DNA from: Catelliglobosispora koreensis DSM 44566
Lineage (GTDB): Bacteria; Actinomycetota; Actinomycetes; Mycobacteriales; Micromonosporaceae
Length of the DNA: 64,000 nt
Reading direction: 5' to 3'
Assembly (NCBI RefSeq): GCF_000379685.1
Contig: NZ_KB903289.1
Coordinates: 221,543 to 285,542, forward strand
A program made the position numbers and the translations under genes. Position 1 is the stretch's first letter, and the number at the start of each line of letters is the position of its first letter. The notes under the pieces were generated by a model. That model had not been told where the DNA came from. It searched no databases and saw nothing but the letters and a program-made list of their open reading frames with translations. Shown piece by piece: positions 1-64,000 of this stretch.

Positions 1-155
1 TCACGGGTCGCGTGCACGTCGGTCTCCACATACCGGTAGCCGGCGTCCACGGCACGCGCGAACGCCTCGACCGTATTTTCATCACCGTCAGCGGCCCCGC
101 CGCGATGGGCGAACGCCAGCGGCGGATCATCCAGAAAGTCCAAGGGGCTGGTCAC
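1..155 (-). CDS. Glycerophosphodiester phosphodiesterase, N-terminal part (cut by left edge)
   Basis: The reverse strand reads through to the left edge without a stop. The translation contains LAFAHRGG followed by [21 protein letters not shown], which is the signature start of the GDPD TIM barrel: the His-Arg pair and the Glu-Asn pair are catalytic or metal ligands in the family. The enzyme hydrolyses glycerophosphodiesters to glycerol 3-phosphate and an alcohol. Only about 51 residues are visible. The GTG at 155 gives a short leader before the barrel and fits the family; an ATG at 212 is in frame but would add 19 non-conserved residues. No signal peptide is seen, so a cytoplasmic form is likely. 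It diverges from the HTH gene at 263. Confidence 0.85.
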
Positions 156-262
156 AGCGCGAAGGATCGCACGAATGTGTGCGATATGGTGACCGGCTCG
201 CCAACATCCCATGACATCGGTGAGAATGTCCCAACCGTATTCCGTTGAGGATAGTCGATCTA

Positions 263-493
263 ATGGGGGTCCACGTGCCCGACGATGAGCCGAGCGACTG
301 GCTGCGCCGCTTGTCCCCGGTGGAACGGGCCCTGCTTGAGCGGCTGGCTACCGGTGCCACCATCGCCACCGCGGCAGCCGCGGAGTTCCTCTCCTTACGC
401 ACCGCCAACCGGCGCATCGCCGATCTGCGCCGCAGAGCCGGCGTGCCCACAACACGTGAACTCGTCCTGATCTACCGCGCCTCACGCGGCTAA
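263..493 (+). CDS. Small LuxR-type helix-turn-helix protein
   Basis: This 76-residue protein is almost entirely one DNA-binding domain. It has a four-helix LuxR/GerE-like pattern ([15 protein letters not shown], then [22 protein letters not shown]), but no receiver, PAS or ligand domain. The ATG at 263 is preferred; an in-frame TTG at 245 would add six residues. A GATAGT element at 250-255 lies seven bases before the ATG and could be a -10 for a leaderless transcript. Its stop is 4 bp from the stop of the convergent crotonase gene. Target and signal are unknown; it could partner with another regulator. Confidence 0.7.
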
Positions 494-497
494 ACCG

Positions 498-1229
498 TCA
501 CGGCCGCCACGGGAACGATGGCTTGCGGCGGGCCAGGAACGCGGCCGCGCCCTCGGCTGCCTCACCGCTATCGCGCACGAGACGCATCCAGCCCTCGGCA
601 CGCTCGTCAGACACCGGCCCGGCCAGCATCTCCTTCATCGCCACCTGGCTTAGCAGCGACCGGCTCACCAGCGTGGCCGCCAGCGACGCCACACGGGCAT
701 GCACGTCCTCAACCACCTCATGCACGAGGCCAAACGAGCGGGCCTGCGCAGCGGAAACCAGCTCGCCGGTCAGCAACAGCCACTGCGCCGGTGCCGTCCC
801 CGCGACACGGGTCAACCGCCGGATGCTCGTTTGTGGATAGATGACGCCCAGCCGCGCCGGCGTGATCCCAAACCGGGACCCGGCCGCCGCGATCCGCAGA
901 TCACACGCCAGCGCCAGCTGACAGCCGCCACCGATGCAGTCGCCCTCGATCGCTGCGATCACCGGCGCGGGAAACGCCGCCAGCGCCTCCTCCGCCGCGA
1001 CCGCCAGATTCTCACCAGCCGTCGCCGCGCCAATGTCAGCCAGCGCACCGATATCGGCCCCAGCGCAGAAAGTCGTCCCGGCACCACGCAACACCACAGC
1101 GCGTACCCCCGAAAGGCCCGAAAGAACAACGGGAACGGCCCGCCACATCTCGGCGGTCATCGCGTTGCGCTTGCCCGGATTGTCAATCCAGAGCGTCGCC
1201 ACCTCACCGGCGACCTCAACCCGGATCAC
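498..1229 (-). CDS. Enoyl-CoA hydratase/isomerase (crotonase) family protein, atypical active site
   Basis: A 243-residue crotonase-fold protein. The CoA-binding and oxyanion-hole segments are present: CAGADI at 55-60 and IGGGCQLALACD at 99-110. In canonical hydratases the residue after GGGC is a catalytic Glu; here it is Gln104. The second catalytic Glu, expected near 126, is replaced in FGITPARLG. The protein is therefore likely to be a crotonase superfamily member with a different reaction, or a weak enzyme, rather than a standard beta-oxidation hydratase. The GTG start at 1229 overlaps the stop of the upstream plsC gene (GTGA), so the two are translationally coupled. Family certain, reaction uncertain. 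Confidence 0.85.
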   Translation of the reverse strand: MIRVEVAGEVATLWIDNPGKRNAMTAEMWRAVPVVLSGLSGVRAVVLRGAGTTFCAGADIGALADIGAATAGENLAVAAEEALAAFPAPVIAAIEGDCIGGGCQLALACDLRIAAAGSRFGITPARLGVIYPQTSIRRLTRVAGTAPAQWLLLTGELVSAAQARSFGLVHEVVEDVHARVASLAATLVSRSLLSQVAMKEMLAGPVSDERAEGWMRLVRDSGEAAEGAAAFLARRKPSFPWRP

Positions 1230-1987
1230 GGCACCGCCCGCTTGTGCAACCGGCGCGTCTCAGAAACCTTCGTCGGATCCATGAACCGCGGCCACGACGG
1301 CTCCTCAGCACGCAACGGCGCCAGCTCCGCGACAATCGCGTCCAGCAAACGGTCCGTCAGCCTCTGCGCCCCTCCCGGCCGGCTCACATCGATCCCCTCC
1401 GTGGACACTGGACGGCCAAAATGGACCTTCACCACGGGGCGCCGCCGCACATTGCGCCACAGAAACGGCCACATCCCTTTAGGCGCCGTATAAGGCAGCA
1501 CCTCATGCGAACCCCAGATCGCCACCGGAATCAGCGCCGCACCCGTGGCGAACGCCAGCCGGCCTGTGCCCGTCTTACCCCGCTCCGGCCACAACTGCGG
1601 ATCACGGCCAATCCTGCCCTCCGGATAGACCACGACAGCAGCGCCGTCGCGCAGCGCCGCCTCAGCCTCGGTCAGCGAGTTCGTCACCGTCGGCTTATCC
1701 CGGTCTACCCGGATGTGCCCACACGCCCGCATGAACGCACCCACCACCGGAACCGTGAACAGCTCCTCCTGCGCCATGAAACGCGGGGCCAGCCCCCGCA
1801 GCGAACACGCCGCCGTAATCGCGATCGGGTCGAAATTGCCGATGTGATTGACCGCCAGGATCAGCCCGTGAGATGTCTCATAACGGGCGTCACCGGATAC
1901 CTCCAACTTAGACAGCAACCTGGTGATACCCCTGCCCAGCGCCATGCCAAAGCGCCAGACGAGCGGTGGCGTGGGGTGTTTCACCAT
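1226..1987 (-). CDS. 1-acyl-sn-glycerol-3-phosphate acyltransferase (PlsC family)
   Basis: This enzyme would transfer an acyl chain from acyl-CoA or acyl-ACP to lysophosphatidate in membrane lipid synthesis. The acyltransferase signature NHIGNFD (HX4D catalytic dyad) is at about 47-53 and the PEGR substrate-binding block at about 122-125. Length (253 aa) is normal. The ATG at 1987 follows a GGAAGGAT Shine-Dalgarno; a TTG one codon earlier is possible. It is the first gene of a two-gene operon with the crotonase and diverges from cydA across a 44-bp gap, so the two directions must share regulatory DNA. Confidence 0.92.
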   Translation of the reverse strand: MVKHPTPPLVWRFGMALGRGITRLLSKLEVSGDARYETSHGLILAVNHIGNFDPIAITAACSLRGLAPRFMAQEELFTVPVVGAFMRACGHIRVDRDKPTVTNSLTEAEAALRDGAAVVVYPEGRIGRDPQLWPERGKTGTGRLAFATGAALIPVAIWGSHEVLPYTAPKGMWPFLWRNVRRRPVVKVHFGRPVSTEGIDVSRPGGAQRLTDRLLDAIVAELAPLRAEEPSWPRFMDPTKVSETRRLHKRAVP

Positions 1988-1992
1988 CAAAC

Positions 1993-2009
1993 ATCCTTCC
2001 GGAAAGGAT
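1993..2009. repeat. Inverted repeat in the plsC-cydA gap
   Basis: ATCCTT (1993-1998), five-base centre, AAGGAT (2004-2009). It fills most of the 44 bp between the divergent plsC and cydA starts. One arm supplies the plsC Shine-Dalgarno, so it may be only a by-product of that. Its position also suits an operator controlling cydAB. Confidence 0.4.
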
Positions 2010-2031
2010 CACGCTGCGTAATGTTCAGCAT

Positions 2032-3453
2032 ATGGACGCGACAGAGCTGGCCAGATGGCAGTTCGGCATTACCACGGTCTATCACTTCCTCTTCGTGCCG
2101 CTGACGATCGGGCTGGCGTTCCTCGTCGCCATCCTGCAGACCGTCTATGTTCGCACCTCGCGCCAGGGGCGGCATGAAGCAGCCGAGAAGTGGCTCAAGC
2201 TAACCAAATTCTTTGGCAAGCTCTTCCTGATCAACTTTGCCATGGGTGTCGTCACCGGCATAGTCCAGGAATTCCAGTTCGGCATGAACTGGTCCACCTA
2301 CTCGCGTTTCGTGGGCGACATCTTCGGCGCCCCACTCGCGATCGAAGCCCTGCTGGCCTTCTTCCTCGAATCCACCTTCCTCGGGCTGTGGATCTTCGGC
2401 TGGGACAAGCTGTCCAAGCGCATCCACCTGGCCTGCATCTGGGCCGCCGCGATCGGGACCGCTTTATCGGCCTATTTCATCCTCGCCGCCAACTCCTGGA
2501 TGCAAAACCCCGTCGGCTTCACCTACAACGCCGAGAAAGGCCGGGCCGAACTCACCGACTTCGCCGCCGTCCTCACCAACAAAGTCGCGCTGATTACCTT
2601 CCCCCACACCATGTTCGGCGCCTTCCTCGCCGGCGGCGGACTCATGGCCGCCGTCGCCATGTGGCACCTCATCCGCCGCCCCGGCGCCGACACCGCCGCC
2701 TACCGCTCCGCCCTCAAACTCGGCGCCTGGACAACGATTCTGGCCACCGGCGGGCTCTTCGTCACCGGCGACATCCAAGGCAAGATCATGACCGAAGTCC
2801 AGCCGATGAAAATGGCCGCCGCCGAAGCCCTCTACGAAACCCAGCAGCCCGCACCCTTCTCCATCCTCACCATCGGCACCCTCGACGGCTCAAAACCCGT
2901 GTGGCAACTAGAAATCCCCGGCCTGCTGTCCTGGCTCGGCACCGGCTCCTTCGACGGCGAAGTCAAAGGCATCAACGACCTGCAAGCCGAATACGTCTCC
3001 CTTTACGGCGAAGGCGACTACAAACCCATCATCCCCGTCACCTACTGGACGTTCCGGTTCATGATCGGATTCGGGGTGCTGGCCGCCCTCCTCGCCCTCT
3101 GGGCACTGTGGTCCATCCGCAAAGGCCGCGCGCCAACCAGCAAATGGCTCAAGTGGGCCATCATCGGCCTGCCGCTACTCCCCCTGGCCGCCAACGCCAT
3201 GGGCTGGATCTTCACCGAAATGGGCCGCCAGCCCTGGATCGTGTTCAGCCAGCTCCTCACCGCCAACTCCGCCTCCCCCTCCGTCACCGCCGCCGACGTC
3301 ACCACCTCACTAACCGTCTTCACCCTCCTCTACGGCATCCTCGCCGTCGTCGAAGTCGGGCTCCTCCTGCGGTTCGCCCGGGCAGGCGTGCCCGACGTCA
3401 AGCCAGCCCAGGAAACCGACGACCCCGACCGCCCCCTAGCGTTCGCCTACTAG
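2032..3453 (+). CDS. cydA: Cytochrome bd ubiquinol oxidase subunit I
   Basis: Subunit I of the bd-type terminal oxidase (quinol + O2 to quinone + water), a membrane protein that gives high-affinity, low-oxygen respiration. The 473-residue chain has the expected haem ligands: His18 in TTVYHFLF, His192 in PHTMFGAF and Met344 in FRFMIGFG. The quinol-side GRQPW motif lies at 398-402 and the conserved FQFGMNWSTYSRFVGDIFG stretch at 81-99. The loop between the haem-b helices is short, as usual in actinobacteria. The ATG at 2032 agrees with family N-termini; the nearest purine-rich stretch (GGAAAGGA, 2001-2008) is rather far upstream. cydB follows after 9 bp. Confidence 0.97.
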   Translation: MDATELARWQFGITTVYHFLFVPLTIGLAFLVAILQTVYVRTSRQGRHEAAEKWLKLTKFFGKLFLINFAMGVVTGIVQEFQFGMNWSTYSRFVGDIFGAPLAIEALLAFFLESTFLGLWIFGWDKLSKRIHLACIWAAAIGTALSAYFILAANSWMQNPVGFTYNAEKGRAELTDFAAVLTNKVALITFPHTMFGAFLAGGGLMAAVAMWHLIRRPGADTAAYRSALKLGAWTTILATGGLFVTGDIQGKIMTEVQPMKMAAAEALYETQQPAPFSILTIGTLDGSKPVWQLEIPGLLSWLGTGSFDGEVKGINDLQAEYVSLYGEGDYKPIIPVTYWTFRFMIGFGVLAALLALWALWSIRKGRAPTSKWLKWAIIGLPLLPLAANAMGWIFTEMGRQPWIVFSQLLTANSASPSVTAADVTTSLTVFTLLYGILAVVEVGLLLRFARAGVPDVKPAQETDDPDRPLAFAY

Positions 3454-3462
3454 GAGTCCACA

Positions 3463-4458
3463 GTGGAACTTCACACCATCTGGTTCCTTCTGATCGCGGT
3501 ACTTTTCACCGGGTACTTCGTCCTAGAAGGCTTCGACTTCGGCGTCGGCGTCCTCATGCCCGTCCTCGGCCGCGACGACAAAGAAAAACGCGTCCTCATC
3601 AACACCATCGGCCCTGTCTGGGACGGCAACGAAGTCTGGGTCATCACCGCCGGCGGCGCCATGTTCGCCGCCTTCCCCGAGTGGTACGCCACCCTGTTCT
3701 CCGGGTTCTACCTACCGCTGCTGCTCATCCTCGTCGCGCTCATCATCCGCGGCGTCGCCTTCGAATACCGCGGCAAACGCCACGACGCCCACTGGAAACG
3801 CCGCTGGGACTGGTGCATCTTCATCGGCTCACTCCTGCCCGCCATCCTGTGGGGCATCGCGTTCGCCAACATCGTGCGTGGCGTGCCGCTCGACGCCAAC
3901 CACGAATACGTAGGCGGATTCTGGAACCTCCTGAACCCCTATGCGCTCCTCGGCGGCCTCACGACCCTGGCCCTGTTCGTCACCCACGGCGCGCTTTTCC
4001 TCGCCCTGAAAACCACAGGCGACATCCGGGTACGCGCCAACGCCCTCGCCCTGCGCGCAGGCATCGCCTCAGCGATCCTCGCCGTCGGCTTCCTCGCCTG
4101 GACCTTCGCCCAGCGATCGTCCACTTTGGCCATCGTCTTCGGCGTCGCCGCCGCGCTCGCCCTGCTGCTCGGCCTGTTCGCCGCGGCCCGCAAACGCGAC
4201 GGCTGGGCGTTCACCGGAACGGCGGCCGCCATCGCCTTCACCGTGGCGGCGTTGTTCGCGGCGCTTTTCCCGAACGTCCTGCCCTCCACACTGGACGCCG
4301 CCAACAGCCTGACCGTCTCCAACGCGTCCTCCACGCCGTACACGCTGAAAATCATGACGTGGGTGGCGGTCATCTTCACCCCCATCGTGCTGCTCTACCA
4401 GGGCTGGACCTACTGGGTGTTCCGCAAGCGCATCGGCGTGCAGCACATCCCCGACTGA
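3463..4458 (+). CDS. cydB: Cytochrome bd ubiquinol oxidase subunit II
   Basis: Partner of CydA in the bd oxidase. The 331-residue, multi-helix protein has the family N-terminus (VLEGFDFGVG near 20-30) and the DGNEVWVITAGGAMFAAFP segment at about 54-72. The GTG start at 3463 has an AGGAG at 3452-3456 overlapping the cydA stop, so expression is coupled. A terminator begins 21 bp after the stop. The cydDC transporter genes that often follow in actinobacteria are absent here and must lie elsewhere, be fused, or be missing. Confidence 0.97.
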   Translation: MELHTIWFLLIAVLFTGYFVLEGFDFGVGVLMPVLGRDDKEKRVLINTIGPVWDGNEVWVITAGGAMFAAFPEWYATLFSGFYLPLLLILVALIIRGVAFEYRGKRHDAHWKRRWDWCIFIGSLLPAILWGIAFANIVRGVPLDANHEYVGGFWNLLNPYALLGGLTTLALFVTHGALFLALKTTGDIRVRANALALRAGIASAILAVGFLAWTFAQRSSTLAIVFGVAAALALLLGLFAAARKRDGWAFTGTAAAIAFTVAALFAALFPNVLPSTLDAANSLTVSNASSTPYTLKIMTWVAVIFTPIVLLYQGWTYWVFRKRIGVQHIPD

Positions 4459-4478
4459 TCCGCGGTCCACATCGAGAG

Positions 4479-4506
4479 CTCCCGCCTAAGCGGGAGTTCT
4501 TTTATT
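4479..4506 (+). terminator. Intrinsic terminator after cydB
   Basis: CTCCCGC (4479-4485), loop CTAA, GCGGGAG (4490-4496), followed by a T-rich run to 4506. Stem and T tract are both good. It closes the cydAB transcript. Confidence 0.85.
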
Positions 4507-4567
4507 GGTGAGACTGCCGCGAAGCGGCAGGCATTTGAGGGTTTTAGTGATGTCACATCCCGTAAGC

Positions 4568-4583
4568 GATCCTAGGACGCTAG
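4568..4583. repeat. 16-bp repeat GATCCTAGGACGCTAG, copy 1
   Basis: The word occurs twice in the window, here and at 23895-23910, both times between the ends of convergent genes. It contains CCTAG-GACG-CTAG, an inverted repeat. Role unknown; a protein-binding site or relic is possible. The region 4507-4607 otherwise holds only a small hairpin (CTGCCGC 4514-4520 with GCGGCAG 4524-4530). Confidence 0.5.
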
Positions 4584-4596
4584 TTTGATGGCCAAA

Positions 4597-4638
4597 GGCC
4601 AAAAGAAAGTCCCCGCGACAGCACGAGTCGCGGGGACT
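4597..4638 (-). terminator. Intrinsic terminator for the secreted-protein gene
   Basis: A perfect 12-bp stem (4608-4619 with 4627-4638), seven-base loop. On the minus strand it is followed by TTTCTTTT (to about 4600). It lies 11 bp beyond the stop of the gene ending at 4650 and faces the cydB terminator. Confidence 0.85.
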
Positions 4639-4649
4639 GGCCTGGTGTC

Positions 4650-5141
4650 CTAAGCGGACAGTCGCACCGGGGCTGCGGACAGGATGGACCCGCCCATGAT
4701 GCTGACGAGCTGAACGTGCCCGATGCCCGCGTTGCCGCAGGCGGCGGTGATGTCGCTGGCGGGCAGCTCGAACGGCCCTGCCACGGCGGTGCCGTTGCCA
4801 TCGGTCTTGACCGCGTCGGCGAGTTTGCCGATCACGCCGTCGGTGCGCGCCGGGCTGGTGCCACAGAAGACTTCAAGCTGGTAGCTCAGCCCGGCGGGTG
4901 CCGACTTGATGTTGAACATGAGGCGCAGGTCGCCGTTGGCCTTATGACGGAACTTGACCACCCCGGCGAAGGTGCCGATGGCGTCAAGGGAAAGGCATTC
5001 GCCGTTGATGGAGCCGTTTCCACAGTCGTTGACCAGGGGGATCTTGACAGTGTTGCTGGGTGTGCCGGGTGCGGCCATGGCAGCGCCCGGCACTGCCAGT
5101 GCGGCCATGGCGGCCGCACTGAGGGCAATGAATGGGTTCAT
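4650..5141 (-). CDS. Small secreted protein of unknown function
   Basis: About 163 residues. A signal peptide is clear: a hydrophobic Ala-rich segment ends at AAMA-APG, near residue 24. The mature part is about 140 residues with four cysteines (in NDCGNG, NGECLS, VFCGTS and AACGNA), enough for two disulphides. No catalytic motif is recognised. The ATG at 5141 is preferred because TACTAT (5149-5154) sits seven bases upstream as a -10 of a leaderless transcript; an ATG at 5150 would add MSG. It is a single-gene unit ending in its own terminator. Function not inferred. Confidence 0.75.
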   Translation of the reverse strand: MNPFIALSAAAMAALAVPGAAMAAPGTPSNTVKIPLVNDCGNGSINGECLSLDAIGTFAGVVKFRHKANGDLRLMFNIKSAPAGLSYQLEVFCGTSPARTDGVIGKLADAVKTDGNGTAVAGPFELPASDITAACGNAGIGHVQLVSIMGGSILSAAPVRLSA

Positions 5142-5174
5142 ACCGGACATAGTAGGACTGTCCGGGCTGGACCC

Positions 5175-5888
5175 TCAGCCGCCGAGTTCGGCGAGTTTCA
5201 CCTCAAGCTCGGCGAGCTCGGCCCGGAGTTTTTCCGCGTGTGCCTGCGCACTGGCCCGCTCGGTCGACAAGATCTGCTCGACCGCCTCCTGCACGCCCGG
5301 AACATCAAGCAGCCCAACCATTTTCAGCGCCTCGGCCGGCTTGATGAGATAGGGCTTGGCGAGGGTCTTAGCACCCTGCACCGCGCCAACGGTCCACTCC
5401 CCTTCCGTGTAGGACAGAGTCACCGTGAACGACGGCAACGGCTTGACCTTGGGACCCTTTGGTGCCGCCGGCTTGCGTGGGGCTGGCGGGGCACTGTCTG
5501 GTTCGGACACGGTCTTCTCCTGCTTTGAGGCCGGCGGCTCTTGCTGAATCGGGGCTTGCTGCTTGGGAGCCTGCTGTTTGGGGGCGGGCTCACGCACGAT
5601 CTTGAACTCTGGTTGCGGCGGCGCCGGTGGCTCCGCTTTCTTCGGGGCGCCCTTGGCGGGAGCGGCCCCCTTCGGCGGGATGGCCAGATCGGCTGGCGGG
5701 AACGGCAAAATATCAGCGCCGAACTTAACCAGGATCCAGTCTTCCTGCTTGCCCGGATCATCGAGCTGCACCACGTGGCCCATCTGGCCCGCGATTTGGC
5801 CCGCCGATTCGGTGAACATCACGCGCGGCCGTTTGCCAGCGGCGAGGGTCTCCTTGATCTGCGTAAGCTCTTTGGCGGAGAGTCCCAT
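5175..5888 (-). CDS. Conserved hypothetical protein with Pro/Gln/Lys-rich linker
   Basis: 237 residues, cytoplasmic by appearance. Residues 1-75 form a compact N-terminal domain (GLSAKELTQIKETLAAGKRP onward). About 76-140 is a low-complexity linker rich in Pro, Ala, Lys and Gln with repeated PKQQAP units. The remainder is a second domain ending in a charged, heptad-like helix (LRAELAELEVKLAELGG). The ATG at 5888 follows GGAGGAGGCGAGG, a strong Shine-Dalgarno; a longer frame to 5921 lacks one. The two-domain-plus-flexible-linker layout suggests an adaptor or nucleic-acid associated protein, but I recognise no named family. Confidence 0.7.
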   Translation of the reverse strand: MGLSAKELTQIKETLAAGKRPRVMFTESAGQIAGQMGHVVQLDDPGKQEDWILVKFGADILPFPPADLAIPPKGAAPAKGAPKKAEPPAPPQPEFKIVREPAPKQQAPKQQAPIQQEPPASKQEKTVSEPDSAPPAPRKPAAPKGPKVKPLPSFTVTLSYTEGEWTVGAVQGAKTLAKPYLIKPAEALKMVGLLDVPGVQEAVEQILSTERASAQAHAEKLRAELAELEVKLAELGG

Positions 5889-5977
5889 GACCTCGCCTCC
5901 TCCTCCATTATTGATACGCATGTTCTACCAGAGCCCTCCGACAAGGCGGGCAGCGACACTCGTGATCTACTCACCTC

Positions 5978-6712
5978 ATGCGGAAAGTGACTGTAGTGAC
6001 CGGAGGGTCGCGCGGCATCGGAGCGGCCACCTGCCGCCAGCTGGCCGCGGCGGGTCATGACCTTGTCATCGGCTATCACAGCGAGAAAACAGCCGCTGAG
6101 CAAGTCGCCGCCGATGCCGTGTCGCACGGTGTGCGGGCTGTTGTAGCACAGCTGCGGCTGGAAACCACGACATCCGCCGAGGTCAGCGTGTTCTTCGACG
6201 CCGCTGCCGAACTCGGCCCCCTCACCGGGTTTGTGAACAACGCCGCAGCGATCAGCCGTCCGGGCCCGTTCACGGAACTGTCCGAAGCCGACCTGCGCCG
6301 GGTCATCGACGTGAACGTGACCGGTGCGATCCTGTGCCTGCAGGAAGCGGTCCGCCGGATGAGCGGCGGCGGAGCCATCGTGAACGTCTCCTCCGGTGCC
6401 GCCACGCTGGGCTCACCCGGCGAATACATCCACTACGCCGCTTCTAAGGCCGCGCTCGACACGGTGACGCTCGGGCTGTCCAAAGAGGCCGGCCCGGCTG
6501 GCATCCGGGTCAACACGGTGCAGCCCGGCACCATCAAGACCGAGATCCACGACCGCTCCGGCATGCCCGGCCGCCCGGAGATCACCGCCCCGGGCACGCC
6601 GCTGCGCCGGGCCGGGGAGCCGGAAGAGATCGCGTCAGCGATCGCATGGCTGCTCAGCGACGAAGCCTCCTATGTGACCGGTGCCGTGCTGCGTGTCGCC
6701 GGTGGCCGTTAA
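5978..6712 (+). CDS. Short-chain dehydrogenase/reductase
   Basis: A classical SDR of 244 residues using NAD(P)H. Motifs: TGGSRGIG (8-15) for cofactor binding, NNAA near 87-90, catalytic Ser in VNVSSG and the YxxxK pair in HYAASK. The C-terminal VTGAVLRVAGG is usual for FabG-like SDRs. Substrate cannot be told from sequence; there is no fatty-acid synthesis context. Its stop overlaps the stop of the convergent methyltransferase by four bases (TTAA). Confidence 0.9.
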   Translation: MRKVTVVTGGSRGIGAATCRQLAAAGHDLVIGYHSEKTAAEQVAADAVSHGVRAVVAQLRLETTTSAEVSVFFDAAAELGPLTGFVNNAAAISRPGPFTELSEADLRRVIDVNVTGAILCLQEAVRRMSGGGAIVNVSSGAATLGSPGEYIHYAASKAALDTVTLGLSKEAGPAGIRVNTVQPGTIKTEIHDRSGMPGRPEITAPGTPLRRAGEPEEIASAIAWLLSDEASYVTGAVLRVAGGR

Positions 6713-7431
6713 GGACGCCGCGCGAGGACCAGGGTGGTACGCAGATCCAGCGCCACCGAGCCGCCGAACCCGTCGATAGTGGACTTCAGCACGGCCAGCA
6801 CAGTCGCCTGCTCCTCGGCCGGGCGGCGCAGGAACGGCGAGAACGTGCCCGTCAGCGTGAGGAATTGCTCGGTCGTCAGTGTCAGGTCCCGGCTGAGCAC
6901 GTGACACTGCACGCCGGTGAACAGCCCGCTGCCGGTCACGTCGTCGTAGACCCAGAACTGCGGCCGCTCCCGGTGATAGTTGCCGCCCGCGGCATAAGCG
7001 GGATCGAGGGCGGCGGACTGGGCCGGGTCAGCGAAGCAATACTTGTGCCCGAACACAGCCAGCGTCCCGCCCGGAGCGAGTGCGTCAAACGCTTGGGCGC
7101 ATCGCGTTTGCGGGTCGAGCCAGTGCCACGCCATCGCGCACGCGAGCAGGTCGACACCGCCGGGCGGGGGCGTCCAGTCGGTGAAGGTTCCCGTGAACAC
7201 CGTCGCCGCTGAGGGCAGAAGAGCGCTCATGCGCGGGTCGGGCTCGATGCATGTGACGGGGGCGCCGAGCGGCAGCAGCACTGCTGTGCCCAGGCCCGTG
7301 CCGGCTCCGATTTCCGTCACCGACGTCAGCGGGCCGCTGTGATAGGCCTTGATGTAGCTGGTGAGGTTTTCAGAGTACGCGGGGCGGATGTCTTGATATG
7401 AGGAAGCGACGTCACCAAAAACCGTTGTCAC
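6709..7431 (-). CDS. Class I SAM-dependent methyltransferase
   Basis: 240 residues. The SAM-binding motif I (EIGAGTGLG) is near 40-48, the acidic end of strand 2 (CIEPDP) near 62-67, and a DLLACAMAWHW motif (with AWHWLD typical of this methyltransferase subgroup) near 96-110. The GTG at 7431 is supported by AGGAT a few bases upstream; the longer in-frame reading to 8067 is antisense to other genes. It diverges from the HAD gene at 7450 with only 18 bp between starts. Substrate unknown. Confidence 0.88.
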   Translation of the reverse strand: MTTVFGDVASSYQDIRPAYSENLTSYIKAYHSGPLTSVTEIGAGTGLGTAVLLPLGAPVTCIEPDPRMSALLPSAATVFTGTFTDWTPPPGGVDLLACAMAWHWLDPQTRCAQAFDALAPGGTLAVFGHKYCFADPAQSAALDPAYAAGGNYHRERPQFWVYDDVTGSGLFTGVQCHVLSRDLTLTTEQFLTLTGTFSPFLRRPAEEQATVLAVLKSTIDGFGGSVALDLRTTLVLARRP

Positions 7432-7449
7432 GACAGCTATCCTGGCACG

Positions 7450-8097
7450 GTGATCAGAGCTGTGGTGTTCGACGTTGGCGAGACCCTGATTGACGAGACG
7501 CGCATTTGGAGCCGGTGGGCTGACCGGCTCGGCGTGCCGCGGCTGGCGTTCCTGGGGGTTCTCGGCGGGATGGCCGCGCTCGACCGGCATCACCGCGACA
7601 CGTTCGAGATTTTGCGGCCGGGCACCGATGTCGAGGCTGAGATCGTGAAGTGGCGTGAAGAAGACCCTGACGGGCTGCGCGAGAACTTCGACGCCGGCGA
7701 CCTGTATCCCGACGTCCGCGACGCCCTGGAAAAGCTGCAGCGCAAAGTGACCGTCATCATCGCCGGAAATCAGCCCCCGCAAGCGAAAGCGGCGCTGGAA
7801 AAAATGCGGCTTCCCGCAGACGCGATCTTCACGAGCGCCGAGTGGGGCGTGGAGAAACCGGATCAGGCGTTCTATCTCAAGGTGGCCGAGGTCGCCGGGG
7901 TCAAGCCGCAGGAGATTCTCTATGTGGGCGACCGGCTCGACAACGATGTGCTCGCCGCCGGGCAGGCCGGGATGCGCACGGCGCTGATCCGCCGGGGCCC
8001 GTGGGGTTACCTGCACTCGCAGCGGCCACAGGCCACGAAAGCCGATGTGGTTATCGACAGCCTGCATGAGCTGCCCGATATCGTGGAAACCCTATGA
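7450..8097 (+). CDS. HAD-superfamily hydrolase
   Basis: 215 residues with HAD motif I VVFDVGETL (nucleophile Asp near 8), a motif III Lys in EKPDQAFY, and motif IV GDRLDNDV. Motif II reads VIIAGNQP, where the usual Ser/Thr is not obvious. Probably a small phosphatase of the phosphoglycolate phosphatase-like group. TATCCT at 7438-7443 lies six bases before the GTG start, consistent with leaderless transcription. Its stop overlaps the ATG of the next gene (ATGA at 8094-8097), so it forms an operon with the PhzF gene. Confidence 0.88.
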   Translation: MIRAVVFDVGETLIDETRIWSRWADRLGVPRLAFLGVLGGMAALDRHHRDTFEILRPGTDVEAEIVKWREEDPDGLRENFDAGDLYPDVRDALEKLQRKVTVIIAGNQPPQAKAALEKMRLPADAIFTSAEWGVEKPDQAFYLKVAEVAGVKPQEILYVGDRLDNDVLAAGQAGMRTALIRRGPWGYLHSQRPQATKADVVIDSLHELPDIVETL

Positions 8098-8885
8098 GAA
8101 TCCGCATTATTGACGCGTTCGCTGATGGCCCGTTCACGGGAAACCCGGCCGGGGTCGTGCTGCTCGACCGCGACGACTGGCCGGACGAGCAGTGGATGCG
8201 CGACGTCGCGATGGAGCTCAACCAGGCCGAGACCGCGTTCGCCCATCCGCTGACCCAAGACGACGCCGACTGGGCGCTGCGCTGGCTAACCCCGGTGTCC
8301 GAAGTGGACCTGTGCGGGCACGCCACTCTCGCAGCGGCGCACGCGATCGGGGCCGGGACGATCAGGTTCGCGACCCGCAGCGGTGTGCTCACGGCGACGG
8401 TCAAAGCCGATGGTTCGATCACGCTCGACTTCCCGGTGAACCGGCCCGTTCCGGCACCCATCGACCCGGAAATCGCCAAAGCGCTGGGCGCGCAGGTGCA
8501 AGCCGCCTACACCACCGGTGCCTTGGGCGATCTGCTGGTGGAGCTTGAGGATGAGGAAACGGTCCGGGGGCTAAAACCTGACCTGCTGGCACTATCCAAA
8601 GTCGACGTGCGCGGCGTCATCGTCACGGCCCGCTCGACGGCCAACGGCTCCTACCACTTCGTGTCGCGGTTCTTCGGGCCCGCGGTCGGGGTGCCCGAAG
8701 ACCACGTGACCGGCAGTGCCCACACGGCGCTCATGCCGCTGTGGGCTTCCCGTCTGGGTAAGACGACGCTGACCGGGCTGCAGGCTTCCCCGCGCACGGG
8801 GCTGGTCCACTGTGTTCTCACCGGCGAGCGGGTGGAGCTGACCGGCCGGGCGGTTACGGTTCTCGACGGGCAGCTGCTCGCTTAA
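8094..8885 (+). CDS. PhzF-family isomerase/epimerase-like protein
   Basis: 263 residues of the PhzF (diaminopimelate epimerase-like) fold. Seen: GNPAGVVLL at 17-25, the catalytic Glu in NQAETAF (Glu46), DLCGHATLAAAH at about 72-83, and the second-domain GVPEDHVTGSAH. Members isomerise small acidic metabolites; only a few have known substrates. There are no phenazine genes nearby, so PhzF function itself is not implied. Coupled to the HAD gene by a 4-bp overlap; the 3' end overlaps the convergent MOSC gene by 32 bp. Confidence 0.9.
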   Translation: MRIRIIDAFADGPFTGNPAGVVLLDRDDWPDEQWMRDVAMELNQAETAFAHPLTQDDADWALRWLTPVSEVDLCGHATLAAAHAIGAGTIRFATRSGVLTATVKADGSITLDFPVNRPVPAPIDPEIAKALGAQVQAAYTTGALGDLLVELEDEETVRGLKPDLLALSKVDVRGVIVTARSTANGSYHFVSRFFGPAVGVPEDHVTGSAHTALMPLWASRLGKTTLTGLQASPRTGLVHCVLTGERVELTGRAVTVLDGQLLA

Positions 8886-9519
8886 GCGCGTAGGCTCTGG
8901 TTTCTTCGTCGAGCTCGGGGACGGCGGCCAGTTCGTCCAACAGCGACGGTTCGAGTGTCCACGCGCGAAAGAACTTCTCGATGGTCATGTGGTGATCCGG
9001 CCGGTGCACTATCTCGACCGGGTCATCCGCTCGCACCTCACCTGCCTGCACGACGCGCAGATAGGCGCCCGGCCGGGCCCCCGCGGTGAACCGCTTGACC
9101 CATTGCGGCACGGCCATTTTGGCCTGGAACGTGGCGCACGGGATGCGCGGCGACGTGGCTTGCAGGATCAGCTGCGATCCGATGCGCCACTGCTCACCGA
9201 CCAGCGCCCCGTTGACATCGACTCCGGCCGTGGTCAGGTTCTCGCCGAACTTGCCGCCCGGGATCTGCTGCCCCACTTCGGTTTCCCACCAGTCGAGGTC
9301 TTCGCGGGCGTAGGCGTACACAGCCTGGTCGTCGCCGCCGTGATGCTTGATGTCAAAGATCTGGTCACCGACGAGCCCGGAGTGCAGCCCGGTGGTCTTG
9401 GGTCCCGGCGGCCGCACCAGCACGGGATAGTCCACGGGACGTTTGTTGATTCCGGTCATGCCAACGTCTTTGGCGTTGCTGACCTCTGGCACGGCCAGGT
9501 TCACCGACAGGATTCTCAC
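8854..9519 (-). CDS. MOSC-domain protein (YiiM-like)
   Basis: 221 residues. MOSC domains bind a molybdenum cofactor via a conserved Cys; here it is in SPRIPCATFQ. The FGENLTTAGVDVN block and the C-terminal extension match YiiM-type proteins, which reduce N-hydroxylated bases or related compounds. The GTG at 9519 overlaps the TGA of the upstream PLP gene (GTGA); a longer frame to 9537 would lie inside that gene. Coupled expression with the PLP enzyme is likely. Confidence 0.87.
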   Translation of the reverse strand: MRILSVNLAVPEVSNAKDVGMTGINKRPVDYPVLVRPPGPKTTGLHSGLVGDQIFDIKHHGGDDQAVYAYAREDLDWWETEVGQQIPGGKFGENLTTAGVDVNGALVGEQWRIGSQLILQATSPRIPCATFQAKMAVPQWVKRFTAGARPGAYLRVVQAGEVRADDPVEIVHRPDHHMTIEKFFRAWTLEPSLLDELAAVPELDEETRAYALKRAAARREP

Positions 9520-10475
9520 AGTTGCCCGCCCATCCATTGCGTGTAGCGGCTGGCCAGCAGCCCGGGCAGCCCACCCGTGTGCACGAAGACGATCCGCTTG
9601 CCCGCCAGTTTCCCGTTACGTGCCAGCGTAATCAGGCCCGCCATCGCTTTTCCGGTATAGACCGGGTCCAGCAGCAGCCCTTCGGTGCGGGCCGCCAGCA
9701 ACAGGGCTTCTTCACACCCCTTTGTGGGTACTCCGTAAGCCTCCCCCACATGGTCATCGTCGATCTGCACCACTCCGGCCGGCGCGTCGTGCCCGAGCGC
9801 GGTGGCCGTGTCGGCGGCCAGGTCGGTGATGAACTCAGCGACGCCGTCCTGCGCGCCGACGTTGATGCCGAGCACCCGGCTGTGATCGCCTAGCCCGGCG
9901 GCCAGCCCGGCATGGGTGCCGCCTGACCCGATCGCGACCACCGCGAGGTCAAAGTCGAGCTGCTCGTTCAGCTGTGCGCCAACGTGGGCATAGGCTGTCG
10001 CGCCGGGCAGTGACGAGCCGCCGATCGGGATCGCGAGCGCCTTACGTGGATGGGCTTTGGCCGCGTCTTCGATGGCCTGGTTGAGTTCGCCGAACGGCAG
10101 GGCGCCGACCCAGGTGATGTTCGCGCCGAGCATCCGGTCGAGCAGCAGGTTCCCGCTCGGGTGCACGTCATCGGGCCACCTCGGGTCCGGGCGGCGTAGC
10201 ACCAGCTCGCACTCCAGGCCCAGCAGCGCGGCCGCGGCGGCGGTGATGCGGGCGTGATTGCTCTGCGGCCCGCCGCCGGTGACGAGCACCTCGTACCCGC
10301 CGGAAGTGGCCTGCTCGGCGAAAAGCTCGAGTTTGCGGGCCTTGTTGCCGCCACCGGCCAGCCCGGTCAGGTCTTCGCGCTTGATCCAAAGCTGGTCTTT
10401 ACCGAGTCCTAGAGCGCTCGCGAGCCGGGGCAGCGGGTGCACCGGGGTATGGGGCACGGCGACGAGTGGATGCAT
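9516..10475 (-). CDS. PLP-dependent D-cysteine desulfhydrase / ACC deaminase family enzyme
   Basis: 319 residues of the fold-type II PLP family. The Schiff-base lysine is Lys45 in GGGNKARKLE, the substrate-binding QSNHAR lies near 75, and the phosphate-binding Gly-rich loop is GSGGTHAG. Members deaminate D-cysteine (to pyruvate, H2S and ammonia) or 1-aminocyclopropane-1-carboxylate; the annotation between these is open. The ATG at 10475 starts MHPLVAVPHTPVHPLPRL, typical of the family; the longer frame to 10607 runs into the divergent GNAT gene. Operon with MOSC. Confidence 0.87.
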   Translation of the reverse strand: MHPLVAVPHTPVHPLPRLASALGLGKDQLWIKREDLTGLAGGGNKARKLELFAEQATSGGYEVLVTGGGPQSNHARITAAAAALLGLECELVLRRPDPRWPDDVHPSGNLLLDRMLGANITWVGALPFGELNQAIEDAAKAHPRKALAIPIGGSSLPGATAYAHVGAQLNEQLDFDLAVVAIGSGGTHAGLAAGLGDHSRVLGINVGAQDGVAEFITDLAADTATALGHDAPAGVVQIDDDHVGEAYGVPTKGCEEALLLAARTEGLLLDPVYTGKAMAGLITLARNGKLAGKRIVFVHTGGLPGLLASRYTQWMGGQL

Positions 10476-10493
10476 GGGTGGACAATATCTTCT

Positions 10494-10970
10494 GTGATCA
10501 GACCCGCTACCCCGGCCGACGTGCCCGCGATCGTCACCTTCATCAAAGAGCTGGCCGACTACGAACGTGAGCTCGACAAGGCGATCGCGACTGAAGCCCA
10601 GCTGCACACAGCGCTATTCGGCCCGTCCCCGGCGCTCTACGGCCACATGGCCTGCGACGGCGAGACCGGTGAGCCCGTCGGGTTCGCGTTGTGGTTCCTC
10701 AACTTTTCGACGTGGCGTGGCGTGCACGGCATCTATCTGGAAGACCTCTACGTGCGGCCCACCGCCCGTGGACACGGCTACGGCAAGGCGCTGCTCAAGC
10801 AGCTCGCCCAGATCGCGGTCGAGCGGGGTTACTGGGGTGTGGCGTGGTCCGTGCTCGACTGGAACACCCCGTCCATCGACTTCTACAAGTCCCTTGGCGC
10901 GCAGGCTCAGGATGACTGGACGACCTACCGCGTGATGGATGACAGCATGCGCGCTTTGGCGTCTTCATAG
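10494..10970 (+). CDS. GNAT-family N-acetyltransferase
   Basis: 158 residues. The acetyl-CoA binding motif is V-R-P-T-A-R-G-H-G-Y-G-K-A-L near 87-100 after the strand LEDLYV. The chain resembles diamine N-acetyltransferase (SSAT-like) proteins: IRPATPADVPAI at the start and DWNTPSIDFYKSLGA near the end. The GTG at 10494 is chosen because it begins the conserved first strand; an ATG at 10437 would overlap the divergent gene. CAATAT at 10483-10488 might be its -10. The substrate could be a polyamine or amino acid. Confidence 0.88.
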   Translation: MIRPATPADVPAIVTFIKELADYERELDKAIATEAQLHTALFGPSPALYGHMACDGETGEPVGFALWFLNFSTWRGVHGIYLEDLYVRPTARGHGYGKALLKQLAQIAVERGYWGVAWSVLDWNTPSIDFYKSLGAQAQDDWTTYRVMDDSMRALASS

Positions 10971-11054
10971 CTGTACAGGAAACGACAGCACTAGATCCGT
11001 TGTGGCTGTAGATTGCGGCAACCCTTATCCCGCATCAGGTTTGCTGAGGCCACA

Positions 11055-11867
11055 ATGGACAGTGCGCGCAAGGTGCTCACCGCCGTGATCATCGCTGGGG
11101 CGATGATAATCGGGGTGGCCGCACCAGCGGCCGCCGCGGCCGGAACGCTAACGGTCACCGCCCCGACGGCGCCGATAGCGTTCAACGCCACCTTTTCCAT
11201 GAACATCAACTACGCGAACAACGGGGCCACCACGATCGTCGACCCCGATATCGCGCTGTACATCATGGCGAAGAACGGCGCCGGGGTGGCGCAGCCGCTC
11301 GCCCCGGCCAACGTGACCATCACCGCGCCGAGCATCCCGGTATACAAGTGGGACACCGGTGCTGGCACACAGGTGGGGGTGAAGTTCTTCCCTGACTCTC
11401 ACGCCAATCTGGCGCCAGGCTGGAACATCAACTACGTCTTCTCCGTGGGTGTGCAGATGCCGCCTGGCACAGCGAGCCTCGGACTGTCCGCGCGGGTGTG
11501 GAAGAGCAGCAACTCGGCCACCGTTTACGCGACCTGGGCCGGTCAGGTGACAGTGACACCGTCGCCTGCACCCACGACGGCTTCACCGACGCCGCGGCCG
11601 CGCCCGAGCACGCCGGCGCCACCGACCGCATCACCCACGCCCTCGGCTGAAACGTCAGTGACACCAAGCGAACCGGCGCCTAGCGAACCGGTGATCACGG
11701 CGGAGCCCACGTTCACCGAACCGATCGTGACGTTGCCAGCCACCAGTTCCAGCTTGAGCATGTGGGTGTGGTTAGCCGCGTTCTTGATCGCCGTGGCGAT
11801 GGCGATGCTCGTGTGGGTGATCTTCCGGTGGCGCCAAGACGACGACGGGGAGCCCGCCGAAGGTTAG
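11055..11867 (+). CDS. Secreted, membrane-anchored surface protein with Pro/Thr/Ser stalk
   Basis: 270 residues. Signal peptide at 1-31 (cleavage near APAAAAAG), a beta-rich extracellular domain to about 160, then a stalk from about 165 to 230 built of TPSPAPTTASPTPRP-like repeats. One transmembrane helix follows (WVWLAAFLIAVAMAMLVWVIF) and a short charged tail (RWRQDDDGEPAEG) faces the cytoplasm. No sortase motif. The ATG at 11055 follows GAGG. The globular domain resembles generic Ig-like surface domains only. Its stop overlaps the stop of the convergent SRPBCC gene (TTAG). Confidence 0.8.
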   Translation: MDSARKVLTAVIIAGAMIIGVAAPAAAAAGTLTVTAPTAPIAFNATFSMNINYANNGATTIVDPDIALYIMAKNGAGVAQPLAPANVTITAPSIPVYKWDTGAGTQVGVKFFPDSHANLAPGWNINYVFSVGVQMPPGTASLGLSARVWKSSNSATVYATWAGQVTVTPSPAPTTASPTPRPRPSTPAPPTASPTPSAETSVTPSEPAPSEPVITAEPTFTEPIVTLPATSSSLSMWVWLAAFLIAVAMAMLVWVIFRWRQDDDGEPAEG

Positions 11868-12526
11868 GACCACCAAGCGCGCCAGGACGGTTCGTCAAAG
11901 GTGCTGCCGGGGAACGTGGTGGCGATCAGCATCTGCCCACCATCCGGGTGGGTCTGCGACACCGGGACGGTGCCGATGATGAGCAGCCCATCGCCCCAGC
12001 CTGACACGGTGAGGCCCAGCTGGTTCGGGGAACGGAACCACACTTCCCCGGCGAGCTGCTCATCCGTGGGAGCCGTTAGCGCATAAGGCTTTCCGGGCTC
12101 GATGTCACCGGCGAGCGCGAACAGCTCGCGCACTTTGGCGTCTCCGGCGTCCCCGCTGAGGTAGGCGGTTTCCCGGTCGGCGCCCGGGTGACGTTCGAGC
12201 GCGAAGCGCAGCTGCTGCAGGAACGAGGTCCAGCCTTCGTTGACGTCTTCGTAGTAGGCGTCCCACTCGGGGTTGTTGCCCTTAGGCGCGCGCACCATGC
12301 GCACCAGCGTCCGTCCATTGTCGTCGGTCAGGGTGAACGTGTCGCCCGTTCCGAGCGTCAGCGTGTGGCCGTCTTCGGTCGCGTGCGTGAAGTAGATGAG
12401 GTCGATCTCGGCGTCGAGGCTGTCGAGGTGCCACCCGTGCCAGCGGCGCAACTGGTCCTTGTCGCGAAACGCCTGCCACACCGTGTCGATGTCAGCGTCG
12501 ACAAAGACCTCATATTCGAACGTCAT
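11864..12526 (-). CDS. SRPBCC/AHSA1-domain protein
   Basis: 220 residues. The N-terminal pattern (FEYEVFVDADIDTVWQAFRD) and TLVRMVRAP strand are those of the activator of Hsp90 ATPase-like START/Bet v1 fold, which binds hydrophobic ligands. The C-terminal 80 residues are an extension without a known motif. The start overlaps the stop of the upstream ArsR gene by four bases, a frequent arrangement (ArsR repressor + SRPBCC protein). Ligand unknown. Confidence 0.85.
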   Translation of the reverse strand: MTFEYEVFVDADIDTVWQAFRDKDQLRRWHGWHLDSLDAEIDLIYFTHATEDGHTLTLGTGDTFTLTDDNGRTLVRMVRAPKGNNPEWDAYYEDVNEGWTSFLQQLRFALERHPGADRETAYLSGDAGDAKVRELFALAGDIEPGKPYALTAPTDEQLAGEVWFRSPNQLGLTVSGWGDGLLIIGTVPVSQTHPDGGQMLIATTFPGSTFDEPSWRAWWS

Positions 12527-13104
12527 GATGCTGCTCCTAACGCGGATGCCGCCGGGGCGGGATGCCCACCGGCGATGAGGCGGTAAGGCCGCCCGCCCTC
12601 GGTATCGAACGTGGCCACCACCTGGGCGATGGCTTCGGCGAGCGCGTCGGTGAACCGGTGCACGTCGGCAGGCTCGGCGAAACGCACCCGCGCCTCGGCG
12701 GCGAAGGTCAGCAGCCGGGTGCCCTGCTGTTCGGCACCGGCTTGCATGCGCGCCACCTGACGGACCGTCTCGGACGCCACGGCCAGCAGTTGTTCTGCCG
12801 CGACCCGGTCGCCGGTGTGCGCGTCGGTCATGACCTGCGGGTCAACGACGAAGTCGGCCGCGGTGGTGCGCATGAGCCGCTCCTGGCAGCCGCGGCGCTG
12901 GCGCTGGCCGGTCTGCTCGATGAGCCCGGCTTGCTCCAGCAGGCGCAGGTGATAGCCCACGCGCTGACGCGGCAACGACAACTCGGCGGCCAGCTGGGCA
13001 GCCGAGCCCGGGGTGCGCAACCGCTCCAGCAACTGCCGGCGCAGCGGTGACAGCGCCAGGCGCACCTTGTCTGGCTGCTCAAGCAGGGAAACGGCGGCAC
13101 CCAT
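12523..13104 (-). CDS. ArsR-family winged-helix regulator
   Basis: 193 residues. Winged-helix domain at about 10-75 (LSPLRRQLLERL, SAAQLAAELSLPRQRVGYHLRLLEQAGLI). The C-terminal part is long and lacks the metal-binding Cys of classic ArsR, so a non-metal signal is likely. It probably represses itself and the coupled SRPBCC gene. Just upstream (13118-13141) is an A/T-rich island with ATTTG-A-CAAAT on the minus strand, a possible operator. Confidence 0.87.
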   Translation of the reverse strand: MGAAVSLLEQPDKVRLALSPLRRQLLERLRTPGSAAQLAAELSLPRQRVGYHLRLLEQAGLIEQTGQRQRRGCQERLMRTTAADFVVDPQVMTDAHTGDRVAAEQLLAVASETVRQVARMQAGAEQQGTRLLTFAAEARVRFAEPADVHRFTDALAEAIAQVVATFDTEGGRPYRLIAGGHPAPAASALGAAS

Positions 13105-13147
13105 GACCGCAGTTTCCCATTAGACAGAAAAATTTGTCAAATGAGGT

Positions 13148-13930
13148 TCAGGCTCCCAGCCTGCGATGACGGCTGGAGTAGGAGCGCAGCGCGCGCAAGA
13201 AGTCAATCTTGCGGAACCCGGGCCAGTAGACGTCGCAGAAATACAGCTCGCTGTAGGCCGCTTGCCACAGCAGGAACCCGGACAGCCGCTGTTCCCCACT
13301 CGTGCGGATGATGAGATCCGGGTCTGGCAGCCCACTGGTGTAGAGATGCGCGGCGATGGCGTCGGCGGAAAGCTGGTCGGCCACGTCCAGGAGCGGAGTG
13401 CCGGCGAGAGCGTGAGTGTCCAAAAGCGACCGTACCGCGTCGACGATCTCGTCGCGGCCGTCATAACCGACCGCCACCGTGAGCTTGAAAGGGCCATCGG
13501 TTTGCGAGACAGCCCGTTTGAGGGCTTCCCGTGTCGAGTCCGGCAGCGTGTCCAGACGGCCCGCCACGTGGACCTGCCATTGGCCGCCAGGACGGGCCAG
13601 CCGCTCCGCGACCACTTCCTCGATGACCCGCATCAGGTAGCTGACTTCTTCAGAGCCGCGCTTGCGCAGGTTATCCGTTGACGCGACGAACACCGTGACG
13701 TGACCGATGCCCAGGCTCGCACACCAGCTGAGCACCTCCTCGACATGCTCGGCACCGTAGCGGTGCCCGACGCTGGGATTGCCAAAACCTTGCTGCCGGG
13801 CCCAGCGGCGGTTGCCATCCATCACCATCGCGACGTGCCGGGGCAGGGCGGCGTCGCGCAGTGCCCGGGTCAAGCGGCGCGCATAGGCGGCATAGAGCAG
13901 CTGAAGCATGCCGCTGAGGTAACCAGCCAC
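13148..13930 (-). CDS. Isoprenyl (cis-prenyl) transferase, UppS family
   Basis: 260 residues. Family motifs: VAMVMDGNRRWAR near 33-45 (the Asp binds Mg and pyrophosphate), GHRYGAEHVEEVLSWC, a VFVASTDNLRKR block (canonical FSTENW is altered), and RTSGEQRLSGFLLWQ near 210-224. It condenses isopentenyl diphosphate in cis onto an allylic diphosphate, providing the polyprenyl carrier for wall synthesis. Actinobacteria usually have two such enzymes, a short-chain and a long-chain one; the altered block suggests but does not prove the short-chain type. Single gene. Confidence 0.92.
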   Translation of the reverse strand: MAGYLSGMLQLLYAAYARRLTRALRDAALPRHVAMVMDGNRRWARQQGFGNPSVGHRYGAEHVEEVLSWCASLGIGHVTVFVASTDNLRKRGSEEVSYLMRVIEEVVAERLARPGGQWQVHVAGRLDTLPDSTREALKRAVSQTDGPFKLTVAVGYDGRDEIVDAVRSLLDTHALAGTPLLDVADQLSADAIAAHLYTSGLPDPDLIIRTSGEQRLSGFLLWQAAYSELYFCDVYWPGFRKIDFLRALRSYSSRHRRLGA

Positions 13931-13980
13931 TTGCGGAGATCCGGCGCGACCGGAGTGAAGAACCTGTGTAGCCTTCCGCC

Positions 13981-14310
13981 ATGATCTATCACATCGCCCT
14001 GCCCGGTGACTGGATGGCGGCTCAGGCCGAAGGCGTTTACACGGTCTCGACGCGCGGCCGGAGCCTGGCCACTGAGGGCTTCATCCACGCCAGCGATTCA
14101 CTGGAGCAGGTCGAAGCCGTGCGGCAGTTCGTCTATGACGATCTGGAAGACTTGCTGCTGCTGGAGATAGACGAGTCCAAAGTGGACTCCCCCATTGTGC
14201 GGGAGATCCCGCCAGGAGCGGATCAGGAGTTCCCGCACATCTACGGGCCGTTGCCGCTGTCGGCCGTCACCGGCGTCCGCAAGCTCACGGCTTTGCCACC
14301 ACGGCGATAA
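13981..14310 (+). CDS. DUF952 family protein
   Basis: 109 residues with the DUF952 pattern: YHIALPGDW at the start, EGFIHAS in the first third and DQEFPHIYGPLP near the end. Soluble, biochemical role unknown (the fold resembles ADP-ribosyl-binding or transferase-type proteins). TAGCCT at 13969-13974 lies six bases before the ATG, a leaderless arrangement. The last 26 bp overlap the convergent membrane-protein gene. Confidence 0.88.
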   Translation: MIYHIALPGDWMAAQAEGVYTVSTRGRSLATEGFIHASDSLEQVEAVRQFVYDDLEDLLLLEIDESKVDSPIVREIPPGADQEFPHIYGPLPLSAVTGVRKLTALPPRR

Positions 14311-15034
14311 GCCGGTCGTGTTCGGCCTGGGTGCCGATGGCCGTCCGGTGTTCGGGATGCTCGGCATACCAGCGGATCGCCCCGGCCAGCAACCACGGGT
14401 GCACCGGTGTGGAATGCGGAACGTAAGGCCGCTGCGGCGTCCCCGCGCCGAGCACGCCACCGCTTTGCTTGATGAGCGAAGGATCCGTGACAGCCAGTTC
14501 GATGGCGTTGATGACCGGCTTGGCGGGTGGCGCAGGCGGCCCGCCTGGGGCGAGCGCGACCCACGGGATGAGCCGGCGAAACGTGGGCAGCCGCTGCTCG
14601 ATGCCCTCGGGCGTGAGCCGCAACGTCATGCCCCGGGCGGCGAAAACCCCTGCCACAACGGCGAGAGCGCTGACGAGCAGGCCAGCGATGCCGAAGACGG
14701 ATGCCTCGATGACGTCGCCGCGATACGCCGCACCGCTGACCCTGGCCGCGAGCAGCGCCACGAATAGGAACAGCGCCCCGGCCTTGAACGCGATAGTCGG
14801 CATCGGGATATCGAATCCGCCTGGCACCAGCCAGAATCGCCATTGTTTGGAGCGCTTCCAGAACCACACGCCCTGAGCGAGGCCGGCGACGATGACAAGG
14901 ACGATCGCGACGCACGGGATCGCCTCCGGGCTCATACCCCAACGGATATTGGCGAGCGCCGAGAAGATGGCGATGAGGACGGCGGCGGCCGCCAGTCCAA
15001 TGACGAGGGTCCGGCTACGCGAGGGCTCGGCCAT
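14285..15034 (-). CDS. Membrane protein of unknown function
   Basis: 249 residues. Helices are visible at about 10-30, 40-60, 82-100 and 112-132. A soluble C-terminal region follows that begins TLRLTPEGIEQR, reminiscent of PH-like bacterial domains, and contains PYVPHSTPVHPWLLAGAIRWYAEHPEHR. That last region is common in actinobacterial proteins described only as hypothetical. Single gene; 26-bp tail-to-tail overlap with the DUF952 gene. Confidence 0.75.
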   Translation of the reverse strand: MAEPSRSRTLVIGLAAAAVLIAIFSALANIRWGMSPEAIPCVAIVLVIVAGLAQGVWFWKRSKQWRFWLVPGGFDIPMPTIAFKAGALFLFVALLAARVSGAAYRGDVIEASVFGIAGLLVSALAVVAGVFAARGMTLRLTPEGIEQRLPTFRRLIPWVALAPGGPPAPPAKPVINAIELAVTDPSLIKQSGGVLGAGTPQRPYVPHSTPVHPWLLAGAIRWYAEHPEHRTAIGTQAEHDRLIAVVAKP

Positions 15035-15078
15035 GCCACAGCATAGAACAAGCTATCAACTCAGCCATGGACAGCCGT

Positions 15079-15115
15079 TTGAACCACGTGCTCTAATGCG
15101 CTAGAACGTGTTTCA
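15079..15115 (+). promoter_or_regulatory. Promoter with KstR-like operator
   Basis: A -35-like TTGAAC (15079-15084), 17-bp spacer and -10-like TAGAAC (15102-15107). The -10 is overlapped by TAGAACGTGTTTCA (15102-15115), which fits TNNAACNNGTTNNA, the operator consensus of the TetR regulator KstR. It stands 27 bp upstream of the phosphotransferase GTG. Confidence 0.5.
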
Positions 15116-15142
15116 GAAATGGCCATGATGGAGGAGGTAGCG

Positions 15143-16240
15143 GTGCCTGGTGAACACTCAGGAGTAGCGCGTCCGGCCGGCACCCACCGCGACCCTGAGG
15201 AGATCGCCGCCCGGCTGCGGCCATGGCTGTCCGGGCACGCCGGCGCCGAAGCCACGATCACGGACCTGCAGATCCCGGAGTCCAACGGCATGTCCTGCGA
15301 GACCGTCCTGTTTGACGCGTCGTGGGACGGCGCCAAGCACCAGCTCGTGGCCAAGATCGCGCCCGACCCGGGTGCCGTGCCGGTCTTCCCCACCTACGAC
15401 ATGGGCCGCCAATTCCGCGTCATGCGCGCTGTGGCTGAGCACAGCCAGGTCCCCGTGCCGCAAATGCGCTGGCTCGAAGAGAACACCGGTGTCCTGGGCG
15501 TGCCGTTCTTCGTCATGCAGCGTCTCTACGGTGAGGTGCCGCCCGACGTCATGCCCTACAACTTCGGCTCCTGGCTATCGGAGGCCAGCGAGGCAGACCA
15601 GCGCCGCCTGCAGGACAACTCCGTCAACGTGCTCGCCGGACTGCACGCCATCGATGTGAACCAGGTCAGTTTCCTTAGCCCCGCTGGACTGTCAGCGCAC
15701 GTGGCCTCGCAGCGGGCCTTCTATGACTGGGTCTGCGGTGACGGCATTCGCTCCCCGCTGATCGAGCAAGGGTTCGCCTGGCTGATCGAGCACTGGCCCG
15801 CCGGCGAGGGTGATAGCGTGCTCAGCTGGGGCGACGCCCGCATCGGCAACATCATGTACCAGGACTTCACGCCCACCGCGGTGCTCGACTGGGAAATGGC
15901 CGCGCTCGCGCCACGGGAAGTCGACCTCGGCTGGTTCATCTTCCTGCACCGCTTCTTTGAAGACATCGCCGCGGGCTTCGACCTGCCAGGGATGCCGAAC
16001 TTTCTACGGCGGCAAGATGTTTGCGCCACCTATGAGCGGCTCACGGCGTACCAGCCGAAGGATCTGGATTTTTATCTGGTCTATGCGGCATTGCGCCACG
16101 CGATCATCATGTTCCGGATCCAGGCACGTGCCATCCACTTTGGAGAGGCCGAAGTCCCGGCCGACCCCGACGAAATGATCATGCATCGGGAGACGCTCAA
16201 AGCGATGCTCGCCGGCACCTACTGGGACGGGGTGAAGTAG
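15143..16240 (+). CDS. Aminoglycoside phosphotransferase (APH)-fold kinase
   Basis: 365 residues of the APH/choline-kinase fold. Catalytic loop LSWGDARIGN (about 228-237; the usual HGD is WGD) and metal-binding DWEMA (about 248-252) are present; an ATP-side Lys lies in QLVAKIAPDP. Related proteins are common in actinobacterial acyl-CoA and steroid catabolic clusters and are not drug-resistance enzymes. The GTG at 15143 follows GGAGGAGG with good spacing, better than the in-frame ATGs at 15119 and 15128. First gene of a three-gene operon behind a KstR-like operator. Natural substrate unknown. Confidence 0.85.
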   Translation: MPGEHSGVARPAGTHRDPEEIAARLRPWLSGHAGAEATITDLQIPESNGMSCETVLFDASWDGAKHQLVAKIAPDPGAVPVFPTYDMGRQFRVMRAVAEHSQVPVPQMRWLEENTGVLGVPFFVMQRLYGEVPPDVMPYNFGSWLSEASEADQRRLQDNSVNVLAGLHAIDVNQVSFLSPAGLSAHVASQRAFYDWVCGDGIRSPLIEQGFAWLIEHWPAGEGDSVLSWGDARIGNIMYQDFTPTAVLDWEMAALAPREVDLGWFIFLHRFFEDIAAGFDLPGMPNFLRRQDVCATYERLTAYQPKDLDFYLVYAALRHAIIMFRIQARAIHFGEAEVPADPDEMIMHRETLKAMLAGTYWDGVK

Positions 16241-16243
16241 TTC

Positions 16244-17353
16244 GTGCTGTCGCCGCTTGACGACTATCCGGTGCACCAGGTGCCGGAAGTGATGCGCCAT
16301 CCCGGCACGTCGGACCGCAACTTCTACGACCGGTACTACTTCAACGCCTACTCCCCCGCCGCCGACCTGTTCCTGCTGGCCGGGCTCGGGCAATACCCGA
16401 ACCTCGGGGTCATGGACGCGTTCGTGCTCGTGCGGCAAGGCACCGATCATCTCGTGTTGCGCTCCAGCAAGGAACTCGGCGCCGACCGCATGGACCTATC
16501 TGTCGGGCCGCTGAAACTTGAAGTGCTGCAAGGACTTTCGACGCTGCGCCTGACAGCTGAAGCAGGTCACGGCCTATCGGCCGACCTGACCTTCAACGGC
16601 AACATCCCGGCCACCCTCGAACCCCGGCATTTCAAACGCGAACTCGATCGCGTCATGTTCGACACCGTCCGCTTCGCCCAGACGGGCCACTGGACCGGCA
16701 CGCTGACCGTCGACGAGGTCACCCACGAGGTGAAGGGCTGGCGCGGAAACCGGGACCGGTCGTGGGGGATCCGCCCGGTCGGTGAGCCAGAACCCATGGG
16801 CCGCAAGGCAGGTGGCGGCCGCGACGCCTTCTTCTGGATTTACAGCGTCATGCAGTTCGACGATTTCTCCGTCGTGGTCATCGTCCAGGAAGACGCCCAG
16901 GGCCGCCGCGTGATCGAAGAAGGGCTGCGTGTGTGGACTTCGGGTGCCTCCGAATGGCTAGGCCGCCCCGAGCACGTCTTAGGCTTCGCGCCCGAAACCC
17001 GTGACGTCACCTCAGCTTCGCTGACCTTCCACAAACCCGGCACCGAGGTCTTGACCATCGACGTGGACCTGCTGCTGCCCGCGCATCTTGGCGTCGCTAC
17101 CGGCTACGGGCACCTGGAAGACGAGTGGCGCCACGGCATGTGGCAAGGCCCCGACGTGCGAACCCAGACGGTCCGCCGCGACACCGCTGGCTTTGAGTTG
17201 CCAGAACGCATGTTCTGCCCCGTGGATGTGCTCAGCCGCTTCGACTTGCACGGCCGCGGCGAAACCGCCACCGGCACCGGACTGTTCGAGGTGGCGGTCA
17301 TCGGCCCACACCCGGGCTACGGCTTCACCGGATTCCTTGACACCGCTGCCTAA
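16244..17353 (+). CDS. Conserved protein of unknown function in putative steroid/lipid cassette
   Basis: 369 residues, no signal peptide or membrane helix. It begins SPLDDYPVHQVPEVMRHPGT and includes NFYDRYYFNAY near 28-38, a WRGNRDRSWG block near 168-177 and an HPGYGFTGF end. The chain is rich in beta strands, resembling the all-beta two-lobed proteins (lipocalin-like, CrtC/AttH type) that act on hydrophobic substrates, but this is fold impression only. The GTG start is 3 bp after the kinase stop; ALDH follows after 13 bp, so the three genes should act in one pathway. Confidence 0.75.
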   Translation: MLSPLDDYPVHQVPEVMRHPGTSDRNFYDRYYFNAYSPAADLFLLAGLGQYPNLGVMDAFVLVRQGTDHLVLRSSKELGADRMDLSVGPLKLEVLQGLSTLRLTAEAGHGLSADLTFNGNIPATLEPRHFKRELDRVMFDTVRFAQTGHWTGTLTVDEVTHEVKGWRGNRDRSWGIRPVGEPEPMGRKAGGGRDAFFWIYSVMQFDDFSVVVIVQEDAQGRRVIEEGLRVWTSGASEWLGRPEHVLGFAPETRDVTSASLTFHKPGTEVLTIDVDLLLPAHLGVATGYGHLEDEWRHGMWQGPDVRTQTVRRDTAGFELPERMFCPVDVLSRFDLHGRGETATGTGLFEVAVIGPHPGYGFTGFLDTAA

Positions 17354-17366
17354 GGGAGGGCATCAC

Positions 17367-18812
17367 ATGCGCGAGTACAGCCAGCTTTTCATCGGCGGCA
17401 CCTGGGTTTCGCCATCGTCAGACGGCTTCGTAGAGGTCTTGTCGCCCGCCGATCAGGCGTTCGTCGGACGGGTTCCCGCCGTCACGACCGAGGACATCGA
17501 CCGGGGCGTTGCCGCCGCACGCGAAGCCTTCGACAACGGACCGTGGCCACGGATGTCGCCCGCGGAACGGGGCGCGGTCATCGCCCGTGTCTCGGAACTG
17601 CTCGCCGAACGCGGCGACGAGCTGGCCCACCTCATCTCCGAGGAGATGGGTGCCCCACTGTCCACGGTGTACACCCTGGGCAACACGCCCTCGCACGCCG
17701 TCCTGGACTTCTACGCCGGCCTGGCCGACTCGTTCCCGTGGGAAGAAACCCGCATGGGCCAGTTCGGGCAAACCCGTGTCGTCAAAGAGCCTCTTGGCGT
17801 CGTCGCGGCCATCACGGCGTGGAACGTGCCGATGTTCGTGGTGTTCAACAAGCTCGCCCCGGCCTTGCTCGCCGGCTGCACCGTGGTTATCAAGCCAGCA
17901 CTGGAAACTCCACTGTCAGCCTTCCCGCTCGCGCAAATGTTCGCCGACGCGGGCCTGCCCGAAGGGGTGCTGTCGGTGCTGCCGGGCGGCGCGGCTGTCG
18001 GCGAGCACCTGGTGAACCATCCCCTCGTCGACAAGGTCACCTTCACGGGCAGCACCGCTGTGGGCCGGCGCATCGGCGCCCTGTGCGGCGAACGGCTCAA
18101 GAGCTGCTCCCTGGAGCTCGGCGGCAAGTCCGCGGCCATCGTGCTGCAGGACGCCGACCTCGACATGTACATGCCGATGCTCACCATGGCCTCGCTCATG
18201 AACAGTGGCCAGGCGTGTGTGGGCCAGACCCGCATCCTCGTGCCGCGCTCACGTGCCGCCGAGATCACCGAGGCCTACGTGGCGGCGGTCGCAGAAATGA
18301 AGATGGGCCATCCGTCCGAAATGGACACTGAACTCGGCCCGCTGATCTCGGCTCGCCAGCGCGACCGGGTTGAGGGCTACATCGCTTCGGGTAAAGAACA
18401 AGGCGCCCGTTTGGCCTTGGGCGGCGGCCGGCCGGCCGGCTTCGACAAAGGCTTCTACGTCGAGGCGACCATCTTCGATCAGGTCGACAACAGCATGAAG
18501 ATCGCCCAGGAGGAGATCTTCGGTCCCGTGATTTCCATCATCACGTATGACACCGAAGACGAAGCCATCCGCATCGCCAATGACTCTTCCTACGGCCTGG
18601 CCGGTTCGGTGTGGACGTCCGATGTGGACCACGGCATCGAGGTGGCAAAGCAGGTGCGCGCAGGCACTTACGGCATCAACTGGTACGCCTTCGACATGGG
18701 CTCGCCTTTCGGGGGCTACAAAAACTCTGGCATCGGCCGCGAAAACGGTCCCGAGGGCCTGGACGCCTTCTGCGAAACCAAGTCCATCATCATGCCGATG
18801 GGCCACGTATAG
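17367..18812 (+). CDS. Aldehyde dehydrogenase
   Basis: 481 residues of the NAD(P)-dependent ALDH superfamily. Seen: TAWNVPM for cofactor binding, FTGSTAVG, the general base Glu in LELGGKSA, nucleophile Cys in NSGQACVGQTR, and EEIFGPV. Oxidises an aldehyde to the acid. The ATG at 17367 has a GGGAGGG Shine-Dalgarno (17354-17360). The operon context suggests an aldehyde from steroid, lipid or alcohol breakdown. A promoter for the next gene lies over its stop codon. Confidence 0.93.
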   Translation: MREYSQLFIGGTWVSPSSDGFVEVLSPADQAFVGRVPAVTTEDIDRGVAAAREAFDNGPWPRMSPAERGAVIARVSELLAERGDELAHLISEEMGAPLSTVYTLGNTPSHAVLDFYAGLADSFPWEETRMGQFGQTRVVKEPLGVVAAITAWNVPMFVVFNKLAPALLAGCTVVIKPALETPLSAFPLAQMFADAGLPEGVLSVLPGGAAVGEHLVNHPLVDKVTFTGSTAVGRRIGALCGERLKSCSLELGGKSAAIVLQDADLDMYMPMLTMASLMNSGQACVGQTRILVPRSRAAEITEAYVAAVAEMKMGHPSEMDTELGPLISARQRDRVEGYIASGKEQGARLALGGGRPAGFDKGFYVEATIFDQVDNSMKIAQEEIFGPVISIITYDTEDEAIRIANDSSYGLAGSVWTSDVDHGIEVAKQVRAGTYGINWYAFDMGSPFGGYKNSGIGRENGPEGLDAFCETKSIIMPMGHV

Positions 18813-18820
18813 TCGCCCGG

Positions 18821-19351
18821 GTGATCGCCCTTCTCGACACCGCCGCTCTGGATCATCCCTATCCGCTAATCCGGGGCGGCGGCCTGTTCCTCATGTGCGT
18901 CGGTGCTGGCTTCCTGCTGTGCTGGATCTTCCCCAAGCACTGGATTCCGTTCGCGATCGGCGGCGGCGTGGCCGGCTTCATCGCCAGCGGGCTCTCAGCG
19001 CTGCTGCCCAGAATCGGCACCATCGCCCCGGTGCACATCATCGCCCTCGTCGGCTCGATGGTGCTGGAAATGGGGCTCATCTACCTGGCGATCACCCGGT
19101 TCAAAGACGCGGGAACCCGCAAGCTCCTGATGGCCATCCTGTTCGTTGTCGGCCTGCACTTCATCCCGATGGGCCTGGCCCATGGCCCGCTCATCCTGAC
19201 CCTCGGCGTGCTCTGCTGCCTCAACGCTTTCATCGGCTTCCGCGCTGAGCGCGTCGACTGGCGCGTCTTCGGCGTCATAGACGCGCTTCTCAAGCTGGGC
19301 TTCGGGCTCTGGATGTTCCTGGCCTACCCCGCTTTCACGTATCCCTTCTGA
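18821..19351 (+). CDS. Integral membrane protein of unknown function
   Basis: 176 residues with about six hydrophobic helices: GLFLMCVGAGFLLCWIF, FAIGGGVAGFIASGL, HIIALVGSMVLEMGLIYLA and three more to the C-terminus. No transporter motif recognised. TATAGT (18808-18813), overlapping the ALDH stop, lies seven bases before the GTG start and could drive a leaderless transcript, so it need not depend on the operon upstream. A 14-bp hairpin follows. Confidence 0.75.
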   Translation: MIALLDTAALDHPYPLIRGGGLFLMCVGAGFLLCWIFPKHWIPFAIGGGVAGFIASGLSALLPRIGTIAPVHIIALVGSMVLEMGLIYLAITRFKDAGTRKLLMAILFVVGLHFIPMGLAHGPLILTLGVLCCLNAFIGFRAERVDWRVFGVIDALLKLGFGLWMFLAYPAFTYPF

Positions 19352-19357
19352 CACCTA

Positions 19358-19390
19358 CGTTTGGGGCCGCTTTACCAGCGGCCCCAAACG
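19358..19390. terminator. Bidirectional hairpin between convergent genes
   Basis: Perfect 14-bp stem, 19358-19371 with 19377-19390, loop TTACC. No long T tract on either side. It separates the membrane-protein gene (ends 19351) from pepN (ends 19395) and can serve both. Confidence 0.75.
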
Positions 19391-19394
19391 GGCT

Positions 19395-21929
19395 TTACGC
19401 GGCGTCGCGGGCGCGGGCCTTGAGGGCACGGGCGACGCGGTCGCGGCCTTCGGCGACGATGCGGCGCAGCGGCCCCGGATGCCCTTCTTCAGCGAGCCAA
19501 GCCTCTGATGCCGCAAGCGTTTCCTCGGTAATCACCAGACGAGGGTAGGCGTGGATGGCGAACGTCCGCTGCGGCTCACCCTCCAGCCGGTCCCACACGC
19601 TCGCGACCACGGCGAAATAGCTTGCGGCGTAAGGCGTTAGCAGATCGGCGTGCCCTGGCTGCTGGAATCCGTCCACGAGCGCTTCTTGCAGCCAGTTGGG
19701 CAGATCCGGCTCCTCGGTCAGGCGCCGCCACACTTCGGCCTTCACCGCGGCATCGGGCAAGGCAGCGTGCGCGGTCGCGGCTTCGCGACGCCCGCCAGCG
19801 GTGTCGTCACCCGCGAGCGCCGCGTCAATGTCAGCCGGGCTTGCCGCGCCGTTTGCCGCTAGCGACTTGACCACCAGCCACCGCAGATCCACGTCAATGT
19901 CCAGCCCCGCCGGGACGTCCTGCCCGTCGAGCCAGCCCTTGATCGCGGCGAGTTCAGGGGACGTGCGGGCGGAGACGGCGAACAGCCGGGCCCACTGCAG
20001 CTGGCGATCGCTGCCAGGCTCAGCGTCGGCAATAGCCGTGCCTGCGGTCGCGTGCAACAGCCCCCATCCCGTTGCCGCCCAAGCCGGATCGGCGAACTCC
20101 GTTAGCGCGCGCTTCGCCGTCGTGAGCGTCCCCTCGACGATGTTGACGTTGCGCTCACCGGCCAGCCCGGCGGCCACCTGAGCGAGATAGGCGCGGGCGG
20201 GCAGCTCAGCGTCGCTCACCATGTCCCACGCCGCTGACCACACCAGCGCCCGCTGCAGCGCGCCGGGGAAAGCCGCCACGTGACGCATCACGGTCTGCGC
20301 CGAGTGCTCATCGAGGCGCAACTTGGCGAACGTCAGATCGTCGTCGTTGAGCAGCAACACATCAGGACGCCGCTCACCGAGCAGCTCGGGCAGCACCGTC
20401 CGGGCACCCGTCACGTCGGCGGCGACGAGCTTACGGCGTACCAACACTTGATCCTGAAGGTCGTAAAGTCCAATGTGGATGCGGTGGTCCCGAAGCGCCG
20501 GGTGCGATGCAGGCGCCTCCTGAAGCACAGCCACCTCGGTCAGCAGACCGTCAGCGTCAACCGTTACCTCCGGACGCAGTGTGTTGACCTGAGCCGTGCG
20601 CAACCACCGCTCGGCGAAGCCGGAAAGGTCACGGCCACAAGCTTTCTCCAGCGCGCCCAGCAGATCGGCGAACGTCGCGTTGGACCAGGCGTGCGCCGCG
20701 AAATACGACCGCAGCCCGGCGAGGAAAGCCTCCTCGCCAACGCTTGCCACGAGCTGCTTGAGCACACTGGCGCCCTTGGCATAGGTGATGCCATCGAAGT
20801 TCAGCACTGACGACTCGACGTCGGTCACTTCGGTGTAGACCGGGTGCGTGGAGGACAGCTGGTCCTGCCGGTAGCCCCAGTTCTTCGTGGTGGCAAGGAA
20901 AGTCGCCCACGCCTCGGTGTAGCGCGTCGAGCCCTCGGCCGCCCAGTAACACGCCCACTCCGCGAACGCCTCGTTGAGCCACAGGTCATCCCACCAGCGC
21001 AACGTCACCAGGTCGCCAAACCACATGTGCGCCATCTCGTGCAAAATAACCGCCGCGCGGTCCTCGTACTGAGCGTCGGTCGCCTTGGCGCGGAACAAGA
21101 ACCGGTCCTCGGCGAACGTCACGCAGCCGAAGTTCTCCATCGCGCCCATGTTGTACTCGGGCAGGAACAGCTGGTCATACTTCGGCAGCGGATAGGCGAT
21201 GCCGAACTGGCTGGCATAAAAGTCCAGGCCCTGCTTGGTGACCGTGAGGATGTCGTCAGCGTCCAGATGCGGCGCCATCGAGGCCCGGCAATAGACGCCG
21301 AGGTCGACGTCACCGTGCCGGTCCCGCACCACGTGATAAGGCCCCGCGCACACCGCGCCGAGATAGGTGCTCATCCGCGGCGACCGGGCAAAGTGGACGG
21401 TCCGCGAACCTTGCTTTTCCTCCGAGTGCGAGGCGGGCATCGTCGAGGCGACCTGCCAGTGCGCGGGCACGGTCACCCGGAACGTGTGCTCAGCCTTGAG
21501 GTCAGGCTGATCGAAACACGCGAAGACCGCCTGCGCATGAGCCATGCACAGCTGCGAGTAGAGGTAGACCTCGCCATCGGCCGGGTCGGTCAGCCGGTGC
21601 AGCCCCTCACCGGAGGTGCTGTACGGGAAGTCACCCTCAATCACGAGCTGGTTTTCCTCCCGCAGCTCGCTCAATGTCAGCCCCGCGTCCGCCGACCAGC
21701 CGGCCAGATCCAGCGGCTCCCCGTTCAGCGTCGCCGACCGCAAGACCACCGGCGCGACTTCGATGAAGGTGACGCCCGACGTTCCGCGATAGGCGAAATC
21801 GACCACCGTGCGCGAGGCGAACGTCGCGCCGTCGCCGGTCAAATCAAGCGTGATGTCATAGTGCCGGACCTCGAGGACCGCGGCTCGGTCAACGGCTTCG
21901 GACTGGGTGAGGTTACGAATCGCGGCCAT
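19395..21929 (-). CDS. pepN: Aminopeptidase N (M1 zinc metallopeptidase)
   Basis: 844 residues, full length for the actinobacterial M1 family. The substrate-binding GAMEN is at 262-266, zinc ligands HEMAH at 297-301 and Glu320 in NEAFAEW. The C-terminal half is the helical ERAP1-like domain. It removes N-terminal residues from peptides in the cytoplasm; no signal peptide. Single-gene unit, divergent from spo0M and closed by the hairpin at 19358-19390. Confidence 0.96.
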   Translation of the reverse strand: MAAIRNLTQSEAVDRAAVLEVRHYDITLDLTGDGATFASRTVVDFAYRGTSGVTFIEVAPVVLRSATLNGEPLDLAGWSADAGLTLSELREENQLVIEGDFPYSTSGEGLHRLTDPADGEVYLYSQLCMAHAQAVFACFDQPDLKAEHTFRVTVPAHWQVASTMPASHSEEKQGSRTVHFARSPRMSTYLGAVCAGPYHVVRDRHGDVDLGVYCRASMAPHLDADDILTVTKQGLDFYASQFGIAYPLPKYDQLFLPEYNMGAMENFGCVTFAEDRFLFRAKATDAQYEDRAAVILHEMAHMWFGDLVTLRWWDDLWLNEAFAEWACYWAAEGSTRYTEAWATFLATTKNWGYRQDQLSSTHPVYTEVTDVESSVLNFDGITYAKGASVLKQLVASVGEEAFLAGLRSYFAAHAWSNATFADLLGALEKACGRDLSGFAERWLRTAQVNTLRPEVTVDADGLLTEVAVLQEAPASHPALRDHRIHIGLYDLQDQVLVRRKLVAADVTGARTVLPELLGERRPDVLLLNDDDLTFAKLRLDEHSAQTVMRHVAAFPGALQRALVWSAAWDMVSDAELPARAYLAQVAAGLAGERNVNIVEGTLTTAKRALTEFADPAWAATGWGLLHATAGTAIADAEPGSDRQLQWARLFAVSARTSPELAAIKGWLDGQDVPAGLDIDVDLRWLVVKSLAANGAASPADIDAALAGDDTAGGRREAATAHAALPDAAVKAEVWRRLTEEPDLPNWLQEALVDGFQQPGHADLLTPYAASYFAVVASVWDRLEGEPQRTFAIHAYPRLVITEETLAASEAWLAEEGHPGPLRRIVAEGRDRVARALKARARDAA

Positions 21930-22028
21930 AGCCTGGAGATGCTAGCCGTCAATGGCCGCCAGCATTAGGGGGTTTTTCGGGGCCGTGGGGTCACGGAGAT
22001 AGTGGCAAGAGCCTGCTAAACATGACGC

Positions 22029-22964
22029 ATGGTGTTTAAGAAGATGCTCGCCGCCCTCGGCGTCGGAGGCCCGTCAGTAGATACCGTCCTGGCCAGCCCC
22101 AGCGTGCAGCCAGGCGGCAAGCTCACCGGCCAGGTGCACATCAAGGGCGGCGACCGCGATACCCAGATCGAATATGTCTCGCTTGGCCTGGTTACCCGTG
22201 TCGAAGTGGAAAGCGGCGACTCCGAATACAGCAAGAACGTCGAGTTCCACCGCATACACGTGGCCGGGGCCTTCACGTTGCCCGCGGGAAGCACCCAAGC
22301 GCTGCCGTTCACCCTGGAGATCCCCTGGGAAACTCCCATCACGTCGATCTACGGCCAGCACCTGCACGGCATGACCATGGGTGTGCACACCGAGCTGTCC
22401 GTGGCCAAGGCCGTCGACAAGACCGACCTCGACGCCGTGGCCATTCAGCCGCTGCCCATCCACGCGGCCATCCTCGACGCGTTCCTGCGCCTGGGCTTCC
22501 GGTTCAGCCGGGCCGACCTTGAGCGCGGCCACATCTACACCGTGCAGCAAACGCTGCCGTTCTACCAGGAGATCGAGTTCTACCCGTCCCCCGCTTACAG
22601 CGGGCGTATCCGCCAGCTCGAAGTCACCTTCGTGACCAGCCCCACCGGCGTCGACATCGTCTTGGAGTTCGACAAGCGCGGATTCCTCGGCAGCTCACAC
22701 GACAGCTTCAGCCGCTACCACGTTCGTCACGACGAAGTCGGCAGCAAAGACTGGACCTCCGTCGTCGACGGCTGGATCCGGCAGGCCGCTGACAAGCACG
22801 GCTCCTTTGGCGGGCACGCGCCGCACCAGGGCCACGGCCGCCGCGGCGGCATCGGCATGGGTGGAGTGGCCGCTGGCGTCGCCGGAGGTGTCGTCGGCGG
22901 CATGCTGCTCGGCGAGGCTTTCGAAGAGGTCGGCGAAGCCGTCGACATGGACTTCGACTTCTAA
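22029..22964 (+). CDS. Spo0M-family (arrestin-like) protein
   Basis: 311 residues. The first 230 match the Spo0M family (MVFKKMLAALGVGGPSVDTVL, then QPGGKLTGQVHIKGG), an arrestin-like double beta-sandwich known in Bacillus for sporulation control and membrane or cytoskeleton association. The C-terminal 60 residues are a Gly/His-rich low-complexity tail with a Gly-rich hydrophobic patch (GGVAAGVAGGVVGGMLLG) and an acidic end. Single gene; a GC-rich hairpin follows. Confidence 0.9.
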   Translation: MVFKKMLAALGVGGPSVDTVLASPSVQPGGKLTGQVHIKGGDRDTQIEYVSLGLVTRVEVESGDSEYSKNVEFHRIHVAGAFTLPAGSTQALPFTLEIPWETPITSIYGQHLHGMTMGVHTELSVAKAVDKTDLDAVAIQPLPIHAAILDAFLRLGFRFSRADLERGHIYTVQQTLPFYQEIEFYPSPAYSGRIRQLEVTFVTSPTGVDIVLEFDKRGFLGSSHDSFSRYHVRHDEVGSKDWTSVVDGWIRQAADKHGSFGGHAPHQGHGRRGGIGMGGVAAGVAGGVVGGMLLGEAFEEVGEAVDMDFDF

Positions 22965-22985
22965 GCGCAGTTTTCTGCACGATCA

Positions 22986-23020
22986 CGCCGCCGGCCCCGG
23001 GCCGGCGGCGTTGCTATTGT
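22986..23020 (+). terminator. GC-rich hairpin after the spo0M-like gene
   Basis: 10-bp stem CGCCGCCGGC (22986-22995) with GCCGGCGGCG (23001-23010), five-base loop, then a moderately T-rich TTGCTATTGTT. The same TATTGT (23015-23020) may be the -10 for the next small gene. Confidence 0.6.
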
Positions 23021-23027
23021 TCACCTC

Positions 23028-23120
23028 GTGTTCAAGGCCCTCGTCTGCTTCATGCTCGTCTTTATCGCCATCGGCGCGATAGGCATGTTCCTTGCCACCA
23101 AGCGCCGTGGACGCGGGTGA
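23028..23120 (+). CDS. 30-residue single-helix membrane peptide
   Basis: GTG at 23028 to TGA at 23120: begins MFKALVCFMLVFIAIGAIG and ends FLATKRRGRG. One hydrophobic helix (about 3-22) and a basic C-terminus fit a small inner-membrane peptide with the tail in the cytoplasm. TATTGT at 23015-23020 is seven bases before the GTG, matching the leaderless pattern seen elsewhere in the window. It overlaps the start of the TSUP permease by 14 bp, so coupled translation is plausible. No homologue recalled; the supporting signal is the promoter and the amino-acid pattern. Confidence 0.5.
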   Translation: MFKALVCFMLVFIAIGAIGMFLATKRRGRG

Positions 23121-23877
23121 CTTAGCCCTCCTGCTGATCGCCGCGACCGCCGCCGGGTGGATTGACGCGGTCGTCGGCGGCGGAGGCCTGCTCCTCATTC
23201 CGGCCATGTTCGTCGCGGCGCCACAGCTGCCGACCGCGACCGTTCTCGGAACCAACAAACTCACGGCCATCGCGGGTACGACGAGCGCCGCGATCACGTT
23301 CGCCCGGCGCACCAAGATCCCTTGGAAGACGGTCTTGCCGGCTATGGCGCTGGCCGTGCCGGTCTCGGGCTCCGGCGCCTGGCTCGCCGGAAGCATTCCC
23401 GCCAGCGTCTTTCGGCCCATCGTGCTAGCCGTGCTGGTGTTCGTCGCCGTCTTCGTGACCTTCCGCCCGGCCATGGGCACGATCGCTCATCCGTCGCGCG
23501 ACACCGTGCCCAGGCGGACCCTCGCCATCGCGGTGGCCGGGGCGGCAATCGCCTTCTACGACGGCATGATCGGCCCTGGCACGGGAACGTTTCTCATCCT
23601 GACGTTCGTCAGCACCATCGGCGCCGACTTCCTGCACGCGTCAGCCATGGCCAAACTCATCAACCTCGCCACCAACTTCGGCGCGCTGATTGTCTTCTCC
23701 TTCAACGGCCACGTCCTGTGGACGCTCGGCTTGGCTATGGCCGCGGGCAACATCATCGGCGCTCAGCTGGGCGCCCGGCTCGCGATCCGCAAAGGTGCCG
23801 GTTTCGTGCGCCTCATCCTGCTGACCGTCGTCTGTGGACTCATCGCCCGCCTCGCCTATGACCAGTGGTTCAGCTAG
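23107..23877 (+). CDS. TSUP-family membrane permease (TauE/SafE)
   Basis: 256 residues with about eight helices. The family signature WIDAVVGGGGLLLIPAM is at about 17-33 and its repeat in the second half reads AFYDGMIGPGTGTFLIL. TSUP proteins export or import sulphur-containing organic anions such as sulphite, sulphoacetate or thiosulphate. The GTG at 23107 gives a normal N-terminus; a TTG at 23092 is possible. No sulphur gene is adjacent, so the substrate is open. It ends 30 bp from the convergent glycosylase-like gene. Confidence 0.88.
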   Translation: MDAGDLALLLIAATAAGWIDAVVGGGGLLLIPAMFVAAPQLPTATVLGTNKLTAIAGTTSAAITFARRTKIPWKTVLPAMALAVPVSGSGAWLAGSIPASVFRPIVLAVLVFVAVFVTFRPAMGTIAHPSRDTVPRRTLAIAVAGAAIAFYDGMIGPGTGTFLILTFVSTIGADFLHASAMAKLINLATNFGALIVFSFNGHVLWTLGLAMAAGNIIGAQLGARLAIRKGAGFVRLILLTVVCGLIARLAYDQWFS

Positions 23878-23894
23878 CGTCACCACCTCTAAGT

Positions 23895-23910
23895 GATCCT
23901 AGGACGCTAG
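23895..23910. repeat. 16-bp repeat GATCCTAGGACGCTAG, copy 2
   Basis: Second copy of the word at 4568-4583, with an extra G completing CCTAG-GACG-CTAGG. It covers the stop codon of the minus-strand gene ending at 23907 and fills most of the 29-bp convergent gap after the TSUP gene. Confidence 0.5.
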
Positions 23911-24926
23911 GAGTTAACGAAGGTCAGCAAGCGCTCGCCTTCTTCGTCGACGGCTGCCTGCTCCGCTTTGGACAGGGGCGAAAACGGTTCTACGTAAAAG
24001 TTTCCGTCCGTGATGCGCCAGTCGGCCCGGTAGAAGCCATCCACGAGGACGCTGCCGAAGCCCGCCCCGTGGCCAGGTGGCAGCGGCACTCGCCGTCCGT
24101 CGGTGATGAATCGCGTGCGCACAGCGTGGGACAGCAGCAGGTTGTCGTACTGCGGGAGAAAGCGCACAGGAGCTGGGGTGTCCTCGGGCGGGCGCGGCGC
24201 GTCAGGCAAGTCGTAGTAACCGTCCCCCAAGGACATGAGCGGCAGCCGTTCCACGACTTCACGAAGCCGGGTCAACCCCGACCACTGCTGTGCGTCCTTG
24301 ACGGTCGCCGGGCCGAAGGCACCGAAGTAGCGCAGGATCAGATCGTCCACAGACGACGGTCCGAGCTCGCGGCCGAGCCAGTCCTGCGCCAGGCTCAGCT
24401 TCGCGGGGCCGGACGTGGGCCAGAGACCGCGCGGGGGCACCTGAATCAACGGCACCAAGAACGCGATGGCGTAACCGAGCGCCTTGGGATCGTCGGACGG
24501 GAATAGCGGCGCCAGGCCGGCCGACAGTTCAGTCAGCGAGAGCGGCCTTGAGGCAAGCAGCTCCAGCCCGGCGGCGACGACCGCGGCCGGGTCGGCGACC
24601 TGTTTGCCGAATGGCCCGTTGGTGAACTGGCGCGCGATCACCGGTGCCGTGAGCGGGCGCCAGCTCACGTAGTCGGCGACGGGAACGAGGTGAACGGTCG
24701 AGCGCATCAGCAGTCCCCGTACGACTTGGCGGTCAACCAGAAGTGACGCAAGTGACGTTGGCTCGAAGGCATTCAGCCGCGTCCACAGGCCGACGTAGGG
24801 TGACAGTGGCGCCTGCGCCTGGATCCCGCCGAGACGCGAAATCGCTTCTAGCGGGGTTATGTCGTGGCGGCGCAGTAACATCTGCCGGTCCAGGGTGGCC
24901 CGGTTGAGGGCTCGAATGGTGATCAC
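23907..24926 (-). CDS. HTH_42 winged-helix protein, AlkZ/YcaQ-type DNA glycosylase-like
   Basis: 339 residues of the winged-helix DNA-binding family that contains AlkZ and YcaQ (AlkX), monofunctional glycosylases for bulky alkyl adducts and interstrand crosslinks. The catalytic Q-x-Q motif is visible as IQAQ at 35-38. A TVHLVPVADYVSWRPL segment, conserved in the family, follows around 79-95. The GTG at 24926 begins the first helix. It diverges from the siderophore operon with a gap of 9 to 33 bp, depending on that start. Other HTH_42 proteins are uncharacterised, so activity is an inference from the motif. Confidence 0.8.
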   Translation of the reverse strand: MITIRALNRATLDRQMLLRRHDITPLEAISRLGGIQAQAPLSPYVGLWTRLNAFEPTSLASLLVDRQVVRGLLMRSTVHLVPVADYVSWRPLTAPVIARQFTNGPFGKQVADPAAVVAAGLELLASRPLSLTELSAGLAPLFPSDDPKALGYAIAFLVPLIQVPPRGLWPTSGPAKLSLAQDWLGRELGPSSVDDLILRYFGAFGPATVKDAQQWSGLTRLREVVERLPLMSLGDGYYDLPDAPRPPEDTPAPVRFLPQYDNLLLSHAVRTRFITDGRRVPLPPGHGAGFGSVLVDGFYRADWRITDGNFYVEPFSPLSKAEQAAVDEEGERLLTFVNS

Positions 24927-24935
24927 CCGTCCATA

Positions 24936-26525
24936 ATGGACCGCAGAAGGAGGAGCCCCATCAACGCCCACGACACGGACCGGGAGTTGCCCGGCGCGAA
25001 GGCCGCGGTCCTGGCCCGGCTCTGGGGAGCCCTCGTGCGCGAGCCGATCGCCGGGATAACCGGGCGGCAGCGCTACGGCGAAGACGTCATGGTGACCCTA
25101 GCCAGTGGACAGCGGCTCATGGGGCGCGCCGCGATGGCCGAGCCGTTCACTCAGGCAGGCGACGACTTCCGGGTCACGACGGGCGAGGGGCAGTTCGCCG
25201 ATCCCTCGGCACTCATGCGGTCGTTGACGTTGCCGGGTGAGACCGGGCGGCTGGCTGCCGAGCTAGAGCAGAGTGTGGCGTTCCTGGCCCTGGCGCGAGC
25301 GGGGCAACCCGAGCCCACCAACGGCGACTACGCCCTGACATCGCTTTCCGGGCAGGCCGGCGGCCTGGCGTTACTGGAACAGGCTGTCGTGGATGGACAT
25401 CCGCTGCACCCGTGCTGTCGCACCCGGACGGGCATGTCGGCGCAGGAGGTGCTGGCTTACGCGCCGGAGCACCGGCCGACTGTCGCCCTTGAGATCTATG
25501 AAGTCCCCCGTGGCCGCTGGCTGAGCACCGGTGCCGGGCTGGCGCCGCGGCTTCCGGTGCACCCGTGGCAAAGTGAGCACGTGCTCGGCGCGTTTCCGTT
25601 CCTCAAGCGCACCGGCAACAAGATCCCGGCCCGGCCGCTGATGTCTTTGCGGACGCTCGCGAGCGTTGCCGACCCGACCCAGCATTACAAGACGGCCCTT
25701 GGCGTGCAGATGACGTCAGCGGTGCGGATCGTTTCGCCTGCGGCCGTGCGCAACGCGCCCGTGCTGAGCAGTCTGCTCACCTCGCTCGTCGCTGGCATGG
25801 GGCTGACGATCTGGCCCGAGCCCGCGGCCGGTGCGGTCGTTGGCGACGATGGCATGCTGCTCAAGGACCTGGCTGTCGCGACGCGGCGGGCGACACTCCC
25901 CCGCGATGGCGAGGTCATCCTGCCTATCGCCGCGCTCGCGGCTCCCTCCCCCGCCAATGGCAGGCCGCTCATCAGGGAAGCGGTCACCCTCGGCTATGGC
26001 GGGCACCCGGCGGGCTTCATCGCCGACTTCGCTTCCCTTGTGCTGCAGCCGTTGCTGGTGCTGCTGCACCGTGGGGTGGCGCTGGAAGCCCACGGGCAGA
26101 ACCTGCTCGTGACCCTGACCCACGGCCGGCCTACGGGACTGTCCTATCGCGACGTTGGCGGCGTGCGGGTGAGCCCGGCAAGGTTGCGCCGCCACCATCA
26201 AGACGTGCCGCCGTTGCATGGCGACATCGCGAGCGATGACGATGCGGAGTTGCGGGCCAAGGTGTTCGCCTCAGGGATCGCGGTCGCGCTCGGTGAGCCG
26301 ATCGCGGTGCTAGCACGCGAATATCACCTCGATCCCGAGCAGCTGTGGCGCATCGTGCGAGACCGGGCCGAACAGGTCTTCGACGCTCTGCCCCCGAGCT
26401 CGGGCGCTGACGCGCACGCGTTGTTCCGCACCCCGTTGCCCCTCAAGGCCACCACCGCGATGCGCCTTGCCACCAACCCGATCCAGGACATCTGGGCCAC
26501 CGTGGATAACCCGCTGGCACGATGA
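24936..26525 (+). CDS. IucA/IucC-family NIS siderophore synthetase 1
   Basis: 529 residues from ATG 24936. NIS synthetases adenylate a carboxylate of citrate or a derivative and couple it to an amine or alcohol. The family block GHPLHPCCRTRTG (about 151-163) and the later catalytic loop HRGVALEAHGQNLLV are present; the FhuF reductase-like C-terminal is the short form. Start uncertain: a perfect AAGGAGG (24947-24953) stands six bases before ATC 24960, not before any ATG/GTG, so a rare ATC start or leaderless ATG must be considered. Last four bases overlap the next gene. Confidence 0.9.
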   Translation: MDRRRRSPINAHDTDRELPGAKAAVLARLWGALVREPIAGITGRQRYGEDVMVTLASGQRLMGRAAMAEPFTQAGDDFRVTTGEGQFADPSALMRSLTLPGETGRLAAELEQSVAFLALARAGQPEPTNGDYALTSLSGQAGGLALLEQAVVDGHPLHPCCRTRTGMSAQEVLAYAPEHRPTVALEIYEVPRGRWLSTGAGLAPRLPVHPWQSEHVLGAFPFLKRTGNKIPARPLMSLRTLASVADPTQHYKTALGVQMTSAVRIVSPAAVRNAPVLSSLLTSLVAGMGLTIWPEPAAGAVVGDDGMLLKDLAVATRRATLPRDGEVILPIAALAAPSPANGRPLIREAVTLGYGGHPAGFIADFASLVLQPLLVLLHRGVALEAHGQNLLVTLTHGRPTGLSYRDVGGVRVSPARLRRHHQDVPPLHGDIASDDDAELRAKVFASGIAVALGEPIAVLAREYHLDPEQLWRIVRDRAEQVFDALPPSSGADAHALFRTPLPLKATTAMRLATNPIQDIWATVDNPLAR

Positions 26526-27970
26526 GTCACACGCGCACCGAAGACAGAGCACGCTCCGCCGTCGCCACCAAACTGGCCGAAGCGCTGTGGCGCGAGGACA
26601 TCGGCACCGCGCGGCAGCGCTTTCACGGTGAGGTGCACGCGTTTGACCGGGTGGTGCTGCCGCCCGTGGACGCCGATCCCATGTCGTTAGTGGACGATCC
26701 AGGGTTGCAAGCGGAGCTTGCCAGTGCGGTGACCGGGCTGGCCCTGGCCTACGAGCGCCGTGAACTGGCTGACGAACAGCACCGCCTCTCCGGGCACGCC
26801 GACATGCTCAGCTATGCCGCCGCGCTCGGTGCCGACGCTGGCACCGCCAGGCTGGAGCAGCTCGCCACCGAGGGGCACAACCTGCATCCGTGTGGGCGCA
26901 CGCGACTCGGCTGGACCGTCGCCGACATGATCAGCCACGATCTGGAGACGTCTTATACAAAGATCAAGGCTTTGTGGGTACCAGATGAGCATGTCCTTGG
27001 CGATGACCTGAGTGAGCGCCTCGGATTGCCGGCGAAAGACGGCTATGCGGCTTTGCCCGTTCACGCGTGGCAGTTCGGGCACTTGCGGGCCAAATACCCC
27101 GAGCTAAAACCGGCTGAGTTCGAGCGAAACGCGATGCCGACCGCGGCCCTGCGCACGCTGCTGCTCGACGACGGCACCTATCTCAAGCTCTCGTTGGACG
27201 TGCAGATCACCTCCACCCGGCGCACGATCTCGATCGCGTCGACCCGCAACGGCCCGGTGCTGTCGGCGTGGGTCAGTCAGGTGCTCAAAGGCGAGCCGGT
27301 CGTGTTGCTCGCCGAAACCGCGGGGGTCGCCAGCACCGTGGGCACCGGACGGGAACTGAGCACGATCGTGCGTGAGGGGCTGGCCGGGGTGCTGGAGCCC
27401 GGCGAGCTGCCGGTGCCGGGCATCGCGTTGACCCAGCTCGATCCGATCACCGGCCGGACCGTCATCGACGGCCTCGTGCGCCGCTGCGGCTTGAGCCCGC
27501 TGGAATTCTTCAGCCGCTACGCGGCTTTGCTGCTGGGCCCGGTGCTGCGTGCGGCGGCCGAGCACGGCATCGGCCTGGAGGCACATCTGCAAAACTGCGT
27601 GCCCACGTTCCTTGACGGGCACCCGCATCGCATGGGGCTGCGCGATTTCGCGGGCATGCGCGTGTTCACCCCGCTGGGGCCGCGGCTGTATCCGGGTTCG
27701 GTTATCGGCACCGATGACCGCACGGTCGTTCTGTCCAAAGTGGCCTATACCGCGTTCCAGGCACACCTCGGGGAATTAGTGCTGCGCATGGGTTTGCCCG
27801 CCCGGCAAGCGTGGGCGAGTGTCCGCGCGATCGTCGACGAGGTGCTGCACGGGCATCCAGACCACGCTTTCTACACCGCCCCAACGGTTCCGCACAAAGC
27901 CCTGACCCGGATGCGCTTGGCCGGGCAAGGCGATGTCTATGTCCCGGTGAGGAATCCACTGTATGGCTGA
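26522..27970 (+). CDS. IucA/IucC-family NIS siderophore synthetase 2
   Basis: 482 residues, paralogous to the gene before it. It carries GHNLHPCGRTRLGW (about 119-132) and GIGLEAHLQNCVPTF, the substrate and ATP-binding segments of the family. Two different synthetases in one operon are the rule when citrate is derivatised at both ends. TTA leucine codons occur at 26687 and 27776. Its ATG overlaps the stop of synthetase 1 (ATGA) and its end overlaps the decarboxylase by 8 bp. Confidence 0.92.
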   Translation: MSHTRTEDRARSAVATKLAEALWREDIGTARQRFHGEVHAFDRVVLPPVDADPMSLVDDPGLQAELASAVTGLALAYERRELADEQHRLSGHADMLSYAAALGADAGTARLEQLATEGHNLHPCGRTRLGWTVADMISHDLETSYTKIKALWVPDEHVLGDDLSERLGLPAKDGYAALPVHAWQFGHLRAKYPELKPAEFERNAMPTAALRTLLLDDGTYLKLSLDVQITSTRRTISIASTRNGPVLSAWVSQVLKGEPVVLLAETAGVASTVGTGRELSTIVREGLAGVLEPGELPVPGIALTQLDPITGRTVIDGLVRRCGLSPLEFFSRYAALLLGPVLRAAAEHGIGLEAHLQNCVPTFLDGHPHRMGLRDFAGMRVFTPLGPRLYPGSVIGTDDRTVVLSKVAYTAFQAHLGELVLRMGLPARQAWASVRAIVDEVLHGHPDHAFYTAPTVPHKALTRMRLAGQGDVYVPVRNPLYG

Positions 27971-29024
27971 GTACACATTGGACACCCGGGTCGCGGTGGC
28001 GCGGGCGAAGATGCTCAAGTCCGCTGTCCCCCAGGCCACGATCTTCTATGCGATGAAGGCCAACGGGCACCCGGCGATCGTGTCCGCCCTGGCGACGGTT
28101 TGCGACGGCGTCGACGTGGCTTCCGCGGGCGAGCTGGAGATCGCGCTGGCCCATGGGTTTTCACGTGTCGTGTGCAGCGGCCCGGCCAAGTCGCTCACGT
28201 TCCTGCGGGCCGCGGCCGCCGCTGGCGCGACGGTCAATGTGGAGAGCATTCAGGAGCTGCACGCCCTTGGCTCCCTTGGGGTCGCGGTGACGGTCTGCTT
28301 GCGGGTCAATCGCCGGATCGCGTTACCTGCCGGTATCTCGCACCGGATGAGTTATCAATTTGGTATAGACGAGACGCGGCTTCCCGAGGCGTTCGCCGTC
28401 GCGGCGTCGTATCCGCTCATTGACGTGGCCGGTTTCCATCTGCACGCGATGTCCGGAAATCTAGATGTAAATGCGCACAACGTCTTTATTAAAGAGTCGC
28501 TAGAGTGGGCGGCTTCCTTCGGGTTGCGGCAGGTCAACCTAGGTGGCGGGTTCGGCGTGGACTACACCGGGCCGTTGCAGTTCGATCCGTTCGGCCTCGA
28601 CGTTCCCACGCTGCCGGGAGTGGAAGTCCTGTTCGAGCCGGGCCGGTGGCTCGTGGCGGACGCCGGGCACTATTCGGCCGAAGTAGCTGATATCAAGCAG
28701 AACCACGATAACTGGTATGTCGTCATCCGGGGTGGTATGCATCAGTTCCGGACTCCAGTCGCATATGGACAATCGTTTCCCTTTTTGGTGGCACCCCGAG
28801 AAGAGTGGCCCCATCCCTGGCCCCGCCCAGAGGTCCGTGACTCACGGGTCACCATCGCCGGGGAATTGTGTACTCCCAACGACATTCTGGCTCGTGACGC
28901 CCAGGTGAGCCTGGTGCGCGCCGGTGATGTGATCGTGTTCCCAAAAGCTGGCGCCTACGGCTGGGACATTTCCCCTCATCAATACTTACGGCACCCCTCG
29001 CCGACGTTTGTGATCTTGTCTTAG
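27963..29024 (+). CDS. Type III PLP-dependent decarboxylase, siderophore-associated
   Basis: 353 residues of the alanine-racemase-fold decarboxylases (ornithine/DAP/SbnH group). The PLP lysine is Lys32 in FYAMKANG; the Gly-rich phosphate loop is LGGGFGVD; the second-subunit Cys is in CTPNDILARD; and the C-terminal GAYGWDISPHQYLRHP is of the siderophore-type rather than DAP decarboxylase. In staphyloferrin B synthesis SbnH decarboxylates a citryl-diaminopropionate intermediate, a plausible role here. The start is fixed by an upstream in-frame stop and GAGGA. It lacks the first 25-40 residues common in relatives. TTA codons at 28323 and 28986. Confidence 0.88.
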   Translation: MAEYTLDTRVAVARAKMLKSAVPQATIFYAMKANGHPAIVSALATVCDGVDVASAGELEIALAHGFSRVVCSGPAKSLTFLRAAAAAGATVNVESIQELHALGSLGVAVTVCLRVNRRIALPAGISHRMSYQFGIDETRLPEAFAVAASYPLIDVAGFHLHAMSGNLDVNAHNVFIKESLEWAASFGLRQVNLGGGFGVDYTGPLQFDPFGLDVPTLPGVEVLFEPGRWLVADAGHYSAEVADIKQNHDNWYVVIRGGMHQFRTPVAYGQSFPFLVAPREEWPHPWPRPEVRDSRVTIAGELCTPNDILARDAQVSLVRAGDVIVFPKAGAYGWDISPHQYLRHPSPTFVILS

Positions 29025-29068
29025 ACTGTGGCCGATCTGTTGCGCTCCACCACCCCTGGAGGCCCTCA

Positions 29069-30790
29069 ATGCCGACCGGCCGCAGCTCTGCTGTCCGCTC
29101 GCACCGGCGTGTCACCCCGCGCCGCAAGGTCCTTCCGTGGGTCATCATCCCGCTCGCGTTAACGCTGGTGGCAGGCGGTTTGACGGCCGGTTACATCTAT
29201 TTCATCAAAGACCTGTGCTCCGGGTCGGTCACGGCTTCCGTGGTGGCTCCCCCGCGCACCGCTTCGCTTTTGCGCGGTCTGGCCACCCAGTGGGAGCAGA
29301 CCAAGCCGCAAGTCGAAGGCACCTGCGCCAAGGTGGACATCCGCGACGAGGAAGCTGACGTCACGGCGAAATCGCTTACCCAGGAATGGAATGGCACCGT
29401 CACCACGATGCCCGATGTCTGGGTTCCGCAATCCAGCGCCTGGGCTCGCGCGACCGCCGCGAATAGCTCGATCGCCGACAAACTCATGCCCGACCGCCTG
29501 CCCAGTGTCGCCCGCACGCCGGTCGTCATCGCGATGCCCCGTGCCCTGGCCGAAACCTATGGCTGGCCACAAGCGACACTCGCCTGGCGGGATCTGCTCG
29601 ACAAACTGGCCGCTGACGGCAACGTCAAAGTCGGCATCAGCGACCCGGCCACCTCGACCGCTGGCCTCCTAGCGCTGTCGTCGATCATCGACGCCGACGA
29701 CAACTCCGAAGTGGACTCGGAAGAATTCAAGCGGGTCTACGCTTTCCAGCAGCGCATCGCGGTCTACAAGCCCACAAGCGAAGAGCTGTTCGCCGAATAC
29801 GTTTCGGGCAAAGGCGAGACGCTGACCGCCTTCCCCGCGTTCGAGCAGGACATCCTCAAGCACAACGAGACCAACGCCTCGCTGCCGCTCGTCGCGGTCT
29901 ACCCGACGAACGCCACGACGGAAGCCGACTACCCGTTCCTGCAATTGGCTTCCGCCCCGTGGACCGACGCCAAACGGCAAGGCGCCGCCGAGAACTTCCT
30001 GTTGTTCGTCAAGGGTGACGCGGGCCGTTCCGCCGTACTGGCCGAAGGTTTCCGCGACTCCAACCGCATGGCCGGGTCGCAGCTGACCCCGGCCAAGGGC
30101 GTCGTGAGCAAGCTCAGTGCCCTGCCGCGGCCGCTGCTGCTGCCCGAGGCGATCTCGCGCACCGTGCGCGCGTGGAACGGTCTGACCCGGCCGTCCAATG
30201 TGCTGCTGGTGCTCGACACATCGGGCTCGATGGGCAGCATCGTGCCCGGCACCGGCCAGACCAAACTGGACTTGACGAAGGCGGCGGCCGATGGTGCCGT
30301 GAACTTCTTCAGCGACCAGTCGTCCGTTGGCCTGTGGAGCTTCTCCTCCGCTGACCGCAACGCCGGTTCCCCGCACAAGGAACTCATCAAGACGGTCAAG
30401 CTGAACGAGAACAACCAGCGCGCCAAGCTCAAGAGCGAGCTGGCCAAGCTGGTTCCTGGTGGCAACACGGGCATGTTCGACACCGTCTGGGCCGCGCATC
30501 AGCATCTGCAGCAAAACTTCCGGGCCGACGCCGACAACCTCGTCGTGGTGCTCACCGATGGCGCCGACGACGACAAGGTCAGCACGACGAAACTGGCCGA
30601 CCTCATCGGCAAGCTCAAGGGGGCCGACCCGTCGAAGCCGGTGAAGGTCGTGACGATCGCACTAGGCCGTGACACCGACAGTCAGGCCCTCAGTGAGATC
30701 TCCCGCGCCACCGGCACCGAGCCGGAAAGTGCCGCGCGCTCTTTCGACATCAGCAGCGTGCTGCTTGAGGCCATCTTCGATATCAAGTAG
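29069..30790 (+). CDS. Secreted/membrane VWA-domain protein with solute-binding domain
   Basis: 573 residues. Basic N-terminus, a single hydrophobic helix at about 24-47 (signal anchor), then a periplasmic solute-binding-like domain (about 55-360) and a C-terminal von Willebrand A domain with MIDAS DTSGSMG at about 382-388 and VVVLTDGADDD. There is no lipobox. The fusion of a binding-protein fold with a metal-dependent adhesion domain is found in actinobacteria; its ligand is unknown. Start ATG has TGGAGG upstream. It overlaps the convergent pabB end by 8 bp. Not obviously part of the siderophore operon, though it could be read through from it. Confidence 0.87.
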   Translation: MPTGRSSAVRSHRRVTPRRKVLPWVIIPLALTLVAGGLTAGYIYFIKDLCSGSVTASVVAPPRTASLLRGLATQWEQTKPQVEGTCAKVDIRDEEADVTAKSLTQEWNGTVTTMPDVWVPQSSAWARATAANSSIADKLMPDRLPSVARTPVVIAMPRALAETYGWPQATLAWRDLLDKLAADGNVKVGISDPATSTAGLLALSSIIDADDNSEVDSEEFKRVYAFQQRIAVYKPTSEELFAEYVSGKGETLTAFPAFEQDILKHNETNASLPLVAVYPTNATTEADYPFLQLASAPWTDAKRQGAAENFLLFVKGDAGRSAVLAEGFRDSNRMAGSQLTPAKGVVSKLSALPRPLLLPEAISRTVRAWNGLTRPSNVLLVLDTSGSMGSIVPGTGQTKLDLTKAAADGAVNFFSDQSSVGLWSFSSADRNAGSPHKELIKTVKLNENNQRAKLKSELAKLVPGGNTGMFDTVWAAHQHLQQNFRADADNLVVVLTDGADDDKVSTTKLADLIGKLKGADPSKPVKVVTIALGRDTDSQALSEISRATGTEPESAARSFDISSVLLEAIFDIK

Positions 30791-31931
30791 CCAGAGCGGC
30801 TTTGACCGGGCCGAGTTTCGCGTCAGCTTCAGCGACCTCGGCCCACGGGTCAGAGTCGATGGTGATGCCGCCGCCGGCCCACACGTGCACCCGGTGCTCG
30901 TCCACGGCCACGGTGCGGATCGTCAGTCCTAAATCGAGGTAGTCCGCGGCGATCCAGCCGAGCGCGCCCATAGCAGGTCCACGGCCAACGGGCTCGAGTC
31001 GCTCTATTTCGGACAGTGCGGCGAGCTTGGGCGCACCCGTGACGGACCCTCCCGGGCAGACAGCGCGTAGCAGCTCCGCCAGCGACGTGCCCGGACGGAC
31101 CTGTGCCTCCACCTCGGACTCCGCCTGCCACAGCCCGGCCCACCGCCGCACGGCGAACAGCTCGGTCACCTTGACCGAGCCGGTCACGGCGACGTGCGCC
31201 AGGTCATTTCGTTCCAAGTCGACGATCATCACGTGCTCGGCCCGCTCTTTGGCGCTCGCCAGGAGCACCTCGCGGCCCTCGGGCGTCGCCGGGGCCGTGC
31301 CCTTGATCGGGCGGGTGACGATGCGGCGTCCGCGCTGCTCAAGCAGTGTTTCCGGGGAGGCACACGCGACCGCCCAGCCTGCGCCCGACATGAGGCCGGC
31401 GTAACGCGCACCCTGGATGGCGGCTACTCGCTGTAACGCCCGGCGGGGGTCGCCCGCGTACTCGGCTGACGCGTGCCCGACGACGTTCACTTGATAGACA
31501 TCCCCGCGTGCGATGGCTTCCCGCACTCTCCCGACGGCACGGGCATGCCCTGCGGGCGTCCAGCTGGCCCGCCAAGGCCCTAACTCCCAGTTACCTAGGG
31601 TCGCTATAGGCTCGGGCGTCCCGGCGCGGTAAACGACCGCTGCGACGTCTGGAACCGTGGGGGCCGGACTGGGTGCCCCAGTCGCTCCGCCGATCATGGC
31701 GGCACCGGCGGCCGCGGAGATCAGAACCGCGGCGCCACACACCGGGTGCCCTGATAACGCTGCGTTACGGTGAAGGAACTCCTCTAGGAGAACCGCTGGA
31801 TCGCCCGGGTCTCCCTGGTGCCATTCGAAGCGGGCCACCTCGACGGCGTGCGCACGGCAGCTCTCAGGAATCCTTGAGGCGGCGCTAGCTGGATTACGGA
31901 GCGCTACTAGGCTGACCGGTTTCAATGGCAT
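30783..31931 (-). CDS. pabB: Chorismate-binding enzyme, aminodeoxychorismate synthase component I
   Basis: 382 residues of the chorismate-utilising family (TrpE/PabB/MenF). Motifs at the C-terminal half: PIKGTAPA, DLERNDL, CPGGSVTGAPK and AGGGITIDSDP. PIKG in place of the PIRG/PIAG variants fits aminodeoxychorismate synthase, which converts chorismate and ammonia to 4-amino-4-deoxychorismate for folate. It is shorter than TrpE at the N-terminus. No glutaminase (PabA) or lyase (PabC) gene is adjacent. Divergent from the DUF5999 gene. Confidence 0.85.
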   Translation of the reverse strand: MPLKPVSLVALRNPASAASRIPESCRAHAVEVARFEWHQGDPGDPAVLLEEFLHRNAALSGHPVCGAAVLISAAAGAAMIGGATGAPSPAPTVPDVAAVVYRAGTPEPIATLGNWELGPWRASWTPAGHARAVGRVREAIARGDVYQVNVVGHASAEYAGDPRRALQRVAAIQGARYAGLMSGAGWAVACASPETLLEQRGRRIVTRPIKGTAPATPEGREVLLASAKERAEHVMIVDLERNDLAHVAVTGSVKVTELFAVRRWAGLWQAESEVEAQVRPGTSLAELLRAVCPGGSVTGAPKLAALSEIERLEPVGRGPAMGALGWIAADYLDLGLTIRTVAVDEHRVHVWAGGGITIDSDPWAEVAEADAKLGPVKAALAT

Positions 31932-32084
31932 CGTCCAAAGGGCTGATTCGTCAGCAAGATACCGAACACTTGCTCGTAATTGACTCGTTTTGATTGGTAG
32001 CGTGCGTCACTGTTCATGTGACTAACTCCACACGTAGATCATCCGTGGAGCGAGCCCCTAACCGAACAAGCGGAGAAACCAACA

Positions 32085-32285
32085 ATGTGCCAGCACCAAC
32101 CCCCGTGCCCCTCGGCTGACGCCATCGACCATGACGCGGCCAAAGTCGTAGCTTCCTTCCCAGAGCAGGGATGGAGCCTCCTGTGCAACGGCGTCATCGT
32201 CTTCGAAGACACCGGCGAGCTGCTCCCCGACGGCTCGAGCGTTTCCCCTCACCGCGGTCCTGCCCTGCACGCCCTGGCAGGCTAA
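32085..32285 (+). CDS. DUF5999 family small protein
   Basis: 66 residues starting MCQHQPPCPSA, then HPEQ-like FPEQGWSLLCNGVIVFEDTGELLPDG. This is the DUF5999 family, conserved across Streptomyces and relatives. The three N- and mid-region cysteines could bind metal. The 153-bp upstream region holds a TTGACT at 31980-31985 but no convincing -10; a GGAG lies 12 bases before the ATG. Function unknown. Confidence 0.85.
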   Translation: MCQHQPPCPSADAIDHDAAKVVASFPEQGWSLLCNGVIVFEDTGELLPDGSSVSPHRGPALHALAG

Positions 32286-32320
32286 CTCGATAGCCCACCA
32301 GGGACGCGCCAAGCTTTCCC

Positions 32321-35095
32321 CTAAGCGTAGGCCTCCGGCGGCGGGCAAGAGCACACCAGGTTGCGGTCACCAAACGCGCCATCGATGCGGCGCACCGGTG
32401 CCCAGTATTTGCCTACCGGGCTGATCCCGGCCGGGTAGGCGGCGACTGATCGCGCGTAGGCGTGGTCCCAGTTGTCACCACTCACCATCGCCGCTGTGTG
32501 CGGCGCGTTGACCAGTGGATTGTCCTCCCCAGGCCACTGGCCCTCTCCCACGGCGGCGATTTCCCGCCGGATCGCGATCATCGCGTCGGCGAAGCGGTCC
32601 AGTTCCGCGAGATCTTCACTTTCCGTTGGCTCCACCATGAGCGTCCCGGCGACCGGGAACGACATCGTCGGCGCGTGGAAGCCGTAATCGATGAGCCGCT
32701 TGGCCACGTCATCGACCGTGACGCCGGTTTCCTTGGTGATCTGGCGCAGGTCCAAGATGCACTCGTGCGCGACGAGCCCCTTGTTGCCCGTGTAGAGCAC
32801 CGGGTAGTGCTCGCGCAGCCGGGCCGCGACGTAGTTGGCGGCCAGAACCGCGATTCCCGTCGCTGAGGCCAGGCCGGTCGCGCCCATCATCCGGATGTAG
32901 GCCCACGAGATCGGCAGGATGCCGGCGCTGCCGTGCGGTGCCGCGCTGATGGCCTTGGTCGCCTGGGTGCCGGGCAGATAAGGCGCCAGGTGCTCGCGCA
33001 CGGCCACCGGGCCAACACCAGGGCCACCGCCGCCGTGCGGGATGCAGAACGTCTTGTGCAGGTTCAGGTGCGAGACATCCGCGCCGAACTTGCCCGGCTT
33101 GGCGAAGCCGACGAGGGCGTTGAGGTTGGCACCGTCCACATAGACCTGTCCGCCGGCCTCGTGCACCTTCGCGCACAGGGCCGAAATCCCCGTCTCGTAG
33201 ACACCGTGCGTCGACGGGTAGGTCACCATGATCGCCGCGAGCGCGTCCCGGTGCTGATCGATCTTGGCGTCGAGGTCGACGAGGTCGACGTTGCCGTCGC
33301 TGTCGCACGCCACCACGATCACGCGCATGCCGGCCATCACGGCGCTGGCGGCGTTGGTGCCGTGCGCACTCGACGGGATCAGGCACACATCACGGTGCTC
33401 GTCGCCGTTAGCCAGGTGGAAGGCGCGAATGGCGAGCAGCCCGGCCAGTTCGCCCTGCGATCCAGCATTCGGCTGCACGCTGACCGCGTCATAACCGGTG
33501 ATCTCGGCCAGCCAGTCCTCGAGCTGGGCGATGAGCTCTTCGTAACCCTTGGCCTGATCCTTGGGCGCGAACGGGTGCATGTTCGCGAACTCGGGCCACG
33601 TGATGGCTTCCATCTCGGCGGTGGCGTTGAGCTTCATCGTGCACGAGCCGAGCGGGATCATGCCCCGGTCGAGCGCGTAGTCCAGATCGGACAGGCGGCG
33701 CAGGTAACGCAGCATCGCCGTTTCCGAGTGGTGCGTGCGGAACACTTGGTGGGTAAGGAAATCCGTCGTCCGTTTGAAGGCCGGCGCGCTGTCCACGGCG
33801 TCCACTTCGGACACCCCGAACGCTTGCCACACCTTGCGGATGTCGGCCAGCGTCGTCGTCTCGTCGCAGGCGATGCCCACGTGATCGGCGCCGGTCAGGC
33901 GCAGGTTGACGCCCAGCTCCTCCGCCTTGCCCACGATCTCGGCCGCGCGCTGCGGCACCACCGCGGTGACGGTATCGAAGAAGTCGTTGTGCTGCAAGGA
34001 GATCCCGCCGTCGCGGAGTCCCTTGGCGAGCGTCGCGGCCATGTTGTGCGCCGTCTGGGCTATGCGGCGCAAGCCATCCGGGCCGTGGTAGACGGCATAC
34101 ATGCTCGCCATCACGGCCAGCAGCACCTGCGCGGTGCAGATGTTGCTCGTCGCCTTCTCACGCCGGATGTGCTGTTCACGCGTCTGCAGCGCCAGCCGGT
34201 AGGCCCGGTTGCCGTCCGCGTCCTTGGAAACCCCGACAAGCCTTCCCGGCAGCGAGCGCTCCAGGCCCGCGCGCACCGCCAGATATCCGGCGTGCGGGCC
34301 GCCATATCCCATGGGTACGCCGAAGCGCTGCGCCGACCCACAAGCGATATCCGCGCCGATCTCGCCCGGTGCGCGCACGAGCGTCAAAGCCAGCAGATCG
34401 GCCGCCACGCTCACCAGCGCCCCGCGCTCGTGGGCCTGCTTGATGATCTCCGCGTGGTCGCGCAGCCCGCCCGAGGCTCCGGGGTATTGCAGGTGCACGC
34501 CGAAGCAGTCGGCGGGCAGCTCGCCGTCGAACAGCTCGACGGTGATGCCCAGGGGTTCGGCCCGGGTCTTGATCACGTCGATGGTCTGTGGGAACGCGTC
34601 GGCGTCCACGGCGTACACACTGGATTTGTTCTTGGACGTGCGGCGCGCGATGGTCATCGCCTCGGCGGCGGCCGTTCCTTCGTCGAGCATCGAAGCATTG
34701 GCCGTGGCCAGCCCGGTTAGGTCGCAGACCATGGTCTGGAAGTTCAGCAGCGCCTCCAGGCGGCCCTGGCTGATCTCAGGCTGATACGGGGTGTAGGCGG
34801 TGTACCAGGCAGGGCTTTCCAGCACGTTGCGCTTGATGACACCGGGCGTGTGGGTGCCGTAGTAGCCCAGCCCGATCATGCTGGTGAAGACCTTGTTCTT
34901 GGCGGCCAGCGCGCGCAGCTCGGCGATGGCTTCCGGCTCGGAGGCGGCCGCAGGCAGCCGCAGCTGCTCGTGCCAGCGGATCACCTCGGGAATGGCGGCA
35001 TCCATAAGCTCATCGACTGAGCTGTAGCCGATGGTGCCGAGCATGCGCTCAGCATCGGACGCGTTGGGGCCAATGTGACGGTCGGCGAAGGTCAT
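32321..35095 (-). CDS. gcvP: Glycine dehydrogenase (decarboxylating), P protein
   Basis: 924 residues, fused P1/P2 type. It decarboxylates glycine and passes the aminomethyl group to the lipoyl arm of GcvH. The PLP lysine is in [16 protein letters not shown] of the second half; the N-terminus [10 protein letters not shown] matches the family. The ATG at 35095 is preferred over upstream in-frame codons because those lie in the riboswitch; CAGGGAG (35110-35104) is its Shine-Dalgarno. Controlled by the glycine riboswitch upstream. gcvH is 3.7 kb away on the same strand; gcvT is not in the window. Confidence 0.97.
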
Positions 35096-35159
35096 GCGGC
35101 GCGCTCCCTGGCTATGAAGGAGAGGACAAAACAGCGTCCTCCCCCTCTGTCGCGTATAG

Positions 35160-35266
35160 CTCGCTCCAGAGTCGCCAACACACCGCGCTCCGTTTGCCTG
35201 AGAGGTTCCGGGGAGGAATTGCCCCTTCGGCGCCGCCCTAAACGGCGGACTCTCGCGCATGTGTTA
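35160..35266 (-). promoter_or_regulatory. Glycine riboswitch (single aptamer) upstream of gcvP
   Basis: On the minus strand the conserved glycine-aptamer elements appear in order: GCGCGAGAGTCC (35257-35246), CCGAAGGGGCAA (about 35230), AACCTCTCAGGCAAACGGA (about 35208-35190) and GGCGACTCTGGAG (35175-35163). Only one aptamer is seen. Between it and the ribosome-binding site lies a nested inverted repeat, ATAGC/GCTAT arms at 35156-35160 and 35111-35115 around GTCCTC/GAGGAC. This could be the ghost aptamer of a singlet switch or the expression platform. Confidence 0.88.
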
Positions 35267-35295
35267 CCAGCGTGAGCAACGCTACCAGCCGCGTG

Positions 35296-36216
35296 TTACG
35301 GGATCAGCACCGTCTTACCGACAGTGGCTCGTGTCTCGATGGCCTCGTGCGCTTGCGCCGCCTTGGCCAGCGGGAACGCTGTCAGTGTGATCTTCCACCG
35401 TCCCTGCGCGGCCTCCTGTAGCGCCCGGGTGGCCAGCACCTTCTGGTCGAACGGGCGGCCCAGGGCACCGATGGCCGTGATGCCGAACAGGTCCTCGCCC
35501 TTGAGGTCGACCGGTTTGCTGTACATGACGATCCGGCCGGTGGGCTTGAGGAGTTTCAGCGCGGCCCGCCCGATCTGGCCGCCGACGCCGTCGAGCACGA
35601 CAGTTGGCTTGAGGGTCACGTTTTCGGCCCAGTCCGCAGCCGTGTAGTCGGCCTTCTCGTCAGCGTCGACCGTCGCGAGCTTGGCTGCCCCGCCAGCCGC
35701 CGCGATCACCTTAGCTCCGGCGTGCTTGATGGCTTGCACGAAAATCGAGCCCAGCCCGCCCGCGGCTCCCGTCACGAGGACGACGTCGGTTTGGCTGAGC
35801 TGAGCCAAGTCAAGAATGCTGATGGCCGTGCGGCCGGTGCCTACCAAGGCGACAGCTTCTGGTTCGGTGATGCCCTCAGGAATCGGCAACAGCGCCTCGG
35901 CCGCCGTAACGGCCTGCTCGGCATATCCCCCGCTCGCCATGCCCAGGTGCGCGACGACCCGCTGCCCGAGCCAGCCACTGTCCACATCGGACCCTAGGGC
36001 GTCAACGACTCCAGCGACTTCGCGACCGGGTGTCATCGGCAAGTCTGGCCGCGGAAACGGTCCCGGCCCGCCTGAGCGGATAGTCGTGTCGATCATGTGA
36101 ACCCCAGCGGCGGCAACGGCAATGCGCACCTGACCGGGGGCGGGCGAAAGATCGGGTACCTCTTCGAAACGCAGGACATCTGGTGCGCCAAAAGCGTGCT
36201 GGCGGATGAGTCTCAT
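35296..36216 (-). CDS. NAD(P)H:quinone oxidoreductase, medium-chain (MDR) family
   Basis: 306 residues of the zinc-free MDR family. It has a GroES-like N-terminal half, then the nucleotide-binding VTGAAGGLGSIFVQA near 140-155; catalytic zinc ligands are missing. It would use NADPH to reduce quinones or related electrophiles. A perfect SoxR box lies in its promoter, matching the streptomycete SoxR regulon, which includes such oxidoreductases. The ATG at 36216 is 8 bases from the -10, so the message is probably leaderless. It interrupts an otherwise conserved gene order between the ResR-like gene and gcvP. Confidence 0.9.
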   Translation of the reverse strand: MRLIRQHAFGAPDVLRFEEVPDLSPAPGQVRIAVAAAGVHMIDTTIRSGGPGPFPRPDLPMTPGREVAGVVDALGSDVDSGWLGQRVVAHLGMASGGYAEQAVTAAEALLPIPEGITEPEAVALVGTGRTAISILDLAQLSQTDVVLVTGAAGGLGSIFVQAIKHAGAKVIAAAGGAAKLATVDADEKADYTAADWAENVTLKPTVVLDGVGGQIGRAALKLLKPTGRIVMYSKPVDLKGEDLFGITAIGALGRPFDQKVLATRALQEAAQGRWKITLTAFPLAKAAQAHEAIETRATVGKTVLIP

Positions 36217-36224
36217 GCCAGGAA

Positions 36225-36255
36225 ACGCTAGGACCTCAAGTTAACTTGAGGTCAA
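36225..36255 (-). promoter_or_regulatory. SoxR-controlled promoter
   Basis: On the minus strand: -35 TTGACC (36255-36250), a 19-bp spacer and -10 TAGCGT (36230-36225). The spacer holds a 22-bp perfect palindrome (36232-36253) whose core CCTCAAGTTAACTTGAGG is the SoxR box of E. coli soxS. A 19-bp spacer is the hallmark of MerR-family activated promoters. No soxR gene is in the window. Confidence 0.88.
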
Positions 36256-36266
36256 CGGTGATGTCG

Positions 36267-36845
36267 CTAACTGGCTTTACGGCGGGCGCGGCGGGCGGCG
36301 AGTTCGTCTTCCACGACGCCTCCCGTTTGCCAGGACTCGGTTTGCGCCGGAAAGGGAGCGGGCTGCAAATCCGGCCCCTCACCTCGCTCGGCCGGCAAGT
36401 GCGACAGCGAGCCTTGCACCTCTTTGAAAGCACCACCGATGGCGATGCCGAAGACACCCTGGCCGCCTTGGAGGAGGTCGACTACCTCTTCCGGTGACCG
36501 GCACTCGTAGACGGACGTCCCGTCGGAGATGAGGGTGATCGTCGCCAGGTCCTCCGCGCCATAGACCCGCAGCGTCTCAATCGCCCGGCGGATGTTTTGC
36601 AGCGAAACCCCGGCGTCTAGCAACCGCTTGACCACCTTGAGCACCACGAGATCGCGGAAGGAATAAAGCCGCTGTGTGCCCGAGCCCGAAGCGTCGCGGA
36701 TGCTTGGCACCACCAGCCCCGTGCGCGCCCAGTAGTCAAGCTGCCGGTAGCTGATGCCCACCGCGTGACATGAAGTCACACCACGATAGCCAACCGCTCC
36801 GTCCACATCGGACGCCGCAGCCACCTGCTCATGGGGCTCGACCAT
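36267..36845 (-). CDS. MerR-family regulator, Rv1830/ResR-like
   Basis: 192 residues. MerR-type HTH at the N-terminus, YRQLDYWARTGLV near 32-44, preceded by an atypical leader. The effector region has no Cys ligands, so metal or redox sensing is unlikely and it is probably not the SoxR for the nearby box. By position (downstream of the bifunctional nuclease and FtsR-type genes) it is the counterpart of M. tuberculosis Rv1830 (resR), linked to growth and division control. Starts at ATG 36845 after GGGAGG. Confidence 0.88.
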   Translation of the reverse strand: MVEPHEQVAAASDVDGAVGYRGVTSCHAVGISYRQLDYWARTGLVVPSIRDASGSGTQRLYSFRDLVVLKVVKRLLDAGVSLQNIRRAIETLRVYGAEDLATITLISDGTSVYECRSPEEVVDLLQGGQGVFGIAIGGAFKEVQGSLSHLPAERGEGPDLQPAPFPAQTESWQTGGVVEDELAARRARRKAS

Positions 36846-36991
36846 GGAGAACCTCCCGCTGGATTTGCTACGGCAACCCTATAGCTCTGAGCGCACAGAT
36901 GAGGGGAAGAGAGCCCGCGACACGCCACAATCGTTGCCGCAACCGTCACCCGGTGACGATTCGCTCGTTAGTAGACGCTCCGGGCCAGATG

Positions 36992-37462
36992 TCAGCTAGC
37001 GAAATCCTCTGGGCGAACCTGCTCCAGGAACTCGCGGAACTTCTCGACTTCGTCTTCTTGCTCATCGGGAATGATGATGCCGGCCTCGTCGAGGACTTCG
37101 TCGGCACAGCGCACCGGCGCACCCACCCGCAACGCGAGCGCGATGGCGTCACTGGGCCGGGCCGATACCCGGACCGCGCCTGCTTCCCCGAGCAGCAGAT
37201 CAGCGTAGAAGATGCTTTCCCGCAGCTCCACGATCTCGACCGCTTGCAGGGGCGCTGACAGCGCTTCAAGCAAATCGCGCAGCAAATCGTGCGTCAGCGG
37301 GCGAGCAGGCTTAACACCCTGCTGCTCATAGGCGATGGCTGTAGCCTCCACCGCGCCGATCCAAATCGGCAGGTACCTGTCCCCGTCGACCTCTCGCAAC
37401 AGCACAATCGGCTGGTTGGTCGGCAACTCGACCCGAACACCGATCACGCTCAGCTCGCGCAC
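36992..37462 (-). CDS. Bifunctional nuclease family protein (DUF151)
   Basis: 156 residues. Family features: a VRVELPTNQPIVLLRE start, YLPIWIG near 32-38, RPSDAIALALR near 104-114 and a Glu/Asp-rich tail. Homologue of Rv1829. The plant relative has RNase/DNase activity; the bacterial role is uncertain. GTG start at 37462 follows GGGAGG. It sits between the two MerR genes, as in mycobacteria. Confidence 0.92.
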   Translation of the reverse strand: MRELSVIGVRVELPTNQPIVLLREVDGDRYLPIWIGAVEATAIAYEQQGVKPARPLTHDLLRDLLEALSAPLQAVEIVELRESIFYADLLLGEAGAVRVSARPSDAIALALRVGAPVRCADEVLDEAGIIIPDEQEDEVEKFREFLEQVRPEDFAS

Positions 37463-37536
37463 TTCGCTGCCTCCCTCATTGCCGTGCTCTCTATTGCACG
37501 CTACACGCCTCTACCCGCTCAATGCTGCGGCGAGCT

Positions 37537-38238
37537 TCAGGGACCTAATGTTTCGCTTAGACCCGACCGTAACAAGGCCAGGTGAAGCCGCTGCGAGAGC
37601 AACATCAGTTCGCGCAGAGCGTCATCAGCGCGGGCTTCCCGGGCGGGCGACTGCTGATGCAGCAAAGGCGCGACCACCTGGGCGAAAAGCCCGGCTTCCC
37701 GGTCGGCGGCCACCTTGTAGGGCCGCAGATGCCGAGCCTGAATCCCATATGCCGCAAGCATTTTGGCCACTTCGGCGACCGTCAGGGCGTCAGCGTCGTA
37801 CCAGCCGCCGGCCCGCTCGGTAATCAGGCCGTGCCCTTCCAGATCTGCGAGCAGTGCCTCGTCGATTCCCGCCCGTTCACACAGGTCTTCACGGCGAATG
37901 CGGGCGTCCTGAGACACCGGGCGGGGAGCCGCGTCGGGAACGGCTACCAGCGCTGGCCGCGCGGGTGGCAGATGCGCTCCGTCGTCGAGCTGCTGGCGAA
38001 TGACGCGCAGCGGCAGATACTGGTCCCTTTGAGCTGCCAGGACGAAACGCAGGCGCGCGACATCGTCCCTGCTGTACTTGCGGTAGCCCGAAGGCGTGCG
38101 CTGCGGCTGAACCAGCCCTTCTGTCTCCAGAAAGCGCAGCTTCGAGATAGTGGTGTCAGGAAACTCGGGCCGCAGCTGAGTCAGCACTTCACCGATGCTC
38201 AGCAGTGCCGAATCCTTTACGGCAGGCTCAGCCGCCAC
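37537..38238 (-). CDS. ftsR: MerR-family regulator, FtsR (Rv1828)-like
   Basis: About 233 residues from GTG 38238. The N-terminal winged HTH (LLSIGEVLTQLRPEFPDTTISKLRFLE) and the QRDQYLPLRVIRQQLD dimerisation helix match Rv1828/FtsR, the activator of ftsZ in corynebacteria. The GTG is 11 bp after the garA stop, with GAGGAGGGG upstream; an ATG at 38280 (247 aa) would overlap garA. C-terminal domain: DNA-orientation or effector domain without obvious ligands. Confidence 0.88.
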   Translation of the reverse strand: MAAEPAVKDSALLSIGEVLTQLRPEFPDTTISKLRFLETEGLVQPQRTPSGYRKYSRDDVARLRFVLAAQRDQYLPLRVIRQQLDDGAHLPPARPALVAVPDAAPRPVSQDARIRREDLCERAGIDEALLADLEGHGLITERAGGWYDADALTVAEVAKMLAAYGIQARHLRPYKVAADREAGLFAQVVAPLLHQQSPAREARADDALRELMLLSQRLHLALLRSGLSETLGP

Positions 38239-38248
38239 CGGCTCGCCC

Positions 38249-38686
38249 TCACCCCTCCTCGGTGCGCGGCCCTGCGACATAGACCAGGCGGAACTTGCCG
38301 ATCTGCACCTCGTCACCGTTGTTCAAGGTCGCTGATTCGACCCGCTCACGGTTGACATAAGTCCCGTTGAGGCTGCCGACATCCCGAACCGTGAACGTCG
38401 AACCATCACGGTGGAACTCGGCGTGACGGCGGGAAACGGTGACATCGTCAAGGAAGATGTCACTGTCAGGGTGCCGGCCGCTCGTGGTCACGTCGTGATC
38501 GAGCAGGAAGCGAGCCCCGGCATTGGGACCCCTCCGCACGACGAGCAACGCCATCCCGGGCGGAAGCTGGCTCGAGACACGGCCCGGCACGACATCAGCG
38601 TCAGGACCCTCAGGAATCTCGTCCAAGCCGAGATTCAGGGTAGACGTGACGTCGAGCTGGGGAAACTCGTCGTCTGGACGCGTCAT
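38249..38686 (-). CDS. garA: FHA-domain signalling protein GarA
   Basis: 145 residues: an N-terminal tail with a phosphorylatable Thr motif (DVTSTLNL, Thr14 and Thr16) and a C-terminal FHA domain (GRHPDSDIFLDDVTVSRRH near 84-102). In mycobacteria the homologue is phosphorylated on the tail by PknB/PknG, folds back and stops binding 2-oxoglutarate enzymes and glutamate dehydrogenase. The kinase motif differs slightly from ETTS. Own promoter at 38765-38794. Confidence 0.93.
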   Translation of the reverse strand: MTRPDDEFPQLDVTSTLNLGLDEIPEGPDADVVPGRVSSQLPPGMALLVVRRGPNAGARFLLDHDVTTSGRHPDSDIFLDDVTVSRRHAEFHRDGSTFTVRDVGSLNGTYVNRERVESATLNNGDEVQIGKFRLVYVAGPRTEEG

Positions 38687-38764
38687 CGGACCACCTCGTG
38701 CCTCAAAAGTTCACCTGATAATCGTGGGTAGTAGTCGTTACCGGCCGGGCTCACCTTGCTGGCG

Positions 38765-38794
38765 AGCCTAGCCATGACCGATTTGAGTGGTCAA
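38765..38794 (-). promoter_or_regulatory. Promoter of garA
   Basis: Minus strand: -35 TTGACC (38794-38789), 18-bp spacer, -10 TAGGCT (38770-38765). It lies just after the gcvH stop in the 130-bp gcvH-garA gap, about 80 bases ahead of the garA ATG. Confidence 0.6.
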
Positions 38795-38816
38795 CCGCAA
38801 CGCGCGGCGACCAGGG

Positions 38817-39197
38817 CTAGCCCTTGGTCAGCTCGCCGTAAGCAGCGGCGTCCAGGAGAGCGGACAGCTGCGCGGGGTCATCGACCTGGATCTCTACGAG
38901 CCAGCCTTCTTCGTACGGGTCCGTGTTGATCAGATCTGGCGAATCGGACAGTGCTTCGTTGCGCGCCGTGATCTGACCGCTGAGCGGAGCGTAGATCTCC
39001 GAGACGCTCTTGGTCGACTCCACCTCACCGAACGAATCTCCAGCGCTAACCTTAGCCCCGATCTCGGGCAGCTGGACGAACACGATGTCGCCAAGGGCGT
39101 CCTGAGCGAAGTCGGTGATGCCCACACGCACTTTGCCGCCTTCTTCGCGCACCCACTCGTGCTCAGCGGTGTAGCGCAGGTCCTCAGGAATCATCAT
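38817..39197 (-). CDS. gcvH: Glycine cleavage system H protein
   Basis: 126 residues, normal length. The lipoylated lysine is Lys63 in GEVESTKSVSEIYAP; EHEWVR near 12-17 is conserved. It carries the aminomethyl group between the P and T proteins. Starts at ATG 39197; the upstream DUF881 gene ends 13 bp before, so it is probably cotranscribed with pgsA-DUF881-sbp genes. gcvP is separate and riboswitch-controlled. Confidence 0.96.
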   Translation of the reverse strand: MMIPEDLRYTAEHEWVREEGGKVRVGITDFAQDALGDIVFVQLPEIGAKVSAGDSFGEVESTKSVSEIYAPLSGQITARNEALSDSPDLINTDPYEEGWLVEIQVDDPAQLSALLDAAAYGELTKG

Positions 39198-39210
39198 CGG
39201 TGTTGCCCTT

Positions 39211-40080
39211 TCAGGAAACTGGTTCCGCGTATACCAAGGACGACGTGGTCCGGGTCGCTTTGATCTCCACCGGGTCCTTGATTTCGACGATCAATTTACC
39301 GCCGGTACTCGTCAGCCGCGTCACCACCCCACCGGCAAACTCAACCGCGCCTTTCAGCAGGGCCGGTTCGCCGATGGCGAGCAACGTGTAGGGACCCGTC
39401 AGCCGGATGCCATCCACCCGCACCGCGCCGTCAGCGTCCACAAAGGAAGTTCCGGCCACGATCCGGACCTGAGCCTCGCGGCCGTTGATCTGAATCGCTT
39501 CCGCGTCACCGATACGCAGCAACTGCACCACGGTCAGCAGGTCGCTCGCGTTCACCGGCTCGCTGCCGGCCACGATGCTGATCTCGACTCCTTGTCCCGT
39601 GGCGGGAAGGGTGCCGGCGAGGATCCCCAGCGCGTCGGCTCGTTTGCGTGCTTCAGCCTGAGCCGCGGCCTGGTTCGAGGCACCTGACTGCAATTCGCGC
39701 CGGGCGTCCTCAAGCGACTCGATGTCATCGTTGAGCCGGCGTTCGGCCGAGTCCAGATCGGACATGATCTGCACGAGGTCGCTTTCACGCTGTGAGGCGA
39801 ACGCGGCGTCGGTGGAGTTGCTCTTGACCTGAACGACGAGCGTGAAGCCGAGCACGGCGAGCAGAACCGCGATGGTGATGCCGGCCCCGCTGAAACGGCG
39901 CTTCTTGGGCGCGGCCGCGATGAGTTCCGTTGACTCCTCGTCTTCGCTGGCCTCAACGCCTTGGCTGCCGGCGTTCTCTTCCTCTTCCGGCTGCACCTCG
40001 TTATCCGCCTCTGGGTTGTACCAGGTCGGTTCGTCGGCGACCTCGGGAAGTTCTTTGTCGTCCTGCGGTTCTTGCGTCAT
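39211..40080 (-). CDS. DUF881 membrane protein (Rv1825-like)
   Basis: 289 residues: acidic cytoplasmic N-terminus of about 60 residues, one helix (ITIAVLLAVLGFTLVVQV), a coiled coil near 95-140 and an extracytoplasmic DUF881 domain. Homologue of Rv1825, found next to sbp and a second DUF881 gene in most actinobacteria; function unknown, often near division genes. 13 bp separate it from sbp. Confidence 0.9.
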   Translation of the reverse strand: MTQEPQDDKELPEVADEPTWYNPEADNEVQPEEEENAGSQGVEASEDEESTELIAAAPKKRRFSGAGITIAVLLAVLGFTLVVQVKSNSTDAAFASQRESDLVQIMSDLDSAERRLNDDIESLEDARRELQSGASNQAAAQAEARKRADALGILAGTLPATGQGVEISIVAGSEPVNASDLLTVVQLLRIGDAEAIQINGREAQVRIVAGTSFVDADGAVRVDGIRLTGPYTLLAIGEPALLKGAVEFAGGVVTRLTSTGGKLIVEIKDPVEIKATRTTSSLVYAEPVS

Positions 40081-40093
40081 GTGACTCCCCCTG

Positions 40094-40426
40094 TCACGCC
40101 CGGAACAGGTGCCGGCGGATCGCGGCGACGTTTCCGAAGATCCGGACGCCGAGCACGACCACGACGCCCGTGGACAGCTGCGTGCCGACGCCGAGCTGGT
40201 CGCCGAGGTAGACGATCAGCGCCGCGACGAGCACGTTGGAAATGAACGAGATGACGAACTGCTTGTCGTCAAAGATTCCGTCGAGTTTCGCGCGCACGCC
40301 GCCAAAGACCGCGTCGAGCGCCGCGACGACGGCGATCGGAAGGTAGGGCTGCAGCGCGAGCGGGACGGTCGGTTCCAGGAGCACCCCTGCCACCACTCCG
40401 GCGATCAGGGCGAGAACAGCGATCAT
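40094..40426 (-). CDS. sbp: Small basic protein Sbp (DUF1290 family)
   Basis: 110 residues, three to four helices. Family features: YLPIAVVAALDAVFGGVRAKLDG and the FISNVLVAALIVYLGDQLG segment. Homologue of Rv1824. Role unclear, placed with the DUF881 pair. Its ATG overlaps the stop of the upstream DUF881 gene (ATGA). Confidence 0.92.
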   Translation of the reverse strand: MIAVLALIAGVVAGVLLEPTVPLALQPYLPIAVVAALDAVFGGVRAKLDGIFDDKQFVISFISNVLVAALIVYLGDQLGVGTQLSTGVVVVLGVRIFGNVAAIRRHLFRA

Positions 40427-41298
40427 CTGCCACCTCCGGATGGTGAGGACGACGGCGTTGCCGACGGCGATCCGGCCGGTGCCGGAACTTTGGCGTGGGT
40501 CAGCTCCGGCGGCAGCACCGCTGCCGGAAGCGTTAAGTCATCTTTGGCCTCGACGGAGAACCCGAACCGGAATCGCGGGTCGTCGCGATACTGGAGGTAG
40601 ACCCCGCCGATGACCGATTTAGTAAACCGCCTGTCCAGGTCGGACGGTCCAACCGCGACTATCTCATACGGATTGACGACCAGTTCGGAGCCCACCGAGA
40701 TGCCGCTGCCGGAACTGATCTGCGTCAGCGAGGTCAGCCGCTGCCCGTTGATGGCGATGCCGTCGGCGCCCAGGGCCCACAGCTGGTTCACGATGATCAT
40801 CAGGTCGTAGTGGTTGATCTGCTGCTGGCGGACCGTGGCGGCGTGCGGGCCGTCAGAAATCTTGATGACGACACCATCGCCGGTGATCTTGCGTTGTCCC
40901 GTGATCGCGTCCAGCTGGCGCAGCGCCTCGATCTGCGCCGGGTCACCGATGGCCGCGTCACGCAGCGCGGCGACTTCGGCCTGAAGCTGCTCGGCGGTTT
41001 GGGCCAGCGCACGGGTGCTGTCGCGTTTTTGCAGAATCTGCTCGATGAGGCCCGCACGAACCTTTTCTTTGTCCGGGGCCTCCCGGATCACCTGCTGATA
41101 GGCGACGGCGAGCAGCGCACCGATGATGGTCAGCACGATGAACGTGACGGTCTTGCGCACCACCAGCTGTGGCTTTTTGAGCGGGCCGTTGCGTTTGCGG
41201 GCTTCGGCCGCCTGCTCGTAGGCGGGGTCCAGCGGATGGCGGAACAGCTCGGTGAGGAAATCCGCCTGGTAGATCCGCGGCTCTTTCTTGACCGTCAT
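40423..41298 (-). CDS. DUF881 membrane protein (Rv1823-like)
   Basis: 291 residues. Cytoplasmic start, helix at about 50-70 (VTFIVLTIIGALLAVAYQQV), coiled coil near 90-125, then a DUF881 domain and Pro/Ser tail. The ATG at 41298 overlaps the pgsA stop (ATGA); in-frame residues further upstream are shadow sequence of pgsA. Homologue of Rv1823. Confidence 0.9.
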   Translation of the reverse strand: MTVKKEPRIYQADFLTELFRHPLDPAYEQAAEARKRNGPLKKPQLVVRKTVTFIVLTIIGALLAVAYQQVIREAPDKEKVRAGLIEQILQKRDSTRALAQTAEQLQAEVAALRDAAIGDPAQIEALRQLDAITGQRKITGDGVVIKISDGPHAATVRQQQINHYDLMIIVNQLWALGADGIAINGQRLTSLTQISSGSGISVGSELVVNPYEIVAVGPSDLDRRFTKSVIGGVYLQYRDDPRFRFGFSVEAKDDLTLPAAVLPPELTHAKVPAPAGSPSATPSSSPSGGGR

Positions 41299-41885
41299 GC
41301 TGACTTCTCCCGCATGACGGTGGCGAACTGTTGCAGGTAAAGGAAACCGGCGATCCAGTAAAGCGCCAGGCCCCACAGCGCCAGCGCCCACCCGGAGGCG
41401 TAGGACAGCGTGTGCAGGGTGCCGGTCGTGGCCCACGCGAGCAGCAGCACGGGGAACGCGAACAACAGGATGAACGTGCCGGTCTTGCCAACGTAATGCA
41501 CCGGCGGCGGGCCAAACCCGTTGCGCCGCAAGATAATCAGCGTGACGAGCAGCACCGCTTCGCGGGCCAGCAACGCGATGGTGAACCACCACGGCAGCAC
41601 GCCTTTGAGCGTGAAAGCCAGCAGCGTCGCCAGAATGTAGAGCCGGTCAGCCAGCGGGTCGAGCAACTCCCCCAGCCGGCTCACCTGCCCGAGCTTGCGG
41701 GCGAGATAACCGTCGATCCAGTCGGATGTGCCGCCGATGGCCAGCACCGCGACCGCCCAGCCGTAAGACTCGCTGACCAGGAAGAGATAGAGGAACAGAG
41801 GCACCCCGGCGAGCCGGGCGAAGCTGATGAGGTTGGGTATGGTGAGCACCCGGCCCATGGCGTTATGTGATGATTCCACCTTCAC
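41295..41885 (-). CDS. pgsA: CDP-alcohol phosphatidyltransferase (PgsA-like)
   Basis: 196 residues, integral membrane. The CDP-OH motif is complete: Asp55, Asp58-Gly59, Ala62-Arg63, Gly72, Asp76 and Asp80 (DxxDGxxARx8GxxxDxxxD). It condenses CDP-diacylglycerol with glycerol 3-phosphate or another alcohol. Position matches Rv1822 (pgsA2). GTG start at 41885 after GGGAGGG. First gene of a coupled operon with DUF881, sbp and DUF881. Confidence 0.9.
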   Translation of the reverse strand: MKVESSHNAMGRVLTIPNLISFARLAGVPLFLYLFLVSESYGWAVAVLAIGGTSDWIDGYLARKLGQVSRLGELLDPLADRLYILATLLAFTLKGVLPWWFTIALLAREAVLLVTLIILRRNGFGPPPVHYVGKTGTFILLFAFPVLLLAWATTGTLHTLSYASGWALALWGLALYWIAGFLYLQQFATVMREKSA

Positions 41886-41973
41886 CGGCCCTCCCCTCCC
41901 ACAGTGCGCCGGTCATGCGATGCAAGTTCTATCACGCGAAGCACCGCATCCCGCGCTAGGAGCACTTGCGCCT

Positions 41974-42978
41974 TCACGATGTCTTCGCCGCGGAAACCAG
42001 CAACAAGAACAAAACCGTTATGGCAACTATGCCAATAATCGCCGCGACCAGGGCCATCGTCGCGGGTGAGAGGCGCCACGAGGGTTCGGGCGCGTCGTCA
42101 TCGGTGCGCGGCGACGGCTCCCACGCCACGAGTTCCGGATGAGCGGGCAAATACGACAACGTGCTGAAGGGACGGCCAAACGGGCTTTCGGCCACCGGCA
42201 TCAGCAACGTATCTTCATCGATCGGCCCGGGGACTTTAAGCACCGCTGGTGGCAGCGGGACCTCGGGCAATGGCTGTCCGCTGCACACATGAGCTTCCGC
42301 GGGCGGGGCGGTCTCGACAGCGGAGAGAAGATCGTGGATTTCCGGCGGGAGGCCCGTGGCGAAGGCGCGCGCCTGCGTGAGCAGCGCCTGAGCGTGATCA
42401 ACCTCACCGCAGTCACGCCACATGGCGGCCAGCCGCGCGATCATGCGGATGCCGACCGGGTGGCGCGTGCCGAACACCTGCTGATGTTGCTGGATCACCA
42501 TGGACAGCCGGGCCCGCCCCGCCTGGCACTGACCGCGCGCGTGCTCGACGGTCGCGAGGTCCGCCTGCGCGGCGAGGGCACGTTCCGATTGCGGCCCGTC
42601 GAGCTCGCTGAACAGCTCGATGAGCTCCTGATAGCGCTGCACCGCCCGGCTGTGCGCCCCAACGCGGGTCAGGACCGCGGCAAGCAGGCCGAGCGAGTGC
42701 AGCGTCCGGCGGTCACGATCGCCATAGAGGCGCCGCAAACACGTGTGGCCGTAAGCGGCCCAGCCGCGAGCGGCGTGCGGCTCGCCGAGGCTGAGCAGCA
42801 CGCCGGTTTGCAGGACTACCGCTTCGGCCTCGGCCGGGCGGGCTTTACGTGGGTCGGCCGGGATCTCCGCCAGAATCTCGCTGAGCAGCTCCTGCGCGCC
42901 GGGGAGGTCGCCAGCGTCCACGTGGGACCTAACCCGGGTGAGCACGGCGAGGCCGTGGCGGCGCTGCAGGGGTGACAT
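41974..42978 (-). CDS. TPR-containing, C-terminally anchored protein
   Basis: 334 residues. About 5-225 is helical repeats (tetratricopeptide-like, A-A-G-W-x8-Y patterns around LLSLGEPHAARGWAAYGHTC). A Pro-rich linker follows, and a single C-terminal helix (LVAAIIGIVAITVLFLLLVS near 308-327) with a 4-residue tail. The helix is therefore the membrane anchor with the TPR part in the cytoplasm. Likely a scaffold; partners unknown. 18 bp after the secreted protein gene on the same strand. Confidence 0.8.
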   Translation of the reverse strand: MSPLQRRHGLAVLTRVRSHVDAGDLPGAQELLSEILAEIPADPRKARPAEAEAVVLQTGVLLSLGEPHAARGWAAYGHTCLRRLYGDRDRRTLHSLGLLAAVLTRVGAHSRAVQRYQELIELFSELDGPQSERALAAQADLATVEHARGQCQAGRARLSMVIQQHQQVFGTRHPVGIRMIARLAAMWRDCGEVDHAQALLTQARAFATGLPPEIHDLLSAVETAPPAEAHVCSGQPLPEVPLPPAVLKVPGPIDEDTLLMPVAESPFGRPFSTLSYLPAHPELVAWEPSPRTDDDAPEPSWRLSPATMALVAAIIGIVAITVLFLLLVSAAKTS

Positions 42979-42996
42979 GGCAACACAGTATGCGCC

Positions 42997-43938
42997 CTAC
43001 ACGTAGCCATTGCGCACGTAGGTCAGCGCGAAAGTTCCCTCGTTGCCAAAGTAGATCGACACGAGTTTGGCGGGGTCGGTGGCCAGAAGCCCACGTTGCA
43101 GATCGGAACCGTCGTTGCCGTCATCCCAACCCCAGGGGGCGTTGGCGGCGTTGTCTTTTCCGTTGTCGCCACGGAACGTGCCCCAGCTGGCGAAGGTCAG
43201 GGCGTTGTTGCGGTTGGCCCACAGGCCGCCGCTGGCGAAGACCGGCACCAGACGGTACGCCACGGAACGGTCATTGCCGCTAGACGGAACTTCCCCGGCT
43301 CCGCCGGACGGGAAGTAGACCACGCCGTCGCCCAGATCGCCGCCGCCCCAACGGTAAATGCCGTGTCCCTTGGCTTCCTGGAACGTGGTCGGCCGCGAGA
43401 AGCCGCCGTAGTTCTGCATGATGATCGTGCCGTCGATGTTCTCGCGCCCGTCGGTGTACGGGCTTCCAGGTGGCGTGTAGGAGTAGAAGTCGCTGTGCGC
43501 CACGGTCACCATCGACTCGAGCACGCCGTATTCCGAGCCGTCTTTGCGTACCGTGAGCAGCACGCCTTCCATGTCGTTCTCGTGCGTGAACTGGCTGAAC
43601 GGGTCCGGGAAGTCTTCCCAGTCGCGCGGGTGATAGAACGCGTAGACCAGGTGCCAGTGCGTGCCCGTCTCCACCACGGAGTAATAGACAGCGCCGGAAA
43701 GCCAGGACAGGTTGTCGTCCTGGCGTTCCCAGTTGTTCTTGGCGTCCCAGTCGCTGTCGAAGTTCACTGTGGACAGATAGTCCGCGTCGTAGTCGGAGCT
43801 ATCGGTGTCCTGGTAGTGCACGGGCGCCCAGCGCAACGCCAAGGCGGCATCGGTGGGCACGGCCGTGGCTGGCGTGGCCACAGCGAGGACGGTCGCCGAT
43901 ACGGCGATGGAGGTAAATATAGCAATGCGAGCGAACAT
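42997..43938 (-). CDS. Secreted protein of unknown function
   Basis: 313 residues with a clear signal peptide (cleavage near TPATAVPTD, about 25). The mature protein is rich in aromatic residues and beta strands: APVHYQDTDSSDYDADYLSTV near 38-58, HENDMEGVLLTVRKDG near 118-133 and AKGHGIYRWGGGD. Homologues are secreted hypotheticals of bacteria and fungi. No catalytic motif recognised. Followed by the TPR gene; preceded by a methyltransferase gene 14 bp away. Confidence 0.8.
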   Translation of the reverse strand: MFARIAIFTSIAVSATVLAVATPATAVPTDAALALRWAPVHYQDTDSSDYDADYLSTVNFDSDWDAKNNWERQDDNLSWLSGAVYYSVVETGTHWHLVYAFYHPRDWEDFPDPFSQFTHENDMEGVLLTVRKDGSEYGVLESMVTVAHSDFYSYTPPGSPYTDGRENIDGTIIMQNYGGFSRPTTFQEAKGHGIYRWGGGDLGDGVVYFPSGGAGEVPSSGNDRSVAYRLVPVFASGGLWANRNNALTFASWGTFRGDNGKDNAANAPWGWDDGNDGSDLQRGLLATDPAKLVSIYFGNEGTFALTYVRNGYV

Positions 43939-43952
43939 GCCCGCACGTTAAC

Positions 43953-44750
43953 TCAGCCCGGGTTACGGCAGATAGTGAGCAAATGTGAACTGGAGCCAAG
44001 CAATCCGGGTTCTTCCTCGACCCGGCGTAGCCACGACAGCAACAGTTCCTCATCGTCGGCGAGCCAGCTGTCGAGGCGGTCCGCCAGCATCCACAATGGA
44101 CCTTCCACAGACACGACCCGCTTGACCGCGAGCCCCGCGTCGGCGGCTTCCTCGGCCGCCTCGTTGGGCAGGTGGAAGTAGGCCGTGGTGAACCACTCCG
44201 GCTTGCCGCCACCGAGATTCTCATGCACGCCCTCAGCGAGGGTGCGCTCCAGCATCTCGCCGAACGCGGGCTCGCGCAGATAACCCTTGACGAAACCATC
44301 GAGCATGGAGGCGTACCGGGAAATGGTCGCCGCGACGATCACAGCGCCCGGTTTGGACACTCGCGCCGCCTCCTGCCACGCCCTGACCCGGTCGGCGCGT
44401 TCGGTCAGGTGATACAGCGGGCCGAGCATGAGCACCGCATCGGCACTCGCGTCCGGCACGGGCAGATCCCTGGCGTCGCCAAGGGTCGCGGTCGTGCGAA
44501 CCAAAATGGACGCCATCGCCACGTGTTCGTCCAGTGGGTCGATCAGGTGCACGTCGTAGCCCATCCCACCCAGTGGCGCCGCGTAGACACCCGCGGCACC
44601 CCCGACGTCGAGAATCTGGGCCGGTGGTGCGGGCAGTTCCCGCATGAGCACATCCCATGTGCGCAGATACTCCAGCTTCCCCCATGGTGTGGCGCCGAGA
44701 CGCCCAGGTTCGGCGAGCCGTTCGTAATAAGCCGTGATCTCGCTCCGCAT
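43953..44750 (-). CDS. Class I SAM-dependent methyltransferase
   Basis: 265 residues. Motif I LDVGGAAGVYA near 43-53, motif II acidic VHLIDPLDEH near 62-71, and motif IV ADAVLMLGPLYHL near 95-107. The ATG at 44750 gives MRSEITAYYERLAEPGRL, normal for the group; an in-frame start at 44786 is upstream in the promoter. Substrate unknown. Divergent from OsmC. Confidence 0.88.
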   Translation of the reverse strand: MRSEITAYYERLAEPGRLGATPWGKLEYLRTWDVLMRELPAPPAQILDVGGAAGVYAAPLGGMGYDVHLIDPLDEHVAMASILVRTTATLGDARDLPVPDASADAVLMLGPLYHLTERADRVRAWQEAARVSKPGAVIVAATISRYASMLDGFVKGYLREPAFGEMLERTLAEGVHENLGGGKPEWFTTAYFHLPNEAAEEAADAGLAVKRVVSVEGPLWMLADRLDSWLADDEELLLSWLRRVEEEPGLLGSSSHLLTICRNPG

Positions 44751-44818
44751 GGGCGGATGTTTGCACAACCCGAGGTGCCACGGCACGCGGTTTAGGCGCG
44801 ATCCCCTAGGCTTTCGCC

Positions 44819-45241
44819 ATGCCTATTCGCAAAGCATCCGCCCGCTGGCAGGGCACCCTCAAAGAGGGTTCTGGAACCATCCACACTGGTCTCGGTGCCG
44901 GAAACTACTCGTTCTCGTCCCGTTTCGAAGAAGGTGAAGGCACCAACCCGGAGGAGATGATCGGCGCGGCTATCGCTAGCTGCTTCTCGATGTTCTTCGC
45001 CAATAAGCTTGATGGCGCTGGGTTCACGGCGACGTCGGTGGAGACGACCGCCAACGTTCACCTGGAGAAGACCGACGCCGGGATGACGGTCACCAAGATC
45101 GATCTGATCAGCGACGTTGTCGCCCCCGGGATCGACAAAGACGAGTTCGAGAAGCTGGCTCAGGAATCCAAGGCCGGCTGCCCGATCTCACGGCTGCTCT
45201 CACCGGGCGCCGAGATCACGGTCGCGGCCACACTCGCGTAA
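44819..45241 (+). CDS. OsmC-family peroxiredoxin
   Basis: 140 residues. The two active cysteines are Cys55 in IASCFSM and Cys121 in KAGCPIS, as in OsmC/Ohr thiol peroxidases that reduce organic hydroperoxides; the sequence is nearer OsmC. TAGGCT (44807-44812) six bases before the ATG suggests a leaderless transcript. Single gene, ended by a hairpin. Confidence 0.92.
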   Translation: MPIRKASARWQGTLKEGSGTIHTGLGAGNYSFSSRFEEGEGTNPEEMIGAAIASCFSMFFANKLDGAGFTATSVETTANVHLEKTDAGMTVTKIDLISDVVAPGIDKDEFEKLAQESKAGCPISRLLSPGAEITVAATLA

Positions 45242-45245
45242 CCAC

Positions 45246-45283
45246 TAACGGCCCATGCGAAGAGTTCTTCGCATGGGCCGTTA
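45246..45283. terminator. Bidirectional hairpin between osmC-like and rfbC
   Basis: Perfect 16-bp stem (45246-45261 with 45268-45283) and a short loop. No T run. Serves both the OsmC gene and the convergent rfbCA operon. Confidence 0.78.
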
Positions 45284-45302
45284 ACGTTTGCCCTAAAGGG
45301 AC

Positions 45303-45893
45303 TTAAAGCGAAGCGACGTAGTCCTTGCACACCTGATAGTCAGGCAGCAGGCCCCGCTCAGCAGCCTGTTCCAGCGTGGGAGCCTCGGCATCGCGCGGAG
45401 ACAGCTGCGGGTTGTCCACCGGCCACTTGATGGCGACCTGAGGGTCGAGCGGGTGCAGCGTGTGTTCCTTAGCCGGGTTATAGACCTCTGAACACAGGTA
45501 GAGCAGAGCCGAATCGTCTTCGAGCGCGCAGATCGCATGACCCAGGCCCTCGCCGAGGTAAATCGCCCGCCGGTCGACCTGGTCCAGCAGCACGGAATCC
45601 CACTTGCCAAACGTCGGCGAGCCGACGCGCAGGTCCACGACGACGTCGAGGAACGAACCGCGCACACACGTCACGTATTTCGCTTGTCCCGCCGGCACTT
45701 CGGCGTAGTGGATGCCCCTGATCACGCCACGCTGCGAAATGGACAGATTCGCCTGACGCAGATCCAGTTTGTGGCCGATCGCCTCGGCGAAGGGCTCAAA
45801 CCGGTACCACTCCATGAATAGACCTCGTGGATCGCCATGCTGGACCGGAGTGATCTCCCAGGCGCCCTCGATCTCCAACTGCCTGTACTTCAT
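45303..45893 (-). CDS. rfbC: dTDP-4-dehydrorhamnose 3,5-epimerase
   Basis: 196 residues. Active-site features: the base His in RGIHYAEVP near 60-68 and the LYLCSEVYNPAKE segment in the cupin sheet. Converts dTDP-4-keto-6-deoxyglucose to the L-rhamnose form before RfbD. Its ATG is 6 bp after the rfbA stop, so the two form an operon divergent from rfbB. Confidence 0.95.
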   Translation of the reverse strand: MKYRQLEIEGAWEITPVQHGDPRGLFMEWYRFEPFAEAIGHKLDLRQANLSISQRGVIRGIHYAEVPAGQAKYVTCVRGSFLDVVVDLRVGSPTFGKWDSVLLDQVDRRAIYLGEGLGHAICALEDDSALLYLCSEVYNPAKEHTLHPLDPQVAIKWPVDNPQLSPRDAEAPTLEQAAERGLLPDYQVCKDYVASL

Positions 45894-45899
45894 GCGCGC

Positions 45900-46763
45900 T
45901 TAGCCTTCCAGCAGGTCCATCAAGTATGTGCCATATCCGCTCTTGACCAGGGGCTCAGCCAGCCGGCTCAGCTGCTGATCGTCGATGAGCCCGGCTCGCC
46001 AGGCGACCTCCTCGATACAGCCAATCTTGAAGCCCTGGCGTTCCTCGATCACGCGGACGTATTCGGAAGCCTGCATCATCGAGTTCACGGTGCCGGTGTC
46101 CAGCCACGCCGTGCCGCGGTCAAGCACGGTGACGTGCAAGGTGCCGCGGCGCAGGTATTCGGCGTTGACCGCCGTGATTTCCAGTTCGCCCCGGGCGCTC
46201 GGCTTGAGGTCGCGGGCGATGGACACCACGTCATTGTCGTAGAAGTACAGGCCGGGCACGGCATAGCGCGAACGCGGCGCGAGCGGTTTCTCCTCGATCG
46301 AGAGGACCTGGCCGCTCGGGGCGAACTCGACGACACCATATTCACGCGGGTTGGCGACCGGGTAGGCGAAGATCCGCCCGCCCTTGAGGTCACTGTGCGT
46401 GCTGAGCTGGGTGCCCAGGCCGCCGCCGTGGAAGATGTTGTCGCCCAGGATCAGACCCGCCCCCTGGTCGCCGATGAAGTCGGCACCGATCACGAAAGCC
46501 TGGGCGATGCCCTCGGGACGGGGCTGGGTCGCGTATTCGAGCCGAAGCCCGAGTTCCTGCCCGTCGCCGAGCAGCCGTTTGAATTGCGCCTCATCCTCGG
46601 GGGTGGTGATGATGAGAATCTCGTGAATCCCCGACATGATCAGCGTCGTGAGGGGGTAGTAGACCATCGGCTTGTCGTAGATCGGCATGAGCTGCTTAGA
46701 CACAGCTTTCGTTACCGGCCACAACCTCGACCCGGTCCCACCCGCCAGGAGTATTCCGCGCAT
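45900..46763 (-). CDS. rfbA: Glucose-1-phosphate thymidylyltransferase
   Basis: 287 residues. N-terminal [17 protein letters not shown] (3-19) is the nucleotide-binding signature, followed by [16 protein letters not shown]. Makes dTDP-glucose, the first step of dTDP-rhamnose. Starts at ATG 46763, 60 bp from rfbB. Confidence 0.96.
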
Positions 46764-46786
46764 GGTGGCCTAGCTTAACCAGCAGC

Positions 46787-46814
46787 TTGGAACTCTCTGG
46801 GGTCAGGCTAAACT
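46787..46814 (+). promoter_or_regulatory. Promoter of the rfbB operon
   Basis: -35 TTGGAA (46787-46792), 16-bp spacer, -10 TAAACT (46809-46814), nine bases before the rfbB GTG: leaderless or nearly so. It lies in the 60-bp gap with divergent rfbA. Confidence 0.6.
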
Positions 46815-46823
46815 CCACGTCTT

Positions 46824-47801
46824 GTGAGGATCCTCGTTACCGGCGGCGCCGGATTCATTGGCTCGGAATACGTAAGAACCGTTCTGAACGACCCCCAGGC
46901 GGATGTTTCAGTAACTGTGTTCGATAAGCTGACATACTCCGGCAATTTGGCCAATCTTGATCCGGTCGCCGAGGACTCTCGCTACACCTTCTTTCAGGGC
47001 GACATCTGTGATCCGGAGGCTGTCGACGCGGCCGCGGCTGGTCAGGACGCCATCGTTCACTTCGCCGCCGAGTCGCATGTAGACCGCTCGATCGCCGGTG
47101 CCGGGCCCTTCGTGGTAACCAATGTTGTCGGTACTCAGGTCCTCCTCGACGCGGCGCACCGCCACGGCACGGGCCGCTTCCTGCACGTGTCGACCGACGA
47201 GGTCTACGGCTCGATCGACGAGGGCGAGTGGACCGAGGACTACCCGCTCATGCCGAACTCGCCTTACTCGGCCTCCAAGGCGAGCTCAGACCTGCTCGCG
47301 CTGGCCTACCACCGCACGCACAAGCTCGACGTCGTGGTGACCCGCTGCTCCAACAACTACGGTCCGTACCAGTTCCCGGAGAAGGTCATCCCGCTGTTCG
47401 TCAGCAACCTGCTCGACGGGCACCAGGTGCCGCTCTACGGCGACGGTGGCAACGTGCGTGACTGGCTGCACGTGGCCGACCACGTGCAGGGCATCTCGCT
47501 CGCCCTGGCCAAGGGCCGTGCTGGCGAGGTTTACAACATCGGCGGTGGAACCGAACTGTCCAACAAGCAGCTCACCGAGAAGCTGCTCGAAGCCTGCGGC
47601 GTTGGCTGGGAAATGGTGCGTCAGGTGGAAGACCGCAAGGGCCACGACCGCCGTTACGCCATCGACTGCACGAAGATCTCCACGGAACTCGGCTATGAGC
47701 CGCGCATGTCCTTTGAGGCCGGCCTCAAGGACACCGTCGCCTGGTACCGGGAAAACCGGGCCTGGTGGGAGCCACTCAAGAAGCGGGCAGCCCTATCATG
47801 A
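46824..47801 (+). CDS. rfbB: dTDP-glucose 4,6-dehydratase
   Basis: 325 residues of the extended SDR family. NAD-binding GGAGFIGSEY (7-16), catalytic Thr in VSTDEVYG, and Tyr-Lys in SPYSASKASSD. Forms dTDP-4-keto-6-deoxyglucose, the rhamnose precursor. GTG start at 46824. Its TGA overlaps the ATG of a 25-codon ORF. Confidence 0.97.
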   Translation: MRILVTGGAGFIGSEYVRTVLNDPQADVSVTVFDKLTYSGNLANLDPVAEDSRYTFFQGDICDPEAVDAAAAGQDAIVHFAAESHVDRSIAGAGPFVVTNVVGTQVLLDAAHRHGTGRFLHVSTDEVYGSIDEGEWTEDYPLMPNSPYSASKASSDLLALAYHRTHKLDVVVTRCSNNYGPYQFPEKVIPLFVSNLLDGHQVPLYGDGGNVRDWLHVADHVQGISLALAKGRAGEVYNIGGGTELSNKQLTEKLLEACGVGWEMVRQVEDRKGHDRRYAIDCTKISTELGYEPRMSFEAGLKDTVAWYRENRAWWEPLKKRAALS

Positions 47802-47875
47802 ACGAGGGCTTGCCCGAGTTCATCACGGGGCACAGTTCTGGCGCCAGTGCCGACCGAAGGGAGGCGCTGGCGTGA
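47798..47875 (+). CDS. Putative 25-codon coupled ORF between rfbB and rfbD
   Basis: ATG 47798 overlaps the rfbB stop (ATGA) and its own TGA (47873-47875) overlaps the rfbD start (GTGA). The peptide begins MNEGLPEFITGHSSG and is hydrophilic. The double overlap would couple translation of rfbB to rfbD across the 70-bp gap. No homologue recalled; the peptide itself may have no function. Confidence 0.4.
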   Translation: MNEGLPEFITGHSSGASADRREALA

Positions 47876-48717
47876 AGTGGCTCGTCACCGGCGCGGGAGG
47901 CATGCTCGGGCATGACCTGCTGAAGGTGCTGGCGCACGAGGACGTCACGGCGCTGACCCGCTCGCAGCTCGACATCGCCGACCCGGCCGCGGTCAGCCAA
48001 GCCGTCGCGGGCCACGACATCGTCATCAACGCGGCCGCGTGGACTGACGTTGACGGTGCCGAGACCGCCGAGGAACAGGCGACGCTGATCAACGGCGTCG
48101 CCGTTGGCTATCTCGCGCAGGCGTGCGAAGCCAACGGCGCCAAGCTTCTTCAGGTGTCCACGGACTACGTCCTCAATGGACACGCGACGTCGCCTTATCC
48201 GGAAGACGCGCCCACCGGGCCGCTGAACGCTTACGGGCGGGGCAAGCTCGTGGGTGAGACGGCGGCGCTGTCCATCGCGGGCGGTTATGTCATCCGCACC
48301 GAGTGGCTCTATGGCGAACACGGCAAGAACTTTGTCTCCACGATGCTGAAACTGTCCGCGCAGCGGGAGTTCCTCGATGTCGTCGACGATCAGCTGGGCC
48401 AGCCGACGTGGTCGCTGGCGCTCGCGGAACAGCTTGTGGCCCTTGGGCTTAGCGATGCCCCGCCCGGGGTTTATCACGGCACGGCGGCTGGAGAGGTGAC
48501 GTGGCACGGCTTGGCGCAGGCGGTGTTCTCGCTCGCTGGCCTTGACCCGCAACGGATCCGGCCGGTCAGCTCCAGTGCGTTTCCCCGCCCCGCGCCACGG
48601 CCGTCCTATAGCGTGCTCGGCCACGGCAGGTGGCTAGCGGCCGGGCTGGCGCCCCAAGCGCCGTGGGAGGATCAGCTCAAGGCGGCGCTGCCCGCTCTCC
48701 TGAGCCAGGCGAGGTAA
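47872..48717 (+). CDS. rfbD: dTDP-4-dehydrorhamnose reductase
   Basis: 281 residues, SDR fold. NADPH-binding TGAGGMLGHDLL (5-16) and the YxxxK segment in NAYGRGKLVGE. Last step to dTDP-L-rhamnose. GTG at 47872 with GAAGGGAGG (47856-47864); in-frame residues upstream belong to rfbB in another frame. Followed after 4 bp by the flippase gene. Confidence 0.94.
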   Translation: MKWLVTGAGGMLGHDLLKVLAHEDVTALTRSQLDIADPAAVSQAVAGHDIVINAAAWTDVDGAETAEEQATLINGVAVGYLAQACEANGAKLLQVSTDYVLNGHATSPYPEDAPTGPLNAYGRGKLVGETAALSIAGGYVIRTEWLYGEHGKNFVSTMLKLSAQREFLDVVDDQLGQPTWSLALAEQLVALGLSDAPPGVYHGTAAGEVTWHGLAQAVFSLAGLDPQRIRPVSSSAFPRPAPRPSYSVLGHGRWLAAGLAPQAPWEDQLKAALPALLSQAR

Positions 48718-48721
48718 TCAC

Positions 48722-49993
48722 GTGACGACACAGGCCGCCGAGCCAACGGTGCTGAGCAAGAAAAGCATGACCGGCACCATCTGGGTGGCCGGTGGCTTAG
48801 GCATCCTTGGCGCGGCGGGCTACGTGTTCCTCACCGTCACCGCGGGAGTACCAGGCTATGCCGCCGCGTTGGCCAGCCTCTATCTGCTGACCGCGATCGT
48901 CGGCCCCGGCGTTTTCGGTGCGCTGGAACTGGAAACCAGCCGTCTCGTCGCCCACAGGGGCGCGACCGCTGCAGGCGCTGGGGCGGTGACCCGGCAACTG
49001 GGCCTGCTTTCCGCGAGCGTGCTCGGCGTCGTGCTGATCGTCCTGTTAGCACTGTCGCCTGTGCTCGTTCCCCGGGTCTTCAACGGCAACGTGGCGTTGC
49101 TCGGCAGCTTGTGCGCCATCGCGGTCGGCTACGCCGTCATGGCGTTCCCGCGCGGTGTGTTCGCCGGGCAGCAGAAGCTCAACGGTTTCGCGCTGACCTT
49201 GGTCGCCGAAGGGTTGCTGCGCCTCATCCCGACGCTTCTGTTTTTCGCCCTCGGGGTGAAGGCCGCCTCAGCGTATGGCTGGGTGTGGGGGCTCGCCCCG
49301 CTCGCCGCCGCTTTGGTCAGCCTCAAGTGGGTGTGGCCGGACCGTTCCGGGCCGCGCACGCCGTGGCGTGAGCTCATCAGCGCCGTGGGCTGGCTGATGG
49401 CCTCATCGTTCCTCGCCCTCGGCATGGCCAATCTGGGCCCGGTCATCACGACCGCTCTTCTCACCGAAGACGTTCAGCGCGCTGGTGTTTTCGCGTTCGT
49501 CTTCGTGCTGTTCCGGATTCCGCACTTCATCTTCGTCAGCCTGCAAACCGTGCTGCTGCCGATGTTCAGCCGGGCCGCCGCCCGCGGTGATGTCGCCGGG
49601 CTCCGCAAGGCCATCAAGCAAGCCATTCTCATCGTGGTCGGCTTCGGCCTGCTTTCCGGTGCCGTCATTCTCGTGGCCGCACCGTACATTGTGGACTTTG
49701 TCTTTAAGCCCGGGCACAACCTTTCCTTTGGTGTCATGGCTTTGCTCGCCCTGGGGACAGCGGCCTTCATGCTCGTGCAGCAGGTGCTGCAGCAAGGGTT
49801 GCTTTCGGTGGCCGGGCACCGCTGGGTGGCTGTCGCCTGGTTCTGCGGGATGATCGCGTTCGGCGCCTCGTTCCTGCTGCCCATCGACCCGGTGGACGCC
49901 GCGATAGTGGCGCAGTACACGGGCGTCGCCGTCACTGGCATACTGCTGATCTGCGGGCTTCGCTCGTCATTCAGGAAGGCAAACGGAGCATGA
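48722..49993 (+). CDS. Polysaccharide flippase-like membrane protein (Wzx/MOP type)
   Basis: 423 residues with about 12 helices and a MOP-superfamily appearance (TGTIWVAGGLGILGAAGYVFLT start; repeated GVFAFVFVLFRIPHFIF). Would flip a polyprenyl-diphosphate-linked glycan across the membrane. GTG start with GCGAGGTAA. It overlaps the GT2 gene by four bases. Confidence 0.83.
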   Translation: MTTQAAEPTVLSKKSMTGTIWVAGGLGILGAAGYVFLTVTAGVPGYAAALASLYLLTAIVGPGVFGALELETSRLVAHRGATAAGAGAVTRQLGLLSASVLGVVLIVLLALSPVLVPRVFNGNVALLGSLCAIAVGYAVMAFPRGVFAGQQKLNGFALTLVAEGLLRLIPTLLFFALGVKAASAYGWVWGLAPLAAALVSLKWVWPDRSGPRTPWRELISAVGWLMASSFLALGMANLGPVITTALLTEDVQRAGVFAFVFVLFRIPHFIFVSLQTVLLPMFSRAAARGDVAGLRKAIKQAILIVVGFGLLSGAVILVAAPYIVDFVFKPGHNLSFGVMALLALGTAAFMLVQQVLQQGLLSVAGHRWVAVAWFCGMIAFGASFLLPIDPVDAAIVAQYTGVAVTGILLICGLRSSFRKANGA

Positions 49994-51018
49994 CTGAAGG
50001 ACTCCCCAGGGTCACCGCGATCGTGCTGGCTTACGCCACCGAGCCGTGGCTGCCGCGGTGCGTAGAAGCCTTGCTCGCTTCTGAGAAGGCCGCCGTCGAT
50101 GTCATCGTCGTCGACAACGGCTGCACCAATGACGACGTGGAGAACCTGCGCGGCGTTCCCGGCGTGACCGTGCTGGATCCGGGAGCCAATCTCGGCTTCG
50201 CGGCCGGCTGCAATTACGGGGCGGAACGCGCTACGGGCGATTTCATCGCATTGGTGAACAACGATGCGATTGTTGAGCCGACCACCATCGCGTCCCTCGT
50301 GTCCGAGGCGTCCGCTCCTGGCGTCGGCATCGCCGGGGCAAGTGTCCGGCTGTCCGAGGACCCGAATCTGATCAACTCCGCCGGCAACCCGATGCACGTG
50401 CTCGGCTTGAGCTGGGCCGGGCGGATGGGGCAGACCGAGCACTTGACGGCGCCGCAAGACGTGACGATCGCCAGCGGCGCGTGCCAGGTCACCTCCAAAG
50501 CGCACTGGCAGCGCCTCGGCGGATTCGATCCCGAATACTTCATGTACCACGAGGACGCGGAGCTTTCGATCCGCACGTGGCGTCAGGGTTTGCGCGTGGT
50601 TTACGTGCCGGACGCCATCGCGGTGCACCGCTATGAGTTTTCCCGTAACTCGCGCAAGTTCTACTACATCGAGCGCAACCGGCTGCTCCTGCTCGGCACC
50701 ATCTGGGGTGGACGGTCGCTTCTCGTGCTGTCTCCTGCTCTCCTCAGCCTTGAGGCGGCGATGTTCTTGCTGTCGATCAAGCAGGGCTGGGTGCGGGAGA
50801 AGGTGCGCGGCTGGGGCTGGCTCTGGAAGAACCGGGGTCACCTGCGCAGCCGCCGCAAAGCCCTCAAGGCCGAGAAGGCCGTCAGCGACCGCGTATGGAT
50901 GCGGCAGATCCTGACGTCCCGGCTTGAGGTCGGTGCTGAGCTCGCCCCCGCTGCCCTGGTCAAGCCACTAAATGTGGTGATGTCCGGTTACTGGGGAATC
51001 GCACGGCACTTGATTTAG
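49990..51018 (+). CDS. GT2 glycosyltransferase (rhamnosyltransferase-like)
   Basis: 342 residues. GT-A fold of family 2: VIVVDNGCTND near 37-47, NLGFAAGCNYG, the VNNDA DXD-equivalent near 90-94, and MYHEDAELSIRTWRQG. The pattern is that of rhamnosyltransferases (WbbL type) that use dTDP-rhamnose, in line with the rfb genes; this is inference. A hydrophobic C-terminal part may bind the membrane. Confidence 0.87.
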   Translation: MTEGLPRVTAIVLAYATEPWLPRCVEALLASEKAAVDVIVVDNGCTNDDVENLRGVPGVTVLDPGANLGFAAGCNYGAERATGDFIALVNNDAIVEPTTIASLVSEASAPGVGIAGASVRLSEDPNLINSAGNPMHVLGLSWAGRMGQTEHLTAPQDVTIASGACQVTSKAHWQRLGGFDPEYFMYHEDAELSIRTWRQGLRVVYVPDAIAVHRYEFSRNSRKFYYIERNRLLLLGTIWGGRSLLVLSPALLSLEAAMFLLSIKQGWVREKVRGWGWLWKNRGHLRSRRKALKAEKAVSDRVWMRQILTSRLEVGAELAPAALVKPLNVVMSGYWGIARHLI

Positions 51019-51075
51019 CATCCCATCCGCGAACTGGTTAGCATGGCCGGCGACCCTGAGTGCGAAAGATTGCAG

Positions 51076-51765
51076 ATGACATCAACTAACGACGATACGT
51101 GGATACTCATCCCCGTCTACAACGAGGCACCGGTAATCGCCGATGTCGTTGACGAGGTGCTGGCAACGTTTCCTAACGTCGTCTGCGTCGACGACGGAAG
51201 CCGCGACGGCTCCTCCGCCCAAGTCCTTCGCACCAAGGCTCATCTGGTGCGCCATCCCATCAACATGGGGCAGGGCGCCGCGTTGCAGACCGCGCTCAAA
51301 TACGCCCTCAACCGGCAGGGCGCGAAGTACTTCATCACCTTCGACGCCGACGGTCAGCACCGGGTGGAAGACGCCCAGAAGATGCTTGAGGTCGCCCGCA
51401 GCGGTGCGGCCCAGATCGTCATCGGCTCACGCTTCCTGGAGCAGGTGAAGAACGTCCCGTGGATTCGCCGCCTGATGCTGCGCACGGTGGCCTGGCTCGA
51501 TCCGTCATCGCGCAAGCTCGGTCTCACCGATGCCCACAACGGTCTGCGGGTCCTGAGCCGCGAGCCGGCCGAAGGCCTGAAGATCACGATGAACGGCATG
51601 GCCCACGGCACCGAAATCATCTCGCTGTTCACCCGCGGCGGCTGGACCGTCAAAGAGGTTCCGGTCACGGTGCTCTACACCGAATACTCCCGGGCCAAGG
51701 GTCAGTCCCTGATGAACGGGGTCAACATCCTGTTCGACCTGTTCTTCTCGAAGCGAGGCAAGTGA
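51076..51765 (+). CDS. GT2 polyprenyl-phosphate glycosyltransferase-like enzyme
   Basis: 229 residues from ATG 51076 (an ATG at 51043 would add 11; neither has a strong Shine-Dalgarno). The DPM1-like pattern is clear: ILIPVYNEAPVIADVV, CVDDGSRDGSS, MGQGAALQTAL, FDADGQH and GSRFLE. Such enzymes transfer a sugar from a nucleotide donor to polyprenyl phosphate. No C-terminal helices are present. The gene overlaps DUF2304 by one base, suggesting that DUF2304 supplies the membrane part. Confidence 0.87.
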   Translation: MTSTNDDTWILIPVYNEAPVIADVVDEVLATFPNVVCVDDGSRDGSSAQVLRTKAHLVRHPINMGQGAALQTALKYALNRQGAKYFITFDADGQHRVEDAQKMLEVARSGAAQIVIGSRFLEQVKNVPWIRRLMLRTVAWLDPSSRKLGLTDAHNGLRVLSREPAEGLKITMNGMAHGTEIISLFTRGGWTVKEVPVTVLYTEYSRAKGQSLMNGVNILFDLFFSKRGK

Positions 51766-52169
51766 TGGCCCAGATCTGGATCAAGATCCTTCTCATCGCG
51801 CTGGTGCTTGTCGCGCTGCTGTTCTTCGTGCGCCGCGAGCACGGTCACAAGCTTCAGGCCAACAAGCGCATCGGCTTCATCCTGTTCATCGGCATGAACA
51901 TCTACGCGATCGCCCGCCCGCAGGACGTCACCTGGGTGGCCCAGCAACTCGGCGTCGGCCGTGGTGCTGACCTCATCCTCTACCTGCTGGTCATCACGTT
52001 CGTCTTCGCGGTGTTCAACTTCTACCTCAAGATGCGCGAGGCCGACCGCCGCGTGACCGAGCTGGCCCGTGCCATCGCGGTCCGTGACGCGGAGTTGGTC
52101 AACCGCGAGCGCGGGCTGCTCTTCGAGTGGTCAGCAAACAGCCCGGAACAGGCAAGGAACGCTGAGTGA
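51765..52169 (+). CDS. DUF2304 membrane protein
   Basis: 134 residues with three helices (IWIKILLIALVLVALLFFV, RIGFILFIGMNIYAIA and LILYLLVITFVFAVFNFYL), then a charged helix. DUF2304 genes occur next to GT2 polyprenyl-phosphate transferases in many bacteria, as here. A role as membrane partner or flippase for the lipid-linked sugar is inference. TGATG overlap upstream, GTGA overlap downstream. Confidence 0.85.
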   Translation: MAQIWIKILLIALVLVALLFFVRREHGHKLQANKRIGFILFIGMNIYAIARPQDVTWVAQQLGVGRGADLILYLLVITFVFAVFNFYLKMREADRRVTELARAIAVRDAELVNRERGLLFEWSANSPEQARNAE

Positions 52170-54046
52170 GCACGATCAGCGCCGGGGTTCCGGCCGCTGA
52201 TACCGAGGCTTCGCCCGCGCCGCCGAAACGCCCCTCGTGGCTGCTGTCGCCAGCGGTCATGGCGGTCGCGGCGTGGGCCATCGCGACCCCGCTCGCCTTC
52301 GCCGTGCCCCGCATGCTCGCCTTCAACGGTGCGGGGCAACGGTCGTGGGCCGGTCCGATCGCGGCTATCCTGGCCGCCGCCGTGGTGCTCTTCGTCATCG
52401 TCCGGCGCACGGCACCGGGCTGGCTCGCGGGACTGACCGCCGGGCTGCTCGCCGCCTGGGTGGTGCTGATGCACGGCACGATCACCCGGGGTACGCCCTT
52501 CCCGATGTTTGGCCTTCTTGGTGACTCCGGCCGGATAACAGCCATGGCCACGCGGTACTCCGTAGAGGTCGCCAGTTCCGACGCGTGGATCAAGGGACTG
52601 CCCGGCGAATATCCTCCGCTGTTCCCGTGGCTCATCGGGCGCACGGCGTCGCTTTTGGACGTTCCCGCGTGGAGCATCGTCGGCGCGGCCGAAGGTCTCG
52701 CGACCGGTGGCGCGATCGTGGCCGCTTTCCTGATGTGGCAACGGCTCGTGCCCGCGTGGGCGGCGCTGCTGACGTCGCTGGCCACCTTCATGACGTTCGC
52801 CAACTTCGCCAAGTCGTACGAGCTGATCACCTTGCTGGTGCTCATCCCCTGGACTCTGGCTGTATTCGGCCGCCCCGACCGGGGCCGCCTGCACTGGATC
52901 CCGGCGGGAATCGTTGGCGGGCTTATCTTCCTGACCTACTACGGCTGGTTCGTCTTCGCCCTCATCGGCGCCGTCGCCTTGCTCGTCGCGACGTGGCGGC
53001 AAGAGGCCGCCAAACGAGCCTTCCTGCTCTACCTGGCGAAGGTGGCCGCGGTCGCGCTAGTTCTGTCGTCGTGGTTCATCGTCCCGTATTTCTACGCCCG
53101 CTTCACGATGGGCTCGGAGATGCTGGGCGACCTTTACGGCTCGCCCGAGTTGTTCACCGGGTTCTTCCCGTTCCTGGAACTGTCCGTCATCGGTGCGGTT
53201 CAGCTCATCGGGCTCGTGGGGATGCTGTGGCTGCGTAACGATGTCTGGTGGGCCAAGGGTCTGCTCTACCTGACCGCCGGTGCCTACATTTACCGCGTCT
53301 TTTACCTGCTTTTCTTCGTGGCCACCTGGCACACGGGCCTCGGGCCTTACGCGGCAAGGCTTTCCAACGCCGCCCTGGCCGCCGCGGGTGCGCTGACGCT
53401 TTTCCACGTGGTGCCGAGATTGTTCAACGCGATGGCGTGGAAGGCGCCCAGGGACGCGCTGGCGCTCGGGCTCACGGTCGCGGTTTCGTGGGCCGGGCTG
53501 ACCTTCACCTTGGCCTGGATCCCCGGACTGGAAGGCCGTTGGGCCAACTACACCGAGCGGGCCTACCGGGAACCACTGCCAGACGGCAGGTACAACACCG
53601 ATTCCATCGCCGAGGAGGAGCGCACCGAATATTTCCCGGTGACGCCGATTCAGCAAGCGGTGGAAAGCGTCTACGGGCCGGGCACACAACGGGTCTCCCT
53701 GTCCATTGACGAACGGCTCTACGCCTATCTGCCGTGGCACGGTTACCTCAACAACGACCGCAACGGTTCGTTCGTGCAGTGGGACAAGCGCTATGCCGAG
53801 CTGCAGAAGCTAGCCGCCACAACGGATCCCACCGCTTTCGCCCGGCGGTCGGCGAACACCGCATACGGCCCGATCGACATCTTCGTGCTGCGGGAGAAGA
53901 CCCCTGACCGGTGGTCCTGGACCGCCGCCAGCGGCTTCAACCAGTCCGATGTGGACCTCGACTTCAGCCGTGCGCAATTCGATCCAGCCCACTGGGTCAT
54001 CTTTGACAGCCTTCCAGAAAACGTCGTAGTAGCGGTCAGGCGATGA
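52166..54046 (+). CDS. GT-C family membrane glycosyltransferase, AftA-like, copy 1
   Basis: 626 residues: about 12 helices in the first 450, then a soluble extracytoplasmic C-terminal domain. The LLGDSGRITAMATRY block near 112-126, with the acidic residue expected in the first loop of GT-C enzymes, PGEYPPLFPW, and C-terminal YGPIDIFVLR match arabinofuranosyltransferase A-type proteins. These use decaprenyl-phosphoryl-arabinose. The donor here may differ. GTG overlaps the DUF2304 stop. Tandem paralogue follows. Confidence 0.78.
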   Translation: MSTISAGVPAADTEASPAPPKRPSWLLSPAVMAVAAWAIATPLAFAVPRMLAFNGAGQRSWAGPIAAILAAAVVLFVIVRRTAPGWLAGLTAGLLAAWVVLMHGTITRGTPFPMFGLLGDSGRITAMATRYSVEVASSDAWIKGLPGEYPPLFPWLIGRTASLLDVPAWSIVGAAEGLATGGAIVAAFLMWQRLVPAWAALLTSLATFMTFANFAKSYELITLLVLIPWTLAVFGRPDRGRLHWIPAGIVGGLIFLTYYGWFVFALIGAVALLVATWRQEAAKRAFLLYLAKVAAVALVLSSWFIVPYFYARFTMGSEMLGDLYGSPELFTGFFPFLELSVIGAVQLIGLVGMLWLRNDVWWAKGLLYLTAGAYIYRVFYLLFFVATWHTGLGPYAARLSNAALAAAGALTLFHVVPRLFNAMAWKAPRDALALGLTVAVSWAGLTFTLAWIPGLEGRWANYTERAYREPLPDGRYNTDSIAEEERTEYFPVTPIQQAVESVYGPGTQRVSLSIDERLYAYLPWHGYLNNDRNGSFVQWDKRYAELQKLAATTDPTAFARRSANTAYGPIDIFVLREKTPDRWSWTAASGFNQSDVDLDFSRAQFDPAHWVIFDSLPENVVVAVRR

Positions 54047-56079
54047 GTGCGCTCAAGGACAAACTGAAAAACCCGGGCCTGCTGGCCACTTTGATCTTCG
54101 TCATCGGCTGCCCTCTGGGCATCTGGGCGACCCGCCTTCCAAAGTGGACCGGCTTCGGCCTGCGCACATGGGCGGTCCCGCTCACGGCCGGCCTCGGCGC
54201 CATGGCCGTCGTCCTCTTCCTCGCCTGGCGCGAACAACGCCGCGTCACTTCCCGCGGTGCCATGCAAGGCGTTGCGGCATCGGGGATCGCTGGCGGATCA
54301 GACCACGGCAAGACGGCACTTGCTGCCACTAAGCCCGCCGGCAGCAAGGGGGTTATCGCTTCCGAGGCTGGCGAAGCGGATGCCAGTCACGCGGAACAGG
54401 CCGCTGCTCAACCAGTCAGCGCGGCGCGAGCAAGTAACCCAACGGCATGGCGCTCTGGGGATTGGGTCGCCGGGTTGGCGGGCGGGGCGTTCGCCGTCTG
54501 GATCTCGATGATTCTGACGGCGGCATTGCGGGGCACACCGTTTCCGTTCAACGGGCTCATCGGCGACGCCGGGCGCCTGGCCGCTATGGCCACGCGCTAC
54601 AGCACGACCTGGGCTAGCTCGGACACGCTGCTTCCGGGCGTGCCCGCTGAGTACCCCCCGATGTTTCCCTGGAGTATCGGCCGCGTAGCCGCGCTGACCG
54701 GGCAAGAGGCCTGGCAGCTCGTCGGGCAGGCCGAAGCCATCTACACCGGGCTGGCTTTGCTCATCGGATTCGTGCTGTGGCAACGGCTTGTCAAGCCGTG
54801 GACGGCACTGGCCGTCACGGTCATCGGGTTCATGGCGTTCGCGATCGCGGCCAAGTCCTATGAGCTGCTGACCCTGATGGCTTTCGTCCCTTGGGTTCTG
54901 GGCACCTTCGGGCGTCCCGAGCGCGGGCGCCTGCACTGGCTGGTTTCCGGGCTCATCGGTGGCCTGATCGTGCTGACCTATTACGGCTGGGTCATTTTCG
55001 GCATCTTCGGCATCCTGGCTCTGCTTGGCCGCAGCTGGTTCCTGGCGGACAACCGCAAGGCCTATCTGCTCTATCTGGCCAAAGTGGCCGGTGTCGCGTT
55101 CGTGGTGTCGAGCTGGTTCATCGTGCCGTTCTTTGTGGCACGCCAGCGATACGGCGGCGCGACCCTCGGCGATCTTTATGGCACGGCGAGCATTCTCGAC
55201 CAGATGTTCCCGTTCCTGGACTTCACGCTCCTCGGCACGGTTCAGCTCATCGGCCTCATCGGGCTGATCTGGTTGCGTGGCAAGCAATGGTGGGCCAGTC
55301 CCCTACTCGCGCTTGTGGTCGGCGCCTACCTCTACCGGGCTGTCACCGCGGTCATGTTCGTGGTGACGGATCACACGATGCTCGGCCAGTACGCGCCGCG
55401 TCTATACACGACGGTGCTTGTGATGGCAGGCGTGCTGACAGTCATTCATTTCGTGCCGTGGCTCATCGAGAAGCTGGACGTCAAGGCACCCGCCTTCGCC
55501 GGCCTGATCGCGCTGACCGTCGCGGTCGCCTTCTCTGGCTTCACGTTCACGAAGAACTGGATGCCGAAGCTGGGCGGGGTTTACGCGTCCTATACCGAGC
55601 GTGCCTATCTCGAACCATTGCCAGACGGGCGCTATCTGGTTGACACGACCGGGGAGAACCCGACGCCGTGGTTCCCGGTCAAGCCGATCGAGGACGCGGT
55701 CGAGAAGGTCTACGGCGCTGACCCCCAACGGGTCGCGCTGACAGCCGATGAGCGGTTGTTCTCCTACCTGCCGTGGCCGGGTTACCTGGGCACGGACTTG
55801 GGCGGAGCCTTGGCCAATACGTTCGAGCGGCACGCCGAGCTCGACAAGCTTGCCGCCACAACGGATCCCGCGGCCTTCAGCCAGGCGTCAGCCAACACGC
55901 GCTATGGCCCGATCGACATCTTCGTGCTGAAGAAGAAGGACGGACTGTGGACCTGGACGACCCACATGGGTTACTCCAAGGCACCCAAGACGGTCAGCTT
56001 CTCCCCCGCCCAGTTCGACCCGAAGCTATGGGCGGTCACGGATTTGCCGGAAGACTACGTGGTAGCGGTGCGTCTTTAG
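54043..56079 (+). CDS. GT-C family membrane glycosyltransferase, AftA-like, copy 2
   Basis: 678 residues, paralogue of the gene before (LIGDAGRLAAMATRY, AEYPPMFPW, TRYGPIDIFVLKKK). It differs by a 70-residue hydrophilic Ala/Gly/Ser-rich insertion at about 66-136 between helices 2 and 3, which should face the cytoplasm. ATG overlaps the stop of copy 1 (ATGA). The 3' end overlaps the convergent narK by 44 bp. End of the glycan operon. Confidence 0.78.
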   Translation: MSALKDKLKNPGLLATLIFVIGCPLGIWATRLPKWTGFGLRTWAVPLTAGLGAMAVVLFLAWREQRRVTSRGAMQGVAASGIAGGSDHGKTALAATKPAGSKGVIASEAGEADASHAEQAAAQPVSAARASNPTAWRSGDWVAGLAGGAFAVWISMILTAALRGTPFPFNGLIGDAGRLAAMATRYSTTWASSDTLLPGVPAEYPPMFPWSIGRVAALTGQEAWQLVGQAEAIYTGLALLIGFVLWQRLVKPWTALAVTVIGFMAFAIAAKSYELLTLMAFVPWVLGTFGRPERGRLHWLVSGLIGGLIVLTYYGWVIFGIFGILALLGRSWFLADNRKAYLLYLAKVAGVAFVVSSWFIVPFFVARQRYGGATLGDLYGTASILDQMFPFLDFTLLGTVQLIGLIGLIWLRGKQWWASPLLALVVGAYLYRAVTAVMFVVTDHTMLGQYAPRLYTTVLVMAGVLTVIHFVPWLIEKLDVKAPAFAGLIALTVAVAFSGFTFTKNWMPKLGGVYASYTERAYLEPLPDGRYLVDTTGENPTPWFPVKPIEDAVEKVYGADPQRVALTADERLFSYLPWPGYLGTDLGGALANTFERHAELDKLAATTDPAAFSQASANTRYGPIDIFVLKKKDGLWTWTTHMGYSKAPKTVSFSPAQFDPKLWAVTDLPEDYVVAVRL

Positions 56080-57283
56080 GGTTGCGGAAGGCTAGCCACG
56101 TGAACACCAGCGCGGCGAAGGCCACATCGGACAGCAGCATCAGCCCGATGTCATAGCTGCCCGTGAGGCCATAGATCAGTCCCATGACGAGCGGCGGGAA
56201 GTAGCCCCCGAGGCCACCCGCCGCTCCGACCAAACCGGTGACGGTGCCGACGCGGGCGGGCTCGACAAGCTTGGTGATGAAGGCGAAGACCGCTCCGGTG
56301 CCCAGGCCCAAACCGAACGCCAGCGGGATGTATACCAGCGCGGTGCCAATGTCGGGCTTGGGTGAGAAGGCGGCCGCGATCGCCAGGACACCGGTGATCG
56401 CGAGCGAGGTCATCAGGACCGTACGCGGATGGAACTTGTCAGAAAGCCATCCGCCCACGGGACGGCCGATGACGGCGGCTAAGGCGAAACCTGCCGTGCG
56501 CGCGCCAGCGTCGGTGATGGAGAACCCGTACTCAGACTTCAGCAGCGTCGGCAGATAGGTGGAGAAGGCGACGAACCCGCCGAAGGTCACCGCGTAGAGC
56601 ACCATCATCTGCCACGTGACTTTCAGCTTGAGCGCCGACTTGATCCGCGGCATGGCCGGTTCAGTGGCCGGTTTCCAGGACGCGGCGTTGCGCGCGAACA
56701 ACAGCGCCAGCACGCCGCAAGCGGCAAGGGCGATGGCCACGATGAGATGGGTTTGGAACCGGCCGAACTCGTTCACTATCCGTGGTGTGAAGAAGGCCGA
56801 GAAGGCTGTGCCCGCCATGCCAGCGCCGAAGATGCCGACCGCGGTGCCGCGTGACTCCGGCGGGAACCAGCCGTTGACGAACGGCACACCGGTGGCGAAG
56901 ACCGTGCCGCCGATCCCGAGGAACAGCCCGCCGATAAGCAGTAGTGGGTAGGAGCTCACCGCGCCGACGAACAGCACAGGGGCGATGGTCGCGAAGAGAA
57001 CGATCGCGAAGACGAGCCGTCCACCGAGCTTGTCGGTCAGCGCGCCCACCGGGATGCGGCCGAGTGAGCCAACGAGCACGGGCACGGCGACGAGCAGCGA
57101 GAGGGCGCCGGGCGAGAGCCCCAGATCGGTGGCATAGGACGGTCCTAACGGGCCGATCAGTGACCATGCCCAAAAGCCAATGAAGAAGAACAGCGTCGCC
57201 AACGCCAGCTGAACCCAGGCGGCACCCGGAGTGCGCACCGGCGTGGAGGCGGAACCTGAGCCCGCAGGCCGAGTTCTTTTCAC
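56036..57283 (-). CDS. narK: NarK-type nitrate/nitrite transporter (MFS)
   Basis: 415 residues, 12 helices. The nitrate signature of NarK proteins is represented by GLFLGIGGTVFATGVPFVNGWFP (about 119-141), and GLVGAAGGLGGYFPPLVMG is the second signature. GTG start at 57283. Divergent from narG with 43 bp between start codons, so the two share control. Imports nitrate and/or exports nitrite for the reductase next door. Confidence 0.92.
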   Translation of the reverse strand: MKRTRPAGSGSASTPVRTPGAAWVQLALATLFFFIGFWAWSLIGPLGPSYATDLGLSPGALSLLVAVPVLVGSLGRIPVGALTDKLGGRLVFAIVLFATIAPVLFVGAVSSYPLLLIGGLFLGIGGTVFATGVPFVNGWFPPESRGTAVGIFGAGMAGTAFSAFFTPRIVNEFGRFQTHLIVAIALAACGVLALLFARNAASWKPATEPAMPRIKSALKLKVTWQMMVLYAVTFGGFVAFSTYLPTLLKSEYGFSITDAGARTAGFALAAVIGRPVGGWLSDKFHPRTVLMTSLAITGVLAIAAAFSPKPDIGTALVYIPLAFGLGLGTGAVFAFITKLVEPARVGTVTGLVGAAGGLGGYFPPLVMGLIYGLTGSYDIGLMLLSDVAFAALVFTWLAFRNPKDAPLPRSLPANP

Positions 57284-57314
57284 AATTGCTACTGTTTCAT
57301 GGGGAAGCGGCCGT

Positions 57315-57326
57315 TATGGTCCAAAT
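57315..57326 (+). promoter_or_regulatory. -10 element and leaderless start of narG
   Basis: TATGGT (57315-57320), then six bases, then the narG GTG at 57327. A -35-like TGTTTC sits 16 bp upstream. No clear FNR or NarL site is seen in the short gap. Confidence 0.5.
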
Positions 57327-60300
57327 GTGGCAGTTGTGGAAGACCTCCTTTTGCAGACCGGGCGTTACTTCACCCGGGACGCCAGTGAGGACCTGCGCGC
57401 TGTCTACAAAGTAGGCGGGCGGGAAGGCGACGTCTTCTACCGCGACCGCTGGAGTCATGACAGAGTCGTGCGCTCAACCCACGGCGTCAACTGCACCGGC
57501 TCGTGCTCGTGGAAGGTTTACGTCAAGGACGGCATCATCACGTGGGAGACGCAGCAGACCGACTACCCGAGCGTCGGCCCGGACAAGCCCGAGTACGAAC
57601 CCCGGGGCTGCCCGCGCGGAGCGGCGTTTTCCTGGTACACCTATTCGCCCACGCGCGTGCGCTATCCCTACGTGCGCGGCGTGCTCCTGGAGGCGTATCT
57701 AACGGCGCGCAAGACCGCCGACCCAGTGCAAGCGTGGGCCTCCATAAAGAGTGACTACAAGAAGGCCCGCGGCAAGGGCGGTCTCGTGCGCACGGACTGG
57801 CAGACCGCTATAGAGATCGTCGCCGCCGCGCACGTGCACACGATCAAGAAGTACGGCCCGGACCGTATCGCCGGCTTCTCCCCCATCCCGGCCATGTCGA
57901 TGGCGTCGCACGCGGCCGGGGCACGGTTCATCAGTCTCATCGGCGGGGCGATGCTGTCGTTCTACGACTGGTATGCCGACCTTCCGGTCGCGTCACCTCA
58001 GGTCTTCGGCGACCAGACCGACGTGCCGGAATCAGCGGACTGGTGGGACGCGGCCTACCTGATGATGTGGGGCTCCAACGTGCCCGTCACCCGTACGCCC
58101 GACGCCCACTGGATGGCCGAGGCACGTTATAGGGGGCAGAAAGTCGTTGTCGTGTCCCCTGATTACGCCGACAACGTGAAGTTCGCCGACGAGTGGATGC
58201 CGGCCCGCCCGGGCACCGATGGCGCGCTCGCGATGGCGATGGGACACGTGCTCCTCAAACACCATCTCATCAACGAGGACTACCTGAAGAAGTACACCGA
58301 CGCACCGTTTCTGGTGACCATTGTGGACGGTCAGCCGTCGAAGTTCCTGACCGCCAAGGATCTCGGCGACGCTGGCGAGGGCTCAGCGTTCAAGACGGTG
58401 CTGTGGGACAGCAAGGCCGACACAGCGGTGGTGCCTAACGGGTCGCTCGGGTTCCGTTGGGCCGAAACGGGTTTCGGCAAGTGGAACCTGGACTTAAACG
58501 GCATCGATCCCTCGTTAACCGGCGGAGAACAGACCGCAATCATCAAACTCCCCCACTTTAGGGAAGACCACGGCGTCAGCGAAACAACGGTTCAGACCCG
58601 GCGGGTCGGCCCGCATACCGTCACGACGGTTTTCGAACTGCTGAAGGCTCAATACCGCGACTACACGCCAGACTGGGCACACGGCGTCACGGGAGTCAAC
58701 GCGAACCAGATCGAGCGGGTCGCCAAGGAGTTCGGCCGCACCGCGCTCAAGTCCGGCGGCCGCTGCATGATTCTGATGGGCGCGGGCACGAACCACTGGT
58801 TCCACTCCGACACCATCTATCGCGGATTCCTGGCTCTGCTCACGCTCACCGGTTGCCAGGGCCGCAACGGCGGCGGCTGGGGACACTATGTGGGGCAGGA
58901 GAAGTGCCGCCCTGTCACCGGATGGGCAACCATCGCCAGCGCCAGCGACTGGTCCCGCCCGCCCCGGCACATGGCCGGAACACCTTACTGGTACTTGAAT
59001 ACGAGCCAGTGGCGCTACGACTCCACGAGCGTCAGCCAGCTTCGCAGTCCTCTGTCCAAACAGGACACCCGGCACACGGCCGACCTGATCGCCCTGAGCG
59101 CCCGCCTGGGCTGGATGCCGTCCTACCCAACCTTCAACCGCAATCCCGTCGACCTCGGCGAGCAGGGCGTAGATCTCACGCTAGAGGGCATCAAGGACGG
59201 CACTATCAAGTTCGCCGCCGAAGACCCCGACGCCCCGGAGAACTGGCCCCGTGTGCTGACCGTCTGGCGGGCCAACCTGCTCGGCTCCAGCGCCAAGGGC
59301 AACGAATACTTCCTCAAACACCTGCTAGGCACCGATTCCAACCTGCGTGCCACGCCCGCCGAGCCGGGCCACCGGCCACGTGACGTCGCCTGGCGGGAGA
59401 CGGCACCGGAAGGCAAGCTAGACCTATTGGTAGCACTGGACTTCCGGATGACCAGCACGACGATGTTCGCCGATGTCGTCTTGCCTGCCGCGACGTGGTA
59501 CGAAAAACACGACCTCTCCAGCACCGACATGCACCCGTTCGTGCACGCGTTCACGCCCGCGATTCCGCCACCGTGGCAGACGCGCACCGACTTCGCCATC
59601 TTCCACGACATCGCGGAGAAGTTCAGTGAGCTGGGCGCCCGCCACCTGGGCGTGAAGCAAGACCTTGTCGCCACGCCACTTTTGCACGACTCCCCCGCCG
59701 AGATGGCGCAACCCGGCGGCCACGAAAGTGACTGGCGCGCCGGGGCTCCCGCGATTCCGGGCAAGACGATGCCTCTGCTCACGGTTGTTGAGCGCGACTA
59801 TGGGGCGATCGCTGACAAGATGAAAAGCCTTGGCCCGCTGCCAGACAAGCTGGGCGTCACTACCAAGGGCATCACCTATCACGTCGGCCAGGAGATCGCC
59901 GAACTCAAGAGACGCAACGGTGAAGTCAACGGACGGCCGTCCCTGGCGACCGACATCGCGGTGTGCGAAGCGATTCTGGCCTTATCTGGTACCACCAATG
60001 GGCGTTTGGCTTTGCAGGGTTTTGAAACCCTCGAAAAGCGCACCGGCACCGGCCTCAAGCACCTCGCGCTCGAAAACGAGGGCAAGCGCATCGTGTTCGC
60101 CGACACGCAAGCTCGCCCGACGCCGGTGGTGACGAGTCCGGAGTGGAGTGGCAGCGAGACCGGCGGCCGTCGCTACAGCGCTTTCACCATCAACGTCGAG
60201 CACGACAAGCCGTGGCACACGCTCACGGGACGGCAGCACTTCTTCCTCGACCACGACTGGATGCATGAGTACGGCGAGACTTTGCCGACCTATCGCCCGC

Positions 60301-60791
60301 CGCTAGCCATGGCACGACTGGAAACCGGGCCGGGTGAGCTGCAGGTGCGCTATCTCACGCCGCACTCCAAGTGGTCGATTCACTCGGAGTATCAGGACAA
60401 CCTGTTCATGCTGACGCTTTCCCGTGGCGGACAGTCGATCTGGATGTCCAACGAGGACGCTGAAAAGCTCGGCATCGAGGACAACGACTGGATAGAAGCC
60501 TTGAACCCCAACGGGGTGGTGGCCGCGCGGGCGATCGTCTCGCACAAGATGCCACCCGGAACGGTTTACATGTATCACGCTCAGGACCGCCTCGTCGGCG
60601 TCCCGAAGACGGAAACCACCGGCAAACGCGGCGGCATCCACAACTCGCTCACGCGCCTGCTCATCAAGCCGACGCATCTCATTGGCGGTTACGCCCAGCT
60701 GAGCTTCGCGTTCAACTACCTTGGCCCGACAGGCAATCAGCGTGACGAGGTCACCATCATCCGCAAACGCCAGCAGGAGGTGACGTACTAA
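57327..60791 (+). CDS. narG: Respiratory nitrate reductase alpha subunit
   Basis: 1154 residues of the membrane-bound nitrate reductase catalytic subunit (Mo-bis-MGD). The [4Fe-4S] ligands are in HGVNCTGSCSWKVYVKDG near 49-66, then EPRGCPRGAAFSW. GTG at 57327 with a leaderless promoter gives MAVVEDLLLQTGRYFTRD; the GTG at 57336 is an alternative. No twin-Arg signal, consistent with a cytoplasm-facing complex. Starts the narGHJI operon. Confidence 0.96.
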   Translation: MAVVEDLLLQTGRYFTRDASEDLRAVYKVGGREGDVFYRDRWSHDRVVRSTHGVNCTGSCSWKVYVKDGIITWETQQTDYPSVGPDKPEYEPRGCPRGAAFSWYTYSPTRVRYPYVRGVLLEAYLTARKTADPVQAWASIKSDYKKARGKGGLVRTDWQTAIEIVAAAHVHTIKKYGPDRIAGFSPIPAMSMASHAAGARFISLIGGAMLSFYDWYADLPVASPQVFGDQTDVPESADWWDAAYLMMWGSNVPVTRTPDAHWMAEARYRGQKVVVVSPDYADNVKFADEWMPARPGTDGALAMAMGHVLLKHHLINEDYLKKYTDAPFLVTIVDGQPSKFLTAKDLGDAGEGSAFKTVLWDSKADTAVVPNGSLGFRWAETGFGKWNLDLNGIDPSLTGGEQTAIIKLPHFREDHGVSETTVQTRRVGPHTVTTVFELLKAQYRDYTPDWAHGVTGVNANQIERVAKEFGRTALKSGGRCMILMGAGTNHWFHSDTIYRGFLALLTLTGCQGRNGGGWGHYVGQEKCRPVTGWATIASASDWSRPPRHMAGTPYWYLNTSQWRYDSTSVSQLRSPLSKQDTRHTADLIALSARLGWMPSYPTFNRNPVDLGEQGVDLTLEGIKDGTIKFAAEDPDAPENWPRVLTVWRANLLGSSAKGNEYFLKHLLGTDSNLRATPAEPGHRPRDVAWRETAPEGKLDLLVALDFRMTSTTMFADVVLPAATWYEKHDLSSTDMHPFVHAFTPAIPPPWQTRTDFAIFHDIAEKFSELGARHLGVKQDLVATPLLHDSPAEMAQPGGHESDWRAGAPAIPGKTMPLLTVVERDYGAIADKMKSLGPLPDKLGVTTKGITYHVGQEIAELKRRNGEVNGRPSLATDIAVCEAILALSGTTNGRLALQGFETLEKRTGTGLKHLALENEGKRIVFADTQARPTPVVTSPEWSGSETGGRRYSAFTINVEHDKPWHTLTGRQHFFLDHDWMHEYGETLPTYRPPLAMARLETGPGELQVRYLTPHSKWSIHSEYQDNLFMLTLSRGGQSIWMSNEDAEKLGIEDNDWIEALNPNGVVAARAIVSHKMPPGTVYMYHAQDRLVGVPKTETTGKRGGIHNSLTRLLIKPTHLIGGYAQLSFAFNYLGPTGNQRDEVTIIRKRQQEVTY

Positions 60792-62300
60792 ATGCGCATC
60801 ATGGCTCAGATGGCGATGGTGATGAACCTCGATAAGTGCATTGGCTGCCACACCTGCTCGGTGACATGCAAACAGGTGTGGACCAACCGCACGGGGATGG
60901 AATACGTCTGGTTCAACAACGTGGAATCCCGTCCCGGGCAAGGATATCCGCGGCGTTACGAGGATCAGGAAAAGTGGCAGGGCGGCTGGAAGCGCACACG
61001 CAACGGTGGGCTGAAACTCAAGGCGGGCGGGCGGTTCAAGAAGCTGCTGACCATCTTCTCCAACCCCACACTGCCGTCGTTAGAGGACTATTACGAACCC
61101 TGGACCTACGACTACCGCACGCTGACCGATGCCCCGGCCGGCGACGATGTTCCTGTCGCGCAACCGGTTTCGCAGATCACGGGCCGGCCGATGGCGGTCA
61201 CGCGCGGCGCGAACTGGGATGACGCGCTCGGCGGGCCGGTCAACCAGGACCCGATGCTGGAAAAGCTGAACGAACAGGTCAAGCTCGAATACGAAGAGGC
61301 GTTCCTGTTCTATCTCCCGCGACTTTGTAACCACTGCCTAAACCCGTCTTGCGTCGCGTCCTGCCCGAGCGGAGCGATGTACAAACGCGCCGAGGACGGC
61401 ATCGTGCTCGTCGACCAGGACCAGTGCCGTGGCTGGCGCATGTGTGTGACGGGCTGCCCCTACAAGAAGGTCTACTTCAACCACTCCACCGGCAAGGCGG
61501 AAAAGTGCACGTTCTGCTATCCGCGCATCGAAGTGGGGCTGCCGACGGTGTGCTCCGAGACGTGTGTCGGGCGCCTGCGCTATCTCGGGCTGCTGCTCTA
61601 TGACGCCGATCGGGTGACCGCCGCGGCATCCGTCGCCGATGAGCAGGATCTGTACCAGGCGCAGCTCGACGTCATCCTCGACCCCAACGACGACGTGATC
61701 GCGGCGGCGGCTCTCAACGCCGGGATTCCGCAGGACTGGCTGGACGCCGCGCGCAAATCGCCCGTCTATCAACTCGTCAAGGAGTACCAGGTAGCGCTGC
61801 CCCTGCACCCGGAATACCGCACGCTGCCGATGGTCTGGTACATCCCGCCGTTGTCGCCGATGGTCAACGCATTGGCCCAGACGGGTCATGACGGTGAAGC
61901 GCAAGGCAATCTGTTCGGGGCGATCGGCTCGCTGCGCATCCCGGTGGAATACCTCGCCTCGCTGTTTTCCGCGGGTGATCCCGCGCCGGTGACCTGGTCG
62001 CTGCAAACCCTGGCCGCCATGCGTGCCTACATGTCCAAGAAGAACCTGGGCGAGGCCGCAGACAGCGACCCCGCGATGGACCGGCTCTATCGCCTGCTGG
62101 CCCTCGCGAAATACGAAGAGCGGTATGTCATTCCGGCCGCGCACACCGAGCAGGCACACCAGCTGGAAGAGGCGGTGTGCAGCGTCGCCGGTTACGAGGG
62201 TGGTGAAGCGGCGTTCGGCAGTGACTCGGGCCGTCCCGTGCCGGTGTCGATCGAAAGCTTCCACCTCACCAAGGAAAGGCAGACCCGTGACCAGCCTTGA
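60792..62300 (+). CDS. narH: Respiratory nitrate reductase beta subunit
   Basis: 502 residues carrying the Fe-S clusters between NarG and NarI. Four cysteine groups: CIGCHTCSVTCK, CNHCLNPSCVASCP, CRGWRMCVTGCP (Trp at the [3Fe-4S]) and CTFCYPRIEVGLPTVCSETC. ATG directly after the narG stop with AGGAGGTG (60775-60782). Confidence 0.97.
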   Translation: MRIMAQMAMVMNLDKCIGCHTCSVTCKQVWTNRTGMEYVWFNNVESRPGQGYPRRYEDQEKWQGGWKRTRNGGLKLKAGGRFKKLLTIFSNPTLPSLEDYYEPWTYDYRTLTDAPAGDDVPVAQPVSQITGRPMAVTRGANWDDALGGPVNQDPMLEKLNEQVKLEYEEAFLFYLPRLCNHCLNPSCVASCPSGAMYKRAEDGIVLVDQDQCRGWRMCVTGCPYKKVYFNHSTGKAEKCTFCYPRIEVGLPTVCSETCVGRLRYLGLLLYDADRVTAAASVADEQDLYQAQLDVILDPNDDVIAAAALNAGIPQDWLDAARKSPVYQLVKEYQVALPLHPEYRTLPMVWYIPPLSPMVNALAQTGHDGEAQGNLFGAIGSLRIPVEYLASLFSAGDPAPVTWSLQTLAAMRAYMSKKNLGEAADSDPAMDRLYRLLALAKYEERYVIPAAHTEQAHQLEEAVCSVAGYEGGEAAFGSDSGRPVPVSIESFHLTKERQTRDQP

Positions 62301-62790
62301 CCGTCTGCTGTGGCAGGCCGCGTCGGTCTGTCTTCGCTATCCGGTACGCGATGACCTGTCCCTGGTCCGCGATATCCTGCCGTCGTTCGTGGATCTGGCG
62401 CTCACATCGGAAAACCTTGAGTGCCACTACGTGGAGACGTTCGACTTCACCAATCGGCACAGTCTCTACCTCACGTGGCACGTCGATGGCGACACCCGGC
62501 GGCGGGGCGGCTCCCTTGTCACGCTCAAGCGCGCCTATGCCCAGTCGGGCCTGCTGCTGACCGACGCCGAGTTGCCTGACTTCCTGCCGGCCGTGCTCGA
62601 ATACTCCGCGCGCACCGGTGACAGCCAGTTCCTGTCGGCCTATCGTCCCGCGATGGAAAACCTGCACCGCGCGTTGCAAAAGGCCGGCACGATCTATGCC
62701 GTCCCGGTCGAGGCGGTGATCCGCAGCGTTCCGCCCGGCCCGCCAATGGAACAGCAGCAGCCGCCGCTAGAGATGGTGGGGCTGCGATGA
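62287..62790 (+). CDS. narJ: Nitrate reductase molybdenum cofactor assembly chaperone
   Basis: 167 residues, rather short for NarJ. All-helical, with LECHYVETFDFTNRHSLYLTWHVDGD, the family signature. Inserts the Mo cofactor into NarG and is not in the final complex. The GTG at 62287 overlaps the narH end by 14 bp. Confidence 0.93.
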   Translation: MTSLDRLLWQAASVCLRYPVRDDLSLVRDILPSFVDLALTSENLECHYVETFDFTNRHSLYLTWHVDGDTRRRGGSLVTLKRAYAQSGLLLTDAELPDFLPAVLEYSARTGDSQFLSAYRPAMENLHRALQKAGTIYAVPVEAVIRSVPPGPPMEQQQPPLEMVGLR

Positions 62791-63500
62791 ACCTGTTGCT
62801 GTGGGGAGTCCTGCCCTACCTCGCCATCGGGCTCCTGGTGGGCGGGGCGATCTGGCGTTACCGCTACGACAAGTTCGGCTGGACGACCCGTTCCTCGCAG
62901 CTTTACGAAAGCCGGCTGCTGCGCATCGGCAGCCCGCTATTCCACTTTGGACTTCTCCTCGTGGTCGGCGGGCACATCATGGGCCTGGTGATCCCAGAAT
63001 CCTGGACCGCCAAGGCCGGCATCAGTGAACACGGCTACCACCTAACAGCGGTTGTCCTCGGCGGAATCGCTGGCGTAGCAACGCTTGCTGGCATCACGAT
63101 CCTCATCTTCCGCCGCCGGACGGTCCGGTCGGTGTTCGCGGCGACGACCAAGAACGACAAGCTGATGTACGTGGTGCTCGTGCTCGCTCTCGTCGCGGGG
63201 CTCGCGACCACGGTGCTAGCCAACGGTTCCGGCGATGGATACAACTACCGGGCGACGGTCGCGCCGTGGTTTCGCAGCCTGTTCATCCTGCAACCCCGGA
63301 TAGCGGACATGGCCGCGGTGCCGTTCGCGTTCAAACTGCACACCCTGATCGGCATGGCCCTGTTCGCGATCTGGCCGTTCACGCGGCTCATCCACGCCTT
63401 CGCCGCCCCCGTGCAATACCTGTTTCGCCCGTACCTCGTCTACCGCAGCCGCGACGACAAGACGGGCCTGCGCCCGGCCCGTCCCGGCTGGGATCGCTAG
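62787..63500 (+). CDS. narI: Respiratory nitrate reductase gamma subunit
   Basis: 237 residues, five helices, the di-haem b membrane anchor that oxidises quinol. Haem-ligand histidines are in FHFGLLLVVGGHIMG and KLHTLIGMALFAIWPFTRLIH. ATGA overlap with narJ. Its TAG overlaps the stop of the convergent gene (CTAG). Confidence 0.96.
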   Translation: MNLLLWGVLPYLAIGLLVGGAIWRYRYDKFGWTTRSSQLYESRLLRIGSPLFHFGLLLVVGGHIMGLVIPESWTAKAGISEHGYHLTAVVLGGIAGVATLAGITILIFRRRTVRSVFAATTKNDKLMYVVLVLALVAGLATTVLANGSGDGYNYRATVAPWFRSLFILQPRIADMAAVPFAFKLHTLIGMALFAIWPFTRLIHAFAAPVQYLFRPYLVYRSRDDKTGLRPARPGWDR

Positions 63501-64000
63501 ACGCTGTCGCGCTTGAGTTCCACCGCTTGACGGCGAGCGGCGACAGCCCGGTCCCACTCGTCGTCGGGAGCTGGTTCCGACCTGATGCTCAGGAATTCGC
63601 CGACGGCGGGCTGGAAGGTCAGGATGAACGCGGCGATGCCGAGCACTAGCGTCGCTATTTGGGCGGTAAGCAACACACCCAGGTAGGCGGGATGGATGAG
63701 CAGCGAGTTGACGAGGTCCGCCCGTGCGCCGTTGTCAACATCATCAACGAAGCGCAGTCCCACATTTTCGCTCATGAGGAGCAGCTGCCCGGTGGCCAGG
63801 GAGATGCCGCAGACGGCGGCGATGAAACGGGCCTTCCATCGGGCTGTGTAGACCATCCAGGCCAGGAGCCCACCGCTTAGGCCCAGTATTCCGAGCACCA
63901 GCCCGAGCTCCGCGGAGGCGGTCAGCGAGCTGATGGCCCGTTCGGCGTCGGCGAGGCCTTGAGCCGCTTCCCGGGCTGCGGCCAGGTTTGCCGTCAAGTG
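63497..64000 (-). CDS. Membrane protein of unknown function (cut by right edge)
   Basis: At least 166 residues, four hydrophobic helices (LGLVLGILGLSGGLLAWMVYT, FIAAVCGISLATGQLLLM, AYLGVLLTAQIATLVLGIAAFIL among them). The frame is open to the right edge; a TTG at 63997 is the only start seen, so the real start probably lies beyond. Nothing ties it to nitrate reduction except position. Confidence 0.65.
   Translation of the reverse strand, partial: HLTANLAAAREAAQGLADAERAISSLTASAELGLVLGILGLSGGLLAWMVYTARWKARFIAAVCGISLATGQLLLMSENVGLRFVDDVDNGARADLVNSLLIHPAYLGVLLTAQIATLVLGIAAFILTFQPAVGEFLSIRSEPAPDDEWDRAVAARRQAVELKRDSV

Follow-up and report, generated by a model that had tools for sequence, protein, structure and literature searches.

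The genes at positions 45303 to 56079 of the window (the whole 64,000-nucleotide stretch of contig NZ_KB903289.1 of Catelliglobosispora koreensis DSM 44566 that was analysed) encode, with somewhat better than even probability, a four-component transmembrane glycosylation system that would decorate a wall polymer with a short glycan, probably one containing rhamnose. The genes of the four components all lie within 48722-56079. The reading is supported by the PpgS-like class and the DxDxQ motif of a GT2, the near-constant adjacency of this GT2 class and DUF2304, the synteny of the locus in f13 and Micromonospora-type genomes, and the AftA fold of the GT-C enzymes. Further support comes from GT-C neighbours in Lentzea, Nonomuraea and two other loci (G177 and G108), from Glyphos_transf genes beside close GT-C homologues and elsewhere in this genome, and from searches in which neither Emb nor DprE1 turned up. 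The pairing of GT2 with DUF2304 is already published (PpgS/Rv3632, GacI/GacJ and WpsA/WpsB) and is not new. Two things remain new: its association with a duplicated pair of AftA-fold GT-Cs, in a genome in which no arabinogalactan genes (Emb, DprE1) were found, and the conserved rml-Wzx-GT2a-GT2-DUF2304 locus in actinomycetes.

Layout and conservation of the cluster

Four genes follow one another on the plus strand at 51076-56079: GT2 (51076-51765; 229 aa), DUF2304 (51765-52169; 134 aa), GT-C1 (52166-54046; 626 aa) and GT-C2 (54043-56079; 678 aa), all open reading frames being confirmed. The junctions GT2/DUF2304, DUF2304/GT-C1 and GT-C1/GT-C2 read TGATG, GTGA and ATGA, with overlaps of 1, 4 and 4 nt. 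The sequence-only reading had described these as four tightly overlapping genes, and both coordinates and overlaps of 1-4 nt were verified. As to the extent of the module, it was right about the four genes and missed a flippase and a second GT2 upstream; the rml genes also belong. An in-frame ATG upstream at 51043 is a possible alternative start of GT2.

The overlapping run begins upstream of GT2, where a Wzx/MurJ-type gene (48722-49993, plus strand) shares 4 nt with GT2a (49990-51018, plus strand), which is separated from GT2 by 57 nt. The Wzx-type protein is a candidate flippase for a lipid-linked glycan by its match to PF01943 (41 bits) and by synteny, its homologues lying within an equivalent cluster in f13, Micromonospora, Lentzea and f10 genomes. 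GT2a is a cytoplasmic GT2 (PF13641, 83 bits) and a candidate extending, perhaps rhamnosyl, transferase; it scored 40 bits against the rhamnosyltransferase subfamily TIGR01556, below the cut-off. This weak match, and a sugar guessed from the rml neighbours, count against the four-component reading.

The rml genes stand further upstream, rmlB and rmlD on the strand of GT2 and rmlA and rmlC on the opposite one. They encode dTDP-4-dehydrorhamnose 3,5-epimerase (rmlC, 45303-45893, minus strand; PF00908, 196 bits), glucose-1-phosphate thymidylyltransferase (rmlA, 45900-46763, minus strand; TIGR01207, 437 bits, above cut-off), dTDP-glucose 4,6-dehydratase (rmlB, 46824-47801, plus strand; TIGR01181, 440 bits, above cut-off) and dTDP-4-dehydrorhamnose reductase (rmlD, 47872-48717, plus strand; TIGR01214, 271 bits; PF04321, 292 bits). 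The rmlD reading frame is open from 47446, and its likely start is the GTG at 47872. Downstream, GT-C2 shares its last 44 nt with an MFS gene on the minus strand, after which comes narGHJI; the cluster is taken to end at 56079 because these genes come next. A scan for promoters and terminators gave no signal above chance.

The f13 genomes keep the order rmlA|rmlB-rmlD-Wzx-GT2a-GT2-DUF2304, with no GT-C present. Identity between the f13 and window proteins was 60-74% for RmlB, RmlD, GT2a and GT2, 54-59% for DUF2304 and 38-40% for Wzx. Micromonospora-type genomes (genus g4, same family) carry an equivalent gene set with a different class of GT2 and DUF2304, also without GT-C, and GT2a copies (39-62% identical) lie near GT2-DUF2304 pairs in several families. 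The wider cluster is more than chance because its gene set is conserved elsewhere, and the earlier suggestion that the rhamnose genes are part of the locus was borne out by the synteny in f13 and Micromonospora-type genomes.

The GT2-DUF2304 pair

GT2 matched PF00535 (87.7 bits) and DUF2304 matched PF10066 over all 106 positions (94 bits); the Pfam scores of these two proteins and of GT-C1 and GT-C2 all exceed the curated cut-offs. Against the PpgS equivalog NF058614, GT2 scored 317.4 bits (E 4e-95, positions 1-224 of 226), under the cut-off of 370 bits, and it is classed as PpgS-like only; GalNAc as its sugar is not established with a score under that cut-off. GT2 carries a DxDxQ motif (DADGQ, residues 90-94), proposed in work on lactococcal WpsA as a hallmark of polyisoprenyl-phosphate glycosyltransferases (PMC10821137), and has DUF2304 adjacent, both being features of the DUF2304-partnered polyisoprenyl-phosphate GT2s of the GacI/GacJ and WpsA/WpsB type. 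In the GT2 tree the window protein clustered with the f13 copies and one f15 copy (95/80).

DUF2304 is single-copy in this genome and is of the GacJ/WpsB/Rv3632 type. Its predicted model was all-helical (helices 2-25, 30-50, 52-62 and 67-124) with a modest pLDDT of 72, built on two sequences only, and a sequence search of the PDB returned weak and irrelevant matches only, such as SecY. The survey covered 298 genomes of the order; DUF2304 turned up in 112 of them, and a DPM1-type GT2 was adjacent on the same strand in 111 of these. A PpgS-like GT2 (at least 200 bits) occurred in 59 genomes, each time with DUF2304 directly downstream (59/59). An Emb match was missing in 27 of the 59, and therefore the GT2-DUF2304 pair is not tied to arabinogalactan. 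The assignments first made from the letters, of GT2 to the polyprenyl-phosphate sugar synthases and of DUF2304 as its partner, thus agree with the DxDxQ motif and PpgS-like class of the former and with the co-occurrence check of the latter; homology and linkage together give strong support to the view that the two act as a synthase pair for a polyprenyl-phosphate sugar.

Elsewhere, the GT2-DUF2304 pair often stands beside DUF6541 membrane proteins or without a GT-C. DUF6541 was rejected as a relative of GT-C (hhalign gave no match, probability 0.4), and no DUF6541 protein was found in this genome.

The AftA-like GT-C enzymes and their linkage

GT-C1 and GT-C2 are 54% identical over 540 aa, and both contain AftA_N (28.9 and 45.7 bits) and AftA_C (26.7 and 29.6 bits) domains above cut-off; in this genome AftA_N occurs in these two proteins only. 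A profile of nine GT-C sequences matched AftA (PDB 8if8) over 580 columns (E 4e-31). For the predicted structure of GT-C2 (pLDDT 84.5, pTM 0.85), AftA 8if8 was the closest PDB fold (Z 32.6, 593 residues, rmsd 3.7); the next match stood at Z 17.2, and the VIA-align list speaks for the GT-C families on it and excludes none outside it. Asp175 of GT-C2 aligns with the Asp in the first external loop of AftA and is invariant in 21 sequences; with the AftA catalytic residue taken from the alignment only, Asp175 of GT-C2 and Asp120 of GT-C1 are candidate catalytic residues. The two proteins thus proved AftA-like, as first proposed, by their Pfam domains and the fold of GT-C2. They resemble AftA in this fold, in the conserved Asp and in a YPP motif, and differ from it by an identity of 20%, a separate clade and the donor-pathway genes not found. 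The tree makes them sisters (100/99), nested in a clade of Micromonosporaceae GT-Cs that are single-copy, and places them outside the Emb-linked clade of canonical AftA (100/100). They are a lineage-specific tandem duplication.

The genome (7.69 Mb, 99.65% complete) was questioned by single-gene searches. Those for arabinogalactan and decaprenyl-phosphoryl arabinose genes comprised Emb and DprE1, with DprE2 and Rv3806c outside them: Emb had no match in this genome and no DprE1-like protein was found in it, the best match being partial (41 bits, about 140 residues). That GT-C1 and GT-C2 are arabinosyltransferases acting on decaprenyl-phosphoryl arabinose, as AftA is, would agree with their two AftA domains and with AftA as the closest structure; with Emb and DprE1 missing from so complete a genome and with the branching of the GT-Cs outside canonical AftA, it is very improbable. 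Arabinose as their donor was rejected on the same two missing genes. As had been suggested, a donor other than decaprenyl-phosphoryl arabinose is probable, because neither Emb nor DprE1 was found.

Linkage of GT-C to the pair was looked for in 36 named loci found by the GT-C profile, within 9 kb. DUF2304 lay within this distance of GT-C in 2 of the 36, Nonomuraea endophytica and Lentzea pudingi; single-sequence phmmer searches had found none in the GT-C loci of relatives, and a better profile found these two only. In Nonomuraea endophytica the genes run consecutively as GT-C-GT2-DUF2304-GtrA, and in Lentzea pudingi GT-C, Wzx, GT2a and GT2-DUF2304 lie inside about 11 kb, with Wzx and GT2a between. 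An AftA-like GT-C also stands beside PpgS-DUF2304 in G177, and near it on the opposite strand, across Wzx and GT2a, in G108. In relatives, the neighbour of GT-C is often a GT2 that has four membrane helices, carries a DADDSY motif and lacks DxDxQ. Other GT-C homologues stand beside teichoic-type genes: close ones in Micromonosporaceae have Glyphos_transf and two ABC-2 type transporter genes as neighbours, and a Thermomonosporaceae GT-C locus has a GT2-Glyphos_transf fusion; in this genome a Glyphos_transf gene is on another contig.

An obligate link of GT-C to the pair was not upheld, given the 2 of 36 loci and the frequent placing of the pair beside DUF6541 or without GT-C. The sequence-only reading had staked itself on both GT2 and GT-C being linked to DUF2304 across genomes; this held for GT2 and failed for GT-C. 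The test is too strict, because M. tuberculosis ppgS (Rv3631) and the GT-C gene Rv3779 are likewise far apart by locus numbering.

Alternatively, the rml-Wzx-GT2a-GT2-DUF2304 locus could be complete in itself, and the GT-C pair a neighbour that landed there by chance and uses another lipid donor. DUF2304 is lacking around most GT-C homologues, and several homologues lie next to the four-helix GT2 with DADDSY, so that the GT-C donor could differ, and the f13 and Micromonospora loci lack GT-C, so that the link here may be accidental; both observations count against the four-component reading. However, the 4-nt overlaps of GT-C1 with DUF2304 and of GT-C2 with GT-C1 are like those of a translationally coupled operon, and Nonomuraea, Lentzea, G177 and G108 all have an AftA-type GT-C next to GT2-DUF2304 or not far from it. 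A chance neighbourhood is unlikely, and the gene linkage suggests that GT-C1 and GT-C2 would use the GT2 product.

Proposed route and comparison with known systems

In the four-component system, DUF2304 would keep the PpgS-like GT2 at the membrane, where this enzyme would charge polyprenyl phosphate with the sugar of a UDP-sugar; by analogy with PpgS and GacI, an N-acetylhexosamine is most likely. GT2a may then add one sugar on the cytoplasmic side, probably rhamnose supplied by the rml genes, for which WpsC is the precedent. The Wzx-type protein, judged by family and synteny, would flip the lipid-linked glycan, and GT-C1 and GT-C2 would attach it to a polymer of the wall, perhaps at two different positions of the acceptor. 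A teichoic-acid-like polymer, or another secondary polymer of the wall, is the more likely acceptor; arabinogalactan is less likely because none of its genes was found here (Emb and DprE1 being those searched for).

The GacI/GacJ/GacK/GacL system of Streptococcus pyogenes (PMC8035078, PMC8327497) is like this locus in having a GT-A enzyme without membrane helices, DUF2304, a Wzx-type flippase, a GT-C and a rhamnose context. It is unlike it in that two AftA-fold GT-Cs here replace GacL, GT2a is extra, and no Rgp/Gac-type rhamnan synthesis or ABC export genes were identified among the neighbours. A closer correspondence would have GT2-DUF2304 make a polyprenyl-phosphate monosaccharide and the GT-Cs add single-sugar side chains directly, GT2a and the rml genes serving a separate rhamnose glycan. 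GacI, GacJ, GacK (Wzx) and GacL put single GlcNAc side chains on rhamnan in this way, and in S. mutans one GT2 product, that of SccN, serves two transferases, SccM and an unknown enzyme (PMC11754754). However, GT2a and Wzx accompany GT2-DUF2304 even where GT-C is missing, which is better fitted by a shared lipid-linked oligosaccharide, and GT2a is the sole further GT2 present for building a polymer; direct single-sugar transfer is accordingly given a low probability.

The lactococcal proteins WpsA, WpsB, WpsC, WpsG and WpsJ, whose pathway includes addition of Rha to GlcNAc-P-C55 (PMC10821137), are like the four-component system in that GT2-DUF2304 primes a lipid-monophosphate sugar, a strain-specific glycosyltransferase adds Rha, Wzx flips and a GT-C makes the link to the wall polymer. 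They are unlike it in that the locus here has a single extending glycosyltransferase with no polymerase found, and in that its GT-Cs are AftA-like (WpsJ being outside the comparison).

The analysis connects the lipid-sugar synthases that have DUF2304 as partner in streptococci and mycobacteria with a single locus conserved in actinomycetes, and the near-constant pairing with GT2 in the survey of 298 genomes points to a function for DUF2304, still called unknown. A tentative extension, held at less than even probability, is that AftA-family enzymes of actinomycetes without arabinogalactan are not arabinosyltransferases and may decorate teichoic-type polymers of the wall with pyranoses, or with short glycans that contain rhamnose, taken from polyprenyl monophosphate, mycobacterial AftA being a specialised offshoot of an older wall-decorating family. 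With AftA-family enzymes in a genome where no arabinogalactan genes were found, donor specificity and the origin of the family become testable in harmless soil bacteria.

The PpgS systems of M. tuberculosis (PpgS (Rv3631)/Rv3632/Rv3779) and C. glutamicum (PpgS/Cgp_0393/Cgp_0658/Cgp_0396) (PMC9671496, PMC3485146) likewise have a gene for a small membrane protein immediately downstream of that for the PpgS-like GT2, with a GT-C completing transfer. They differ in that the GT-C here is AftA-fold and duplicated (Rv3779 being outside the comparison), arabinogalactan genes (Emb, DprE1) were not found, and GT2 is below the equivalog cut-off. No Rv3634c-type epimerase gene lies next to the pair here, and the closest one at any other place of the genome is 40% identical; this, like the score under the cut-off, counts against the four-component reading. 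At three mycobacterial-type loci (L148, L150 and L151), a protein of 447-560 aa with 11-12 predicted helices precedes GT2. Another genome (L149) is like the present locus in having a second GT2 (33% identical) and rmlA-CD-B beside its PpgS-DUF2304 pair; this locus resembles, and may correspond to, that of C. glutamicum with cgp_0396, the loss of which blocks phage Cog (PMC9671496).

GT2 proteins adjoining AftA-like GT-Cs

In the comparison loci of relatives, AftA-like GT-Cs were adjoined by a GT2 of 400-480 aa with four C-terminal membrane helices and the motif DADDSY, not DxDxQ (L021:6328-7764; L022:10076-11353; L023:10607-11821; L026:9720-10958). A fusion of GT2 and CDP-glycerol glycerophosphotransferase (approximately 1200-1330 aa) preceded GT-C in Actinomadura and relatives (L032:215-3835; L041:4665-8663; L043:5234-8815).

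Further GT-C candidates

GT2-DUF2304 pairs of family f15 were often adjoined by DUF6541 membrane proteins (L130:8675-10684; L131:4820-6769; L132:5618-7666; L144:9202-11316; L157:5061-7037), which may be the GT-Cs of these pairs. The protein after GtrA in Nonomuraea (L063:12151-13611; 486 aa, nine helices) had no Pfam match and is a possible additional GT-C.

Surroundings of the module

The order rmlA|rmlB-rmlD-DUF2304-GT2-Wzx-GT2a was kept in Micromonospora-type genomes (loci L153-L156), beside putative genes of the proteasome pathway, which from N-terminal sequence appear to be pafA-, dop- and prcAB-like. In the window, a MFS transporter gene (56036-57283; NarK-like by context), convergent with GT-C2, overlapped its end by 44 nt and was followed by narGHJI.
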